Assembly (NCBI GenBank): GCA_963678705.1 | Contig: OY783211.1 | Span: 10,988,603-11,052,602 of the forward strand | DNA from: Panorpa germanica | Lineage: Eukaryota > Arthropoda > Insecta > Mecoptera > Panorpidae | Length of the DNA stretch: 64,000 nt | Direction of reading: 5' to 3' | Made by a program: the position numbers and the translations under genes | Notes under the pieces: generated by a model | The model's input: only the letters and a program-made list of their open reading frames with translations | Told to the model about the DNA's origin: nothing | Database searches by the model: none | Shown: positions 1 to 64,000 of the stretch, one piece after another | Position numbering within the stretch: the first letter of the stretch is position 1 | Layout of the letters: each line of letters starts with the position of its first letter

Positions 1-1460
1 AAAATCTAAATATAATGAAGTTTTTAGTACATTTTTAGCACAGAAGTTCTCTTTATGTCAATGACCAATAAATAAATGCAAATATTTAGATTAATAAGGT
101 ATACCAAAAATAAAATACTTACTATTTTTGGTAAGCGTCCATAGTTCAGCATGGAATGTTATCGACGCATTGGATTTAATGAATGCAACGTACGAGAGAA
201 GTAAAGTGTTTACAGATAGCATCACCAGAATTAAAAAAGGGTGGTTTTTTGAAACAACCACATTGAAATACGATTGGTAGCTGACAGAACGCATTTATAT
301 GACCAAATATAAAAGTACCGTTTGTATACGACGCTTCCACTTCTCTCCTACGTTTCATTCAGTGAGTCCCATGCGAAGACTGCTTTCCGCGCTGAACTGG
401 GCTGACGCTTATCATTACTTGTAAGAGTTATTATTTAAGAGAAATAACTTTCTGACAGAATTTTATTCAATTTCCATTACAATCAGCCAGACAGACAACA
501 GACATCCATTGTGAAGTAGAACACAGCTTAATACTAAAGTTGCTAATTAAATATCGTTGTAACTACAAAACTAATTAATTAAACGTGGTGTACTAATTAT
601 TTTATGGTTAGTCAACATTATGTCGTTACAGACACACACTTATTTAGACTTAATTATGATTAGAATGATTTATCGGATAACTTATGTATTAAAAACTAAT
701 TACGGCATTTAACGTGTTTTAATACAGTCACTTTTAAAACGATATGCTTTTTAGTTTGAATAGTTATTTCCTTCTTCGTACTTTTACTTCATTAAAAATG
801 AGTGTTTCTTTTTTTATATTCTGTGAGGTACTTTTTAATATGTACTTTGTTTCGTGTTGTGTTTTAATGTTGATAATAAAGTTCATTTTTAAACTATTTA
901 AAAGTTTGAAAAGTAATAAACGCCGTTTATGAAGAGCTGTTAAATTTTAAGCACTTTTTTAATTGTTTTATCAAATTTTTTATAAATCTGTAATAAGTTA
1001 TACTAATGGGTTCATACAATTTAAATACGTGCACATAAGAGAGTTAGATAACGTTGCTGGGCACGGTGAAAAAATTCAAACTAGTGTAATTTGTTTATCC
1101 TGTGAAGTCCGGTCCCCGTTAATGTTATGTTATTAATTTATTTTACACTTAACCTTACCCCTAAATGCAAAACGTAAACTCATATATTTTATATCTAACG
1201 TGATTTTTTATTAGATAACGAAGTTTAAAATATTTCAATTACATTACCTTTAAATAATTACAACAAAAAAACAGTAAAAATCTGTAACTAATATATTCAT
1301 TCAATATCTAACAATAGATAATATTGCATAAACATTTTATTACGTCTGAAAACGTAAATGTTAGTCGAAAGATAAGTTTTGTTATGTAATCTTACATTAT
1401 ATTAACCTAAAAAGTGTTCTGTAACATATTAGTTTATTATGTTAAATACTCCAATAAATT
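1..1460. other. AT-rich spacer, no gene seen
   Basis: No coding exon or structured element can be supported here, apart from the dispersed repeat entered at 315-405. Short open frames occur on both strands but are rich in Phe, Leu and Asn, as expected of AT-rich DNA, and show no domain motif. Confidence 0.6.
315..405. repeat. Dispersed repeat, copy 1
   Basis: This stretch shares blocks in the same order with 22880-22945: TACCGYTTGTAYACGAC, then a pyrimidine-rich block, then GACTGCTTTYCGYGCTGAA. The two copies differ at several positions and spacings, so this is an old repeat. The family is not recognised. Confidence 0.45.
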
Positions 1461-1712
1461 TTGTGGTGAAGAAGGAACTTTGGATCATATTATATTTGAA
1501 TTATAGTTTAGAAAGATGAAAATTCAATAGTGAAATATTAGATGTTGTTAAAATTTTCCTGTTAATACTAAATTTTTGTTAAGTGATTCAAAATTAATTA
1601 GTGAATTATTTAAATATTTAGAAATTTGTAAATTAGAGTTATAAAATGTGAAATATGTAAAAAAATGTTTCGTGGTGACTATGACGAATAAAAGTCAAAG
1701 CAAATAAATAAA
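1461..1712 (+). mobile_element. 5'-truncated Jockey-like LINE 3' end (copy 1)
   Basis: The forward strand reads FCGEEGTLDHIIFE, the Cys-rich C-terminal motif common at the end of Jockey/CR1-type reverse transcriptase ORFs. In-frame stops follow, so the copy is dead. The 3' UTR contains GACGAATAAAAGTC and ends in an AAATA-rich tail near 1712. Copies at 18061 and 20622 share the ORF end and the 3' UTR, which defines a family. The severe 5' truncation is typical of target-primed reverse transcription. Confidence 0.7.
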
Positions 1713-2648
1713 CATATTAAAGAAAATAATATTATGTTAAATAAATCTTAAATGTGTATATAAGTTTCATCGTACGTCATTTTGAAATACGAGTATATTA
1801 GTCTCATTTGATATTAAAATAACTATTAAAACTTCATAACCGTCACATTTATAACAATCAATATAAATCCAATGGTATTGATTTCCTTTATAGTAAGCAC
1901 CTTTGTACATCAGTGCCGAAACAAAGAGTTCTTATAGATTACGATAAATAAGTGACAAGAAATTTTGAAACAGTTAATCATAATTAAGAAAATTGCTAAA
2001 ATTCCTGGAAACAAAAATATCATTTACATTTCTTGAATTATTTGCATACTCTTTGTAAAATAGCAAAATTTCCATAACAATTCAAACAACAAAACGTAAA
2101 CATATACAAAACAAGAGAGTACCTTCTTTTGTGCGTAAGATATAATAATATTTGGTTTCAAAATATTTTATTACTACTTCCCTTCGTTTCCTTCCTCCGA
2201 CCTCTCACTCCTGCACCTGATAAAACACCTGAGCGGTTTATTTGAAGACTTCCTGGTTTAATATTTCTAAGAATCAGCTCTGAACTTTGTTACCTCTTAG
2301 AAGGGTTGAATTTAAACCTTGCACACCCCACCACATACCCTTCCTTGCATCTAGCAACCCTTTAGTTAATAGGGTTGTCAACTTAATTTAAATATTTAAT
2401 AAATGTGACAACTTTATTTATCCTAGGCATCTGGATTTTGATAATAATTTTAAAGCAACATGACGACAAGTTATAATTAATAAAGCCTCCCTTATCGTTT
2501 CAACCTCCACCACCCTTGGTCGTCCCTGTTGGACACTTAGTTTAAGTTACGGAAGATTCAGTTAAGATTCAGAAGTGGTTGCGGTTACATTTATGGTAAT
2601 TTGTAAAGTGTCAGGATGTTATTCTAAGTTATATGATACTAATCCTTC

Positions 2649-2650
<2 letters not shown>
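1713..2650. other. AT-rich spacer, no gene seen
   Basis: No repeat boundary, coding exon or RNA gene was found. The C/T-rich stretches around 2180-2350 and 2490-2530 show no recognisable motif. Confidence 0.55.

Positions 2651-2651
<1 letters not shown>

Positions 2652-2716
<65 letters not shown>
2652..2716. repeat. (TA)n microsatellite
   Basis: An uninterrupted TA dinucleotide run abuts the left LTR of the retrotransposon. TA repeats resume on the far side of the element at 6257-6267, so the element inserted into a TA-rich target. This hides the exact target-site duplication. Confidence 0.95.
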
Positions 2717-2720
<4 letters not shown>

Positions 2721-3310
2721 GAAACGAGAGTACAATGCCACCTCTGATGTGGTAAACGAGAACTATCCAACTTCTTATGTGGAAAACAATAACCAATCCG
2801 CTAATCTGGTGTGGAATCAAGGTACTCTTGTTTAATTTAGGGCAATGTCAATTCAATTAATATTCAACTATGTAATATCTTAGTTGGTTTGTCAGGATGA
2901 TAAAGAATCACATAATTGGTTTAATACATTTATTGAATAAAATAATAACGATGATAATAATAATGATAATAATACAATAAAGATACAATATAAACGTTGG
3001 TGTTTACTTTACAAATACAAAACAATGAATGCACAAACAACCTTAAGTTCTAGTTAATATATACTCAGTCCTATACATTAGTTTTTAGCTTGACTTTAAA
3101 AAGGTTTGTTATTTTAATTCTAAGAATACGCCTGGTTAATTTCAATAAACACACACCCTCAAATATTCAGTCAGTGGTTTTAAGTTCTAAGTGCTTTCAC
3201 TTGGTTTCTATTTAAAACATACCGTCATTAATCACATTCTTTATGACTTCCTAGACCGGGTATTATAGTTATGCCTACTTTGCATGCTCGATGTATTTTT
3301 ACGTTTCACA
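2717..3310 (-). repeat. 3' LTR (594 bp)
   Basis: Identical to the right LTR from 2791 to 3310 (constant offset of 2946 bases, no mismatch found by reading). It is 62 bp longer at its outer end, where three diverged copies of a TGTGGAAACGAG-like unit occur (2717, 2752 and 2779). The last 70 bases of the gag-pol ORF (3241-3310) lie inside this LTR. Confidence 0.9.
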
Positions 3311-5427
3311 CGGCCGTCCAACTTATCTTTGGCCCCCAAAGACGATACGTCACTGCGGTCATCTGGTTGTGGTTCGGCACCTGACACTACAGTTTCAGAA
3401 TCGCTGTCGTCTGAGAACACACCCCATGGCTTCATGTGGTCAGCACTTGAATGTGTATTAGAAGAACCTTCCCCTTCACCGATACGTCTTACCCTATAAC
3501 GTTCATTTGGGTCAACTCCTGTAACCTGATACGGTCCAAAATATTTGTTATGTAAATTAAATCCAGTACCAAACTGGGTTCTTTTTACGGCAACAATGTC
3601 TCCGACTTTATATGTCCTAGCTGGTTTCCTATTTCTATTGAAATTCTTGCGATGCTCTTCCTGTGGTTTTAATATATGTTTCTTGTCGTTAGCACGTAAC
3701 TCGTGGAAATCGTCCTTACGCATTTCTCGATTACTTTCTTCTAACAGCTGAGAGATATGCGTCTCATCTTCTGTTTTCATTGTCACACCTGTTAACAACT
3801 TGAACGGTGTAGTATTTATGCTACGCTGATAAGTTTTGTTTAATGCTTGCTCTTCGACCTTGCCGTCGTTTAACCAGGTTTCTACATGTTTCTCAACTTC
3901 TTCTTGTTCGCAGTAAGCCATACGTCGCGAATTTTGAAAAACAGGAACCTCATCGGTCATGTATATTTCTGCTGCTTCAGTAACCCTTGTTACTTTTGGT
4001 TCATAAGTTTTAACTAGTTCCTCAACTTTAGCCCTGGCACCTGGACTAATGTTATTACCCATGACGATTTCGTCGTCGGCTACACCTAATTTTTTATACT
4101 GTTTACTTTCCACGTACTTTTTTCGCATGGTAATACCGTCTACGCTTATTATAGTTTCTACTTGATCTAGCAGAGGTTTACCGATTACAACACTATGTCT
4201 AGATGTACTTGATGGAACTATTAAAAAGTTAGTACAGTACTGTTCATTGTCTACTTTTACTTGAGCACTAAATTCACCCAAAACTTTGATTTGAAATCCT
4301 CCGATTCCAGTCAATACAATATTGTTTTCACGCACAACCGCTTTATTACTTAATTTAATATAATCGTCAGCTCTAATCAAATTCTGATCACTTCCGGTAT
4401 CAATCAGACATTTAAAACTGTTACTGTCTATGGTCATGTCTTTTGTCATATTACATGTTTTATTTGTGTCCACTAACAAAGCATCACTCGTATTATTCGC
4501 GGTACAATTTCTCGAAATATGTCCCTCTTCGTGACATTTGAAACACTTTATTTTAATTTCACTTTTAATGTTTTTCTTACTTGATTCATCTCTTTTACTA
4601 TTAAGGTATTCGTTGCTTTTTCGGCACACGTTTTCCTTATGTCCGAGTTCATTACAATTAAAACATTTTATCGCGTTTAAGTCTTTTGGTCTGTCTTTAC
4701 GTACACTAAAATTATTCCTTTCTTGCACTTGTAATAGTGTCGAATCATACCGTTTTACTTTTAACAACAAATCAGGCACTGTTTTAAAGTCACACATTGA
4801 TAACACACTTATCAAGTCTTTGTTGTTTAGTCCGGCTATTATGTATTTTATCACGGCCTTTTCACTGATATTATTACTCTTACTGGCGATCGCTTTCACC
4901 GAGTATACATAATCTTCTATTGCTTCGTTTTTTTCTCGTTGTCTCTTCATTAGTTCCATGTGTACGTCAGATTCATCGTACTCCACTGGAAAATTCCTGA
5001 TTAATTCGTATTTGAACGTCGTCCAATCCTTGACTACGTTCAAACTAGCATCAAACCAGTTTTTCGCGGCACACTGCAGCTTGTTGACACCTTGATGAAG
5101 CTTCACTTTATCACTCCAGCCATAAATGTCTGCTATATCCTCCAATTTTCGCACCCAAGCTGTAGCCGTCAATACCGTGGTTGCTGGGTTAAACACAGGT
5201 ATGCATTCCAGGTTCTGTGTCGGCATAAACCCATGATGATTCATTCTCTGTTCCTGTATTGTACTATTCCCGATACTCAACTGCAATAGTTCTGTTCTAA
5301 GCCTCGTCAGCTCTGCTTGTACTCCCAACCAACTATCTTCATTAGATGTTGAGTTACCTGAGCGTCCAGCTAACAAACTATCTTCCACAGTAGTATCGTT
5401 CATGTTTACGTTATATGCCATTTTCAA
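3241..5427 (-). CDS. Gag-protease-integrase C-terminal ORF with internal pol deletion (728 aa)
   Basis: A continuous minus-strand ORF. Residues 1-250 form a gag-like region with no recognised motif. Two CCHC zinc knuckles, which bind genomic RNA in Gag, lie at C255-C268 and C295-C308. A retroviral-type aspartic protease has its catalytic D-T-G-S at 343-346. The N-terminal edge of RT follows (EVPVFQNSRRM through WLNDGKV, about 495-524). At about 524-529 the frame jumps directly to the end of the integrase core (SINTTPFKLLTG) and then to the C-terminal GPY-type module (FGPY at 630-633). The RT catalytic YxDD, RNase H and integrase D,D,E are absent, so the product cannot copy or integrate the element alone. 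The start is the first ATG of the frame; a second ATG lies two codons downstream. The frame has no stop or frameshift apart from the deletion. Confidence 0.9.
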   Translation of the reverse strand: MKMAYNVNMNDTTVEDSLLAGRSGNSTSNEDSWLGVQAELTRLRTELLQLSIGNSTIQEQRMNHHGFMPTQNLECIPVFNPATTVLTATAWVRKLEDIADIYGWSDKVKLHQGVNKLQCAAKNWFDASLNVVKDWTTFKYELIRNFPVEYDESDVHMELMKRQREKNEAIEDYVYSVKAIASKSNNISEKAVIKYIIAGLNNKDLISVLSMCDFKTVPDLLLKVKRYDSTLLQVQERNNFSVRKDRPKDLNAIKCFNCNELGHKENVCRKSNEYLNSKRDESSKKNIKSEIKIKCFKCHEEGHISRNCTANNTSDALLVDTNKTCNMTKDMTIDSNSFKCLIDTGSDQNLIRADDYIKLSNKAVVRENNIVLTGIGGFQIKVLGEFSAQVKVDNEQYCTNFLIVPSSTSRHSVVIGKPLLDQVETIISVDGITMRKKYVESKQYKKLGVADDEIVMGNNISPGARAKVEELVKTYEPKVTRVTEAAEIYMTDEVPVFQNSRRMAYCEQEEVEKHVETWLNDGKVEEQALNKTYQRSINTTPFKLLTGVTMKTEDETHISQLLEESNREMRKDDFHELRANDKKHILKPQEEHRKNFNRNRKPARTYKVGDIVAVKRTQFGTGFNLHNKYFGPYQVTGVDPNERYRVRRIGEGEGSSNTHSSADHMKPWGVFSDDSDSETVVSGAEPQPDDRSDVSSLGAKDKLDGRVKRKNTSSMQSRHNYNTRSRKS

Positions 5428-5707
5428 TTTTCTCCTCGTAAAACAGTTTACACACTTTTCTGATACAATTCACTTGCTAGTCCTATTATAAAGTTCGTCT
5501 TATAAATTCTCGACTATTCCGCTAATGAACTATCACTTGAAAGCACTGTTTGTAGAAAACTATCTTGTATTATTCTTCTCCGTATTATTCACTTGTGGAT
5601 AACTCGTAGATAACTAATCCGCACTTAGTTCAATTCACTATGAGTTACTAATCCGCACTTCTTTGTATTATTCACTTCGCGCACTTAGTTCAATTCGCTA
5701 TGAGCTA
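5428..5707 (-). other. Retrotransposon leader with short internal repeats
   Basis: Untranslated leader between the primer-binding-like site and the gag ATG. It contains repeated blocks, read on the minus strand as GTGCGGATTAGT, CTCATAGYGAATTGAACTAAG and AGTGAATAATAC, each two to three times between about 5560 and 5720. The repeats resemble the bases just inside the LTR, which suggests local slippage. Confidence 0.65.
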
Positions 5708-5724
5708 CTAATCCGCACTTCTGA
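5708..5724 (-). promoter_or_regulatory. Candidate tRNA primer-binding site
   Basis: The minus strand directly after the 5' LTR reads TCAGAAGTGCGGATTAG. TCAGAAGTG followed by GGATT resembles the complement of the 3' part of eukaryotic tRNA-Leu (remembered), with one extra base. Mdg3/Blastopia/Micropia-type elements are remembered to use an internal tRNA-Leu site, which fits the coding region. The match is imperfect. Confidence 0.45.
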
Positions 5725-6256
5725 TGTGGAAACGATAACCAATCCGCTAATCTGGTGTGGAATCAAGGTACTCTTGTTTAATTTAGGGCAATGTCAATTC
5801 AATTAATATTCAACTATGTAATATCTTAGTTGGTTTGTCAGGATGATAAAGAATCACATAATTGGTTTAATACATTTATTGAATAAAATAATAACGATGA
5901 TAATAATAATGATAATAATACAATAAAGATACAATATAAACGTTGGTGTTTACTTTACAAATACAAAACAATGAATGCACAAACAACCTTAAGTTCTAGT
6001 TAATATATACTCAGTCCTATACATTAGTTTTTAGCTTGACTTTAAAAAGGTTTGTTATTTTAATTCTAAGAATACGCCTGGTTAATTTCAATAAACACAC
6101 ACCCTCAAATATTCAGTCAGTGGTTTTAAGTTCTAAGTGCTTTCACTTGGTTTCTATTTAAAACATACCGTCATTAATCACATTCTTTATGACTTCCTAG
6201 ACCGGGTATTATAGTTATGCCTACTTTGCATGCTCGATGTATTTTTACGTTTCACA
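5725..6256 (-). repeat. 5' LTR (532 bp)
   Basis: Right-hand direct repeat, with plus-strand ends TGTGGAAACG and CGTTTCACA. It matches the left LTR base for base over its inner 520 bp but lacks 62 bp of subrepeats at the leader-proximal end, keeping one TGTGGAAACG unit where the left LTR has three. Confidence 0.9.
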
Positions 6257-7700
6257 TATATATATATCTGGTACAATCAATGATCAGGGTCCAATTTTTA
6301 ATTATTATTGTATTATTTTTGGGAAAGTAATATACATTTAACGGACCAAAGTTGAATCTATTTGTTAAACATAATATACTGTGCACCTGAAGATGGAAAG
6401 CCGAAAGCTAATATTTTATGTACTTAATTAATTATTAAAGTAATTGGGTTAAACAAATTAACTTTTTTATCAGAAAAATTTAAGGGATGAAAGATCCTCA
6501 ACCAATATCCCGCTAAACACATTTAAGTGCATTTAAAATTTTTCTAACATAAGAAAAATTACTTGTTACGTAAACGAATTTATCTAATATATGTATAACT
6601 TTTTGTGACCTATTTTACTGCTTTTGAAAATTGTATCTAACCTTAAATGCATTACTGAAAATACTCTTTTCAAGACCTGCTTTCAGATAATAAAATCTTG
6701 AGTCAAAGTAATCCTAAGTTAAAAATAAGAAGTCCCTTTAATGAGGCTTTTTGAATAATTATAGAATATTAATAGATTAACTTATATAAATATTAACAGA
6801 TTTGGATTAAGTAAGATAACATTAACGTTTTGTGTTTTGAGAGATATTTATTTTGAATTCTAATTTGATGGACTTTTTGAGACCACGGTTTTTTTTTTCG
6901 CTCTGTAAATTACTATAACATTTGTAATTACATTAATATTATGCATCATAATTGAAAAATCGTCTTGAAACTTTCCTTGCATTGATTCCTTCTGCTGACC
7001 CCTTTTGCGGGATATATATATATATTAACTTCTACTATAAGTAATTACTTTTATGTAAGAAATGTTACCAAAAAAAGTGTATTTTTTATACTTAATTTAT
7101 TGCTAATAGAATATTCTTTTAAATGTGAGTAGAGTTATAAAATTACCTGTTCCACACCTTTCTCAATGTTTAGAATAATAATAGGTTTAGAAAAAATTTT
7201 AATCTATAAATATGATTATATTTATATGCATTAAGGTATGCGTAACACATGAACAACGTTATAAGGGGGTCTACAGTTTCTATTTTTCTTTCAAAATCAA
7301 AATCATCAAAAACATGAACACCTTCATAAGTTAACGCTAATGATGATCCTTTGCGTAACAGGTGTAAAGTAACCTAAACAAGTTTAAACGTTTACCTAGT
7401 TGTTTTAAAAGCTTACAAAGTTAACTTGTGGTTTAACGTTTGCACGTATTCGTACTAAAAACTTTTTATGAGTGAAGTCGTTAATTTGCTTTGATGTTTA
7501 ATAAAGTACCCTACAGTTGTTTACTCGTTCCATTTACTCGACAAATCTAAAAATCACCTGTTATAGCCACCATGATTTTATATTTTCTTTTAGATGTTCA
7601 ACATTTTTTATAAATGGAAAGGGTAATAGTTTTCTGAACAGATATACTGTAAAGTTTTTTAATAAAGTTAAAAGAATCTTGACAGTTAATAGCAGCGATA
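6257..7700. other. AT-rich spacer with one hammerhead-like motif
   Basis: No coding exon is seen. At 6386-6408 CCTGAAGATGG is followed by AAAG, CC and GAAAGC, which resembles the degenerate hammerhead-type core remembered from Penelope-like retroelements (CTGANGA, a small GG/CC stem, then GAAA). The flanks give no protein remnant, so the assignment is weak. Confidence 0.4.
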
Positions 7701-7702
7701 TA

Positions 7703-8283
7703 CGAGGCATGTTTTTTAAGTAAGTACCGTTTTGCGTTTCCGCCTTTGCAGCGCTACGGTCGGCGTTCCGCGCATGCGCGCTGGTTACCTACATCTCTTG
7801 TCTACGCACTGACGCCATTACAGTCGGATTCTTCATTGTTTACGTTGTTTACTGAGTGTTTAAGATGCCTCCGACAATCGTGAGTCCCGCCGATTGTGAA
7901 GTACGGGCTGTTATACGATTTCTTAGTGCTAAAGGCGTAAAACCGATCGATATTCATCGTGAGATCTGTGAAGTTTACGGACAAAACATTATGAGTGATG
8001 GAATGGTAAGGAAATGGGTGAGAGCATTTAAAGATGGCCGCAGCGTCTTCAAGACAAAGTTAAAACTGTTGTGATACAGTGGTTAACAAGTCAGGCGGCA
8101 GAATTTTATGAGGAGGGTATTCAAAGACTGGTGCCACGTTATGACAAGTGCCTCAATATTCACGGAAATTATGTAGAAAAGTAGATTAAGGTACAGGCTT
8201 TCATGTTAAAATAAAATTATTGCGATATCTTTGCACGTCTTTTTTTAATTCCAAAACGGTACTTACTTAAAAAACACGCCTCG
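7703..8283 (+). mobile_element. Deleted mariner-family transposon
   Basis: Terminal inverted repeats of about 33 bp begin CGAGGCRTGTTTTTTAAG and differ at one position near the end. They are flanked by TA (7701-7702 and 8284-8285), the Tc1/mariner target duplication. At 581 bp it is under half the usual 1.3 kb. The interior holds only the two ends of a transposase gene (next entry). TIRs this similar indicate a fairly recent insertion, which could move only with transposase supplied elsewhere. Confidence 0.9.
7865..8184 (+). pseudogene. Mariner transposase remnant (N-terminal HTH fused out of frame to C-terminus)
   Basis: From the ATG at 7865 the ORF reads MPPTIVSPADCEVRAVIRF, then KGVKPIDIHREICEVYG and MSDGMVRKWVRAFKDGR. 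This is the first helix-turn-helix of mariner/SETMAR-type transposases. Just after, near 8044, the sequence jumps to the C-terminus in another frame: VIQWLTSQAAEFYEEGIQ, then LVPRYDKCLN and NYVEK, with a stop at 8182-8184. The whole catalytic DDD domain is missing, and the frame change makes the N-terminal ORF end at 8074. No active transposase can be made. This transposase class normally has about 350 residues. Confidence 0.88.
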
Positions 8284-8285
8284 TA

Positions 8286-11200
8286 TCTGTCATTTTTTGA
8301 TATACAACAATGTTGTTATTAACGCCAGTACTTAACGTCAGCAACACTGCATACATTTGCACTAGTTTTGTCTATCGAATACCAGATGGTGCTGGTTTCT
8401 AACCCTATTTAATCTATGCTACACTTGACCCTATATGAATACAACATTAAATGATCATTAAACATTGTATTATATAATAGAATTCACTACCAAACGCTGA
8501 AATTAATTTGATAAGGACTTGATACGATGTAATATAAGTACATAACTTATAAACCTCTAACGGGTCGAATGTATCTAGCAAGAGCAGTGAACTACACGAA
8601 ACAATGGCTAGGTGATTTAATAAAGGAGGATTACGTTACAACCGTTACAAATAGAACATATGTGGGTTTCAAATTTCATTGACGCCTTCGCCAATTACTG
8701 CTCAAGTTTCATTGGATAGGATTCTCAGAAAGATTTTTTTTATTTGACATAAAATGAGGAAAAAATACTTTAGTTACGTAATGGATCATAAAGATGGTGT
8801 TTTATATTTTCTTAAATTACAACCTTTTAGTAAAAAGGTAACATAAATTACATATGCTAACAATGTTATTACAGAGACATTATTTGATGTGTGCTTAAAT
8901 AAAATCCGGAGTAAAGCAACAAGGTGTTAATTTACATCATAAAATTATATTTGACAAGGTGTCCCTTTGGTGAAAGATGATATAAAAAAGTTTATATGAG
9001 ATGAAAAGCTTTTCTGAAATATTTAATGCAGGTAATTTTATATGCTCGTAGCTTGTATTATCACGTCGTTTATTGTATATTGCAGGATTATGATTGGATA
9101 GAAAATAATGTCACGATAAGAGTTTATTTGCTGAAATAATCATAATCGCAAGTGGCATTAATATTCTTCATGGTTGATAAGTTTTTATGAGAAAAGATTA
9201 TTGTGTAATTCGAATATAATTGCGACTTAAATTAAAATGGAGGATTAAGTGGAGTTTAAATCTGATTATGCAGGCCCTAGTTCTAAAATTTTACTTCGTT
9301 TCTTCTATATATCATATTCCAAAATAATCGAAAGGGCTTATTTAATTGAGGACCCCAGTTTCGCTCAACTTTGTATGTTGTTGAATCTCAGTCAACGAAC
9401 CCGTTGTTATCAAATATTGGTTAATTTCACATTATTTTTGTTCTACTAATTTTACAATATTTTATTTTACTAGTTATAATTTCTGACAGACGTATATGCG
9501 GTGTTACCGCCTCTGAGGTGTATTCAAAAGTAACAAACCCTAGTGAGTTATGAACCAGTGTTGGAACAGGAATACTTAAAAAGGGGAATATGTTTAAAAG
9601 AATTATCTGTTTTTTTCTTTAGCCAATACCTTTAAAATCTTTTACGATTGTTATTACTGTTTTTGTATCCCTGGTACTTTCTGTTTCCGGAAATCCAGAA
9701 AAATATTGTTATGATTTGTTCCTGTTCTCGTGACAAGTCATTATCATCTCTCATTATAAGGGTATCCCATTTAGTACAGAGGGTGTTCTCCAACTGCAAC
9801 TAGTTCTGTTGATAAATTAAACTGATTTTTAATTGAAGACATGACTCGTTTGCCTAGGTCGTTTTTACAAAGGAAGTGTTATGTATAGCATTCCTAACCC
9901 TATTCATTGGGCACAGACAGAATCGCTCGGTACTGCTAAGATGCACCACAACAATATAAAGGAGTTAAACGAGGTACGAACGACTGATAGTTCAAATTTT
10001 TGGGTATGTTTTAAAGCTTACTAATGAAATCTCCTATTTTTTTAATTACTATGCAATATCTCCTTATTAGTATGTCCTATGATAAAAGTAGTTATTTGAA
10101 ATCTGATAGAGGACTCAATTTCTTACAATTTGTATATATATACTGTTTTTTGCATTTGTGTTAGATTCAAAACAGCGAATGTCATTCAACAGCGAGTGTA
10201 CACTTACAATTTGGCCCATATTTCTTAAACCCATTACTACATATAAACATATCCTATATCATTTAAAAGCATCTATAACATTCTACAACTTCTATTTAAT
10301 ATATATCCAGAGGCCACGCAAAAGAACAAAACATATGAACTTAATAAAAGTGCATTTCTGAATAGAAGAATAAGATTTTGTGTAATAATGTCAATATGTT
10401 TTGTATGAATAAAACATATTTTTATAAGACAAAAATAGTTTTCTCTTTATAACATTGTGATATGCTCGTAGGCTGGAAAGTTAATATACTCGCACACCCT
10501 ATTTGTCGCTCGTGGTAGCAATAGCAAGTAATGGATGAAACGTAGGCATTCTCTGATATGTGATAGGCTAGAAAGATGAAAAACATATCAAGAGAAGTGT
10601 CTATCAACATCAATATGTGATATTAGGTGAAAGTTTTTGAGAACAATGATATGAGGGGATTATAACGTATACTATACTCTATATATTATATTTTGTTTCC
10701 GAGAGAATAAATATAAAGTTGCTTGTTTAAATAAAAAAAAGATCCCTCAATAGAGTGCCCAAGAAAATTCACGAGACAAAGCGGTTCTATTTGTTTAGTT
10801 CCGTATTGTGAACTTAATAAAATATTGAAATCGTGACGGTAAGCAAAGTTGTAATACAGATTTCTTGATAACTATGCCAGATGAATCCTGCAAATTCCAG
10901 TTATGACAAAGTCCAAACAGAGATGGTATCCTAACAACGCATTTTATTTATACTACTAATATTCTTCCTGGATTCTTTTATATTAAACTTTCTTTCTTTA
11001 TAGATTTCACTTCCTTTTCTTTTTATATATTTTTATGTTTATTTAATTGAATTATATAAAATATGCTATCCCTTTCTAACAAATATATATAATGATACAT
11101 ATGAGATTGCTATCTCACTCATTTACCGTATGCGATGATCGGATTACTTTTGAGAAACCCGGACTTTACGTATGAGCAACGAATCTATACGAATACGTTT

Positions 11201-12845
11201 AGAACTGAACTTCGATGTATTTTTTTTTAAATATAGTTTCTCGGGCTTCCTAGGCACGTAGCCTTTTATCGCCCCTAATATATTCTGCTTCTTCTTATAC
11301 TTTGTATCCCGACAACAAGAATGATCTATTCATGGCTACTGCTGTTATAAATTTCGGTTTCTCAATCAAAAAGGCGGTGTTAACTTCGATGTACAATTGC
11401 TTTACTTAATAGTTCATACGACTGCAACCATCTGCTATTTTACATATTTATTGAGGTTTAATTTTATAATTGCTTTCACAATTATTTTAATTTAAATTTG
11501 GCGCCTTAAATATTTTTTCTTTAGTTCTACCAGTCCGACCACAGGCTGTGTGGTCTACTACAGTATCTTGACTTATACACAGACGTAAAAAATGAACTGC
11601 GAGTATGCCATGATATATAGCACTAGACATTTGTTTTCATGAAGAAAAAACTAACAAGTGACATCAAATATTGTTAATGTATTACATGTGTTGTAAAATA
11701 AATTAGATATGAAACAAAAAAAATATTATAAGCATCCTAATAATTAAGAAATATCAACTTTCATATCAATAGCCTACAATTCATTTGAAATTAAAAATAA
11801 TTCAAGTAGTGTCAAGTCCGTGAAACTGGAAAACGTGTTTAAACTAGTTTATTTCTAGCCTCCCTATATTGAGTAACTTATAAGACATACATATATAATA
11901 TATTATAACTTTTTAATCAAGTGTACGATATTCTTACCTTAATATATGGATCCTCCACGCATACCACCACATACGCATTTTTCTGAATTACAAATTTCAT
12001 TTTTTTTTTTTTATTAAAAAATCTAATTTATGATATTGTGTGAACAAGCAAGCAGTTTTTGTAACATATTTTGTATAAAACAACCCTCCAACCCCCCCGT
12101 TCTGTTTAAGTCAAGTCTAGCAAGCAGGCAGGCAGCACGGTTGGTCTTTAAAATATTTAATATATTTTATATTTATGAAGTAAAAAAAAAAAAATAGCGA
12201 CAAATTTCCAAACGTTTTCAATTTTTTATAACGTATTATAAATAAAAACCTCTTTAATATTTCTATGTATTTATGTTATTTTTCATATATTTTTCGAGTA
12301 TATTATACCCACATATTACAGAGAGTATAGAAGGATAGTCAAAAAGCAAAAAAAATCTGCCACCTTTTTATACAGATAAAATTTTCTTTGTGAAAGTCAA
12401 ACCACACTACCACCAGATTCTTTCAAATCTGGTCTTTTTAAATGTTTCAGAGCATATAAAAAATAAATATGATATCATATAATTTAAAATGTATTTTTTT
12501 TAGCTTTGATAAGAGCTTTTGAAACATAAAAGGGTTATACAAACATAATTATTTACTCGTAAAAAACATTACCTTCAGAGGGACATGGGGACCCTTAGAC
12601 CTTTCCTCCCACTCAGTAGTATTAAAAGAACTTTAAATGGTTAATTACAACAATTTACATTTTGATAAAGAGCTTTGCATGTGTTTTACAGTTCGATTAA
12701 GACCAAGGTTTTATTTGAACCGGGTTTGAGTCTACGATCTTGTTTCATTTAAATTATTTGACAGTGATGTATCCGGCCCATTGAAAAATGCATGGTAACA
12801 TGAGTTACCCTGATATTTCTCGCCAGTGGCGGTGCTAAATCCAGC
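8286..12845. other. Long AT-rich spacer, no gene seen
   Basis: About 4.6 kb without a supportable exon, RNA gene or repeat boundary. Predicted frames here are below 70 codons and lack motifs. A C-run near 12090-12100 and A/T homopolymers near 12000 and 12180 are the only notable composition features. Confidence 0.5.
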
Positions 12846-12869
12846 TAAATTTTGAAGAGACTCCAAGCG

Positions 12870-12925
12870 CAGTTCAGTGATGCTACTCTGAGTAAGATCA
12901 AAGTATTTGAATGGAACAGAAGTTT
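12870..12925 (+). pseudogene. Short mariner transposase HTH relic
   Basis: The forward frame reads SDATLSKIKVFEWNRSF, matching the second helix-turn-helix of mariner-type transposases (typically LSxxxVFEWHxRF). The open frame continues to 13145, but past about 12925 it shows no transposase similarity and runs into the MITE at 13041. No TIR or catalytic domain is present. Confidence 0.5.
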
Positions 12926-13040
12926 TACAATGGTCGCGATAAAGTGGAAAATCGAAGCTAAGACTCAACACTTACTGTGTTTTGGGACACATCGCAACAA
13001 ACGACGCTGGCAACTGCCGCGGCCGCATACAGCAACTCTA

Positions 13041-13374
13041 AGGGCGTCCACACATGACTGTGTTAACTGTGTTGTTAGTGAGAGAACGAACGTGCATACA
13101 AGTGAGAGAAAACACACGGCACAAACGCAACTAAACTGGTTTTGAGCACATTTTAAAAGATTATGTTTCTCGGTCGCAGGGAATCCTTGGTTGCATGCTT
13201 TTGATGGTGACATAATAAACCGAGATGTGCGCAAACACGATTCAAAAGTATTTAGATACATACATACATACAAATACGACACAATATAATCCCCTATTAT
13301 ACTATTGTTAAAAATTCTATAGAGTCACGAAACACGACTAGTTTGCAATCAGTCGTCTCATGTGCGGAGGGCCT
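13041..13374. mobile_element. MITE-like element, copy 1
   Basis: The left end reads CTAAGGGCGTCCACACATGA. The right end, reverse-complemented, reads TAGGCCCTCCGCACATGAGA, so the termini are imperfect inverted repeats. From the right end inward, about 200 bp match the element starting at 63784 (GACTGATTGCAAACTAGTCG, ATGTCACCATCAAAAGCATG and the blocks between), in opposite orientation. No transposase is present. The target duplication is uncertain. Confidence 0.6.
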
Positions 13375-14543
13375 AACACGTGATAAACTCACTAAATTAA
13401 ACTAGCAACCTCTTTTTATTTCTGTTTTCTTTAGATTACGAATTTTAGTTGTGACGTCACGTAGCTTAAATATAAATCTGTATTAGGTTTTTACCACTCA
13501 CATGCCGGAGTGCCCGCGATTAACTATTTCTCTCTGTTATAAATAGTAAAAACAGGTGAATCGTTAAAAGTACTATAAAGACAAAAGTCGTAAATTATTT
13601 ACAGTATAAAATATAACGACATAAAATAAAGATTTAAAAATAGTAAACAATATTTATAAAAAGTTGAATTACCAATATATCAAACTCTGTTAATATTCAA
13701 TAAATGATTCTCTAATACACAGTCTGACTAATAGCGTCGGAGTATTTCAGACAGCACCCCCTCCCACCCATATCCCATTCCATCCCACTCAACCCACAGA
13801 TTGATCATTTGTACGAGTAATATTATATTGGCAATTGAGGTTGGTTATATTTCACATTAAATATCTTACACTGACTGTTACAAATATAGAAATAAATTCA
13901 AGTGAATGCTTTTGAAAGATAAGACTGTAAAAAATTATAAAAAGTAATGAACTTTGTAAAATTCTTCAGTTTCTTGAATACTATGTAGACTGTAGACTAA
14001 AAGCACTTAACATTTTAACCTTTTGACACTCTCAACACCTTGGGTCACTCAAAATGCTGACTACAAATTCTTATCTCAAGATTAATGTATTGAGCTATGT
14101 TCTATGATTTCTGAACAAGCATTGAAATGTTAGTAAAAGACCACTTTTTATTTAAAATATTTTTTGGAGAACCATTGGAGAAAACTGTATTCATAATATG
14201 TTACTTTTATTATTTAGATTAACGGAAAAGCAATTATCTTTCCAGTAAACTAATTGATATGTACTTGATGAAGTACAATCTTTTTAAAACAAACTCTTAT
14301 AGTAACTCTTTCTGAAACAAATAGCCTTTGCATTCTCGCGCAACAACCCAAGTAGAAAAATTCATTACTATATATCTATTTAAATCTCGCGCCTCGCTCT
14401 TTAGAAATCCCACTTGAATCACTGCGTCTTTTTTTAAAGCATTCATGTACCTTAGTTTATCATTATTAATATTTGTCATCCTTGTGCTTGTTAACTTTTA
14501 TAAAACTTCCAATATAAAATTTAATTTCTCGTCAATTATAAGG
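13375..14543. other. AT-rich spacer, no gene seen
   Basis: No exon, RNA gene or repeat boundary was recognised. The frames present are short and unsupported. Confidence 0.5.
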
Positions 14544-14690
14544 GGCTAAGGCCGCCCCTGCTTAGCCTGTATCAGTTGCAACGTTCATTAATCCGCACGG
14601 TAACTGTCACACCTTACAATGTATATTATCTCATGGCCTCGCAAAGATCTGCTGCCCGGGGACTCGCAATGGCTAAGGCCGCCCCTGATA
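14544..14690. repeat. GC-rich direct-repeat pair
   Basis: GGCTAAGGCCGCCCCTG occurs at about 14545 and again at about 14671 in the same orientation, 126 bp apart, bracketing a block that is GC-rich against its surroundings. It could be a small non-autonomous element or a segmental duplication. No promoter boxes or ORF were found. Confidence 0.5.
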
Positions 14691-14814
14691 TAAAACGTAA
14701 AACATCAAACTTTCTTCATTTAGACTTCTTTTAGACTTTATTTAGAAACCAGAACTTCGTGTTAGAACCCAGAAAATATAAGTCTGGTTCGTGATTGAAC
14801 CCACAGAAAGTGTC

Positions 14815-15030
14815 AGTGTAGATGACTATTGACAAATCCATATCATTTTTAACCAATATGTGTCAAAGTTGCATGATATTTCGACCAATACTTTGCAAAT
14901 TATAGTGGTTTTAGTAACGCTATTTCTATAATGTTCAACACAATGAAAAAATCTAAATTTCGTGTCTAGATAGAGTATTATTTTTCAATGGAAAAATACC
15001 GTTCAAGTAAAGAGACATTTTGTATGAAGC
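14815..15030 (+). pseudogene. Mariner relic (5' leader and transposase start)
   Basis: AATATGTGTCAAAGTTGCAT and the following GTGGTTTTAGTAACGC match the leader of the relics at 20940 and, inverted, at 63300-63400. A decayed transposase start follows, reading KFRV, a stop, IEYYFSMEKY. This is the EFRVLIxHYFLM-type first HTH of mariner transposases. The copy is truncated and dead. Confidence 0.6.
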
Positions 15031-16126
15031 AACGAAGTCTGAGCGAATACCTTTATCACTTAACTTCGATGATTTTCGAAAAATGTAATTATGTATTTAG
15101 TTTTGAGAGAAATTTCATGATTGTAATTATCATTTAAAGATACCCTGCATATATTTATATGCAAAACTATAAAAACATAACAAATAACTTGTATGTCAGT
15201 CACTCTCTCTACACAATAGCTGGAGAATGTAACTGCTAAGTAAAAACTGTCTTCAGGGACTTTAGGAAACAATTCAAGATAATAAATCATGTTGGGAAGA
15301 ACTGACGTTTCCGAGAACAACCGGATAAATTCATCTTCTATTTCAGATAAACTTATGTTATGTAAGTATTGGATCTAAAAGCAATTTTTGCAACTTTTTT
15401 ATTTTCTAGTTTTACAAACATATTTCCACTTTTCTTATATGTAGTTTGTTTTTCATGTTTTTCTTCATGTAGATAACTTCCACACATTTCTGTTAAGAAT
15501 ATAAACATGTTATGTGGGCTTTTGTACTAAAAAATAAAAGATTTTTATCTAAAATGTCTTCTTTTTTAGAATCATGTACTTCAACATGTTAAAATTTAAT
15601 ATTTATAACACTATATTTATGATGGTATTACTGAAAAAGAACCTACCTACTACCAAATTTATACTCTTGTGAAAAATACCTTTGAGTTTTATTTTGTAAG
15701 ACGGTTTTCTTTATTTTGTATAGCATTCCGTTGCTTAAAATAAAATTGTTTAACATTTCTTTAGAGAATACGATTTACAAAGATCGTACACGGCACGGCA
15801 CGTGTTCTTGTAACTTAGCCTTTTTTATTACATTCATGTTATAGAAATTTTAATTTCAAAATAAGTCTGTTATGGAAAAAACAATCTACCTTAAAGATTT
15901 GATAGAAAATCAAATGTATTAACTTCAATTTATAACCATTAGATAAGCGTTCCCGTAGATAGTGCCGATGATCCGATGCGTACCGATAGTACGCATACCT
16001 TTGTACGCACTGCGTTTAAATAATCCATTTGATGCAATGCGGGCTTACGATGCTTACTCTTTATCTTCGAAATTATGTATAGGCTTGAATTCGTTTCTAA
16101 AGATGATCTAACACTGAAACAGACTA
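15031..16126. other. AT-rich spacer, no gene seen
   Basis: No motif-bearing frame was found. Short reiterated blocks such as GTACGCA/TACGCAT around 15960-16020 were seen but form no clear element. Confidence 0.5.
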
Positions 16127-16129
16127 TTA

Positions 16130-16591
16130 GGGGGCGTCCATAAATTACGTGAGATGTTTAAGGGGGGGAGGGGGTCGAGTCAAATCTCATCTAATCTTCC
16201 GTTGGAGAGAGGAGGGGTCTCGGCAAATATCACGCAATTTTTTTTCTGATTGAAACAAAAAAAAATTATACTATTTTGGTCCATTTAATCTAGATTGTAC
16301 ATGCTTAAGGCCTGTCTCAGTATGGGACCGTATTTAAGCGAATTTCTGCCGGACGTATACGGGCTACTACGCTTTACCTATCCGAACCATGTAAATGTAA
16401 TGAGATCGCTCTGGAGCTCTCAGACTGCAAGCTACAAAGCCGTCCGAATACGGGCGGCACTACCTCGCACAGTAGAACCGAATAAAGGCGAATTTTATCC
16501 AAGCGTTACCACTACTACAACGATACCCTAACGAACCTTTGTAAATGCAGAAAATTAAAAAAAACACCTCACGTAATTTATGGACGCCCCC
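16130..16591. mobile_element. MITE with TTA target duplication (PIF/Harbinger-like), copy 1
   Basis: Both ends carry a 30-bp TIR beginning GGGGGCGTCCATAAATTACG, one mismatch apart. TTA precedes the left end (16127-16129) and follows the right end (16592-16594). A 3-bp TWA duplication is the PIF/Harbinger signature. About 150 bp of the left part and about 40 bp of the right match the copy at 47045. The core, about 16300-16545, is richer in GC and absent from the other copy, so it may be a captured or nested segment. A 78-codon frame in the core has no known motif. Confidence 0.8.
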
Positions 16592-16594
16592 TTA

Positions 16595-18060
16595 TTAGTA
16601 TGGTGTTAGAGTGGTTTCACATAAGCAAACTTTGTCATGATATCACATTTCTATTTTACTATTTCATAAGTACACTGTTACAAATGTTATTAACTTTAAT
16701 ACACAAATGCGTAATAAAATTTAGAACCGGTTATTAATTACTTTCAAGTTTAATTTTTTTCTGAATGGTTCTAAAATATGCTTTAGAATTGTTCTAAACT
16801 ATTTAATCTTAAGTGTAGGTAGGTACAAACCCAGTAATAAATTTGGTGAAGTGCTTTGTTTTGTGACGTTTCTATTACTAGTGTACTTCAATTATAGTTC
16901 GTATCAACTTTATCTTCATTTGTATTCCGACAGGTGGAGTAGTTTCTCCATTTGTAGCCGATAAAATAGACAATTAATATGAACGACTGTGAGAAACCGA
17001 ACTGTAAATGAATTATTTCATGACAGAAAAATCATATGCATCTTCAATATGATGGCAAAATGACTCCAAAATGTTTACTGCGAAATTTCTTACTAAGGAA
17101 GGTTTTATTTTCCATGCATTTAAATAGCTACTAGGTAGTGTGCACAGAGAAAAATGTCTTGTCAACTTCTTGCGCCACTATTTACAAATAACACGACTAA
17201 ATCAATAAAATATCTCACAACATAAAGCCATTATTTATTATTACTTATGGAACCTATTCGTTGTTTAATTCTCTAGAAAATCTCTTGTTTCAAATATATT
17301 TGTTTTTATGTTTTATATACCACAACTTACCGAAATGGATCATAAAACTTTAATAGTGTACTATTAAAGTTCTGATAGTGAAATAGGTTCCTATATTACC
17401 TTACTCTATTACTCTCCATACACATGCAGAGAGACCTTTATTCTGATATTTATTTTGATCTGGAAATAGTTATAAAAACTTTTAAATATGGTTGTACGTT
17501 GAAAATATATTCGTCGAAGTTGCAAAGGGGACGGAAATGCTATAAATGTCTATGTTGGTTTGTTGTTAATGCCTGCACTGTATTTATAGGTAATAAAGCA
17601 TAAAAAAGGTAACCTACTACGCAAATTATTTTACCTAATACACAACGTTTTGTGACCTCTATTACTACTCTTATTAGCACAGCCTAAAACACCTTAACAG
17701 CATCTTCAAGAATAAAAAATTGTAAGAATCCATTGTGAGGATTAAATGATTTTAGAGTGACTATAAAATAAAAATAAAAGCCTTATTAAATTTAATACTA
17801 CTATCGTTGGCTAGGTTGTGAAACGTAACTAAATTTATAGAACTGCACTGGCTATCATAACCTTATATATTCAATTTATTCAGTAATTAAAGATTGAAAT
17901 AGTGTTTTTTGACATTTTAATAGTTAAAGGAGTAAAAATTTACAAAAGAATAATTTCCTTCTTTATCCTTTTCTCGACTACCATTTGCCATCGCTGTTAA
18001 AGAGGTAAAAGAGATATAAAATCAAAATTAAAAATTCTTAAATCTTACGATATATGGCAA
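16595..18060. other. AT-rich spacer, no gene seen
   Basis: No coding exon was recognised. The only structured item is the short perfect palindrome at 17346-17371. Confidence 0.5.
17346..17371. repeat. Perfect 12-bp palindrome, 2-base loop
   Basis: AACTTTAATAGT and its exact reverse complement are separated by GT. It could be a hairpin or the remnant of a small MITE. There is no adjacent gene for which it could act as a terminator. Confidence 0.6.
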
Positions 18061-18375
18061 TGTGGAGAATGAGGAACTTTAGATCATATTAGAAGTATAT
18101 TTGAATGCGTAAATTATAGTTTACAAAGATTAAAATTCAACTGCGAAATATTAGATATGATTAAAACATCACCATCCTATTTAAACATCATTAGTGAATT
18201 ATTTAAATTTCTAGAAAATGCTAAAATAGATTTATAAATTACATGTAAAGTATTATGTTTAAAAAAAATTTAATTTATAATGTTTCGATAGTGGCTATGA
18301 CAAACTCGTGCTAGCAGCTGTTGCGGGAACCCATAAAGTTTTCATATAGTGACGTGGTGTACAACGATAAATAAA
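18061..18375 (+). mobile_element. Jockey-like LINE 3' end (copy 2, degraded)
   Basis: The sequence matches the copies at 1461 and 20622. The frame reads CGE, then a stop, then GTLDHI with insertions and stops, followed by the shared AAATTCAACTGCGAAATATTA block. The 3' UTR diverges from the other copies (ATAGTGGCTATGACAAACTC onward) and ends near an AATAAATAA tail at about 18375. It is the most decayed of the three. Confidence 0.6.
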
Positions 18376-19533
18376 TTCGATTACTTATTCCGTTAGTCAA
18401 AAATATTAATTTTAAAATAAAACTTAAAATAGATATTAGATTAAATAGATTAATCGGGAACTAAAAAATCAGTTCACAACACAATTACTCTAAATTTGAG
18501 TGGATTGAATCTTTTTTATCTGGTTTTCTCTTAAACCAGCGTTAGTTAGATGTGACGAACAGAATATGGTTTTTATAAACTACGTTAAAACTAAATAGAT
18601 TATAACCAATATGGAATCGTTACATGTAATTTGAAGCATAGATTACTTCACCTATATTATTTTTTCTTCTTCAGTGTCTTCAAGTACCCATCAAGATTGA
18701 TTTTACGACGTATCATCCGCCGCACCGCGCTAGGATGTTTGTAATATTCAATAAGAGCTTTCTTGGTTGAAGTATTTAATATCATTATTTATGCTTGAAT
18801 GTACACGAATGGTTAGTTTAGAAGAGAAAATGAAAATATTCAAGGTTCAACGCACAGCTTTATACTCGGATATCATAGAAAACGATGAGAGAAATGCCAA
18901 TAAGAAAAATGAAGATTTTATTCAAGATTTTAGGAAGACATTGTCTGAGAATTTCAACCTGAATAAGTAGAACCAATTCCTTTGTTAAGGTTGGAAGGAA
19001 TTAGTAAATTTACCTACCTTTAATTTTATTTAACATCAACCAATGTAAGATACAGGTGCTCTCACGCTGTGACTACTTGCGACACAGATTTTTTAAGTAG
19101 GGTATTAGCACACTGTTATGAGTATGAGGTCCAATATTAAATCTCTATTCGGTAGTTGATTCAAACACACATATTAGATAAGTGCTTTATCTATTAAGCT
19201 ATTGATACTTAGTACAAATTATTAATCTAACAAAGGAGGTGTTTGAATAGCATTCTAACCTTGTTCGTTGGTACTACAATAGTGCATTAACGGTACCACC
19301 CATCTGTACTACACTACAGTTTATCATAAGATGAAAGTTCTACTTTAATACGTATTATCAATAGATTCTATTTTTGTCTTCTTTTGCTTTTTGTTCTTAA
19401 TATTATTTTTTTAAAGTCTAATTTTGAATTAGATGTGACATCACTAAACCAATGATTCCTCCTCCCCCCTTGTCACATCTTGTTACACTTTGAGGTTCCC
19501 ATCCCCGCTGATCTGTGTGTGACGTAATCTTAT
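18376..19533. other. AT-rich spacer, no supported gene
   Basis: A 67-codon frame at 18767-18970 has a charged, coiled-coil-like C-terminal half (LEEKMKIFKV, ENDERNANKKNEDFIQDF). It has no recognised domain, no clear splice context and no match elsewhere in the window, so it is not called as a gene. Confidence 0.45.
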
Positions 19534-20035
19534 AGCATATACATATGAAGAGAGAATGCTGGACCTGAAAGTGTGTCCAAAATGTGTGCGAGAGAGAAAG
19601 GTATATGTTCGTATTTGTTTTTTATGCGCATACGTTGAAAGTGACAGTTGTCAAGTCAAATCTGTTTAGATATAATACGTGACAGTTGTTAAATATGACA
19701 TTATATTGAAGTAGAATAATGTAGATATGTATAAATATAAATAAACTATATATAAATATAACTAAAAACGTGAGTTCTGTCCACTCCAAATATCAACTGT
19801 GTTGGCCGTTAACCCTACACTGACATCTATGGCGCTCATGAGTATATGTTTTCACCGAAAGGTCACTGTTTACGAAAGGTCACGAGCTTCTTTACATATT
19901 TAATATTTATTATATTTAGACAGCTGTCACTTTCGACGCATGCGCATAGAGAACAAATAGGAACACTTTTCTCTCTCGCACACATTTTGGACACACTTTT
20001 AATCTATACACACTCCATATATATATGCTCTAAAT
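19534..20035. mobile_element. Fold-back MITE with about 80-bp inverted arms
   Basis: GTGTGTCCAAAATGTGTGCG then AGAGAGAAA at 19571-19599 recurs as its reverse complement at about 19970-19999. The match continues inward through ATGCGCATRCGTYGAAAGTGACAG with a few mismatches. Weaker similarity reaches outward to AGCATATA at both ends. A spacer of about 270 bp holds no transposase. The target duplication is not clear. Confidence 0.6.
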
Positions 20036-20621
20036 ACGTAATTAATGGATGGAACCTATGCCAATACTATGATGTCATTTAAACAGTTTTTTTTGCTCAC
20101 AGACATACTGAGTTAATATTATTGGCACAATTTGTTAGTTTTTTGCTCACAGCGGTCGGATACAGTCGGCCTGTCTATTTCCGAAGCTTCATTATCATAC
20201 AATACAACCCACTACACAATGATAGTGATATAGTGAAAATCTTGCCAAACGGCTAAGTGTAAGTTATCGAATAGAAAAAATGTAGAGGCTGATAAAATAT
20301 GGCCGGCATTCATCTCGTTAACAATATGTATTTGTTACTGGTGACATTCGAAGAATGGATGGACACCCAAAGCTATCAAGGATGGAATTGGGGAATCGAG
20401 TAGGCGTTTTAAGATAATGTGTTTTGTGAAAGAAAAGTTTCTGATCATTGCGGGTCGTTTATTTGAAATTGAACTGTATTTTAAGAAATAAGTAATACAT
20501 TTATTTGATACAGTGTATTTTGCATGAACTATACTAATAGATATTTTGTAAATTGTAGTAAATTAAACTAGTCCAGAAAGTAAGTTTAAATTTCGTCCAA
20601 AAATGTTTGCTTTACATTTAA
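20036..20621. other. AT-rich spacer, no gene seen
   Basis: No motif, exon or repeat end was recognised. TTTTTTGCTCACAG is repeated at about 20088 and 20139, a short local duplication. Confidence 0.5.
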
Positions 20622-20880
20622 GATGAATGTGGTGCAGAAGGAACTTTAGATCATATTATATTTGAATGCATAAATTATAGTTTACAGAGATCAAAATTCA
20701 ATAGCGAAATATTAGATGTGATTAAAACTTTTCCTGTTAATACTACATTTTTGTTAGGTGATTCAAAATTAATTATAAAAATAGAATTATAAAATGTTAA
20801 TATATATAAAAAATGTTTGATGGTGGTGGCTGTGACGAATAAAAGTCAAGGCAAATAAATAAATAAATATAAAAAAAAAA
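20622..20880 (+). mobile_element. Jockey-like LINE 3' end (copy 3, open frame to stop)
   Basis: The best copy of the family. The frame 20622-20792 encodes 56 residues without interruption: DECGAEGTLDHIIFEC, then NYSLQRSKFNSEILDVIKTF, then VNTTFLLGDSKL, ending at TAA. This is the extreme C-terminus of a LINE ORF2. The 3' UTR reads GTGACGAATAAAAGTCAAGG and ends in AAATA repeats and poly(A) by about 20880. It is severely 5'-truncated and not functional. Confidence 0.75.
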
Positions 20881-20924
20881 ATTAAGATGTCAAAAAGTTA
20901 CATTACACGATTACATATAGATGA

Positions 20925-21200
20925 CGTCACTATTGGCAAGTAAGTATGACTTTTAGATAGTACCAACTTTCAAACAATATGTGTCAAAATTTCATGACAT
21001 TACGACTAGTATTTTACAAGTTACAGTGATTTTAGTGACGCAACTTTTGTAGTTTTCAAAGCAAAGGAAAAAGCAGAATTTTGTGTATTGATAAAGCATT
21101 ACGTTTTAATGAGAAAAATGCCGACTCCGAATAATACTTGTCAAGCTATAGCTTTACTTGAGTGGTTTTACCAGTACGGTCACTAGAGTCTATTGTAAGC
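20925..21200 (+). pseudogene. Mariner relic (5' leader and transposase start)
   Basis: The leader (AATATGTGTCAAAATTTCAT, then AGTGATTTTAGTGACGC) matches the relics at 14815 and 63179. The start of a transposase reads KAKEKAEFCVLIKHYVLMRK, the first helix-turn-helix of mariner-type transposases (EFRVLIKHYFLM-like). No catalytic region follows and the copy runs into unrelated DNA by about 21200. Confidence 0.62.
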
Positions 21201-21272
21201 CAACTTCTCGTTTAATAGGCTAAGCAAAGTTAGCTTAATAATTATAACTTATGTTTGCAAGAGTTAAGCCTC

Positions 21273-21786
21273 ATTCCCACTCACTCTTTTGATATTTAAT
21301 ATAGTGTTTTTACCTAATATTTTAATCTAGATTTCAGGTTTTCAGAATAGGCATTCTTAGTCACATCCGTGTTTTAATTTGAGTTTAGTTAATTTAGTTG
21401 ATGCGCATGTGTCGTTAGAAATATAAAGTTTGACTGTTCGACAGTTGGACAAAATTGAAGATGAAATAATTAATATTGCTGTTTTTAATAATAATTATTA
21501 ATAGAAATTCTTTTTATTTCTTTATTTTTGACATTAAACTTCTTTTAAATATAAATTCTACTGCATTTTGACAGATTGTCACATTTTGTAGGTTATAATA
21601 TAATATAGTTTTTCTTAATTTAATATTTTTAATTTAAAACATTGGAACTTGTAAGGTTTTAAAAAAACTAAGAAAAAGTAAATTAAATTAAAAATGGTAC
21701 TGTGAATGACTACGCGTATTGCCATATGCTAAACATTTTAAATTAAATACAAAATACAAAATTAAATTAAAGCAGTGAGTGGGAAT
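21273..21786. mobile_element. ATTCCCACTCACT MITE, copy A (514 bp)
   Basis: The termini are ATTCCCACTCACT on the left and AGTGAGTGGGAAT on the right, perfect inverted repeats of 13 bp. The inside is AT-rich with no ORF. The right-hand 100 bp match the left part of copy C (45374) in inverse orientation, and the left-hand 60 bp match its right part. Copy B (44330) shares the ends. The superfamily is not identified; no clear target duplication is visible. Confidence 0.8.
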
Positions 21787-22556
21787 GATACATTAAGTAA
21801 AAACTACTGTATTTTAGTTTTAATTTTATAAACATTTATAAAGTAGTAGTGATAGAGATACGTAATAAGCCAGCTGGTAAATTGTCTTCCAGTGCTAGCT
21901 TGCCAGAAGCTAATTACAAAGTAAATTTTCTAAAGTCTACTGTATATTTTAAATTCTTTTTCTTAATATTTAGTCTTCAATATTCACAAGGTCATTCAGA
22001 TATTAAAAGAACATAAAATGTTCAATGTGTAAGAAATTCACAAATAATACCAACCACTATAAGATACAGTTCATTTTTATGATACGTTATCAAAACGAAA
22101 TCATCTAATAACGAACTGTTGATGTTCCTCACATAGTTCATAGTTCATAATTCCATATCTAGATGGCATTTCTCTAGTTATTTTTATCATCTTCAAATAT
22201 CAACTCGCTGTAACCACTTTCATGGTATGGGAGTATAACGGATACGTAGAAACCCACCACGTTGATTTTACAAATAAATAAATGTATTATTCGTTTTCCC
22301 ACTTCCTTGTAACCTACTAACCTTACGAGTGTTTACAGGGCTGTACTTAGTAAAAGGAATTTCTTGGTGAAACATTGATTTAATCACTTTATAGTTACCA
22401 GTTTTTATAGAGCAGTAGAATTATGATTTGATATAACTAAATTGAAAAATTGTGAAAATAACAACAGCAACATACTGAGTCAATTCACCTCAGAAATCAT
22501 GTGGCATGGGAAATATCCAATTTGAAATTATATAATATTAAAGAAGTAATTATATA
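21787..22556. other. AT-rich spacer, no gene seen
   Basis: Nothing beyond background composition was recognised. Confidence 0.5.
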
Positions 22557-22772
22557 TAGTTCAAATTACGAGATTTCGGCGGCGACGCATACTTAAAACA
22601 AGTTGTGGGGTATAAACTGCCGATATAACTAAAAAGCACTGACTCACTTATTTTTCTATAATGTATATAGAAACGAATAAGATAAAATTCAATATCGTAT
22701 TATAGATTTAAACCGCTTATATAACCTCTTTTAAGTATAAGTCGCCGCCGAACTATCATGATTTGGACTATA
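22557..22772. mobile_element. MITE with about 45-bp TIRs and GC-rich TTCGGCGGCGAC core
   Basis: The left arm reads TAGTTCAAATTACGAGATTT then CGGCGGCGAC and ATACTTAAAA. The right arm reverse-complemented reads TAGTCCAAATCATGATAGTT then CGGCGGCGAC and ATACTTAAAA. TA repeats flank both ends, consistent with a TA target (Tc1/mariner-like). No ORF is present. Confidence 0.7.
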
Positions 22773-24083
22773 CTTATATTATTATGTGAGTTAGAATTTA
22801 GACTTAAGACCATCATCAAGATAAATTCAGTTTGTTTATAATCATAAACTTTTCAGGCATATTAAGTAAGCATAACAATACCGCTTGTACACGACTCCCT
22901 TTCCGTTTTCTTTGACTGCTTTTCGTGCTGAAGTGTCTTGCATGGCCATCGAACCGGCTCTGTTATTCTTTCTAAAATCTAAAACTAACACAATTTGCAA
23001 GAACGATCATCGACAAAAAAAAACAAGATATATCTTCTTTGATATCTAAGAAAATTGGTTTATCCACCAAAGAAAAAAAACGTTTTCAGTTCATTTTATT
23101 TAAAAATCATTTTCAAGGGGAAAACCGCCGTACACAGGATCTTCACGTAGCTGAGATTGTTATCACGCGAAAACACACGCAGGATTCTCACGCATAGGGA
23201 ACCTGATCCTGTGCAACATGATTCATACAGCTTCATGGATTTGACAGACGATTATGCAAAGTTGAAGATAATGGAAGAACGTGTGAAAATGAAAATGTGT
23301 TTTTTATCTAAATACATTCTTTGGTGCAATATTTCTATTATAATTGGTTTAAAAATGGGGAATACTTTTAGGTTCACAATGCGGAATTCTGGTGGCATGT
23401 ACAATTTGGTAGACTCTTTTATCTTAAATTTTACAAGTTTCTTCGTGGTCTTATCACGTTCATTTTTCTACTTTTATTCTACAATATCTATATCTAAATA
23501 ATTGGTTTTACATTCAATTACGTTACTACAAAATACTTGATATCTTTCCATCCACATCCGTTCAAACTGACCACGTATATTGCTAACATCCAGGTGTTCA
23601 AGTTTTAATTTTTAAATTTAAAAAAATTTGTATTTTAAATTAATTTACCTCTAATTGTTTTTTGTATCTGTCATTTCTTTATGTATATAGATAATTTATT
23701 GTTTTGACCTTGATTCGTTTAAAAAAACTAAAATATAAATACTCATCCCTGTACATCCACTTAACCAATTATGCTAAATTAATTATGGTTATATAAAAAA
23801 AACTTGATGTTTCTAAAAATAAGATTAATTTTTGCAAAAGTAACTAGTCATAAAATTACACATTAATTGTTTAAGATAAATTTGATTTCCAATAATCAAA
23901 ATTAATTAAGTCGATATACATTCAAAATTTCAAAACATAAAAATTATAAACAATGTTACTGATCGCTGATTGGCCGACTGCTGTGTTACTGGAAGTCAGA
24001 TGATTTGGAGTGGGGGTAATTAGAACTAACTTGTCCAAACTTGTTTAAAATAAATACATATTAAATAACATTTTAAAATTATA
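22773..24083. other. Spacer with one dispersed repeat and an unassigned frame
   Basis: 22880-22945 repeats the element at 315-405. A plus-strand frame near 23157-23501 has a polar N-terminal half (REPDPVQHDS, MDLTDDYAKLKIMEERV) that looks protein-like, but its second half becomes AT-rich and membrane-like. No domain was recognised and flanking splice signals are not convincing, so it may be a decayed exon or transposon piece. Confidence 0.4.
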
Positions 24084-24565
24084 TTCAGTTTTAGTTCGTG
24101 CTTTTAAGCGAAAGGATTGTTTTGCTGTTCCGCGATTTTATTTTATTTACGATTTTGTTTGTGTGAGGTGCAGTTTTTAGTTTAGTGTTATTTGGATTAT
24201 ATCTATATGCGCAGTTTAGAATTAGTAAGGTATTGTTATTTTATATTTATTCATTTATTATTTCAGCGTAGATTGAATTTGTAACTCTATTGGATTCTGT
24301 TGAGATATTATCAGATGCTCTTAGATGTACACTTTCGTGGTTTATAAACAAATTGTTTTTATACTTGCAGATATCTTTCAGAATTATTGCCCGAATTATC
24401 AGTTCATCTTTAGGAGCCATCTTACTCCAGGATATTATCAGAAAGGTGATTGCCATTCTATACACTATTTGGAATATTCTAATTTCTCTTAAATGTTTAT
24501 CTAATCAAATTTTTGTAATTACAGGCCACTTCAAGATGTCAATTGCAGCTACAATGTGCTCGGTG
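24084..24565 (+). other. Possible 5' end of a gene (promoter, UTR exons, first coding exon)
   Basis: An initiator-like TTCAGTT lies near 24087. A candidate donor follows near 24229 (AGTAAG then GTATTG), with acceptors at about 24273 (ATTATTTCAG) and 24370 (ATACTTGCAG). A later acceptor (TGTAATTACAG) precedes AAG-ATG at 24535, which encodes MSIAATMCS up to a good donor GTGAGT at 24562. No downstream exon was found. The minus strand also has a frame starting MAPKDELIIRAIILKDIC at about 24421, so the direction is uncertain. Treat as a weak prediction. Confidence 0.22.
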
Positions 24566-27500
24566 AGTCTTTTTAAAATATTTTAGTGGTTTTCAAGTTT
24601 AACTAAACTACAGTAAAAGTAGTACCGCATCTCTCCCCAATATCTTAACTCCTTTTTTTATTTAAATATAGGTTTTAGTTAGGGAATCATGTATTTAGAT
24701 ATCGATGTTCCACAGTTTGGAAACTACTGTTCTGGTGAAAATATATCGTGCATGTTTGACACTTGTTGCATTCTTTCGTATAACTGTGGTTTAAAACTGT
24801 TTTTAATCTTTGGGTGAATTAAACTAAAGTTAATATTAACGACGTGAATCGGTTCTGTCGTATTTTTTATTTGTATTTTGAAAATTTATTACAAGCAATA
24901 GCGGATTTATATAACGGTGCATGCCTCAAAGTTGTTGAAGATATATGAAGATGACCGATGTAATAATACATTAACAGTGAAACATATAATTATTAACAAA
25001 AACCTGCATAAATTGAAAGGGTTAATTGATTTTCTTATTGCGAATTTATTTCTTAATGTTGAATTGCCATTCTTTTTATACAAAAGAGTGTAAACAAGAA
25101 TATTTCAATATTAATTAGAATCAAAATTATTGATAATTAAATTTATTATTTAATTCTTATTAATTATTTAATTATTTAAATATTATTTTTTATATTTACT
25201 TTAAATATTTCGATCGTGGAACATTGTAAATTTCTTTAAACATTATTTTAACTTTAATTATGTAACTATGGCAACAACACATTGGTATTTTGTTTATTTG
25301 TACACCTGCATTGAGATCAATGACCGGCAAGTTATGTGAACTTTTATAAATATTTCGCAATGTTACGTTTTAGAGAAAAATTATTACAATGTGTTAGAGC
25401 AGTGCATATTTTTATTTTAGATTTTTATATGTAAAGGAAAGAGACAGTAATATTATTTTAAAAATATTTATAATGTACATATTTCAATTTAATATTAGTA
25501 TTGTCGGTGGATGTATTATAGATAAAGACGGGCTTGAGACATTTTGTTCGACGAATGATTGTCTGTTGAAGGAAAGAGATGAATATAGTTTCCAGATTTA
25601 TCTAACAAAATAACTAGCAATTACATACATATTTGAATTTACGAAAATATTTGATTCGTTTACAAGTTGAAACAAGTCACAGATTTTTTGGAACGTACTA
25701 GGTGTAGGGGGGTGGGGGGAAGGGGTTGAGCAAGACTGTTCCTATGTGTTTATTATTTCATTGCGAGCGAATATGTAATTGATTATGATAAATAATGTTA
25801 TTTATTTGTTAGAATTAGGTTATGTACAAATGTTATACTTACTTTATATTTTTAAAACATTCTTTTAAGTAATTTTGTCTTTAATAATGTTGCGTCTATT
25901 TAAAGAAATTTGCGTTTTGTTGTGATTTTGTTCAGAGACTCAATACCATAATAATTCAGTTTGTTTTTCCATATGATTTTTGTTTTTATTTTCTAATTTC
26001 TATAGTAATTTTCTATATAAACTTTTAGCTTTAAGTTTTTTATAAACTACGTATAACGCTGTTTGTTGTTTATTGAAGGTATAAACAAAGTTACACGAAA
26101 ATAACATAAAAATTGTAATGTCTTTATAGACATGCCAACTGTTATAAAATATGATGACTCATAAAAGAATATTTTACGAAATGTCATGCCCTAGTACAGT
26201 TAGGAACATAAAATTTAGTAATTTTGAGTCTTATAGCGATTTCTGCTCGAGACATTTTACATAATGTAAAAAATAGGTACTGGAAAGGTTTGGATTAGTG
26301 AAAAGAAAGTACTATATGAAAAGAATTGAAGTTAAGTGTCGTTTTTCTAATAGTCGGTTAAACTACAGTTATGACAATAACTTAAAAAAATGGTTTCTAG
26401 TTTCTAGTTTTGTCAAAGACTAATCACAGTTTATTAACAAAAAAATTAACCTAGGTTTTCTTTGGTTAAACTGCAGTTATGTTCTTCTCTATAGATTATA
26501 TTATAACTAATGTACAATAAACCCTATTACAATAATAAATACACAAGTAACGAAATATAGTGATGGTATTCAAATGTTAATATCTTCATTTAAATAAAGT
26601 AAAATGTAGAAAATCCAGGAAAGACAATTTGTGGTTCCGTAAAGTTTATTTTCACTAGTCTCTTGTGATTTTCAAACAATTTGTATTTTTGTATTTCAGC
26701 CTAAGCAACCACCATGACGTTTACATATGGTACAATCCCCTAACTAAACCACTGTTACCCCTAATGGGAAAAACTACCACAAGCAAATTTATAGTGTTGA
26801 GAAATATTTTTAAATGTTTGTATTTATCTGCTATCTTAAGTTTATGGAATTAATTGTTTTAATATATGTAATTAGTATTACAAAATGAATTTACACCTTC
26901 TTCAAAGTAGGCTCTTGTTATACTTTGAAATCTGATATATGATCTGATCTGAATGATATATCTTAAACTTTTAATATCTTACGTAGCTCTTCTATTTTGA
27001 TGTTTATCAAAAATCTTTATCTTAAATCGTTTATCTTAAATGTATTATATATATATTTAAGGTTTATTTTACATAATAAAGTTTACCTTTTACCTTCATT
27101 TTTTTAGATTAATATAAGGTTATATACCAAAAGTTAACTTGAGACGTATATTTTTTTTTAAGGTAATAAAATTATTTATAAAGGATTATTAGCGGGATAC
27201 TATTTACTCTTGCGTAAAAAAAACGTTTCTCCGGTATAATATTTTCATTGTTTATATTACATTTTTAATAATTAGGGACTACATAGAGAATATATAATGT
27301 AATATTAGTATCATTCATTCATGAATCTAATCAATATTTCATAAATACATGATAATTATCCTACACCCTCCAATACATCGATTATTTTTCCAAACTTATA
27401 ATTTTATACGTACCTCCTTTATAATTATGTAATAATAAACCACTGTATGTATTTCATAGTTCCGTATTTATAATGATCTTCATACGACTGGACATTAAAG

Positions 27501-30148
27501 TGCCGCACTTGGCGTCGCGAACATCCGGACTATAATGGGAAGCATACATATACGTAAATAACGTGAGCTGTCCTTTGTCTTTGAGAGTGTAAAAAACGAT
27601 AGAGATAGAGAGCGCTGCAGGATATTGCAGGTGTCCAGTTGTGTGTTACTGACATTAAAGTAGAAGCATATATCTCTATCTATTCAATGTATAAATAAAT
27701 AGCCCTCAATAAATATTAATTGAATGTGTTGCTATCACCCCGCGGCCGTATAAATCACCATGGATTACGAATGTCAATATGTGTCAAAATAATAACACGG
27801 CATTGACAAAGTGATTGTGTAACTCCGAAGGTAACCTGGTCAATCTTTTACCCTCTGACTTGTTTAGTGTGTAGGTATGTTATCAATAATGATGGGACAA
27901 TTTGATACATATCCCATATTACATTTCACTCTAACCTATATGTTTGTCACACTCTTTCATATAAAATAATATTTAGTATGTGACACACGTGTCGTTTTTT
28001 GATACCTTTGTTATTTTAGGTAATTAATTTTGTAAATTTATTTATTTAACTTTGTAAAAGTATACATTATCGTTTAAAACCATTAACTAAAAATTAAATA
28101 TAAAAAAATTATATTTTAATAACTATTAAAAATCAAGCTTATATTAAAAATTGGTGTCTTACGCTTGTAAAATTTTCAATTTTAATATAAGGTATTTGAA
28201 CTTAAAAAGCTAATCAATTCCTACAACCATTATCAGGTATTTCCCATTAAACAAACACACTTTTATTTTATTATTAGCGCCATGAGGGCTAGGTATATAT
28301 TTCCGTTTATATATCACTTACTGAAATAATAATAACCTTGCGATGACTCTTGATAAGGGATGATACTTCCTAGCATTACACGTTAATGACTCCATAAATA
28401 AATTTGTTTATAATATCTTTAAATCTTAACATAAATCTAATTAAAAGCAGTTCATTAATTTTAAAGATGTTTTACGTGATAACTTTGAACACGTATTTAC
28501 AACCCTATGGTACGTTAAGGGTGTATACAATCTTTACATACACTAACACTAGCTCAGTAGCTTCAGCTTTGGCTTTAGCTTCAGCTACGGCTTCTACATC
28601 CTTTTGTATAATGAAATATAATATACAAACCTAAGCTTCTTAAAGCTGTTGATCTTGTTACAGTAAAGTACTTTTGTAAGTATTTTGTGTATTAAATTAA
28701 TAAGCATGAATTCTTACCATGTTTGCTTAATTGAAACAATGACTTTACACTAATAACAGTTTTATATAATTAAACTTTTATTGCAAATTTGTAAGAAAGC
28801 TTTTACCTTTATAAAATCATTTCCTTTTCACTTTGAATGTAACTTATATATTATATACATCATTAAGTATATAAAAGATATTAACTAAATAAAATACGTG
28901 ACTCTTTTCTTAGCTTTTCAGTTTCCAGCTGCCCCTATATACCTTGAGATAAGAACAAATGCAAAGTAATTTTTCTTAAGAGAAACCTAGGCCATTTGAG
29001 CTAGTATTATGACCGCCAGAAAAAGAGTATTAGCAATGGTTAATACTCTGACTTCCAAAATATTACCATTATTAAAATAATTAGAAAATTAGAAAGATAG
29101 TTTATGTAAACTAGTTTTAACAATATAACAGGTATAATATAAAAAAAATTATACTCATCTTATACAAAAAAAAAGAGATATATCTTAGATTGAAATATAA
29201 TAAGCTAAAGAAATTAATAAATCGTTGTTTTGGCATTTTATAAGTTAGTTAAAAAATTGTATAAAATATCATGTATGTAAAATTGAAAAAGTCGCAAAAA
29301 TAGGTTTTTGTTTTGATGTTGATGTCACTTGTTTCCTATGTTCTAAATGATATTTAGGGTTATTAGTAAAGTTGCAGAGCATCTTCATTCCGAGGTTGAA
29401 TCCTTATATAAGTGGGTTATATGTCGTTTACTGAATACACAAAGAAAAGAAAAAATAGTGTCATGTCATGTATAGTGCGCCTCACATTTTTAGATACATT
29501 ACATAAGCAGGTATAGACACGTATGGTACAATGCCATTGCCATAGTGTCATCTATTCAAATCTGACGCACACCAACATTTACTCACACATTTAAAGAAAA
29601 TGCTTTCAGAAAGCTCTCAAAGATATTTCTGAATTAAATGTTCTCTTCAATAATAAAACTGTCCAATGCTTTTGTTATATATTTGAATCTTTTAAATAAA
29701 AGCTATTCACAAATGTATTAGTGATTTGGGTCAGTGGGCGGGCGGTTCCTTTTTTTCATCCCTTGTCCCTTAAAAGACATGCTAAACCCTAACAGAGATT
29801 AAATAAAAATAAGAATAATTTTTATTAATTTGTGAATTCATTATTTAATTAACTCTTTCTTTAAAATTTAAATGGTGTTAACTTTGGTTTTTATGTTCTT
29901 GTAGGGCTGGGATAGATATGTGTTGACAACCTTTTTAATGTTTAGTCATTTTATTTATTGCAGGGTAATTTTTGTTATTTGTATTTTAAATATTATTTAA
30001 TTTAATTATTTCATAATAATATTATTGGAATATTATTATGTTTGAATGATCTTCATAACAATCATCTAGATTCTAGTTCATTAGCGAGATTTTTTCGAGA
30101 AATCTTAATTTGAGATGAGTATATGAGGTTGGGAATAGCAGGAAATTT
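24566..30148. other. Long AT-rich spacer or intron, no gene seen
   Basis: No supportable exon, RNA gene or complete transposon was found in 5.6 kb. A G-rich patch near 25707-25730 resembles the G-rich subterminal region of the TTA-flanked MITEs and may be a scrap of that family. 27490-27660 is GC-richer with a weak inverted CTGGACA/TGTCCAG pair but no clear ends. 28555-28600 holds a short GCTTCAGCTTTGGCTTTAGC-type repeat. Confidence 0.45.
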
Positions 30149-30174
30149 GTGTGACGTAATTTATGGATGTCCCC
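30149..30174. repeat. Solitary terminus related to the TTA-flanked MITEs
   Basis: The reverse complement begins GGGGACATCCATAAATTACG, close to the TIR GGGGGCGTCCATAAATTACG, and is followed outward by TAA. No partner terminus was seen within a few kb, so this is a truncated copy or a related family. Confidence 0.55.
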
Positions 30175-33100
30175 TAATTGCGATTGCATTTCGAAAAAGG
30201 AGGATTGTAGTCGTTTCTAATGCAGTACTATGAGACGCCCAGTTACGACCAGATCGTCTTTGACAAACCCGTTATTCTCTATCTATCTTTAGTCCAAAGA
30301 CAGTTTTTTTGTCCAGTGAGCGCCTAGATCTAGACTGTAAAGAGATGTAGGGAAAACCTTCATAAAACAATAGCTGTTTTTACTGTTTTACCATAAAGGT
30401 TGTTCTCAACTGTCATAAATTAATTATCGAAGGGTTGTTTCGTAATAAAATTCTGTATTTACTCGATTATAAAAAAAAAAATGAATATAAAGATCTCTAG
30501 AGATATTTTTATCTCAGTAAGAAAAGAAGAGATAAAAATATGAAACGAACAAAGTAATAAAATGTTGGATTTTAAAATTCTATTAAAGTAGTGCTCTAGT
30601 TCACGTTGATTGAATCACTGAAATGAAGCCAATTTAAAGTTACGAGTGGTTAGTTCTACTTTTTAAATTAACCCAATTTTGAATAAACGTAACGGTTATT
30701 ATGCGGCCAGCGATATATATCTTATAGAACGGACGTGTTTACAGCTAATTGGATATAATACTAGAAAAAAGAGGAAATGCATCTCCAGTTATCTTATAAA
30801 ATACATGACTGGCATATATGCCAACATGTAGGACTTTATATACGCTTTTGCGGCGGTTGGAATTCTTCTGTCGCTAGTAATGGGATAAAACTTCCGCGCC
30901 CTATATTTATGTACGAAAAATATAAATTATATTCTCACTTACCTATAGTAAAATGAACCATGTTTCAACTCAAAGTAACATAACAATATTTCTTTTATAT
31001 AAGAATCGGTTATAATGTATGTAATATAAGGAAAAGGGATATCGAAATGCAGTAGCAGGATGTAGGGAATGCCGGAGCAGGTACCTAGAAAACAGGGAAG
31101 TAGTGAAACATGGTAGGGACGAAGAAAAAATAAAGAAGAAGCATGTTAATGGGGAAAAGATGACAAGACAACATGAGGGATATGTGGAAACGGAGAGGAG
31201 TAAGAATTGGTGTACATTAAGAGTAGTAATCGGGAGAAGGTGGATAGTGGATTATTGCTGGAGAAGATATTGCAAGGGAAGAAGATGAATGGCTTTATAT
31301 GGATAAAATATTCCCTGTGTTCTTATCACTGGACAAGTAAGTTTTATCCAGCATGATAATAAATTATAATTTTGGGATTTTCTTGGCTTGTGATAAAAAA
31401 TTCCTTGATGTAGCAAATATGTCCGATGTTAATACTTAAAATATGTAATCCCTAAAGCACCTTTTTGGATGCTGGTTTGCAGTTTCCATACATTTATGAT
31501 TTATTTATTTACCTTTGGCCTAGTTGTGCCTACTACTAGATTGCTAAATATTTAACTCAAACTTTTTACCCTTCTGTTAGAACAGAATAACATATCAAAG
31601 TTTCAGGTGACCACAAAAGTCACTTAAATATTTCTACATCGTCCATAACGACATTCATATTTTAGTTGATACAGGTTAGTGCAGATGGCACACTATATAT
31701 CTTCTAGGATATATATCAGAAGTAGTATATTTCATTTTTGTTAGTAATAATAGAGTGTTCTAACTGTAGCGATTGTATTTTTAGTCGAACTCAGTGGGCG
31801 TCTTCGCGTTTGATTCTCAGGCCACTGGAATATGTTTTGTATGTTTAGTTATAAACAAATTTATCTGATTAGTGCTTAAATAATAGTACATTTATTGGTC
31901 TGCTGTGTAGTACACATATATGATGCCTCGACGCCGTAAAAACATAGTACGAGGTCGTCGGTGATAGGACTTAACATTGGAAAAAGCTGACGTTTAAGGA
32001 ATTAATAAAAAAAATAATATTAAGCAATAATTGCACACTTGAGGTTCTGATAGTCAATTTTATTTCAATTTAGGACAACTTACTTATGTAATAAAAATAA
32101 GAATAATTAGTGTAGGCAAGCAATTACCAATAGAATATGTATGCAAAGTAACCAATAGAATATGTCGATCGTATAGTTCATTACCAAGCCAACTCTGAAT
32201 ATTGAGTTTTAAAATATAGACGAAAACAATATCGTATAATTGATAAGTTAATTCTACATTATAATTTTGTTTGCTTGTATTTATGAGTTACCAAATTTCG
32301 ATTGGATTTCTGTCACTGATAAACTGAACGATCGATGTGTGATATAAAATTGAAAATGCTACATTTGATGTTGAATGTAAAAACAGGAGCACCTGAGGTA
32401 ATAAATTACTCCACCCTTTGTTTCTGAAGGTCAGGAAGTCTACCGGGGGGATGTTTATATGAATTAATTACAAAAAATTTAATCGAATTTGCTGTGTATG
32501 GTAATAAAAGTTAGTGATATGTGTAAAATATATAATAAAATCATGGAAGGCTTTTACGTGAAGTTTCTTTCTGTTAAAATTAATTAAAGCGCGTACTATT
32601 GATGTGGGTGCTATTTAACACAGAAAAATTAATTGAAAAATGAAAAATTAGATGTAGCTATAGGACATATGGTTAAATATGGATTTAGAAAACATTGGAA
32701 AATATAAAATTTTGTAATCAATTTTTAAACTGTTTCTTGATAAGCTTTCAAGCTTCAATTTTGCACACAAACACTTTGTGGTTGATAATTCAATGTGGTT
32801 TAATAATACCTCATTAACAGAGCCGCATTTATTGTTAATTAATAAAGAATTAATTCTTAACATTGATGCGAAGAAAAGTCATTTTCAAAATTGATGTTAA
32901 ACAAAAACACTTTGGCTTTGAAGCATTGAAAGTGATTTTAAGATAATTTTAAGGTAAGATCATTACTATGAAATGTAGACTTGAAATGAATTAGTAGTTA
33001 AGTTTATTTAACACTTTCATTTTATATCTGATTTTTCTGAAATCAACTTTGTGTACTTTTCTTCATGTAGTTGATTAAAATAATAACAAATCAGGATGAA

Positions 33101-35704
33101 TACCTTATACCATAAAGAGTTTTATTTTAATCCATTAACTTTTCAACTTAAAATATTTTTCCCTTGGTTTTTAGTTAGAAAATTTCTTCAAAATGCGATT
33201 TTTTGAAAAGATTTAAAAAGGACCACAATCAATATTGAAACAAAATTATTTAATACTGCAATATAGTCATTATCATAAGTTAAGTTAGGTAAAAAATATG
33301 AAGTTAAATAATACATGAGTTTAAGTTTTATGTTTAGAGGACATATATATTTTCCATATTTATGACTGATTTTTAAATGTAAATACTTTTTCAGGTCGAA
33401 TTCTATAGAATTGTAGAAGAAAGAATATTCTTCTTTTTTAATAATATACCCACAAAAATATTCGACCATTGTTTACTTCTAGCAGACCGTACAAATCCAT
33501 AAACTGTTACCGAATTACACTGTTAATATCAGTGTTAAAATATTTAAAATAAAAGATAATGAACCTTAAAATAAAATGATTTGATAAGTGACAGTTAACT
33601 TGTATTTTATTGACGTTATAAAACCTTCTAAAATAACTGTATCTCAACACTTCTGTCTGTACGTTTCAGCTACAAAATGACAACGAAATGAAAGCATTTG
33701 CTTGTTTGTTTTACGGCTGTCATTTAAAATTTTCTTTTAGAGCGTTAATAATATAAATTACAAACATAAATATCATCGTCATTTCCCTTTTCCTAATTTT
33801 CCAAAGTGTTTATTTCCGCTATTACTGTGATACAAAAACAATCCGATTATAAAATATAATTTCCTGTTTAATTTATATTTATAAGTAACGATACTCGTTA
33901 AATGTCTGCTACGAAATTTCGAATGACACGGACGGGGTTTTTATTGCTACGTCTTGTTATACCTGTTTATTTATTTCAAGCTTAAGTGTTTCTTACTTTT
34001 GATTTATTCTTTCAATCTACGAGCATAAATGTTATAGAGTTTACAATAAATATCTGCAATTTAGTTTGAAGTTAATTGAATTGATTTCATGTTTTAATGG
34101 TACACAATTTTCTAAAATATTTCTGTATATGAGGTGTCTAGATGCAAAGGAATGTAAGTGACAAAAGTTAAATTCTTTAGAAAACTAGTTTAAAGTTAAG
34201 ATCGTATAGGTGTTTTCTTTCAGTAGGTTTTAGAATTCACGCTATATAGTAAAATCTGTCCAAGTTTTCGCTTATATCTCTGTGCCACTAAATAGTTTAG
34301 TACATCTTCTATCGTTTGCGCTGATTATCTCAAATTTTCAAAATTTGTAACTTACATTACTTTGCTTCTAGACGCCTCATATGTAATATTTGTAATGCCA
34401 ATTACTAATTTAAATTAGTAAACAATAAATATTGAAATTAAGCAATTAAATTGAATATTAATTAATAATCATTCCACACTTATTTAATATAAAAAATTAC
34501 CTGTTTTCTTAAAAGTTTTCTTTTGACATAAATGAAATGATTTTCTAATGATAAATTGCTTTCTGTAGTCAAAAACATTTTCACTTAAATAAGAAAATAG
34601 AAATTGTATTTATTATCGTTATTTGCACATGTCATAAAGATCGTCTAATTACAACTATAACAGATTATGTGACAAACTTTCATATGATACTAATTACATT
34701 CTTAAGAAAATAGACAACATAATCCCACTTCTTACAAGCATTACAGTTTATCAAACTAAAGGAAAAAGTTCTTTTCCACTATTTAGTTTTCCATAGAGGT
34801 TGTCGAACGCCTAAACTGTGAATGCCCAGACTCTGGAAACGCGACACCCAGTGAAGCAATATTGTCTCCTCGAAAATCTAATATCGAACTGATTTAAATG
34901 TCAGCAATGCTATTACGCAGCGCAAAATTGTAAACACAGAAAATATGTACACACTTAGATTAATATTCTAATATACTCGTATAACTAAACATATAAATAA
35001 TGTAAAACAAAGTAAATAAATATAACGGCGTAGATTTTCTCCAGCAGAGGTATATTTCTCTATATTTGTATTAAATAAATTAAATGGCTGCTGAAAGGAG
35101 ACAGGAATAAATACAGGAGCTGCTGAGGGAAGACAGGGAAGCAAGTAGGTGGATGGGAGAGGTTGAAAGAAGAAGTAAAGAGAAAGAAAAAGGGGAGAAT
35201 CAAGGAGTTTAAAATGATTAAGTAGAGAAGAAGAAAGAGTGACACGAAAAGAAGAACAAAGAGATGTTAGTAGTTTAAGTAGAAATAAAATTAATGATTT
35301 AGTGCAGGAAGAAGACACGCATTAAAAAATAAATAAACAAAAGAAAATGTACTACACTTTTAATAAAGTTTCAAAAATATCTACTGAAAGGAAATTTGAC
35401 ACAATTCATTTGATTTACAGGTTTTTTCTTGTACGAATAAGTGCGCCTTAGAATGAACATTTTCATTTGAACTTTTTAATTTTTTGTCTCTGTAACAACA
35501 CTTATAAAGTTAAAACTGTCAAGTACATACAAATGTCATCACGCCACTAAAACTTTTTTAAAATATTTTCAAGTATTATATTTTATTTAATTAAAACAGA
35601 CATTCTTTTGTTTTTCTTTGTGAGAATTTTACTTTAAAAGTAAAGAGAGATTTTCTGCAACTCCTACAAGAAACTTTATTGCAAACGGTGTGTGTGAAAA
35701 CTGA
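30175..35704. other. Long AT-rich spacer or intron, no gene seen
   Basis: No motif-bearing ORF was found. 31080-31290 and 35085-35320 are strongly purine-rich on the plus strand. They give charged, Arg/Lys/Glu-rich translations, and in the antisense frame the ORF at 34968-35318. These look like composition effects or decayed LINE coding sequence rather than genes. Confidence 0.45.
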
Positions 35705-35760
35705 ACGCTGTGGCGCAGTGGATTTGTACTGGCTTTGCATGTCGACATTACCACGCCGAC
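35705..35760 (+). mobile_element. tRNA-derived SINE head (A-box fragment)
   Basis: GCTGTGGCGCAGTGG matches the pol III A box of tRNA-derived SINEs (TGGCNNAGTGG). A degenerate ACGCCGACACC-type continuation follows, but no convincing B box (GGTTCGANNCC), so this is a 3'-degraded or truncated copy. Confidence 0.4.
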
Positions 35761-37475
35761 ACCACCTTAACTCAACTATTCAACCACTAAATAAACAGTT
35801 TAAAATACAGAGGCTTTGTTTTACCACCATTTCAGATGATGAAGCATGTTTTACGTTTAGAATTTCTCTTAATTAAAGAACTATATGAGAATTTAAATGA
35901 CTGCTTGAGTTTGCATATCTGTCTGTCTGTGACTGGAGTCGTCAACCTTGTTCGCAAGTGCTTTAACCTTTCAAATATACTCGCATGACGGATATTCAAA
36001 TACGAGCGCTGAAATCACGTACTTCTATATACTCGTATATTACTAGATAATACAATTACATGTTTTGCATAGAAATGACGTTGCTTGTTTTTTTTTTAAA
36101 TCTTGTGTCAGCCTGAAAGTTTAATACAATGATATACTATGCGATCCAGAGGTTTTCAATCGTAGATTCGCGATGAAAAATACGACAAATCTGATCTTGA
36201 AAACGTTATCCTTTCGACAAAACTGGTCATTTCTTCTAGCATTAGGCAAAGCAAGGAAAAGTCATTGGAGACACACAGCTGCAGAGCGCAAATATTTGAA
36301 AAATAATTAAAATATAATTTTAAAACAAAACACAGCATTCCATAGAATAGAGTATGAGACAAACTTACTGTTTGCAATTGCACTGTAAACAAATTGGTTG
36401 ACAAAAACTTGCTATACGTTTGCTTACTTTCAAACTCAATGGAATATGCATTACATATATGTTATACATCTTTGAATATTTGAATTTGTTTCTGTTACAA
36501 TAGTGAGTTACATACAAAGCACATTTCCGAAAAGTGTCATATTCGAGATTTAAGCATTTGAGGGGTATTCGACAATTTAATTTGCATTTAATTTTATTTA
36601 TAAGTTATTTGAGTATAGGATCAGAAAAGGAATACAATTTTACATACAACTCACCACTTAACTCAATTATTTATTCGGAGATGTCTCACTAATGAACTGG
36701 ATAATCCATATGCATTTATATTACATATTGTATTCTAATTCACAGTGTATGTACGTTAAATAAAAGTGTATTTAACTCACGGTACACAATTTCAAATTTA
36801 GTTGTATTTAACTCACATAGCATAGCGTGAGTTAAATACACCTACCTAGAATGGCATTCAACGCAACGAAGCTGTAAATTTTTTATTAAAGTTTTAAGAT
36901 GCCACCATGTCGATCGAAACTATACTCGTAAAGAAGAACATGAATAGAGAATTATTTTATTAGATAATAATGTACTCAATAAAACTCGTTGATATTAAGA
37001 AACTTTCATATCTTCTCATCAATTTAATAATTGTTGAACTATTTTCATTTAACGATATTCGTGCTGCTCGCTCTGTGTAAGCTGGTGGAATTTTCACCTT
37101 CAAAACAGACTATTTTCATTTTATAACATATTTTATATTTGCTATAAAATAAAAATAATAATTTTATAGTTTGTGTCAACAAAATAACAATTATTGTTTC
37201 AAGGATATTGATAAAGGATTCTTCAGAAAATAGAGCGAGTCTTTTGATAACACAAAGAAAGGACTTTTTTATGAAAGTAAGCCAAGGATTATTTCTTTAA
37301 TACCATGTCCTGGAGATGTCACAGTATTCCAAAGCGTAGCACAGTGGCAGATGTGGCGGTCAAGCATTCTTAGGAGATTGAAGGACTTATAAACGAAGGG
37401 CAGCACGCGAAGGGTGAGGGATGACCGGAGTGTTATGAAGAGGGTATTAAGATAACAGTCTGAAAAGTCATGCTA

Positions 37476-37477
<2 letters not shown>
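35761..37477. other. AT-rich spacer with one small palindromic array
   Basis: No gene was found. The only structured feature is the TGTATTTAACTCAC array at 36766-36851. Confidence 0.5.
36766..36851. repeat. Triple TGTATTTAACTCAC motif with perfect 16-bp inverted ends
   Basis: GTGTATTTAACTCACG at 36766-36781 has its exact reverse complement at 36836-36851. A third, direct copy (TTGTATTTAACTCAC) lies between them at about 36802-36816. The 86-bp unit may be a very small MITE or a cluster of binding sites. Confidence 0.7.
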
Positions 37478-37532
<55 letters not shown>

Positions 37533-37548
37533 TATATACATATATATG
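37478..37548. repeat. (TA)n microsatellite
   Basis: TA repeats with TACATA interruptions near the right side. A strongly structured simple repeat and likely length-variable. Confidence 0.95.
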
Positions 37549-37605
37549 CTTCTATATGTGGACCCAATCCACTGAGTAAGAGTATGAAATATTACTAAAC
37601 TAAAT

Positions 37606-38140
37606 TATGTATGTATGTATGTATTTTTTATAACTATTCATGCCCTTCGGCTTTACAACCTCTATAACATTTCATGAACACTTACCCTAACATAATTTAA
37701 AACATACTTCATTAATTTTAAAAATTATACTTAAACGACGCGTAATACTTTTCTAGTTCTTCACTAAGTCTTCTTCCCAATTCCAATCCTTCATTGTTCT
37801 CCTATTGTTTCCTCTTTCCTGCGTTGCTCTTTTCAAATGATCTTCCATTCCTCCATTTATCTCTTTCAAGTTTCTTTATTCCGTGAATATCCTTTATTAT
37901 TCCTTTACTTTTTCTCTTTCATATTTTGCTCACTTTACTTCTCCTATTGTCGTTCACAATCCTTCCTTTTCTCCTTCCTTCTTTTCTCTACCTCCACCAA
38001 TAACCTCCTTTTTGCTTCGTTTTAATAATTCCTCTATCTTCTTTTCACTATCTACCTTAAATTCATATTTCCATTCTCATATATTTCATTTTCTCCTCTC
38101 CTTTTTTACACCTCCCCTTGCTCTTTGGAAGGCACTTTTA
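37606..38140 (-). mobile_element. LINE 3' end on the minus strand (decayed)
   Basis: Reverse-complemented, the segment ends GTTGTAAAGCCGAAGGGCAT followed by a (TACA)n tail at 37608-37625. The GTAAAGCCGAAGGGC block followed by a simple-repeat tail is remembered from insect LINE 3' ends. Upstream on the minus strand the DNA is purine-rich with charged, Lys/Glu/Arg-rich reading in broken frames (ending LGRRLSEELEKYYASF before a stop). The upstream limit is approximate. Confidence 0.45.
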
Positions 38141-39416
38141 TTAAACTTTTATTTAATTATACACATTTTTTAACATCATATTTTTGAGAAATCACATCAC
38201 AGTTCTTGAGTTCTTGAGTTATGACGTTGTTGCAGTATTGTTTGTTTCAAACTTTCTTTAACATTAATTCTTACCACAACTATTTTGATTTAATCCATCA
38301 TACGTAGTCTGAGATAATATCGTAAATATGAAATATACAAAAACATTTAACTCTTTTTTGTTTTAAAGTTTTATAGAACTTTGCCAAAATATTAAAGTTT
38401 TGTTTTCAAGTTCAACAATAGTTCTAGAATATGTTTGGTAAACATCTTATTTGGCGGGTTGCCAAAAATATGTTTGAACGTTGTTAGGAAAATTAATTAG
38501 GCATAAAGTTGTTGCCGAGAGACGTCGCCAGGCCCGAGAGGATAATTTACACGAGTCCTTTTATGGTTAATTAGCACATGAAAAATAAATTGTGGGATGA
38601 TTTAAGTCACCATCCTGCCTTCTCTTGATGATGATGCCCATGTTTCTTCACTAAATACGAAAGTGCTGTGTTATTTAACATAATATATTTTGCTTAACGT
38701 TAAGTTGATTTGCCAATCAAAATTATTTTGTCAAGACTTCTTTTCATATCTTTCTATTACTAACTATCGGTAAATATAATTATTACAATTTGTTATTTAT
38801 CTTTACCAAAACAAATTGAAATGTCATAATCTGGCTCTGTATAACTAATATATGTTTGGTTATGTTGACCGGATATACGTCCTCTTCATAAGCGAGATAT
38901 CATTGGTAGATAAAAGCCTGGTAGATATATATTTAAACGTCATAAAAGCTTGACAAATGATATTAAATAGATGAATTTTATGGTTCCACATAATGGAAAT
39001 ATGATTAATGACACTGAAATTAGACGAGAGGGATATGTTAGTCATTTACGACATATTTGACTATATATTATTTCGAATTCAATATCCTTACAACGTCCGA
39101 ATATTACTATCAAGGAAAAAGTACCCAATTCTATCGTAAAAGTATTTGCAAATAGGGATAAGGTCAAAACGATAAAAATGAAGCATATTTTCGATAATGT
39201 TTTTTGACAACACAGTTAATATATAACTATTTATATAATTACTACATGATAAAATGATATTAGAAGAATACTTTGGGGAATTTTCATAAATAAATATCAA
39301 GAAATGAGGCATTAAGAGCGAATCTCCGCAGACTTTACAAAAAAAAAATAACATTGTGGTGCCACTCATAACTCATCACTGGATTTTCTGAAATATTTTT
39401 CTGAATTAGTTTCTGC
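38141..39416. other. AT-rich spacer, no gene seen
   Basis: No exon, RNA gene or repeat end was recognised. Confidence 0.5.
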
Positions 39417-39572
39417 AGGTAACGCTGTCAAGTTTTTATTTTTTTATTGCTTTTTCAATTTTTTACAGCATTTTAAAGTCAAAATATCGATTTTTTGTGA
39501 AAAAAATCAGAAACTTTGTTATTTTAAAATATGCTAAATTAAATTTTTAAAAAAAACCTGACAGCGTTACCT
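39417..39572. mobile_element. Small hairpin MITE (156 bp)
   Basis: AGGTAACGCTGTCARGTTTTT occurs as near-perfect inverted ends (39417-39437 and 39552-39572). The interior is AT-rich and itself partly self-complementary (CAGCATTTTAAA against TTTTAAAATATGCT). No ORF is present and no target duplication is evident. Confidence 0.65.
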
Positions 39573-41769
39573 CAGCATTTATGTAAAGAAAAAGTGTGCA
39601 AAATTTCAAAATAACTGGTCCAGTAGATTTTGAGTTATCTCCAACAGTTTTACTTCAATTGACTTTAAATTTTTTCACAATAAACTTAATATGTTTTACA
39701 ATAATGTAAATAAATTAAAAGAAAAATGGAAAAAAAAGTTGAAACCTTACAGCGAGATTAAAAAATCATCTAAGACATTTTCTTTAGTGCCTGGCGCCTC
39801 AAGCGTCTTAAATCCGCCACTGACTATAACATTACATTAGATGTTTATAAATAACGACAACTAACTAAAGCAACTGTCGTTTTCGTTAATTAGACATGAC
39901 AATTAATTAAGGAAGTTGTTTGTTTCGTATCATTCAGTTGCAACTGTGCCAATGACTGATGAAATCAGGTCGGGAGGGTGTTGAAATGATAGAAGGGGAA
40001 GCAGTGAAGGAGATAATCAGAGAGGAGAAGGAGGATGAATGATAAACGATTGTCAACGAAAGGTCAGGAGAATCTAAAGTGGTATCCAAAGACAATATAA
40101 CAACAATATGCAAATTATACGACAGCAAGAATAGACAGGAGATGAAAGTCGAATTGAATTAACAACATACCATGTTTAGAATGAAGGGTGACAGACTTTA
40201 GGAGAGTTTAAGAGAAGGAGGGGTATCTTGTAGAGACCCTAAGACAATGAACTCATCGGAAGTGAAATTGATTTTGTATCAGATTAACAAATAATGTTTT
40301 AAAATACTTTTGTTGGTGTGTTAAAGCTTATTATTTTGTTAAGAGTGAAAACACTATAACAGGAAATTCGAGTAGATTTGTTAAGATTATTATCTCCAGG
40401 CGGTTTATAGAAAGGTAGGAAGGTTGTCAAGCTTTTACCCATAATTCGTTGTGTTAAAAAGTAATTAAATGTGAAAATTTAATGAAAAAGTTATGTAGAT
40501 AGAATGTATTGAATACACTTTTAATAAGGTTTGAAGTTTACAAACAGCTTGGAAGTGTTGCACAAAGAATACTAACATATTTTAAATAATATTAAACGAA
40601 ATTAGAAAAATGAAATAGCGAAATATTCAATTCCGGTGGTTTTATATGTCTTGTTTAAATAAAGTTGAATTAGATTATACACCCACACGGATTATTTCAC
40701 GGATAAGCGAATTCTTTAATCTATTTATCCATGCAAAACATATGAATTTTTTAACAAACACCTACAATATTTGAGTTTATGAGGCTTATCACAAATGTTA
40801 AATATTTTCAATTCCAACTTGTACTTTCATTGAAATATCTACAGCAAAAAAGAACAATTTAAAATAAATGGATAGCTTCATCATATTGTAACATGAAGTA
40901 CCTTTTATTTTCCAGTCATTTTCTTTAATGGATGCCACATTCGCACTTTATTGCGTCACTTCTAAAGCTGGTTACCACTTTGATTTAAATCTTCTTGTTC
41001 TTGTTGATAGAGAAATACAATAAAGCGATATGTAACATGAAGTCTCTGAACTGTGAACAACATATTGTTCTTATGAACAATAAGACCTTGAGGATAAACT
41101 AGAATTTGTACTCGGTATGCGTACTTGTTTCACTACGTAACCATGTTATTAAGTATCATATATTATTATACCCTTCATATTTATGTAACAAGATATTAAC
41201 TTAGTAATTTCTCTTACTCAATGTACAAAATGTGAGCAATATTGCTAAGCATAAGTGTTTAGAAAGCCAGAGAAATGTCAGTGGTGGACAAACAATTCTT
41301 GAAATAGTTCTGTAGGCCTAATCCTTGATCATTTGTCATCGCATGTTGTATGTGTGTTTTTTTATCAAATGGCTGCATATAATTTTGCAAGGTATCAATA
41401 GGTGTTGTACTATTATTTAATAATGATATGTATTTTATTGACAACTACATTACATAATTGACAACAACGAAACTCAGAAGAGAGCGTTACTGCTTTTTAA
41501 GAAACAGCTCTCTGGTATTAGTATTAACGCTCTCAGCCATTGTATCTTCACTATAAACTTAAAGACATCTCTTTAAGAAATAAATGCATCTAAAGTTCCT
41601 TCAAAAACGCAAAATAGAGCGTTTTACAGTTAAAATAATTAAGTAAATTCTCATTTAAAAAATGTAACACTTTAATTAGCTCCAATTTCTATATGAATAG
41701 TATAAAATAAACTTTCAAATTATGCAAAACTTTCAAATGCAAGACAATTTTCTACTTGGTTTTCTATAT
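39573..41769. other. AT-rich spacer, no gene seen
   Basis: A purine-rich plus-strand stretch at about 39960-40250 gives charged translations with stops, similar in character to those at 35.1 kb and (minus strand) 37.8 kb. No domain was recognised. Confidence 0.45.
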
Positions 41770-41985
41770 TATTTTTATTTTAAATTAATTTATTTAATGT
41801 CGGGCTATTTTCGATGCCGATACTGACAGTTATTGTAATGTCGTGGCCTCATATATTTGAACGACACCGTTCCCCAATAAGTTTATGATTATGTATCTAC
41901 ATTATTAACTTGATAATAACAAAACCCAGAAAATATCACCCTAGTTAGGGATCGATCCCGAAGTCAACAGTATCGTCTCTATATT
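41770..41985 (-). mobile_element. tRNA-derived SINE, copy 1
   Basis: On the minus strand a B-box-like CTTCGGGATCGATCCC (41948-41963) is followed by a body that parallels the copy at 58100-58352: CAGAAAATATC against CAGAATTT, and the shared CGATACTGAC and GTCGG blocks near the 3' end. The A-box region is shortened by a deletion. The 3' end is AT-rich, near 41770. Confidence 0.55.
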
Positions 41986-43936
41986 ACTTTTTTTATTTTG
42001 TATTAATTAATTTTCAAAATCAAAAAATTAATGGAAATTTAACTAGCATTCAGTAAAACTAGGTATGGTTATTCTTGCATCCATACGATTACTATTACTA
42101 TTACTATTAAGGCGTCCACTCAATGGACTCAATGAAAGATAGAGGCATCCTTTGTTACAAAACAAACGGATACAAAGCTAATACTTGTGTCTTGAGGCTG
42201 ACTCGTCTTGACAAGTGCTATACTCGTATATTACCATATTAGATGCTTTAGATGAAGGAAGTTAACATTGGTAGTAACCAGAAATTACTTTTTTCACGAA
42301 GTCACTGCTCCCCCAAATCAAACTCCCAATTCAAGAAGTAATACATTCCCAATGGACCTCACTATGGCCACCAGAGATCCATTTTTCTTCATATCAGAGT
42401 CGTAATACGTCACTCAGCATCAAGAGGGTTTTACACTATTTCTGACTACCGTAGTCTGACAAATCTGTATTTATAAACATAACACAATTTTCAAAAAATA
42501 ATTATTCAACCTTAAATTCTTTAAATCTTAGTAATGCAAAGCATTGTCAATTTGTAAGCAAAATGCTTAATCCCAAATAAGCCGGGCGTTTATCAAATTA
42601 TTCACAAATAATGTTATTCATAGCACGTCTTGTTTTGCTTAATTTATTTTTGCTTTTCTTTCTATTTTTTGGTACAGTTATTACTTGGTATATAGCTACT
42701 ACGTATATCTTATATATGTATTTCTACGATTCAAACATATTTCTTCTGTTGCTATGCCCTATACTATACTGTAGTATAAATCCTTATGGCAACATGTAAT
42801 GATTGTAATATTTTTACGACCTTTGACCCTTTTTGCTGATGTTTTTTTTTCGTTTGATTAAATTGTTTTGTGATGGAACAGACAACTCAGCAAATATCAA
42901 TCATTTTTTGAGATTGTACACAAAACTTCTTCAAGTGCTATTTAATTATATTTACATTGCAATATAAATAATTTATAGAAACAGAAGGAAGAAAATTGAG
43001 GAAAAAATATTTAACATTACTTGTACCTATTATAGATAGGTACGTCTGAGAGAAATGTACAGAAGATGCGAAGTAAAAAAATTATAAAAACGACCGATAA
43101 AAAATAGATTCACATTCCAAATACCAGTAATATATCCAGTAAATTACATACTCATTATATTAATTAATATGTAATCAACTCATATTATTAGATTTAAATT
43201 ATAATATATAGCCCCTTCCCCCTACAATTATTTTCCCTCAAAATATTTTATTCATTTAACATCTTTTTTTAAATATTTAAATCAGTTCGTTGCTTGAATA
43301 ATTTTTTCAAATAAAATTTTATGAATATTTTTAGATATTCTCTCGTCTCTACAATATAACTTCCGGTGAGAAAAGCTCATTTTGTTCCGTCGTTTAGCAC
43401 TCTACACCATGATCGAACCATATTTCATCAGCGAGTGCGGAATTATTGAGTGTGACTGATTTGATTCTCGTGCTGTTATACTTTCAGACGATATTGGACA
43501 ATCTCATACGACATATACAGTATGGATCTAAGAATGAAATATTCTAGTCTGATGGTTACTAAAAGTGGTCATAATTCTATATAAGTTATGTAAAATATTA
43601 TCTATATATACTGTACATATATTAAAAGTGAGAGAGTGGGGTTCACCTACATTGTCCGTCAATGACCTTTGTGTTATATTGTAAAAAGGTTTTTTTTTAT
43701 AAAGTTATGAAAAAAAGCTTTCTCAATATTATCGTTGATCGCGAAGCGTCGCCCTACAATGGTTAATGCATAAACCCCTATTTCGGAAAGTTTAGTGTAT
43801 TTAGAATTTAGTGTATTTATTTTAGTTATTTAGATACTACAACTAAATAACTATATAATGATCACCTCTAATTAGGAACAAAAACTATATCGAATCAAAA
43901 AGCAATACAAAACGTAAAAAACAGAAAAGAAAGAAA
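41986..43936. other. AT-rich spacer, no gene seen
   Basis: Includes a short (ATTACT)n run near 42088-42108. The stretch 43600-43760 (GTGAGAGAGTGGGGTTCACC, then GCGAAGCGTCGCCCTAC) loosely recalls Helitron-type ends but is not convincing. No exon was recognised. Confidence 0.45.
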
Positions 43937-44290
43937 GCATTGACGAGACTCATAATAGGTCACACAAGAATTACACATGAACACATCCTCAAGAGACAAC
44001 GACAGCCTATTTGTGACTCTTGCGATAAATAATTAACAGTTGAACACCTGCTACTACAATGTAATAAATTTCACCAGATAAGAGGAAATGTACAATTAGA
44101 CGACATTAATAATAATAAACTAGTAACATTTTTGCAAGACACAAAATTAATAAATAAACTCGCAAGAGAGCGTCTTTCGTTTTGTATCAACCCAGATAGA
44201 AAATGAACCCTAGAATTAGCCTGTTGCAAGTATAAACCTTGAATTGTATGACAATTAGACCTTTATGTCTTATTTAATATTAGACCTTTA
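43937..44290 (+). pseudogene. LINE ORF2 RNase H-region C-terminus with 3' UTR
   Basis: The forward frame reads ALTRLIIGHTRITHEHILKR, then PICDSCDK, an in-frame stop (TAA), then LTVEHLLLQCNKFHQIRG, NKLARERLSF and a stop at 44204-44206. The LTRLxxGHTRxTH...LTVEHxLLQC pattern is the cysteine-rich tail after RNase H in Jockey/I/R1-type LINEs. The 3' UTR repeats ATTAGACCTTTAT twice (44247 and 44279). It is a different family from the copies at 1461, 18061 and 20622, 5'-truncated and inactive. Confidence 0.8.
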
Positions 44291-44329
44291 TTTCTACTTG
44301 TGAATATATAAAGTAGTTTAATTTGCATG

Positions 44330-44532
44330 ATTCCCACTCACTGTTTTTAGTTTTAATTTAAGGTTTTAACTTTAAATGTAACATTTAACTTGTGAAATCA
44401 TACGTAATGTGTCAGGAATATACATTATTTTGTAAATTACTGTTTTTATTTAATATAAATTATTGTATTTAATATAATTAATTTTGTTTCTTTATATTTC
44501 ACAAGCTGACTAAAACACAGTGAGTGGGAATA
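44330..44532. mobile_element. ATTCCCACTCACTG MITE, copy B (203 bp)
   Basis: Perfect inverted ends of ATTCCCACTCACTG. The interior is AT-rich without ORF and much shorter than copies A and C, whose internal sequence it does not clearly share. It begins about 40 bp after the LINE relic. Confidence 0.75.
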
Positions 44533-45373
44533 GGGTTTAATTAAATAAAGCTCTCTTAAGAATTGAGTAAAACTCTCTTAAGATAAATTTTTTGCTAGAA
44601 GACATTTTGCTTAAATTGTATAAAATATAGAATAATAATCTTAATAATCTTATATAAAATCCACTATCTATAGTACAAAGACGATGATGACCTCCCGTTA
44701 CCAATCCAACGAATCGAACAAAATCTCAATGGTCAATTAAAGGTTCGTTATAAAACTTTTGTTATTTACATTGAATACATCTCAACTTAAAATTAAAATC
44801 ATAATGATTTTGTATTGTAGTATTTCAATAGCAAATAATTATTTTATTCTGATGAATCTGGACGACTACAATTACCGAATTGTTTCCACACACAAGATGA
44901 AATTAATGATATACTTGTACATTGTTATTAATAATTTAATTTTCTATTTTCACTGTAAATAATTAATTATAGCAGTGTTACTATTAGCCTTGTATACATT
45001 ACATGTACTCAGAATGCCTGCATTGCATGAACTGGGTAATTGCCCGTAGGATGTGAGTTGAAATCATGTTTTGACAGCTTTCACGTATAACTTGAAGAAA
45101 ATTGAAGAGCATAATCAGTTAAACCATCAGTCGATGAAGTGAAGATGCTCTTAGTATTCCATTTCTCTTGAGTGTGTTCTACATATGAAACTAGCGCATT
45201 TTAGAAATACACCATCGAGTTTATTAAGTGATTTATGATAGAATACTGGATGAAGATAGGTTATAAATAATAAATATCTCGCTAAACAAAAAACATGTAT
45301 GTTACCTCACATTCATGTAATAATTTACTTAAGTAATACCTAGTATTATTTATTCTAAAAGAGCTAAAGTATT
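44533..45373. other. AT-rich spacer, no gene seen
   Basis: No exon, RNA gene or repeat end was recognised. A 67-codon frame at 44759-44962 is AT-driven and lacks motifs. Confidence 0.5.
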
Positions 45374-45716
45374 ATTCCCACTCACTGCTTTAATTTAATT
45401 TTGTATTTAATTTAAATTGTTTAGCATATGGGAATATGCGTAGTTATTCACAGTACCATTTTTAATTTAATTTACTTTTTAATTCCATTGTTTTAAATTA
45501 AAAATATTAAATTAAGAAAAACTATATTATATTTTAACCTCCAAAATGTGACAAGAACCAATACAAAGACAAAGAACATACACACCAAATAAATTAACTA
45601 AACTTAAATTAAAACTCAAATGTGAAAAGAAATGCTTAAACGAGATCCTGAAATCTAAATTACAATATTAAATAAATGCATTAAATTAAATATCGAAACA
45701 GTGAGTTTAAAATCCT
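45374..45716. mobile_element. ATTCCCACTCACTG MITE, copy C (inverse, one end eroded)
   Basis: The left end ATTCCCACTCACTG is intact and the next 100 bp (GCTTTAATTTAATTTTGTAT, GTTTAGCATATGG, CAGTACCATTTTTAATTTAA) is the reverse complement of the right end of copy A. The right end keeps only CAGTGAGT before diverging. About 170 bp of the inside of copy A is missing. Confidence 0.7.
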
Positions 45717-47041
45717 TAGAAAGTTGTTCATAAGAAATTTTGTGAGTACGAAGTGTGTTGAAAAAGTAACAGGAATTTTTAGAGGTATTGTACTTAGTTA
45801 CATAGCCAAATATGAGCAAGATAGATTAATCCATTTCTGTATAGCAGCTGGTTAAATAAACTTCAGTTTGCGATTCAATTAAAATTATGAAAGAAACTAG
45901 TATAACTAAAAATAGCACCGATTACTTTTACTACTATTGAAAACTTTTTTAACTTTTTGAAATTTAATGATAAAATTATTACATTATCATTATCAATATT
46001 TCTTATCAAAGGTTCAAATATTGAATCCCCCCTGTGTTCCGTTGTATATTCTACTCCTTTTAATGTCGTTCAAAAGGTTCTTATAATTTTAATTATTTTA
46101 TAATATAATTTATACGAATAAATTGAATTAAATAACACAATAGTGACTTCAGCTTTAGTTGTAGCTCCCCTACTAGCAAAAACATTTTAGTTATTAAATT
46201 ACTTTTAAACAATATCTCCATTACCCTCCTAACAACATTGTACGCACTGCAAACGCACCAGCAAAAGTACCAGTAGCAGCAGTCACGTCGTGTTGTTGGA
46301 ACGATTTCGTTCGTGTTTATTTTAATGGCGTAATATGTAATATATTTAAGCAGAGGTGTACTTTAAAAAGAACGCGAGAATTAAAGAATTAAATCGTTTC
46401 TTTAAAGTCGATATAAACCGATTTATGTTCGAATGAGATAGTCTCTTCTAGAAGCTTATTGCGGAATAATTATATACTCAAATATGTTGGGCTCGGCTGA
46501 ACTCTGAATGCGCGCGGTTCCCTATACACGGCCGCACCATATGTGGCCAACATTAGTTAATAAACACACATATTCTTCTCTTCACATATATTTTTTCTTC
46601 TTTTCTTTACTGTTTTAAGGTAATTTCAACTGCTAGATTATATTCGCTGATCTCTGTCTTTTTATAACTTGTTCTGGGGTATGTCTCGATGCGAAATTCT
46701 CGAAATACTGTAAGTTTGACTGGGTCGTCTTCTATGACATTTTGTAATTGTTCCTTGATGTTTTTATTCTCGAGGATGATTTCGTATATTTTGCATGAAG
46801 TTCACATATTAATTAAAATCATTTAAATAGAAAACATAACTAATTTTTATATATATGTAAAATAATAACATTTTGTTTTATTGTAAAACAAATTGTTACT
46901 ATTAAATCAGTCAAAATAAGTATTCTATTTTAGTTTTTGCGTATCTTTCAGTACATTATGTCTCTCTTTCTTTTTTTATATGCTTATTGCTGTAATGTTT
47001 GCTTCCAACGTTCTAAAGTGGCCTTTGTTCTAGTGTGCCAT
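45717..47041. other. AT-rich spacer, no gene seen
   Basis: No exon was recognised. 46490-46560 is locally GC-richer (CTGAATGCGCGCGG, CACGGCCGCACC) without a motif. Confidence 0.45.
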
Positions 47042-47044
47042 TTA

Positions 47045-47481
47045 GGGGGCGTCCATAAATTACGTGAGATGTTTAAGGGGGGGAGGGGGTCGAGTCAAAT
47101 CTCATCTAATCTTCCGTTGGAGAGAGGGGGGGTCTCGGCAAATATCACGCAATTTTTTTTCTGATTGAAACAAAAAAAAATTATACTATTCTGGTAATGA
47201 CGATTTAAGTATTCTATTGTTAAATTTTTATTACACTAATAATTAAACTCTCAGCAATATTGATTACTAGTCTTAACTAGTCGTAAATAAAAGCAAATTT
47301 TTTTTTTCTTTTTACAATAACAATCCAACGCGTTTACGTAAGAAACCCACATTTTGAAAAATCTCACGTGAGATTGGGGGATGGGGGAGGGGGTTGAATA
47401 AAATCTCACGACATCTCACCAGGGGGCGAGGGAGGAACAGAAAATTTAAAAAAACACCTCACGTAATTTATGGACGCCCCC
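47045..47481. mobile_element. MITE with TTA target duplication (PIF/Harbinger-like), copy 2
   Basis: The termini are GGGGGCGTCCATAAATTACG and its inverse, flanked by TTA at 47042-47044 and 47482-47484. The left 150 bp match copy 1 at 16130 nearly base for base. The right subterminal region has a G-rich block (GGGGGATGGGGGAGGGGG) that mirrors the left one (AAGGGGGGGAGGGGGTCGAG), so the G-rich stretches are part of long imperfect inverted repeats. It lies just upstream of the large fold-back element. Confidence 0.82.
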
Positions 47482-47691
47482 TTAGGTTTTGCGGATGAGA
47501 TTCACATCACATAAAAAATTAGGGTTAGATTCCGAATCTGTTTTTTTGAAAACTTATATAAACAATAATTATATTATTCATATAAGTTGAAAACTATCTA
47601 AGACTACACAGTGTGTGAGAGCATTTTGAGCATGTTTGACGCTGACTGCTATGTCTAAGTTTGGTTCTTGTTAAGTTAAATTGGTTATATA

Positions 47692-47700
47692 CATATACAA
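47692..47700. repeat. 9-bp target-site duplication, left copy
   Basis: CATATACAA abuts the first base of the fold-back element and recurs exactly at 53493-53501, immediately after its last base. This proves the element boundaries and its insertion by a transposase that makes 9-bp staggered cuts. Confidence 0.93.
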
Positions 47701-47984
47701 ACGTCGGTGAAGATAGCAGCGGATTCGATAGCAGTCGATTCGGACTAGTGTTGTAAATCAAAACTAATTCGGTGTTAAATCGAAATTCAAATTACATGGC
47801 TAATCGGAACATTTAAGCAAATATTTAAGTAATAATAGACTGTAGAAGTATTAAGTAACCTAAATATTATTATATAATGAATAAATTAACCAATTAGTGT
47901 CTTATATTGCTGTTTTAATATAGGAAAATAAAACGCAAACGAACATCTAAATAATCATAACTTTTTGATATTATTTTTTTATAA

Positions 47985-48475
47985 ATAGGTTAACTAATAT
48001 GTCTCTTAGGTAATTACAAAATTTCAGCCGTCACAAATTCTTATTTTCTACAAAAAGTGCAATTTAGTGAAACTATATACAGCTCTGTTTCATATCTGTG
48101 CGGCAAGTCATAAGAAGCTTAAAAATCTAAACAAAATTATCATTTAATGAAATTATTTGTTTATAAATAGTTTAACTAATATGTCTCTTAGGTAGTTACA
48201 AAATTTCAGCCATCACAAATTCTTATTTTCTACAAAAAGTGCAATTTAGTGAAACTATATACAGCTCTGTTTCATATCTGTGCGGCAAGTCATAAGAAGC
48301 TTAAAAATCTAAACAAAATTATCATTTAATGAAATTATTTGTTTATAAATAGTTTAACTAATATGTCTCTTAGGTAGTTACAAAATTTCAGCCATCACAA
48401 ATTCTTATTTTCTTCAAAAAGTGCAATTTAGTGAAACTATATACAGCTCTGTTTCATATTTGTATTGGCAACTTA
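47985..48475 (+). repeat. 182-bp tandem subrepeats, left arm (about 2.7 units)
   Basis: TAACTAATATGTCTCTTAGG recurs at 47991, 48173 and 48355, exactly 182 bp apart. Each unit includes CAGCTCTGTTTCATATCTGT then GCGGCAAG. The third unit decays into the neighbouring repeats at 48468-48620 and 48725-48874, which keep the CTCTGTTCCATATCTGTGCG core. The arm interior probably grew from one ancestral unit. Confidence 0.92.
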
Positions 48476-49358
48476 TAAGATGTCAAATTCAAAGATAACC
48501 TAAAAATTCAGTACGTTTATAAAATCTGGCAGTCGATTCAGTGACAGCTCTGTTCCATATCTGTGCGGCAACATATAAGATATTTAAAAATCGTAAAAAC
48601 CTCATTATGTAATAAAATTATTTTTCTATAAATAGCAATTGCAATTTATATAAAATTAAATTTGCAATAATATTGCAATTTAGTAAATTCCTATACAATG
48701 ACAGCTCGGTTTCATATTTGTATAGGCAACTTATAAGATGTAAAATTCAAAGATAACCCAAAAATGCAGTACGTCTTTAAAATCTGGCAGTCGATTCAGT
48801 GAGCGCTCTGTTCCATATCTGTGCGGCAACTATAAGATATTTAAAAATCGTAAAAACCTCATTATGTAATGAAAGTATTTGAATGAAGATAGTTTTAATT
48901 ATTTAATAAGACTCTCTTGTCTCTTGCATTGACCTGTTCATATTGACAAATGAAAACGATAATACAGTCGTTGCTAGAAAACATATTAAATTTTACTTTA
49001 AGAAATTGATTAAATAAATATGTCTGTTAAATAGTAACACAATTTTACTTTTTTATTTACTTTAAAAATTATAATTTATTGAAACTAATTACCATGACAG
49101 CTCGATTACTAATTAAACAGCTATCTTTTATTTAATTCTAGTTCATTCTTAGTATAGTCAGTGGTTGATTTTAGTACATTGTTTAAATATGTTGTGCAAT
49201 TATTTTATGTACTTTAAGCATCCCATTTATATTCCAATGTAATTGATCGGGTTTATTGTTTTTCTTGTAGAATCTGTAAATAGGGAATGTATACCATATA
49301 TGAGTCTGTGTATTTATTTATTTATATAAGTATGTATTTAAGTATAAACTTCATGTTC

Positions 49359-49793
49359 TTACTGCTCAAACAAGTGTCCATTCACTTTATTATTTTGTAA
49401 AAATAATTCCCGTATATCTAGGACATGAATATAAGGATCTGAAATTATATTCTGGTTAAATAAATAAAAAGAAAATTTTGATGAAATTAGTGAAGTAACT
49501 TACGGCTTTTTGACAATGATAAAATTCTTTCGTTGTATTTGTCTAAGGTTTTTATTTTTTTAGGGTCATTTTCCCATATTGGCGGAGTGGGCAAAGTTAA
49601 CCATATAGCTCTAGATGAAGTTTCGCTTAGTATCTTTGCAATACTTGAAATATTGTAAGTAAATGCTTGATAGTGTTTTTCCTGAAAGCAAATTTGGTCG
49701 TATTTTATATTGTTATACATATAGCTATATTTAAGGTTACTTAATATAATGTTTTATGCTTACTTTCATAATGTCATTTATTCCGATCATTAT
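49359..49793 (-). pseudogene. Inverted 3' copy of the BED-SGNH gene (exons 4-5 and the end of exon 3)
   Basis: An exact mirror of the right arm (coordinates sum to 101011). Exon 4 corresponds to 49504-49681 and exon 5 to 49359-49438 on the minus strand. The open frame at 49487-49720 begins in the mirrored intron 3 and is identical to the right-arm frame except for one residue that falls in intron sequence. It lacks the BED exon, the GDS serine and a promoter, so it is a by-product of the inverted repeat reaching into the gene. Confidence 0.85.
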
Positions 49794-49798
49794 TCATC

Positions 49799-50007
49799 AT
49801 TCGTCAATCAATTGGTTGCCGTAAATTAGGAAGCTAGCAGGTCGCCAATTAATTCATTGTAAACGTGAAACTGTTATCACAGTTACGCTCTTTATTTGGT
49901 AATCAATTGGTTGCCGTAAATTAGGAAGCTAGCAGGTCGCCAATTAATTCATTGTAAACGTGAAACTGTTATCACAGTTAAGCTCTTTATTCGTCAATCA
50001 ATTGGTT
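49799..50007. repeat. 95-bp tandem duplication in the loop
   Basis: TCAATCAATTGGTTGCCGTA recurs at 95-bp spacing (AATCA at 49806, 49901 and 49996), giving two near-identical full units and the start of a third. It sits directly inside the inner end of the left arm and is absent from the right arm. It includes the direct block GTAAACGTGAAACTGTTATC. Confidence 0.9.
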
Positions 50008-50390
50008 ACACTCATGTCTAAATAATGACAACTTATGAATGAAAATATATAAATGTTGGATGTCGCATGTTAATGTCACACCAATCTGTACCAATCATTA
50101 AACTGCAAGGGTCAATTTCGATAGTTATATACATTATAGTAAAATAAGTAACACGAATGCTTAAATTAAATAGCGCAAAAGACCTCTTGCCCCAGATACC
50201 AGAAGGACGACCATATTTAATAAATAAGCTCATTATAAAATATCGAGTAGACGGAGATAGCATCAAATAGAGAAAAAAGTTTAACAAACTGCAGCACCAA
50301 TACCTAATGTTTTTAATCAATTTCTATTTTTCACTCATTCTTTAAAGTATAACAACATTTACCTTATTTTAAAATATTTTGATTATTACC

Positions 50391-51652
50391 ATGTCTGTGC
50401 GTTTTTCAGTTGGGTTGAGTAAGTTTTTCAAAATTAATGATAACCCGGAAGGGGAAGATCATACACAATTAAACAAAAATAAATTGTTGAACGCTGAATG
50501 TAAAATTTGTGCAACAAAATTTTTCATAAATATACAATACTCAAGACGAAATTTGTACTACCATTTGCAAGTAAGTTAAACTTTATTTAAATTTGAGATA
50601 CCTAATGAAATATATTTTTAACAAACAAACTTGTCAACAAGCAAATCGAAAGCGAAACCATTGGCACAATTCAAACATGTGCCAATATATGTATACGTTA
50701 TAAAATATAAATACAAAGATTTAATTTTGAAAACAAAAAGGTAATTAATTTCAAAAAGGTTGCATAACGGCCAAAAAAATAGGTTATTTATAATTTAATT
50801 AAAAAAATATTGAAAAATATAAATAGCATTTAATTATATTTTAGAGAAAGCATCCAAAAACTATAAATAAATTAAAGGATCTGGAAATTGAAAGCAAACT
50901 AATGCAGTCTGACGCTCTTAATAGTAATAATGTTCTCGTAAGTATAACTACAAAACTTCTAAGTAATGGAATGTATGTATTGTAATTGTGTGTAATTGGA
51001 TGCCGTAAAGTAACAACATTTATTTTAAATTTCCAAGTATTCTACATGGACTCTTTATGGAGACTCTTTTCTGGTAAGATATGCCAAAAAGATTTTATTT
51101 AAAAAAGAAATAGAATTTAACCACGTAGAATTCGCAAAAAGTGGTAGAAAATCAGTGAATTTAATGGATGATATCAAAAGAAAAAAGGGTAATCCCTTAC
51201 TGACACAAAATGCCATCATAATGATCGGAATAAATGACATTATGAAAGTAAGCATAAAACATTATATTAAGTAACCTTAAATATAGCTATATGTATAACA
51301 ATATAAAATACGACCAAATTTGCTTTCAGGAAAAACACTATCAAGCATTTACTTACAATATTTCAAGTATTGCAAAGATACTAAGCGAAACTTCATCTAG
51401 AGCTATATGGTTAACTTTGCCCACTCCGCCAATATGGGAAAATGACCCTAAAAAAATAAAAACCTTAGACAAATACAACGAAAGAATTTTATCATTGTCA
51501 AAAAGCCGTAAGATACTTCACTAATTTCATCAAAATTTTCTTTTTATTTATTTAACCAGAATATAATTTCAGATCCTTATATTCATGTCCTAGATATACG
51601 GGAATTATTTTTACAAAATAATAAAGTGAATGGACACTTGTTTGAGCAGTAA
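50391..51652 (+). CDS. BED zinc finger + SGNH-hydrolase-like protein, 5 exons (246 aa)
   Basis: Exons: 50391-50570, 50845-50937, 51038-51247, 51330-51507 and 51573-51652. Donors are GTAAGT, GTAAGT, GTAAGC and GTAAGA; all acceptors end in AG; joins one to three are phase 0 and join four splits a codon (C/AT, His221). Residues 1-64 form a BED-type DNA-binding finger (C37, C40, H58, H63; the last His is coded across the first junction). Residues 92-246 look like an SGNH/GDSL hydrolase: GDS at 99-101 (nucleophile Ser101), a block II Gly127 in SGRKS, G-x-N-D at 155-158, and a C-terminal NGHL with candidate His242. The usual Asp three residues before that His is not present, so activity is uncertain. 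The start is the ATG of MSVRF; an in-frame ATG four codons upstream is possible. The substrate is unknown. BED fingers are common in hAT transposases, and SGNH domains are known in some CR1 LINE ORF1 proteins, but the pairing is not one I recognise. Confidence 0.75.
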
Positions 51653-53492
51653 GAACATGAAGTTTATACTTAAATACATACTTATATAAATAAATAAATA
51701 CACAGACTCATATATGGTATACATTCCCTATTTACAGATTCTACAAGAAAAACAATAAACCCGATCAATTACATTGGAATATAAATGGGATGCTTAAAGT
51801 ACATAAAATAATTGCACAACATATTTAAACAATGTACTAAAATCAACCACTGACTATACTAAGAATGAACTAGAATTAAATAAAAGATAGCTGTTTAATT
51901 AGTAATCGAGCTGTCATGGTAATTAGTTTCAATAAATTATAATTTTTAAAGTAAATAAAAAAGTAAAATTGTGTTACTATTTAACAGACATATTTATTTA
52001 ATCAATTTCTTAAAGTAAAATTTAATATGTTTTCTAGCAACGACTGTATTATCGTTTTCATTTGTCAATATGAACAGGTCAATGCAAGAGACAAGAGAGT
52101 CTTATTAAATAATTAAAACTATCTTCATTCAAATACTTTCATTACATAATGAGGTTTTTACGATTTTTAAATATCTTATAGTTGCCGCACAGATATGGAA
52201 CAGAGCGCTCACTGAATCGACTGCCAGATTTTAAAGACGTACTGAATTTTTGGGTTATCTTTGAATTTTACATCTTATAAGTTGCCTATACAAATATGAA
52301 ACCGAGCTGTCATTGTATAGGAATTTACTAAATTGCAATATTATTGCAAATTTAATTTTATATAAATTGCAATTGCTATTTATAGAAAAATAATTTTATT
52401 ACATAATGAGGTTTTTACGATTTTTAAATATCTTATATGTTGCCGCACAGATATGGAACAGAGCTGTCACTGAATCGACTGCCAGATTTTATAAACGTAC
52501 TGAATTTTTAGGTTATCTTTGAATTTGACATCTTATAAGTTGCCAATACAAATATGAAACAGAGCTGTATATAGTTTCACTAAATTGCACTTTTTGAAGA
52601 AAATAAGAATTTGTGATGGCTGAAATTTTGTAACTACCTAAGAGACATATTAGTTAAACTATTTATAAACAAATAATTTCATTAAATGATAATTTTGTTT
52701 AGATTTTTAAGCTTCTTATGACTTGCCGCACAGATATGAAACAGAGCTGTATATAGTTTCACTAAATTGCACTTTTTGTAGAAAATAAGAATTTGTGATG
52801 GCTGAAATTTTGTAACTACCTAAGAGACATATTAGTTAAACTATTTATAAACAAATAATTTCATTAAATGATAATTTTGTTTAGATTTTCAAGCTTCTTA
52901 TGACTTGCCGCACAGATATGAAACAGAGCTGTATATAGTTTCACTAAATTGCACTTTTTGTAGAAAATAAGAATTTGTGATGGCTGAAATTTTGTAACTA
53001 CCTAAGAGACATATTAGTTAAACTATTTATAAACAAATAATTTCATTAAATGATAATTTTGTTTAGATTTTTAAGCTTCTTATGACTTGCCGCACAGATA
53101 TGAAACAGAGCTGTATATAGTTTCACTAAATTGCACTTTTTGTAGAAAATAAGAATTTGTGACGGCTGAAATTTTGTAATTACCTAAGAGACATATTAGT
53201 TAACCTATTTATAAAAAAATAATATCAAAAAGTTATGATTATTTAGATGTTCGTTTGCGTTTTATTTTCCTATATTAAAACAGCAATATAAGACACTAAT
53301 TGGTTAATTTATTCATTATATAATAATATTTAGGTTACTTAATACTTCTACAGTCTATTATTACTTAAATATTTGCTTAAATGTTCCGATTAGCCATGTA
53401 ATTTGAATTTCGATTTAACACCGAATTAGTTTTGATTTACAACACTAGTCCGAATCGACTGCTATCGAATCCGCTGCTATCTTCACCGACGT
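51218..53492 (+). repeat. Right terminal inverted repeat (2275 bp)
   Basis: Reverse complement of the left arm. It begins inside exon 3 of the BED-SGNH gene, contains exons 4-5 and their 3' region, and ends ACGT before the 9-bp duplication. It is 182 bp longer than the left arm, exactly one subrepeat unit. Confidence 0.93.
52536..53208 (-). repeat. 182-bp tandem subrepeats, right arm (about 3.7 units)
   Basis: TAGTTAA recurs at 52651, 52833, 53015 and 53197, each 182 bp apart. The outermost unit matches the outermost left unit (GACGGCTG and TTAACC variants). Inner units share GATGGCTG and AAAC. One unit has a private TTTTC change (about 52885). The extra unit therefore arose by duplication or loss of an inner unit after the arms formed. 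Confidence 0.92.
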
Positions 53493-53501
53493 CATATACA
53501 A

Positions 53502-54467
53502 TCATAATCACATTGCGTGGATATAATATTAGAGATAATATAAACATTTTAAAGGGTTTTTTTCCTTTGATTTCATGGTTATTAGGATAGGATAAAAATA
53601 TTTGAATCCGGATCTGTATTATGAAGCAAAACTCCTAATAAAATTAGTAAAATGTTACTCACATCTTACAAGTATAATATTATTATATTTAGCATACTGT
53701 TACACCGGCTGCATAGTTCTTTTCTAATGTTTCGCGAGAATATTAGAACGTGTTTAAATTCTCCAACTGTTACTGCCCCTACATGTTCAATGGCAACGCC
53801 AGCATGAGTTACGCGAGTGATATATTGCTCTTTGTGTTTGTATTTGCTTCCATTGGCGTACATTGCGTTTTCGCCACAGGATAATCAAAAAAAACAGTAC
53901 ACTAAACAAATGCTCCATTTATTATGTAACTTTATATAACCTTGCATACATTTTTTTATTAACTTCAGAAAGTATAAACTTATGCAACGTAACCTTACAT
54001 TATATTCACATTAAGAATTAGGTGTACTAATTATTGTTAAGATGCATTATTTTAAATTTGTTAAAATGAATATAATTTTTCAAAACAATTCTATTGAATG
54101 AAAATACATGGTTGGATAAACTAAATTGATCGTTAATATAATTAGGCACAGAGTTCAGTAAGAGTGATTGAACTAAAATTGGTTATGGTTAAATGTGAAA
54201 TATAACTTTTTTTATTGGTGATTAATAAATATGAAAATTAAAAACGATCCGTACGAAAAGTAACTTAATAGAAAGTGTTTAATATTACATCTAAAAAAGT
54301 GACCATATTTATGTAATAAATAATTTGCCACGACCTTAGATCGTTTATATTTATTTCTTTATTTTCAATTTCTAATGTAATAATTTTTTAGAATTATTGG
54401 TTTTCCTTATGTTTTTACTACGTATATAAAATAAATGCTTCGCCCATGGCCATTAAAATAAAGCCTA
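53502..54467. other. Spacer with an unassigned minus-strand frame
   Basis: At 53666-53877 the minus strand has an open frame that looks more protein-like than the surroundings (YKHKEQYITRVTHAGVAIEH, VGEFKHVLIFSRNIRKEL) in a locally GC-richer block. No domain was recognised. There is no acceptor directly upstream and the frame ends in a stop, so it may be a relic of a transposon or gene. The rest is AT-rich with nothing recognised. Confidence 0.4.
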
Positions 54468-54468
54468 C

Positions 54469-54528
<60 letters not shown>
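54468..54528. repeat. (TA)n microsatellite
   Basis: A TA run with one TGTA interruption at about 54480. Likely length-variable. Confidence 0.95.
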
Positions 54529-54532
<4 letters not shown>

Positions 54533-54987
54533 CTGACTATTATGATTAAGTACGATCATTACAATTATCACTGGCTTTTTCGTTCCACCTTTTTCTAGTT
54601 TATTTTATCAATAGCTGATCTCAGTTTTCTTTTCCCCTATTTCCCATTTTCTTTACCATAGATTAAGCTTTATTGTTACCTCTACTCGACCACATTTCAT
54701 ACAACACTTCTACGATGTTCATTAATCTTCTTTATTTTTATTACAATCCATATTAATTGCTTTCCTTTATTTATATTTTCCTCTCCATATCATCTACACA
54801 CATATACCCATACAATCATTTACTTTTCCCATTTCCTTCAAACATTTTCACACTAACAATACTAACAATCCTTTGCAAGTCACTGGTATGATCACTGTGT
54901 CAAGATTTCCACATGCCAAATTATATAAGGGTAGAAAACCATAAGGGATTACGTTACAACGTTATGTTCAAACGTTTGGAAGGGTTG
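54529..54987. other. AT-rich spacer, no gene seen
   Basis: Pyrimidine-rich and T-rich in places (54580-54850), with no exon or repeat end recognised. Confidence 0.5.
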
Positions 54988-55550
54988 TACAGGGTGCAAC
55001 ATACTCCTAGATGTAGAAACTTTAAAAACTAAGGAATACCAAAAACGAAATCATTTTAAATTTATTATTTGCAAAACAAGGATATCGAACATTTTATCAA
55101 ACCTTTAATATTATCAAACTTAATTATTAAATTATGTCACTCCTTCTTTTTGCCTGATATATTCATAGAAGCGAATTGTTTTTTTAAATGATTTACTTAC
55201 TACATTTTCAAGACACTTTTATTTTAATAAAAATTACATCATCAAGTAGTAGTAGAAGTAGTAGTATTTCCACGCTTGCTAAGAGCATTTGTTAAGTAGC
55301 TAGGAATTCTAAGTTTACAAATACTTTTTTAACCAACAAGAATATTTGATGTTTATAAAAAATTATAAAAGTATTGTACCACGATCCTAAAGTATAGAAA
55401 ATATTTGGAAAGTTAGTTGCATCAATAATTGAGAGAATGAAAGAAATAATTAAAACTGAAATATTCAAACTATTAACTGAACCATTAATTTAAATCATCA
55501 AGAAATCTTTCATTTTTAACAGAATATCTTTATTTCAAATGCACCCTGTA
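54988..55550. mobile_element. TA-flanked MITE with CAGGGTGCA termini
   Basis: TACAGGGTGCA at 54988 and TGCACCCTGTA ending at 55550 are perfect inverted ends 11 bp long including TA, consistent with a Tc1/mariner/pogo-type TA target. The 560-bp interior is AT-rich without ORF and carries a short AGTAGTAGTAGAAGTAGTAG repeat near 55250. TIR similarity beyond the first 11 bases is weak. Confidence 0.55.
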
Positions 55551-58099
55551 CATATATGTTGTACAAAGGAGAATGGATATCCTTGAAATGGATGTGTCCA
55601 TACTTACATAAGTTTCCTTGGTACAACACAACACTATGTTAAAGAAGAATTGCAACAATAAATAAGAATTTCCGAGGAATTTGATGTTCGAAAGATTCCA
55701 TTTTATCTCTGATCGAAAGAGAATTTTACAATTATGTAAATTTTTTTTTTATATATTTAGTTTTCTATTCGTGAACTCGTTTGAATATCTGACTTCTTTA
55801 AATTCACAGAGAAAAGAAGAATTGTTTTAAATTGATTTATAGTGTATAGTGCGCCATATGTACAAGTACGCAATAGAAAATCATAAAAGTTTTCTGGTAT
55901 ACGTTATTTTTGTTATTGTTATACGAGTATGTAAGTCTTGTAATTCCATTATTTCTCTTAGAGATTTTCAAGTTTTCTCGTCACAAATTGCGCTGTTATT
56001 GCGAACTAACTTGGAATTACAGTCATTTTAATTTTGAGTTGCGTTATTTCCTTATTACATATGACAACATGCTATTTTATCGTAAGAAAAACATTTTTGG
56101 GTAAACAATCGCAAATCATCAAATATTTCAACATTTATTTAAAACTTTAAGCTCAACAATTTCAGGAACAGCAATATCTTTAGATTGAACTAGCTTGGGT
56201 ATTTACAATTTTCTTTCAAGTTTCTTTTGCTGTAATATTTTATATTTAGTTTCAATTGTTGACTGCCTTGGGGTTGATGCAATGTCTTGTTAATGACGAA
56301 ATAATAATACCTAAATACATTACCTTAATTTCTTTATGTCGTGCACTTCACCTAATCAATAACTTATATCATAATAAGCTGACACCTCCGCCCCTTTCTT
56401 CACTCCTTTATAATACCCACACGTTGCTTTAAACATATTTATTCACTTTTCACCTTCACTAACGATAATTGTCCTTACATTGTTACATGCACAACAAAGC
56501 ATGTCTGAAAGCTATTTATTTATTTTTAAAAACTAATTCATACATTTTAAAGTTCATAAGTAGCTCAAGGCCAACGAGTAAGGGTGTGCATCATATATTA
56601 AAACTCCGAGGCAAATTTCTATTTAAGAAATATGTCAAAATGTCTAAGATATTTGGCGTACTATAAACAATTGTTATACAGTATATTAACTGTTATGAAT
56701 TATCAATAAACTTAATAAACTTGACATAATATAATTAATGAATTAATTATAAACTTTGTTAACTAATTAACTATAAAGGATACCAGTAACTAATTATCCT
56801 GAAAATTTGAAGTAGTTTTACCGTTTTAGACTCGAGATAAATTTAATCAAAATTTGAATCATTTGCAGTGGAGTAATGAGAGTGAATGAGATGCAACTAC
56901 ATTTGGTTTGTAGTTACACCAGTTGTTTATTTTTAATTAAAAAAGCGGTTTGATTAATCGTATTGTTATTAAAATAGTACACTATTTTATATATTATATA
57001 TTTTATATATTATAATAGAATATTTCATTAAAAATGAACGTGGAAATAAATCCCCACCGTAGATTTATATCACTGCAGATTTTTAAATCAGTAGAGTGAT
57101 CCAAGTAGAGTAGATATGATCCGATGTATTACAACATTACGGATTTATTTCGGCGCTATTTTATTTAACAGTGCAGCCTTAGCCTTAAAAAGAGGCGTGT
57201 AAGGCATTCTTTTAAATCAATAAATCAATTTCTATTATAAAAGATTTTGCAAAGTTTATTTAACACAAAAAGTTTATTGTTACATTTTTTACGTTAATTA
57301 AAATATGGTTACATAACAAAAGTTATTTTTCGACATATATTTACGCCTTTTGACGTTAATAAAGGTTTTTATTCAAGATTATATATTACACATTATTTTA
57401 GTATAATATTTTTAATGTCCTTTATATTTATTTAATAACAATGTAACAGAATTATGTTCAACTTCGCTAAATTAGAGTTAGGTAAATAATTTTACGTGAA
57501 ATAGACGCAACATAGCTTTTTAATCTTGTTGTAGAAAGACAACGTTCCTACGTAACTTTTTATAACTTTATATTTTGTGGTATATTATTAAATAGATACC
57601 AAACTCGTATTATATTAAAAAAAACATGTATGCATATAAAAAGTTACGGAATAGCAAATATATCGATATTAAATTCGAAACATCGATGTTCCTAAAAATA
57701 TTATATAAATATTCTTTTTTTACATAATAAACTATGAATATTATCAACCAAACGTCATCAGAATGAATACGATAAAAAGAAGAAAAACGTGCAATTCTCA
57801 AAACTCTACCATTGACCTGATTTTTAGTCTTAAAATAAAAACTTTACCTGTCAATACAGTTTCATATTGATTTTATTTATATAAATAAAATTATACTTCC
57901 ATAAATTTCATATTTGCTTTTACGTTTACTTCTCTTGTTATTTCAAGGTATAAATCAGTAAGAAAATATACGTAAGAAGCTTGGAAATATATATATGTAT
58001 ACTATATATAGGAGTATATATTATATTTATAGTTCAGTGGTACATAAATACAGTTCAGCGCTCATGATAAACAGATGCATACGTTTTCATTCTGGATTG
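55551..58099. other. AT-rich spacer, no gene seen
   Basis: Frames at 55849-56104 and 56469-56666 are AT-driven and overlap in two frames without motifs. 57170-57230 (GCCTTAAAAAGAGGCGTGTA then AAGGCATTC and ATCAATAAATCAA) may be a retroelement 3' end but is too short to assign. Confidence 0.45.
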
Positions 58100-58352
58100 T
58101 ATTTTATTTATTTTCTATTATTTAAAATTTAATTTACATATTTAACGTCGGTCTACTTCCGATACTGACTTCTATAACCGACGACTTCCTACTATGTTAG
58201 TAGTTTTTGTGGATTAAGTTATAATTAAGTATCTACATAAGCAATTTAATTTGATAACCAAATTCTGAAAATTTTACTTTAGTTTGGTTATCCAACCCGA
58301 AGACAGAGGAGTTGGCGTCAAGCACCAACGCTCTCGCTCACTGTGCCGTCTA
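58100..58352 (-). mobile_element. tRNA-derived SINE, copy 2
   Basis: The minus strand begins GACGGCACAGTGAGCGAGAG then CGTTGG (A-box-like, 58325-58347) and CGGGTTGGATAACC (B-box-like, 58286-58299), about 40 bp apart as in a tRNA promoter. The body (CAGAATTTGGTTATC, then CAGTATCGGAAGTAGACCGA) parallels copy 1 at 41770-41985. The 3' end is AT-rich, near 58100. Such elements are transcribed by RNA polymerase III and mobilised by a partner LINE. Confidence 0.6.
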
Positions 58353-60106
58353 TACATTAAACTTTCTTTTGATTATTTTCGTTCAGCGAAATTTTTTGTA
58401 ATTACATATATTTAACAAGGAATGCCAAGCATATTTCAAGACTAAATATGACCGACATCAGCGCGGCAGAATTAAAATCTATATTATAAGCTGCCAGTAT
58501 TCCGGATGGTTTATTTTCTAGCATATTTTAAACTGAAATATTTAATCTTAAAACATAAACCATAAATATTTTTTATAGCTGTAATATTTCAATATTTCAT
58601 ATAAAAGTTCACACTTATATTGCATAAAGAGATTATATTACATTTTTAATGTAAAATATTGCATAGAATAAAAGTAAGTTCTGAAAAATAATGCAAATGA
58701 CAAACACGATTGTAAATCAACATAAAAACAAGTTATCCATGTTAAAAAGAAAACGACAACTTTGACCTGATTGGAATAAAAACGATGCAGAAAAATAATT
58801 TTAATTGAAATTGTTCTGCAGCAAAAATAAATATAAAAGTCGTTATTTCGAAAAGGTTTGTTATGTACGTGACGCCAGGATCGTATTTTACTAGATGAGT
58901 ATAAACTTTTCTTTATTTTGTATCTGACGAATATTTCACAATATTATCGGGTTTTAATGCGGTAAGTTTGTTAAATAAACATTTAGCCCCTTTTTCAACA
59001 CAAAAGTACGGCTCTGTATTTAATTCACAGTCACGTATTTCAGTTAGCTAATTCTTTTGACAATCAGACTTCGTTTGAAATGGCGATCTATCGAAATCCA
59101 AAGAGAGATAAAAATAAAATAAAACCAAAATAGAAATATAAAGATTTTGTAATGCCAGGTTAAAACCTAAGTCTTGTACAGATTATATAATTTAAATTGT
59201 AATTATCTATATATATATACATATATTTAATAACTATGGTCGTATTGTTAATTACTTTCTCTAATTCTATTATTTAATGAATAATAATAATTGTTTCAAA
59301 AATGCATTCAAAGTTTTAATATAATTTGTTTTATTAAAATGAAATTTAACAAAATTATTTTGACACTTTTGTTTTTCCCCTTTTCTCGTAAATAAGTAAA
59401 AAAGTTTTCATGAATTAACTTTATATTTTAAGTTATAACTTTTCAACGTGTTGATGAGGGAGGTGTCACTTTAAATATTTAATTTGTTCATTAAACATCC
59501 CTTCAACCCTCGTCTCACTTGGGGTGTGCCTGTGCTAACGCCATCAACAAACAGAATATAACGAGATAAAATATAAATATCTGATAAATATACAACTGTA
59601 ACTGTTAAGATTTAACATCTGGTTTTTAGACATTTGACTTTGTTAAATAATTTTTAGTGATTCAGTTTTTATTTAAGTGTTGTTCTAGTATAACTAAAAA
59701 CACAAAACAAAAAGAAGTCCATTTTATGTTTGTTTACGTTGATTTTAATTAATTCGATATTCATTTTACGAACTTATGTAATAAACATTAAACATTTACT
59801 TTATGAGATTTTAATTTATTCAAATATGGTCAGTCATAAGACAAAATTATTAGCGCGATCTCTATTTGTTCAATTTATTCATATGGTGTTATCTTTATCT
59901 TTCTGACAAAAACAGAACCTTAGAGTACGCCTAAAATTACGTTTATACATTACACGATTATCAAATGATAGCAAATAGAATGTATAATTAAAAAATAATT
60001 AACAAACTTTTTAATAACAAAATACCAATTCATCATTTGAAAACATAGGCATTTATATATTTCAGAAAACATTTTCGTTTATAAACAAGAATTTTGAACT
60101 TAGTAA
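58353..60106. other. AT-rich spacer, no gene seen
   Basis: No exon, RNA gene or repeat end was recognised. Confidence 0.5.
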
Positions 60107-60490
60107 ATAAAAATAGTAATAAATTGTGACTTACACAATAACCATTTATCCAAACATGAATTTAACCAATACCTCTGTAACATTTGGAGTTTTGTTGAAT
60201 GGAATAACAACTGGTCCGTACCCTGCTGGCTGCTGGTAACCACCCTATCTTCGAACCTAAATCTCGGTGACAAAAATATATGGTTCAAGGGTTATGCGTT
60301 AAATGATTACCGACAACAGCTGCGCTTTATGTCTGCTGCTGGCGCAAATAACGATAATGTTGCTGTATGTATACTTCCGTTATTGTAAGAGCTTGAATAT
60401 ATGTACCTCTGATCCGCCTCCTGAACCCCCCGAAATGTCGTAGTAAAATATAACACCCTTACTTGTCAAATAAAAATTATAACCGAACTT
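60107..60490. other. GC-richer patch with competing exon-like readings
   Basis: On the minus strand two exon-like pieces can be read: AG, GVIFYYDISGGSGGGSE, GTACAT (about 60407-60460) and AG, GGYQQPAGYGPVVIPFNKTP then NVTE, GTATTG (about 60173-60244). Both have candidate splice sites and start in the same phase. On the plus strand a frame open from about 60107 to 60388 reads WSVPCWLLVTT and QQLRFMSAAGANND without a start. The patch stands out in base composition, but neither reading matches a family I know. It may be exons of a long-intron gene or an old transposon. Confidence 0.25.
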
Positions 60491-63178
60491 CCTAAATACA
60501 ATGATGTCAAAAGAGCGAATTACATGCCAATATTTATGATTCAAAGTTTTTGTTCGTAAATCACTGTTGAATGAAGGAAAAGTGAAGAAAGAAATCATAT
60601 TTGAACTTAGAATACTTAAATTTCTTGGTTACGATGGAAACGTAATTTCCCTAAATTCTACTTAATGTGTCTAATTTATAAGATCACATTTAAACAAATT
60701 AAATACTTAAGACAATTAAACTACTAATCACAATTAGTATCACATAACTTTTCTAAAATTTCACTTGAGAACTGTTTAAATAAAATGAATTTTCAATTAC
60801 AACTGCATGATAAATTACTTGAGAAATTCTATAAAATAAAATTCGAGCGTAATTATAATTACGACGCCTTCGAGGTTTCACGTAGGCACGTTTCATAACG
60901 TAGCTGACGTAGACCTTCACGTAGCTACACGTTGTAGCTGTTAGGTATATACGTATAGCATATACATATTATTCAAACAATTTTTTAGTAGGTTTAAAAA
61001 ATGAATAATGAGTTTGTATAATCTAATGTTCTAGAACCTATAAAACACGATAAATTGGTTCAATTTTTTATCTGGAATAAACATTATATAAATAAATCTG
61101 ATTTATCTGAAATATATCATACAATTTATTATAACTTTCAAGATGGTATCTGTTTCTTATTTTATGCATGCAGATGTAAAATGAAATGCTGATTTATTAT
61201 ACAAATAAACGACATATTAATGACAGATCCATAATATCATTCAACATCGCTTATCAGTTTTTACAAAGTAATAATATTTTTGTCAGATTAGAAACGTAAA
61301 TTTAACATGTATTATAACTTCAAAAAAATGTGCTGAACAAAAGTAATAAAGCTACATTAGTTTAATTGTAATTAATTTCAGACTATTTAAGATAGTGTGG
61401 GCCCAAAATGAAATATGTATATACCAGAAACGTCCCACACAGAACACAATTCCATGAACTAATCACACCACAAAAACCACCAACACAGTAAGAGAAATAG
61501 TATCGGAAATAGGCCAACGTTAATAAATTAAATTTAAAAAATATGAATAAAAAATAAATTGAAAAAATATATTTATTTAAGATACGATTAAAAAACTGTG
61601 CTTTTTAAATGGTAAATTGGTCGAGTTATCTATTACTATCAAATTTATTATCACTGGACGTTTCTTACACAGAAACAATAGGATTCAATAAAAGTTAATA
61701 AGAATATTTCTTAATAATTAGTTTACATTATATTCTAGTAGTAACCTTGCGCTTAGCTCACAAAATATCTTAAACATATTACAATACGCGTAGAAAACAA
61801 ACTAGCAACTACATAATTTTAACGCCTGGTTACTCTTTAAAGTGATATATTTTATTCTATCAACAACCTTGCGTTTAGCTTACCAAATGTCTCTTATGTA
61901 CTAAGCTAAAATAACTTTAGGTTGAATTCATGAATGTATAAATTAATTGTATGTAAAAAGTATAAAAATAGAGTCACTTACACGAAAAAAAACAGAAAAT
62001 TGTAAGGAAGAAAAATAAGAGGGTAATTTCAAAGGAAAATTTGTATGACAAAGACGAATGAATAGAAGAACCCAGGGTAAGTTAAAAATACCGATTGGCT
62101 GAGGCAAAAAGGGATTAAGAAAAGGAAACGACCAAATATTATCAAACAATGTAAGGTATTAAGTATTGATGGATTACAAGACGGAGAGCTTTACGAAGAA
62201 TAAGAAAATCTGCTTTGTTAAATTTTTGTGGAAAATGAAAAAATTGAAAATTATTACATGTGTATTAAAGCAAAATTAATGATGAGAGATGAGAATTAGG
62301 CATTGAGAACTTTCAATTTCGAGCAGTCTTTGTAGATAGCTGATCTCCCACAAAGTTTGAAATCGAAAGTTTAGGTGCACTTGAAATTGTGCCATAGGTT
62401 CGCCATCTCTGCAGAAGGTGTACACCACTTGTTCAACCCTTTGACCAGCACTGCACCTCTTTCATAAAAGTAACTAAATCATTACAGTTGGATCATATAT
62501 CAAATAAGTTTATTAAACTCAAAGAAATCAATAAATTTCTTTTGTTACAAGATATTACAAGAGCAGCAGCAGATGGGTTCAAAGTACGAGTACGAGACCA
62601 TTGAACTTACCGCGTTTTGTTAAAATATTTCTTCTAAATCAAACAAAAAGTGATAAAAACAAAATGGTGCTTGCGTGCATACAACATTTAACGGTATACA
62701 CAAAAAAAGTTTAGGCAATCGATCAAATTTTTTGTTCAGAGACGATTCCAATGTCATTATGTATTTAAATACTCGTAGATACGACATTGCCCCCCCTTTT
62801 TGACAGTATCACTACATAGGCTTTGGAATGTTTGCGTGGGATTTTCATCATACGTTTTGAGGTTATGTACAAACAGGTTGCGACGCAGTTGATTTTAATC
62901 TAAATTTGTTTAACGACATCAGTGTCATGAATAACGTTCTACAGATGAACCCCTGTAAGCACTTGTTTCGTCTAGGTAATCCCAGAATCAGAAGTGGGAT
63001 TCCCTAACGTTGTTTACACTTCCATCAGACGTATTATTTTCACATGCATAAACATATTTACATGCAATTAAGGATAGTCTAGTAAATTCGACTTTAGAAA
63101 AAGGATAATTTCGCATTCCAGGTAAGCAGCAATTGTAGTACCGATGCATATGTCGCCATCTGTTATTCTAAGCAACAT
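60491..63178. other. AT-rich spacer, no gene seen
   Basis: 60870-60940 has several ACGTAG/CTACGT motifs (CACGTAGGCACG, ACGTAGCTGACGTAG, CACGTAGCTACACG) in a small GC-richer block. 61960-62150 is purine-rich on the plus strand. No exon, RNA gene or repeat boundary was supported. Confidence 0.45.
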
Positions 63179-63466
63179 ATAACACATTACTCAATAAGTT
63201 CGTAGGATGACACATGGCTTGACTAGTATTATTCGCCCTCAGTATTTTTCCTGTTAAAAAGCAATGCCAACACACGAAATTCAATTTTTTACAATGTTTT
63301 GAAAATTATAAAAGTAGCGTCACTAAAACCACTGTAACTTGGAAAGTAATGGTCACAATGTCATGAAATTTTAGGACACATTTTTTAAAGGTGAGTAATA
63401 TCTAAAACTTATCAATAGTGGCGTCATTTATATGCCATCCTACAAACTTATTGGGTTATGTGTTAT
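63179..63466 (-). mobile_element. Mariner-derived MITE (about 290 bp)
   Basis: The ends are inverted repeats: ATAACACATTACTCAATAAG then TTCGTAGGATG on the left, and ATAACACATAACCCAATAAG then TTTGTAGGATG on the right. The inner leader on the minus strand (AAAATTTCATGACATTGTGA, then AGTGGTTTTAGTGACGC) matches the mariner relics at 14815 and 20925. A trace of the transposase start (AAATTGAATTTCGTG) follows. It is a deletion derivative lacking a transposase. TA sits at both ends. Confidence 0.72.
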
Positions 63467-63548
63467 ATAGGTATATACAAAGTGTTAGTTCTACTAGGAA
63501 TAGACTAGGACACAATGAACTATGTCATTTTATTGTTGTCTTTTTATA

Positions 63549-63556
63549 TTTATATA

Positions 63557-63636
<80 letters not shown>

Positions 63637-63638
63637 AT
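63549..63638. repeat. (TA)n microsatellite
   Basis: A long TA run with a TTTA interruption near the start and TACATA near the end. It produces spurious Tyr-Ile open frames on the plus strand. Confidence 0.95.
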
Positions 63639-63783
63639 TATACGTATTGTAGGTTTTTCATTATTAAATATACACGTTATAAAATAATATTCTTTTGTCT
63701 ACTAGCACCTCTGGTGGTCATTATGCCAATCATAAAACTTGCATCAATAATCGCTTTGTAATATACAGTGATGGCTTGTACAC

Positions 63784-64000
63784 TAAGGCACTCCGCACAT
63801 GAGGCGACTGATTGCAAACTAGTCGAACCATATTTCGTGACTAGAATTTTTAATAATAGCGTAATAGGGGATTTTATTGTGTCGTATTTGTATGTATGTA
63901 CGTATTTAAATACTTTTGAATAGTATTTGTGCACATCTCTGTTTATGATGTCACCATCAAAAGCATGCAACCTGATGCAACCAAGCATGCCGTGCGATCG
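63784..64000. mobile_element. MITE-like element, copy 2, cut by the window edge
   Basis: Starting AAGGCACTCCGCACATGAGG, the sequence matches the reverse complement of the element at 13041-13374 for over 200 bp. Shared blocks are GACTGATTGCAAACTAGTCG, TGTGTCGTATTTGTATGTAT, and ATGTCACCATCAAAAGCATG. It runs off the end of the window, so the other terminus is not seen. Confidence 0.65.

Follow-up and report, generated by a model that had tools for sequence, protein, structure and literature searches.

A young fold-back DNA transposon of Panorpa germanica with an internal deletion and a predicted BED-SGNH gene

The window, a 64,000-nucleotide stretch of contig OY783211.1 from the scorpionfly Panorpa germanica, contains at positions 47701-53492 an element that is very probably a recently inserted, non-autonomous cut-and-paste DNA transposon, which lost an Ulp1-bearing transposase and kept a BED-SGNH gene. 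Our comparison connects a fold-back element with a relative that has the same ends and bears a transposase, a link that the report on Tetris could not make. It also finds that a second gene, for a BED-SGNH protein, recurs with a DNA transposon of the cut-and-paste type; until now, SGNH domains had been described from retrotransposons and from genes captured by Helitrons. Finally, the OSK domain gains an animal relative with introns, so that the origin of the second half of oskar can be tested directly through intron positions and trees across insects.

Boundaries, copies and empty sites

The boundaries of the element are exact, as established by aligning the arms and reading the flanks. Both ends carry the terminal sequence ACGTCGGTGAAG, and CATATACAA immediately flanks the element on either side (47692-47700 and 53493-53501) as an exact 9-bp target duplication. 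A repeat scan and the arm alignment delimit a left arm of 2093 bp (47701-49793, + strand) and a right arm of 2275 bp (51218-53492, - strand), which align with 2091 matches, 2 mismatches and a single 182-bp gap corresponding to one additional copy of a 182-bp subrepeat on the right. Three of these subrepeats, 100, 88 and 82% identical to the reference copy, occupy 47928-48473 of the left arm (+ strand), and the repeat scan finds 3.7 copies in the right arm (52548-53227, - strand), as well as tandem 95-bp repeats directly inward of the left arm (49794-50007, + strand). An earlier note, made from the letters of the window, had placed a fold-back element at 47701-53492, with near-identical arms of 2.1 and 2.3 kb, exact termini and a 9-bp duplication; the coordinates proved exact and the other features are those just described.

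At least 15 delimited copies, including the window copy, share these termini in the P. germanica genome. Target duplications flank all 15, 9 bp long in 11 and 8 bp long in four, and the outer 240 bp are identical from arm to arm in seven, the window copy among them. With a separate duplication of 8 or 9 bp at each of the 14 further copies, the element stands far beyond chance. Note that the copy number is a lower bound, because 40 strong terminal matches were scored among 566 first-look candidates; 29 of the 40 fall in the 15 delimited copies, and the other 11 stay outside the count (C17, C19, C7:16901335, C5:2060034, C4:12810, C12:9882767, C8:9908646, two on C6, C11 and C1:10222164). Empty sites were searched with the window flanks joined, i.e. 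200 bp on the left including one CATATACAA and 200 bp on the right. Among the 40 matches listed (40 of 80 first-look candidates scored), two correspond to the flanks of the window copy itself; of the remaining 38, 34 cross the junction by 6-13 bases and four end short of it. For copy C8b, a paralogous unoccupied site lies in the flank of copy C16, unbroken over the C8b junction (584 columns, 80% identical). Precise termini, duplications at several sites and empty sites together characterize a cut-and-paste TIR transposon, and these data support a real mobile, young, fold-back, target-duplicating insertion. The recent mobility that the earlier note had deduced is borne out by the further copies and empty sites that it had proposed to look for, and by the identical outer arms.

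The full-length form and its transposase

A copy of 31,117 bp, flanked by duplicated TATTGATTC, has the same ends as the window element and holds 5740 bp extra at the point corresponding to window 50007/50008. Comparison with this copy places the junction of a 5.74-kb internal deletion, in which the transposase region was lost, at 50007-50008, and the window copy is an internal-deletion derivative, non-autonomous. This status had been overlooked in the earlier note. The extra 5740 bp contain decayed transposase frames with an Ulp1-type protease (Peptidase_C48, 2.8e-10); most of the BED-SGNH gene lies beside them, with an insertion in the right part of the gene. When two nested retroelement-bearing insertions are subtracted from the 31,117-bp copy, a full-length form of about 11 kb is obtained. 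The stretch bearing the first catalytic Asp of the transposase is absent from the 31-kb copy, and an intact transposase of the same family was therefore not encountered; the transposase frames of the copies read are broken. The remark in the earlier note that no transposase is visible is therefore true of the window copy, but its view that the moving enzyme was unknown is largely answered by the 31-kb copy, the longer transposase-encoding relative that it had suggested seeking.

Open transposases are encoded by two related families, A and B, one of 1111 aa with 49% and one of 1170 aa with 43% identity over a 304-aa query piece. Family A carries ACGTCGGTGAAG termini on both arms, near-identical to those of the window family. 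The family A locus lies within a larger palindrome, 1225 bp of its flank being 99.9% inverted-identical. We read in the transposase a D..D..E layout followed by a C-terminal Ulp1 domain. Mutator-like elements (MULEs) are marked by a C/H motif that lies between D2 and E. The candidate residues are spaced by 73 (D1-D2) and 227-234 residues (D2-E), compared with 60-76 in general for D1-D2 of MULEs and 120-135 in general, or 151-214 in some families, for D2-E (PMC13359780). Neither the Pfam transposase models nor a PHD finger matched the 1111- and 1170-aa relatives at E ≤ 1, NCBIfam gave no transposase match on the 1111-aa relative, and residues 200-800 of the latter retrieved no relative from a large protein collection. 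The enzyme class is plausible from the motif layout and the Ulp1 domain.

The closest described kind is that of the Rehavkus/Foldback-type Mutator-like elements. MULE target duplications measure about 8-11 bp, usually 9, and the 11 duplications of 9 bp and four of 8 bp found here lie in this range. Mutator-like membership is plausible, although the intact relatives lack a match to a MULE transposase-domain profile. Rehavkus, a Repbase group treated as an outgroup or sub-group of MULEs, is described in the available text of PMC6446971 with 9-bp duplications, insect and annelid hosts and a minisatellite; SGNH and Ulp1 are both unmentioned in that text. Rehavkus-1_TC measures 9.5 kb, and its inverted termini contain a repeated unit of 164 bp (PMC10218199, available part). 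Compared by these published descriptions, which are partial, Rehavkus is the best structural match to the window family, which likewise combines 9-bp duplications (apart from the four of 8 bp), an insect host and a repeated unit in inverted termini. Differences remain, since the arms listed for Rehavkus span 26-400 bp versus more than 2 kb here, and the PHD finger listed for it was not found by Pfam in the 1111- and 1170-aa relatives.

Is the element rather a classical Foldback, of the FB/NOF or Tetris kind? The FB/NOF elements are marked by a NOF-type transposase. Tetris, as far as the available text of its report goes (PMC4079207), also has long arms with tandem subrepeats and duplications of 8-10 bp, among which the lengths of 8-9 bp found here; the likeness to Foldback and other Mutator-like elements on which the earlier note had drawn is to this extent supported by the subrepeats and duplications. 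However, Tetris copies are described without conserved ORFs and have no known transposase, whereas the window family has an Ulp1-bearing transposase and a BED-SGNH gene, and the repeat-bearing termini of the 9.5-kb Rehavkus-1_TC fit better. We consequently regard a classical Foldback as unlikely, though still a reading to reckon with. The comparison of transposase classes that the earlier note had called for thus yielded an Ulp1-bearing enzyme between the same termini, but no MULE profile match in the intact relatives. By contrast, an inverted duplication or assembly artefact has a negligible probability: near-identical arms could by themselves arise in this way, and the palindrome around the family A locus illustrates it, but 15 of 15 copies have common termini with their own 8-9 bp duplications, and empty sites are present. 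A chance or artefactual palindrome is refuted by these boundaries.

The BED-SGNH gene

Between and within the arms, 50391-51828 (+ strand) holds a predicted intact gene of six exons and five GT-AG introns, encoding a BED-like finger and an SGNH hydrolase. Exon 1 (50391-50570) encodes the zinc finger (zf-BED 0.0052, zf-met2 2.9e-4, both under cut-offs); PF02892 (zf-BED) scores 17.2 bits on the protein against a cut-off of 20.6, so the finger is named BED-like only. Exon 2 (50845-50937) has GT-AG boundaries, exon 3 (51038-51247) carries SGNH blocks I-III, exons 4 (51330-51507) and 5 (51573-51648) come from the predicted splice model, and exon 6 (51738-51828) carries block V (DQLHWN) and the stop. 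The hallmarks of SGNH/GDSL hydrolases, blocks I (GDS), II (G), III (GxND) and V (DxxH), all occur in the protein, as GDSF, SGRKS, GIND and DQLHW. The 3' half of the gene falls in the right arm. Given the gap-free inner arm alignment and the exon coordinates, the left arm contains an antisense copy of the gene from the last part of exon 3 through exon 6 (49183-49793, - strand). The earlier note had overlooked this spliced gene. Scans of Rfam (at gathering scores) and for tRNA gave 0 matches.

Judged by sequence comparison, each of the three families has SGNH genes. SGNH exons lie in both arms of families A and B, with introns corresponding to those of the window gene, and the domain is 62 and 36% identical to that of the window in B and A, respectively; both families have GSS in place of GDS in block I. 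Lipase_GDSL_2 (cut-off 32.9) scores 33.0 on the window domain alone, 33.9 on family B and 44.3 on family A, and 31.6, slightly under the cut-off, on the full-length window protein. Family A yielded no recognisable BED exon, and in family B one of the arm copies of the gene fails to read through. An early 246-aa model of the window protein retrieved no relative from the large protein collection, in which the SGNH alignment found two metagenomic proteins; its scan of viral and prokaryote contigs gave 161 and 98 pattern matches, 0 confirmed. We found no published report of SGNH genes recurring in such transposon families. In the available text of PMC3905857, ZfL2-1 ORF1p (CR1/RTEX/Penelope) is also a mobile-element-encoded SGNH protein with its catalytic residues in place; it is a retrotransposon ORF1 protein, whereas the window SGNH belongs to a spliced BED-SGNH gene in a cut-and-paste element. 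The texim gene, as described in the available part of PMC4021074, resembles the window gene in that it is an SGNH gene with introns and was mobilised by a DNA transposon, but a rolling-circle Helitron captured it in the bony fish lineage, while here SGNH exons sit in the arms of divergent families.

In the scheme that we propose, the full-length element would have arms longer than 2 kb organised around the 182-bp subrepeats, and two divergent genes, each with its 3' end facing or entering an arm. Gene 1 would encode a transposase, ~1100 aa long as judged from the intact relatives, in which a D..D..E core is followed by an Ulp1-type protease at the C-terminus, and gene 2, by predicted splicing, the six-exon BED finger and SGNH hydrolase. 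The transposase, presumably supplied in trans to the window copy, would make cuts staggered by 8-9 bp, and the 182-bp subrepeats may serve as its extra binding sites. Gene conversion or inverted duplication could keep the arms alike and extend them inward; such lengthening would be the reason why half of gene 2 lies in an arm.

The BED-SGNH gene might instead have been picked up from the host by chance and be a passenger without a role in the transposon, comparable to those of pack-MULEs. Capture of gene fragments is known for Mutator-like elements (PMC6431247, available text) and Helitrons captured texim; a portion of the gene sits in a duplicated arm; and within the family no sign of purifying selection is visible, five copies compared with the window showing in sum 7 replacement and 1 silent codon differences, which are small numbers. 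On the other hand, most of the gene lies beside the transposase in the 31-kb copy, and two families with transposases 43-49% identical to that one carry SGNH exons with corresponding introns in both of their arms. The window and family B differ over exons 3-6 with dN 0.25 and dS 1.40, and the reading frame is open in all six gene copies matching over more than 1400 bases (five elements, window included), in contrast to the broken transposase frames of the copies read. A passenger without a role is accordingly improbable, and we reject simple capture of the SGNH gene in view of its exons in three families. As to what a retained gene would do, we suggest tentatively an accessory protein whose BED finger would bind element DNA and whose SGNH domain would hydrolyse an acyl ester or bind lipid. 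Such a protein would assist in transposition or in transmission, a role also proposed for the SGNH esterase of CR1 retrotransposons.

Relation to the OSK domain of Oskar

The Pfam OSK profile (PF17182) matches the window protein at 1.7e-9, with 37.6 bits versus a cut-off of 27, and a profile-profile alignment with two OSK domains extends over 174 columns with 93.6% probability. A phase-0 intron after block III falls in the same alignment column in the host oskar and in all three transposon families; for a phase-2 intron, the positions in oskar and in the transposon SGNH differ by 2-3 columns. The simulated chance of this intron agreement is 0.0007, for a comparison picked after being noticed and with one oskar gene, that of the host. 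The phase-0 site is free of an intron in the single ordinary SGNH gene of the host that was read.

It is conceivable, if doubtful, that OSK and the transposon SGNH descend from one intron-bearing gene, of an insect or other eukaryote, and not from direct bacterial transfer. Against this common origin, family B reaches 23.3 bits, under the OSK cut-off, family A gives no match to PF17182, and the leftover OSK intron and the leftover transposon intron mismatch. If true, the shared introns would question the direct bacterial origin of the OSK domain. Within the common-origin reading, an early insect would most simply have domesticated a transposon SGNH gene beside a LOTUS gene; the transfer may also have run in the opposite direction. 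The OSK domain is without key hydrolytic residues according to the available text of PMC13389597. The window protein gives no match to OST-HTH (LOTUS), its N-terminus being BED-like, and so lacks the LOTUS fusion that defines Oskar. The two proteins have in common the SGNH fold and one intron of identical position and phase, with the domain joined to LOTUS in Oskar and to a BED-like finger in the transposon.

The fold-back element, its copies and their insertion sites

Over 2093 aligned bases, the arms of the window element (47701-49793 and 51218-53492) show two mismatches, and one of them has an extra 182-bp subrepeat; they are as near-identical as the earlier note had described them. ACGTCGGTGAAG forms the terminus at either side, with CATATACAA duplicated directly outside. 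The coordinates proposed in that note are exact. Close to the left side of the element, a 31-bp inverted pair (97%) spans window positions 47044-47482; stretches of 31 and 47 bp at 16129 and 16548 resemble it and probably represent, with it, another short repeat family. The longest open frame of the window, 728 aa, lies elsewhere, at 3241-5427 on the minus strand.

Searching the genome that the window comes from (G000, 464 Mb) with the terminal 300 bp of the element, we observed at least 64 matches (40 of 566 first-look candidates scored). Fifteen copies, the window copy included, were delimited, the shortest measuring 1184 bp and the longest 31,117 bp; the right end of the C10 and C21 copies was placed one base inward of the first guess. 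All fifteen carry target duplications, of 9 bp in eleven cases and 8 bp in four. Over the outer 240 bp, the two arms are identical in seven copies and differ by one to five mismatches in seven more, while those of the C4 copy show no mismatch and 36 gap columns. These shared ends, duplications and near-identical arms are the trace of a recently active cut-and-paste element, and the recent mobility presumed in the earlier note is thereby upheld.

Empty sites were sought with the joined window flanks (junction at base 200; 40 of 80 candidates scored). Among the 40 matches listed, 38 are non-self places, 34 of which cross the junction by 6-13 bases and four of which end before it; therefore, the window element was inserted close to one edge of a repeat whose other copies have this site singly. 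The joined flanks of the C8b copy align with the flank of the C16 copy over 584 columns (80% identical), uninterrupted across the C8b junction.

Several copies have a history of their own. The C16 copy (stretch L047, C16:12507735-12512917) has its 182-bp subrepeat array expanded in one arm, as if a satellite were beginning from the transposon. The 21-kb C10 copy (stretches L035-L037, C10:4308834-4331030) contains a gag-like frame and three near-identical segments, one of them inverted, with helicase-like frames, which we take to be Helitron-type. The 12-kb C21 copy (stretch L038, C21:23408004-23418003) carries SGNH exons of the type of the related family A at 6191-6556, together with reverse-transcriptase-like frames, and thus holds at least one further nested element. 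At C6:12077642-12080875, two terminal sequences, beginning at terminus bases 34 and 38, lie in reversed order (minus strand, then plus), possibly a rearranged pair.

A longer copy and two related families with a candidate transposase

The longest copy (C1:6127827-6158943, 31 kb; stretches L031-L034, C1:6127327-6159443) has the ends of the window element and is flanked on either side by TATTGATTC. It contains 5740 more bases, at the point matching window 50007/50008. Its right part is split by two large insertions with retroelement frames, without which its length would be about 11 kb (by subtraction); these frames are presumably copia- and gypsy-type, and a 5-bp duplication (ATAGT) is visible at one insertion.

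On the other strand, the additional 5740 bases hold frames for a large protein with an Ulp1-type protease at its C-terminal end (Peptidase_C48, 2.8e-10). Part of this protein is deleted in the 31-kb copy; three shorter copies (C1b, C8b and C13) have kept it and are missing the remainder. In a genome search with all 81 candidates scored, the C-terminal part matches at 100% in the 31-kb copy only; other nearly full-span matches are 43-49% identical, and shorter pieces reach 63-81%, the majority with stops. Two full-span relatives are open from stop to stop, with 1170 codons in family B (L051) and 1111 codons in family A (L052), and both contain Peptidase_C48 (3.5e-8 and 6e-10, respectively). The conserved motifs GDATG, TDFSFAL and VES(W/L)F, with 73 residues from the first to the second Asp and 227-234 from the second Asp to the Glu, read as a putative D-D-E core, which no Pfam transposase model recognises in either protein and no NCBIfam one in the 1111-codon protein.

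In family A (C8:957500-977000), each arm has a ACGTCGGTGAAGTTAGCAGCG terminus, and 15,933 bp separate the two (joined-stretch positions 2344 and 18276). The arms, each longer than 5 kb, agree at 97.8% and enclose the 1111-codon frame. Outside the termini, the flanks of 1225 bp each are mutually inverted copies with one mismatch, so that the target duplication is unreadable. The element (stretches L057+L053+L052+L054+L058) thus lies within a larger palindrome extending outside 2344 and 18276, possibly an aberrant transposition product or an assembly effect. Family B contains the 1170-codon frame; its arms bear a repeated unit of about 193 bp, and its left end, the only end read, is AGGTCGCTGAAGTTAGC. 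The Ulp1-bearing candidate transposase is thus flanked by closely similar termini in family A and by a similar left end in family B. The earlier note saw no enzyme that could move the element and suggested looking for a longer relative: the window copy does lack one, and the candidate is found between the same ends in the 31-kb copy, in broken frames, and intact in the two open relatives.

The Ulp1-bearing transposase, supplied in trans, would then perform the cut-and-paste reaction, and the subrepeats may act as multiple binding sites, by analogy with Galileo as told in PMC4079207. Rehavkus elements are described as making 9-bp duplications and as having a minisatellite, a PHD finger and arms that measure 26-400 bp (PMC6446971); in the 9.5-kb Rehavkus-1_TC, the inverted termini contain a unit of 164 bp that is repeated (PMC10218199). 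The foldback element Tetris, for which no transposase is known, has repeats of about 220 bp in its arms and duplicates 8-10 bp (PMC4079207), and the longest arms in an arthropod MULE survey measure 1193 bp (PMC13359780, section 3.2).

The BED-SGNH gene

The earlier note's account of the element's content was incomplete, as it overlooked a six-exon gene on the plus strand (50391-50570, 50845-50937, 51038-51247, 51330-51507, 51573-51648 and 51738-51828), with GT-AG borders throughout its predicted splicing. The predicted product of 275 aa starts with a BED-like finger (Pfam score under the cut-off) and continues as an SGNH hydrolase with GDSF, SGRKS, GIND and DQLHWN. Since the right arm encloses the end of exon 3 and all of exons 4-6, the left arm holds an antisense copy of them. 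Six gene copies in five elements, window included, match more than 1400 of 1438 bases, and each of them keeps an uninterrupted reading frame between its start and stop codons. SGNH exons are also present in both arms of families A and B, the domain being 36% (A) and 62% (B) identical to the window's; for B it was taken from the right arm because our model of the copy in the left arm is interrupted. Family A showed no recognisable BED exon. A metagenomic protein (P0001) resembles an unspliced form of the BED-SGNH arrangement. With a 246-aa model as query, the genome yields 163 matches to exons (E ≤ 0.01). We conclude that the gene is a regular component of these transposons.

Between the window and family B, exons 3-6 give pS 0.63, pN 0.21, dN 0.25 and dS 1.40, the last near saturation. 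The five other same-family copies differ from the window by seven residue-changing codon differences and one that is not, so that no selection is visible within this family. The duplication of the 3' half of the gene, together with the presence of SGNH exons in either arm of A and of B, suggests that arms would grow inward, one arm being copied onto the other. The protein itself may bind element DNA and assist the transposon as an esterase or a lipid-binding accessory factor. A further SGNH relative at C21:45775713-45777029 (three matches, 38-51% identical, internal stops) may be either a host gene or a copy of some age.

SGNH domains are known in CR1, RTEX and Penelope elements (PMC3905857), as are GDSL esterases in rotifer Terminons (PMC6431247) and the Helitron-associated SGNH genes texim (PMC4021074). 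In a collection covering few subscription papers or Repbase entries, none of the papers listed (for three queries 25 of 69, 15 of 16 and 12 of 73 of those found) describes, to judge by title and start of abstract, an element of Mutator, Foldback or Rehavkus type that carries an SGNH gene, and the word 'SGNH' is absent from PMC6446971 and PMC13359780.

Similarity to the OSK domain of Oskar

Similarity and intron positions may link the transposon SGNH genes to OSK, the SGNH-like domain of Oskar, a connection that we regard as rather doubtful. Blondel et al. (PMC7250577) and a 2026 PNAS paper (PMC13389597) favour a bacterial origin of OSK by transfer, the former naming transposable elements as a possible cause of integration and not as the source; Lynch et al. 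report that Oskar did not significantly match any SGNH protein of insects (PMC3084197), and most Lepidoptera are without oskar (PMC8662646). A literature search for an origin of OSK from transposable elements led to four papers: PMC7250577 and PMC13389597, both in favour of bacterial transfer, and two whose entries concern other subjects.

The full window protein scores 37.6 bits with Pfam OSK (cut-off 27) and lower, 31.6 bits, with Lipase_GDSL_2 (cut-off 32.9). This order is reversed in family B (23.3 and 33.9 bits, respectively), and the family A protein has no OSK match in Pfam. The host's own oskar, whose presence points to an insect, has its OSK domain at C12:279416-280256 (exons modelled by reading), with 168 bits and a match to Drosophila Oskar structures at 1.2e-23. 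An upstream LOTUS-like exon pair scores 23.2 bits (cut-off 23.8), and the five matches of a LOTUS-profile genome search, on C8, C3 and C10, do not include this locus. Both matches of an OSK-profile genome search are host oskar, the transposon SGNH genes being absent. Compared directly, the window protein and host OSK align over 190 columns with 21% identity (E 2e-4, a single comparison), and at the level of profiles the alignment extends over 174 columns (probability 93.6).

In a six-sequence alignment, the phase-0 intron of OSK after GSVDILL shares its column with the transposon introns after GINDIMK, GINDIIK and GINDVIN, likewise of phase 0. Each transposon gene also has a phase-2 intron close to that of OSK, at a distance of two columns in the window and B genes and of three in A; introns at column 33 (OSK) and columns 138-139 (transposons) are not in common. 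In the single ordinary host SGNH gene that was read, the sole hit of the GDSL profile, the block III position is not interrupted by an intron. Under random placement, a single exact coincidence has a chance of 0.016; for an exact one accompanied by two more that agree in phase and lie no more than three codons apart, the chance is 0.0007.
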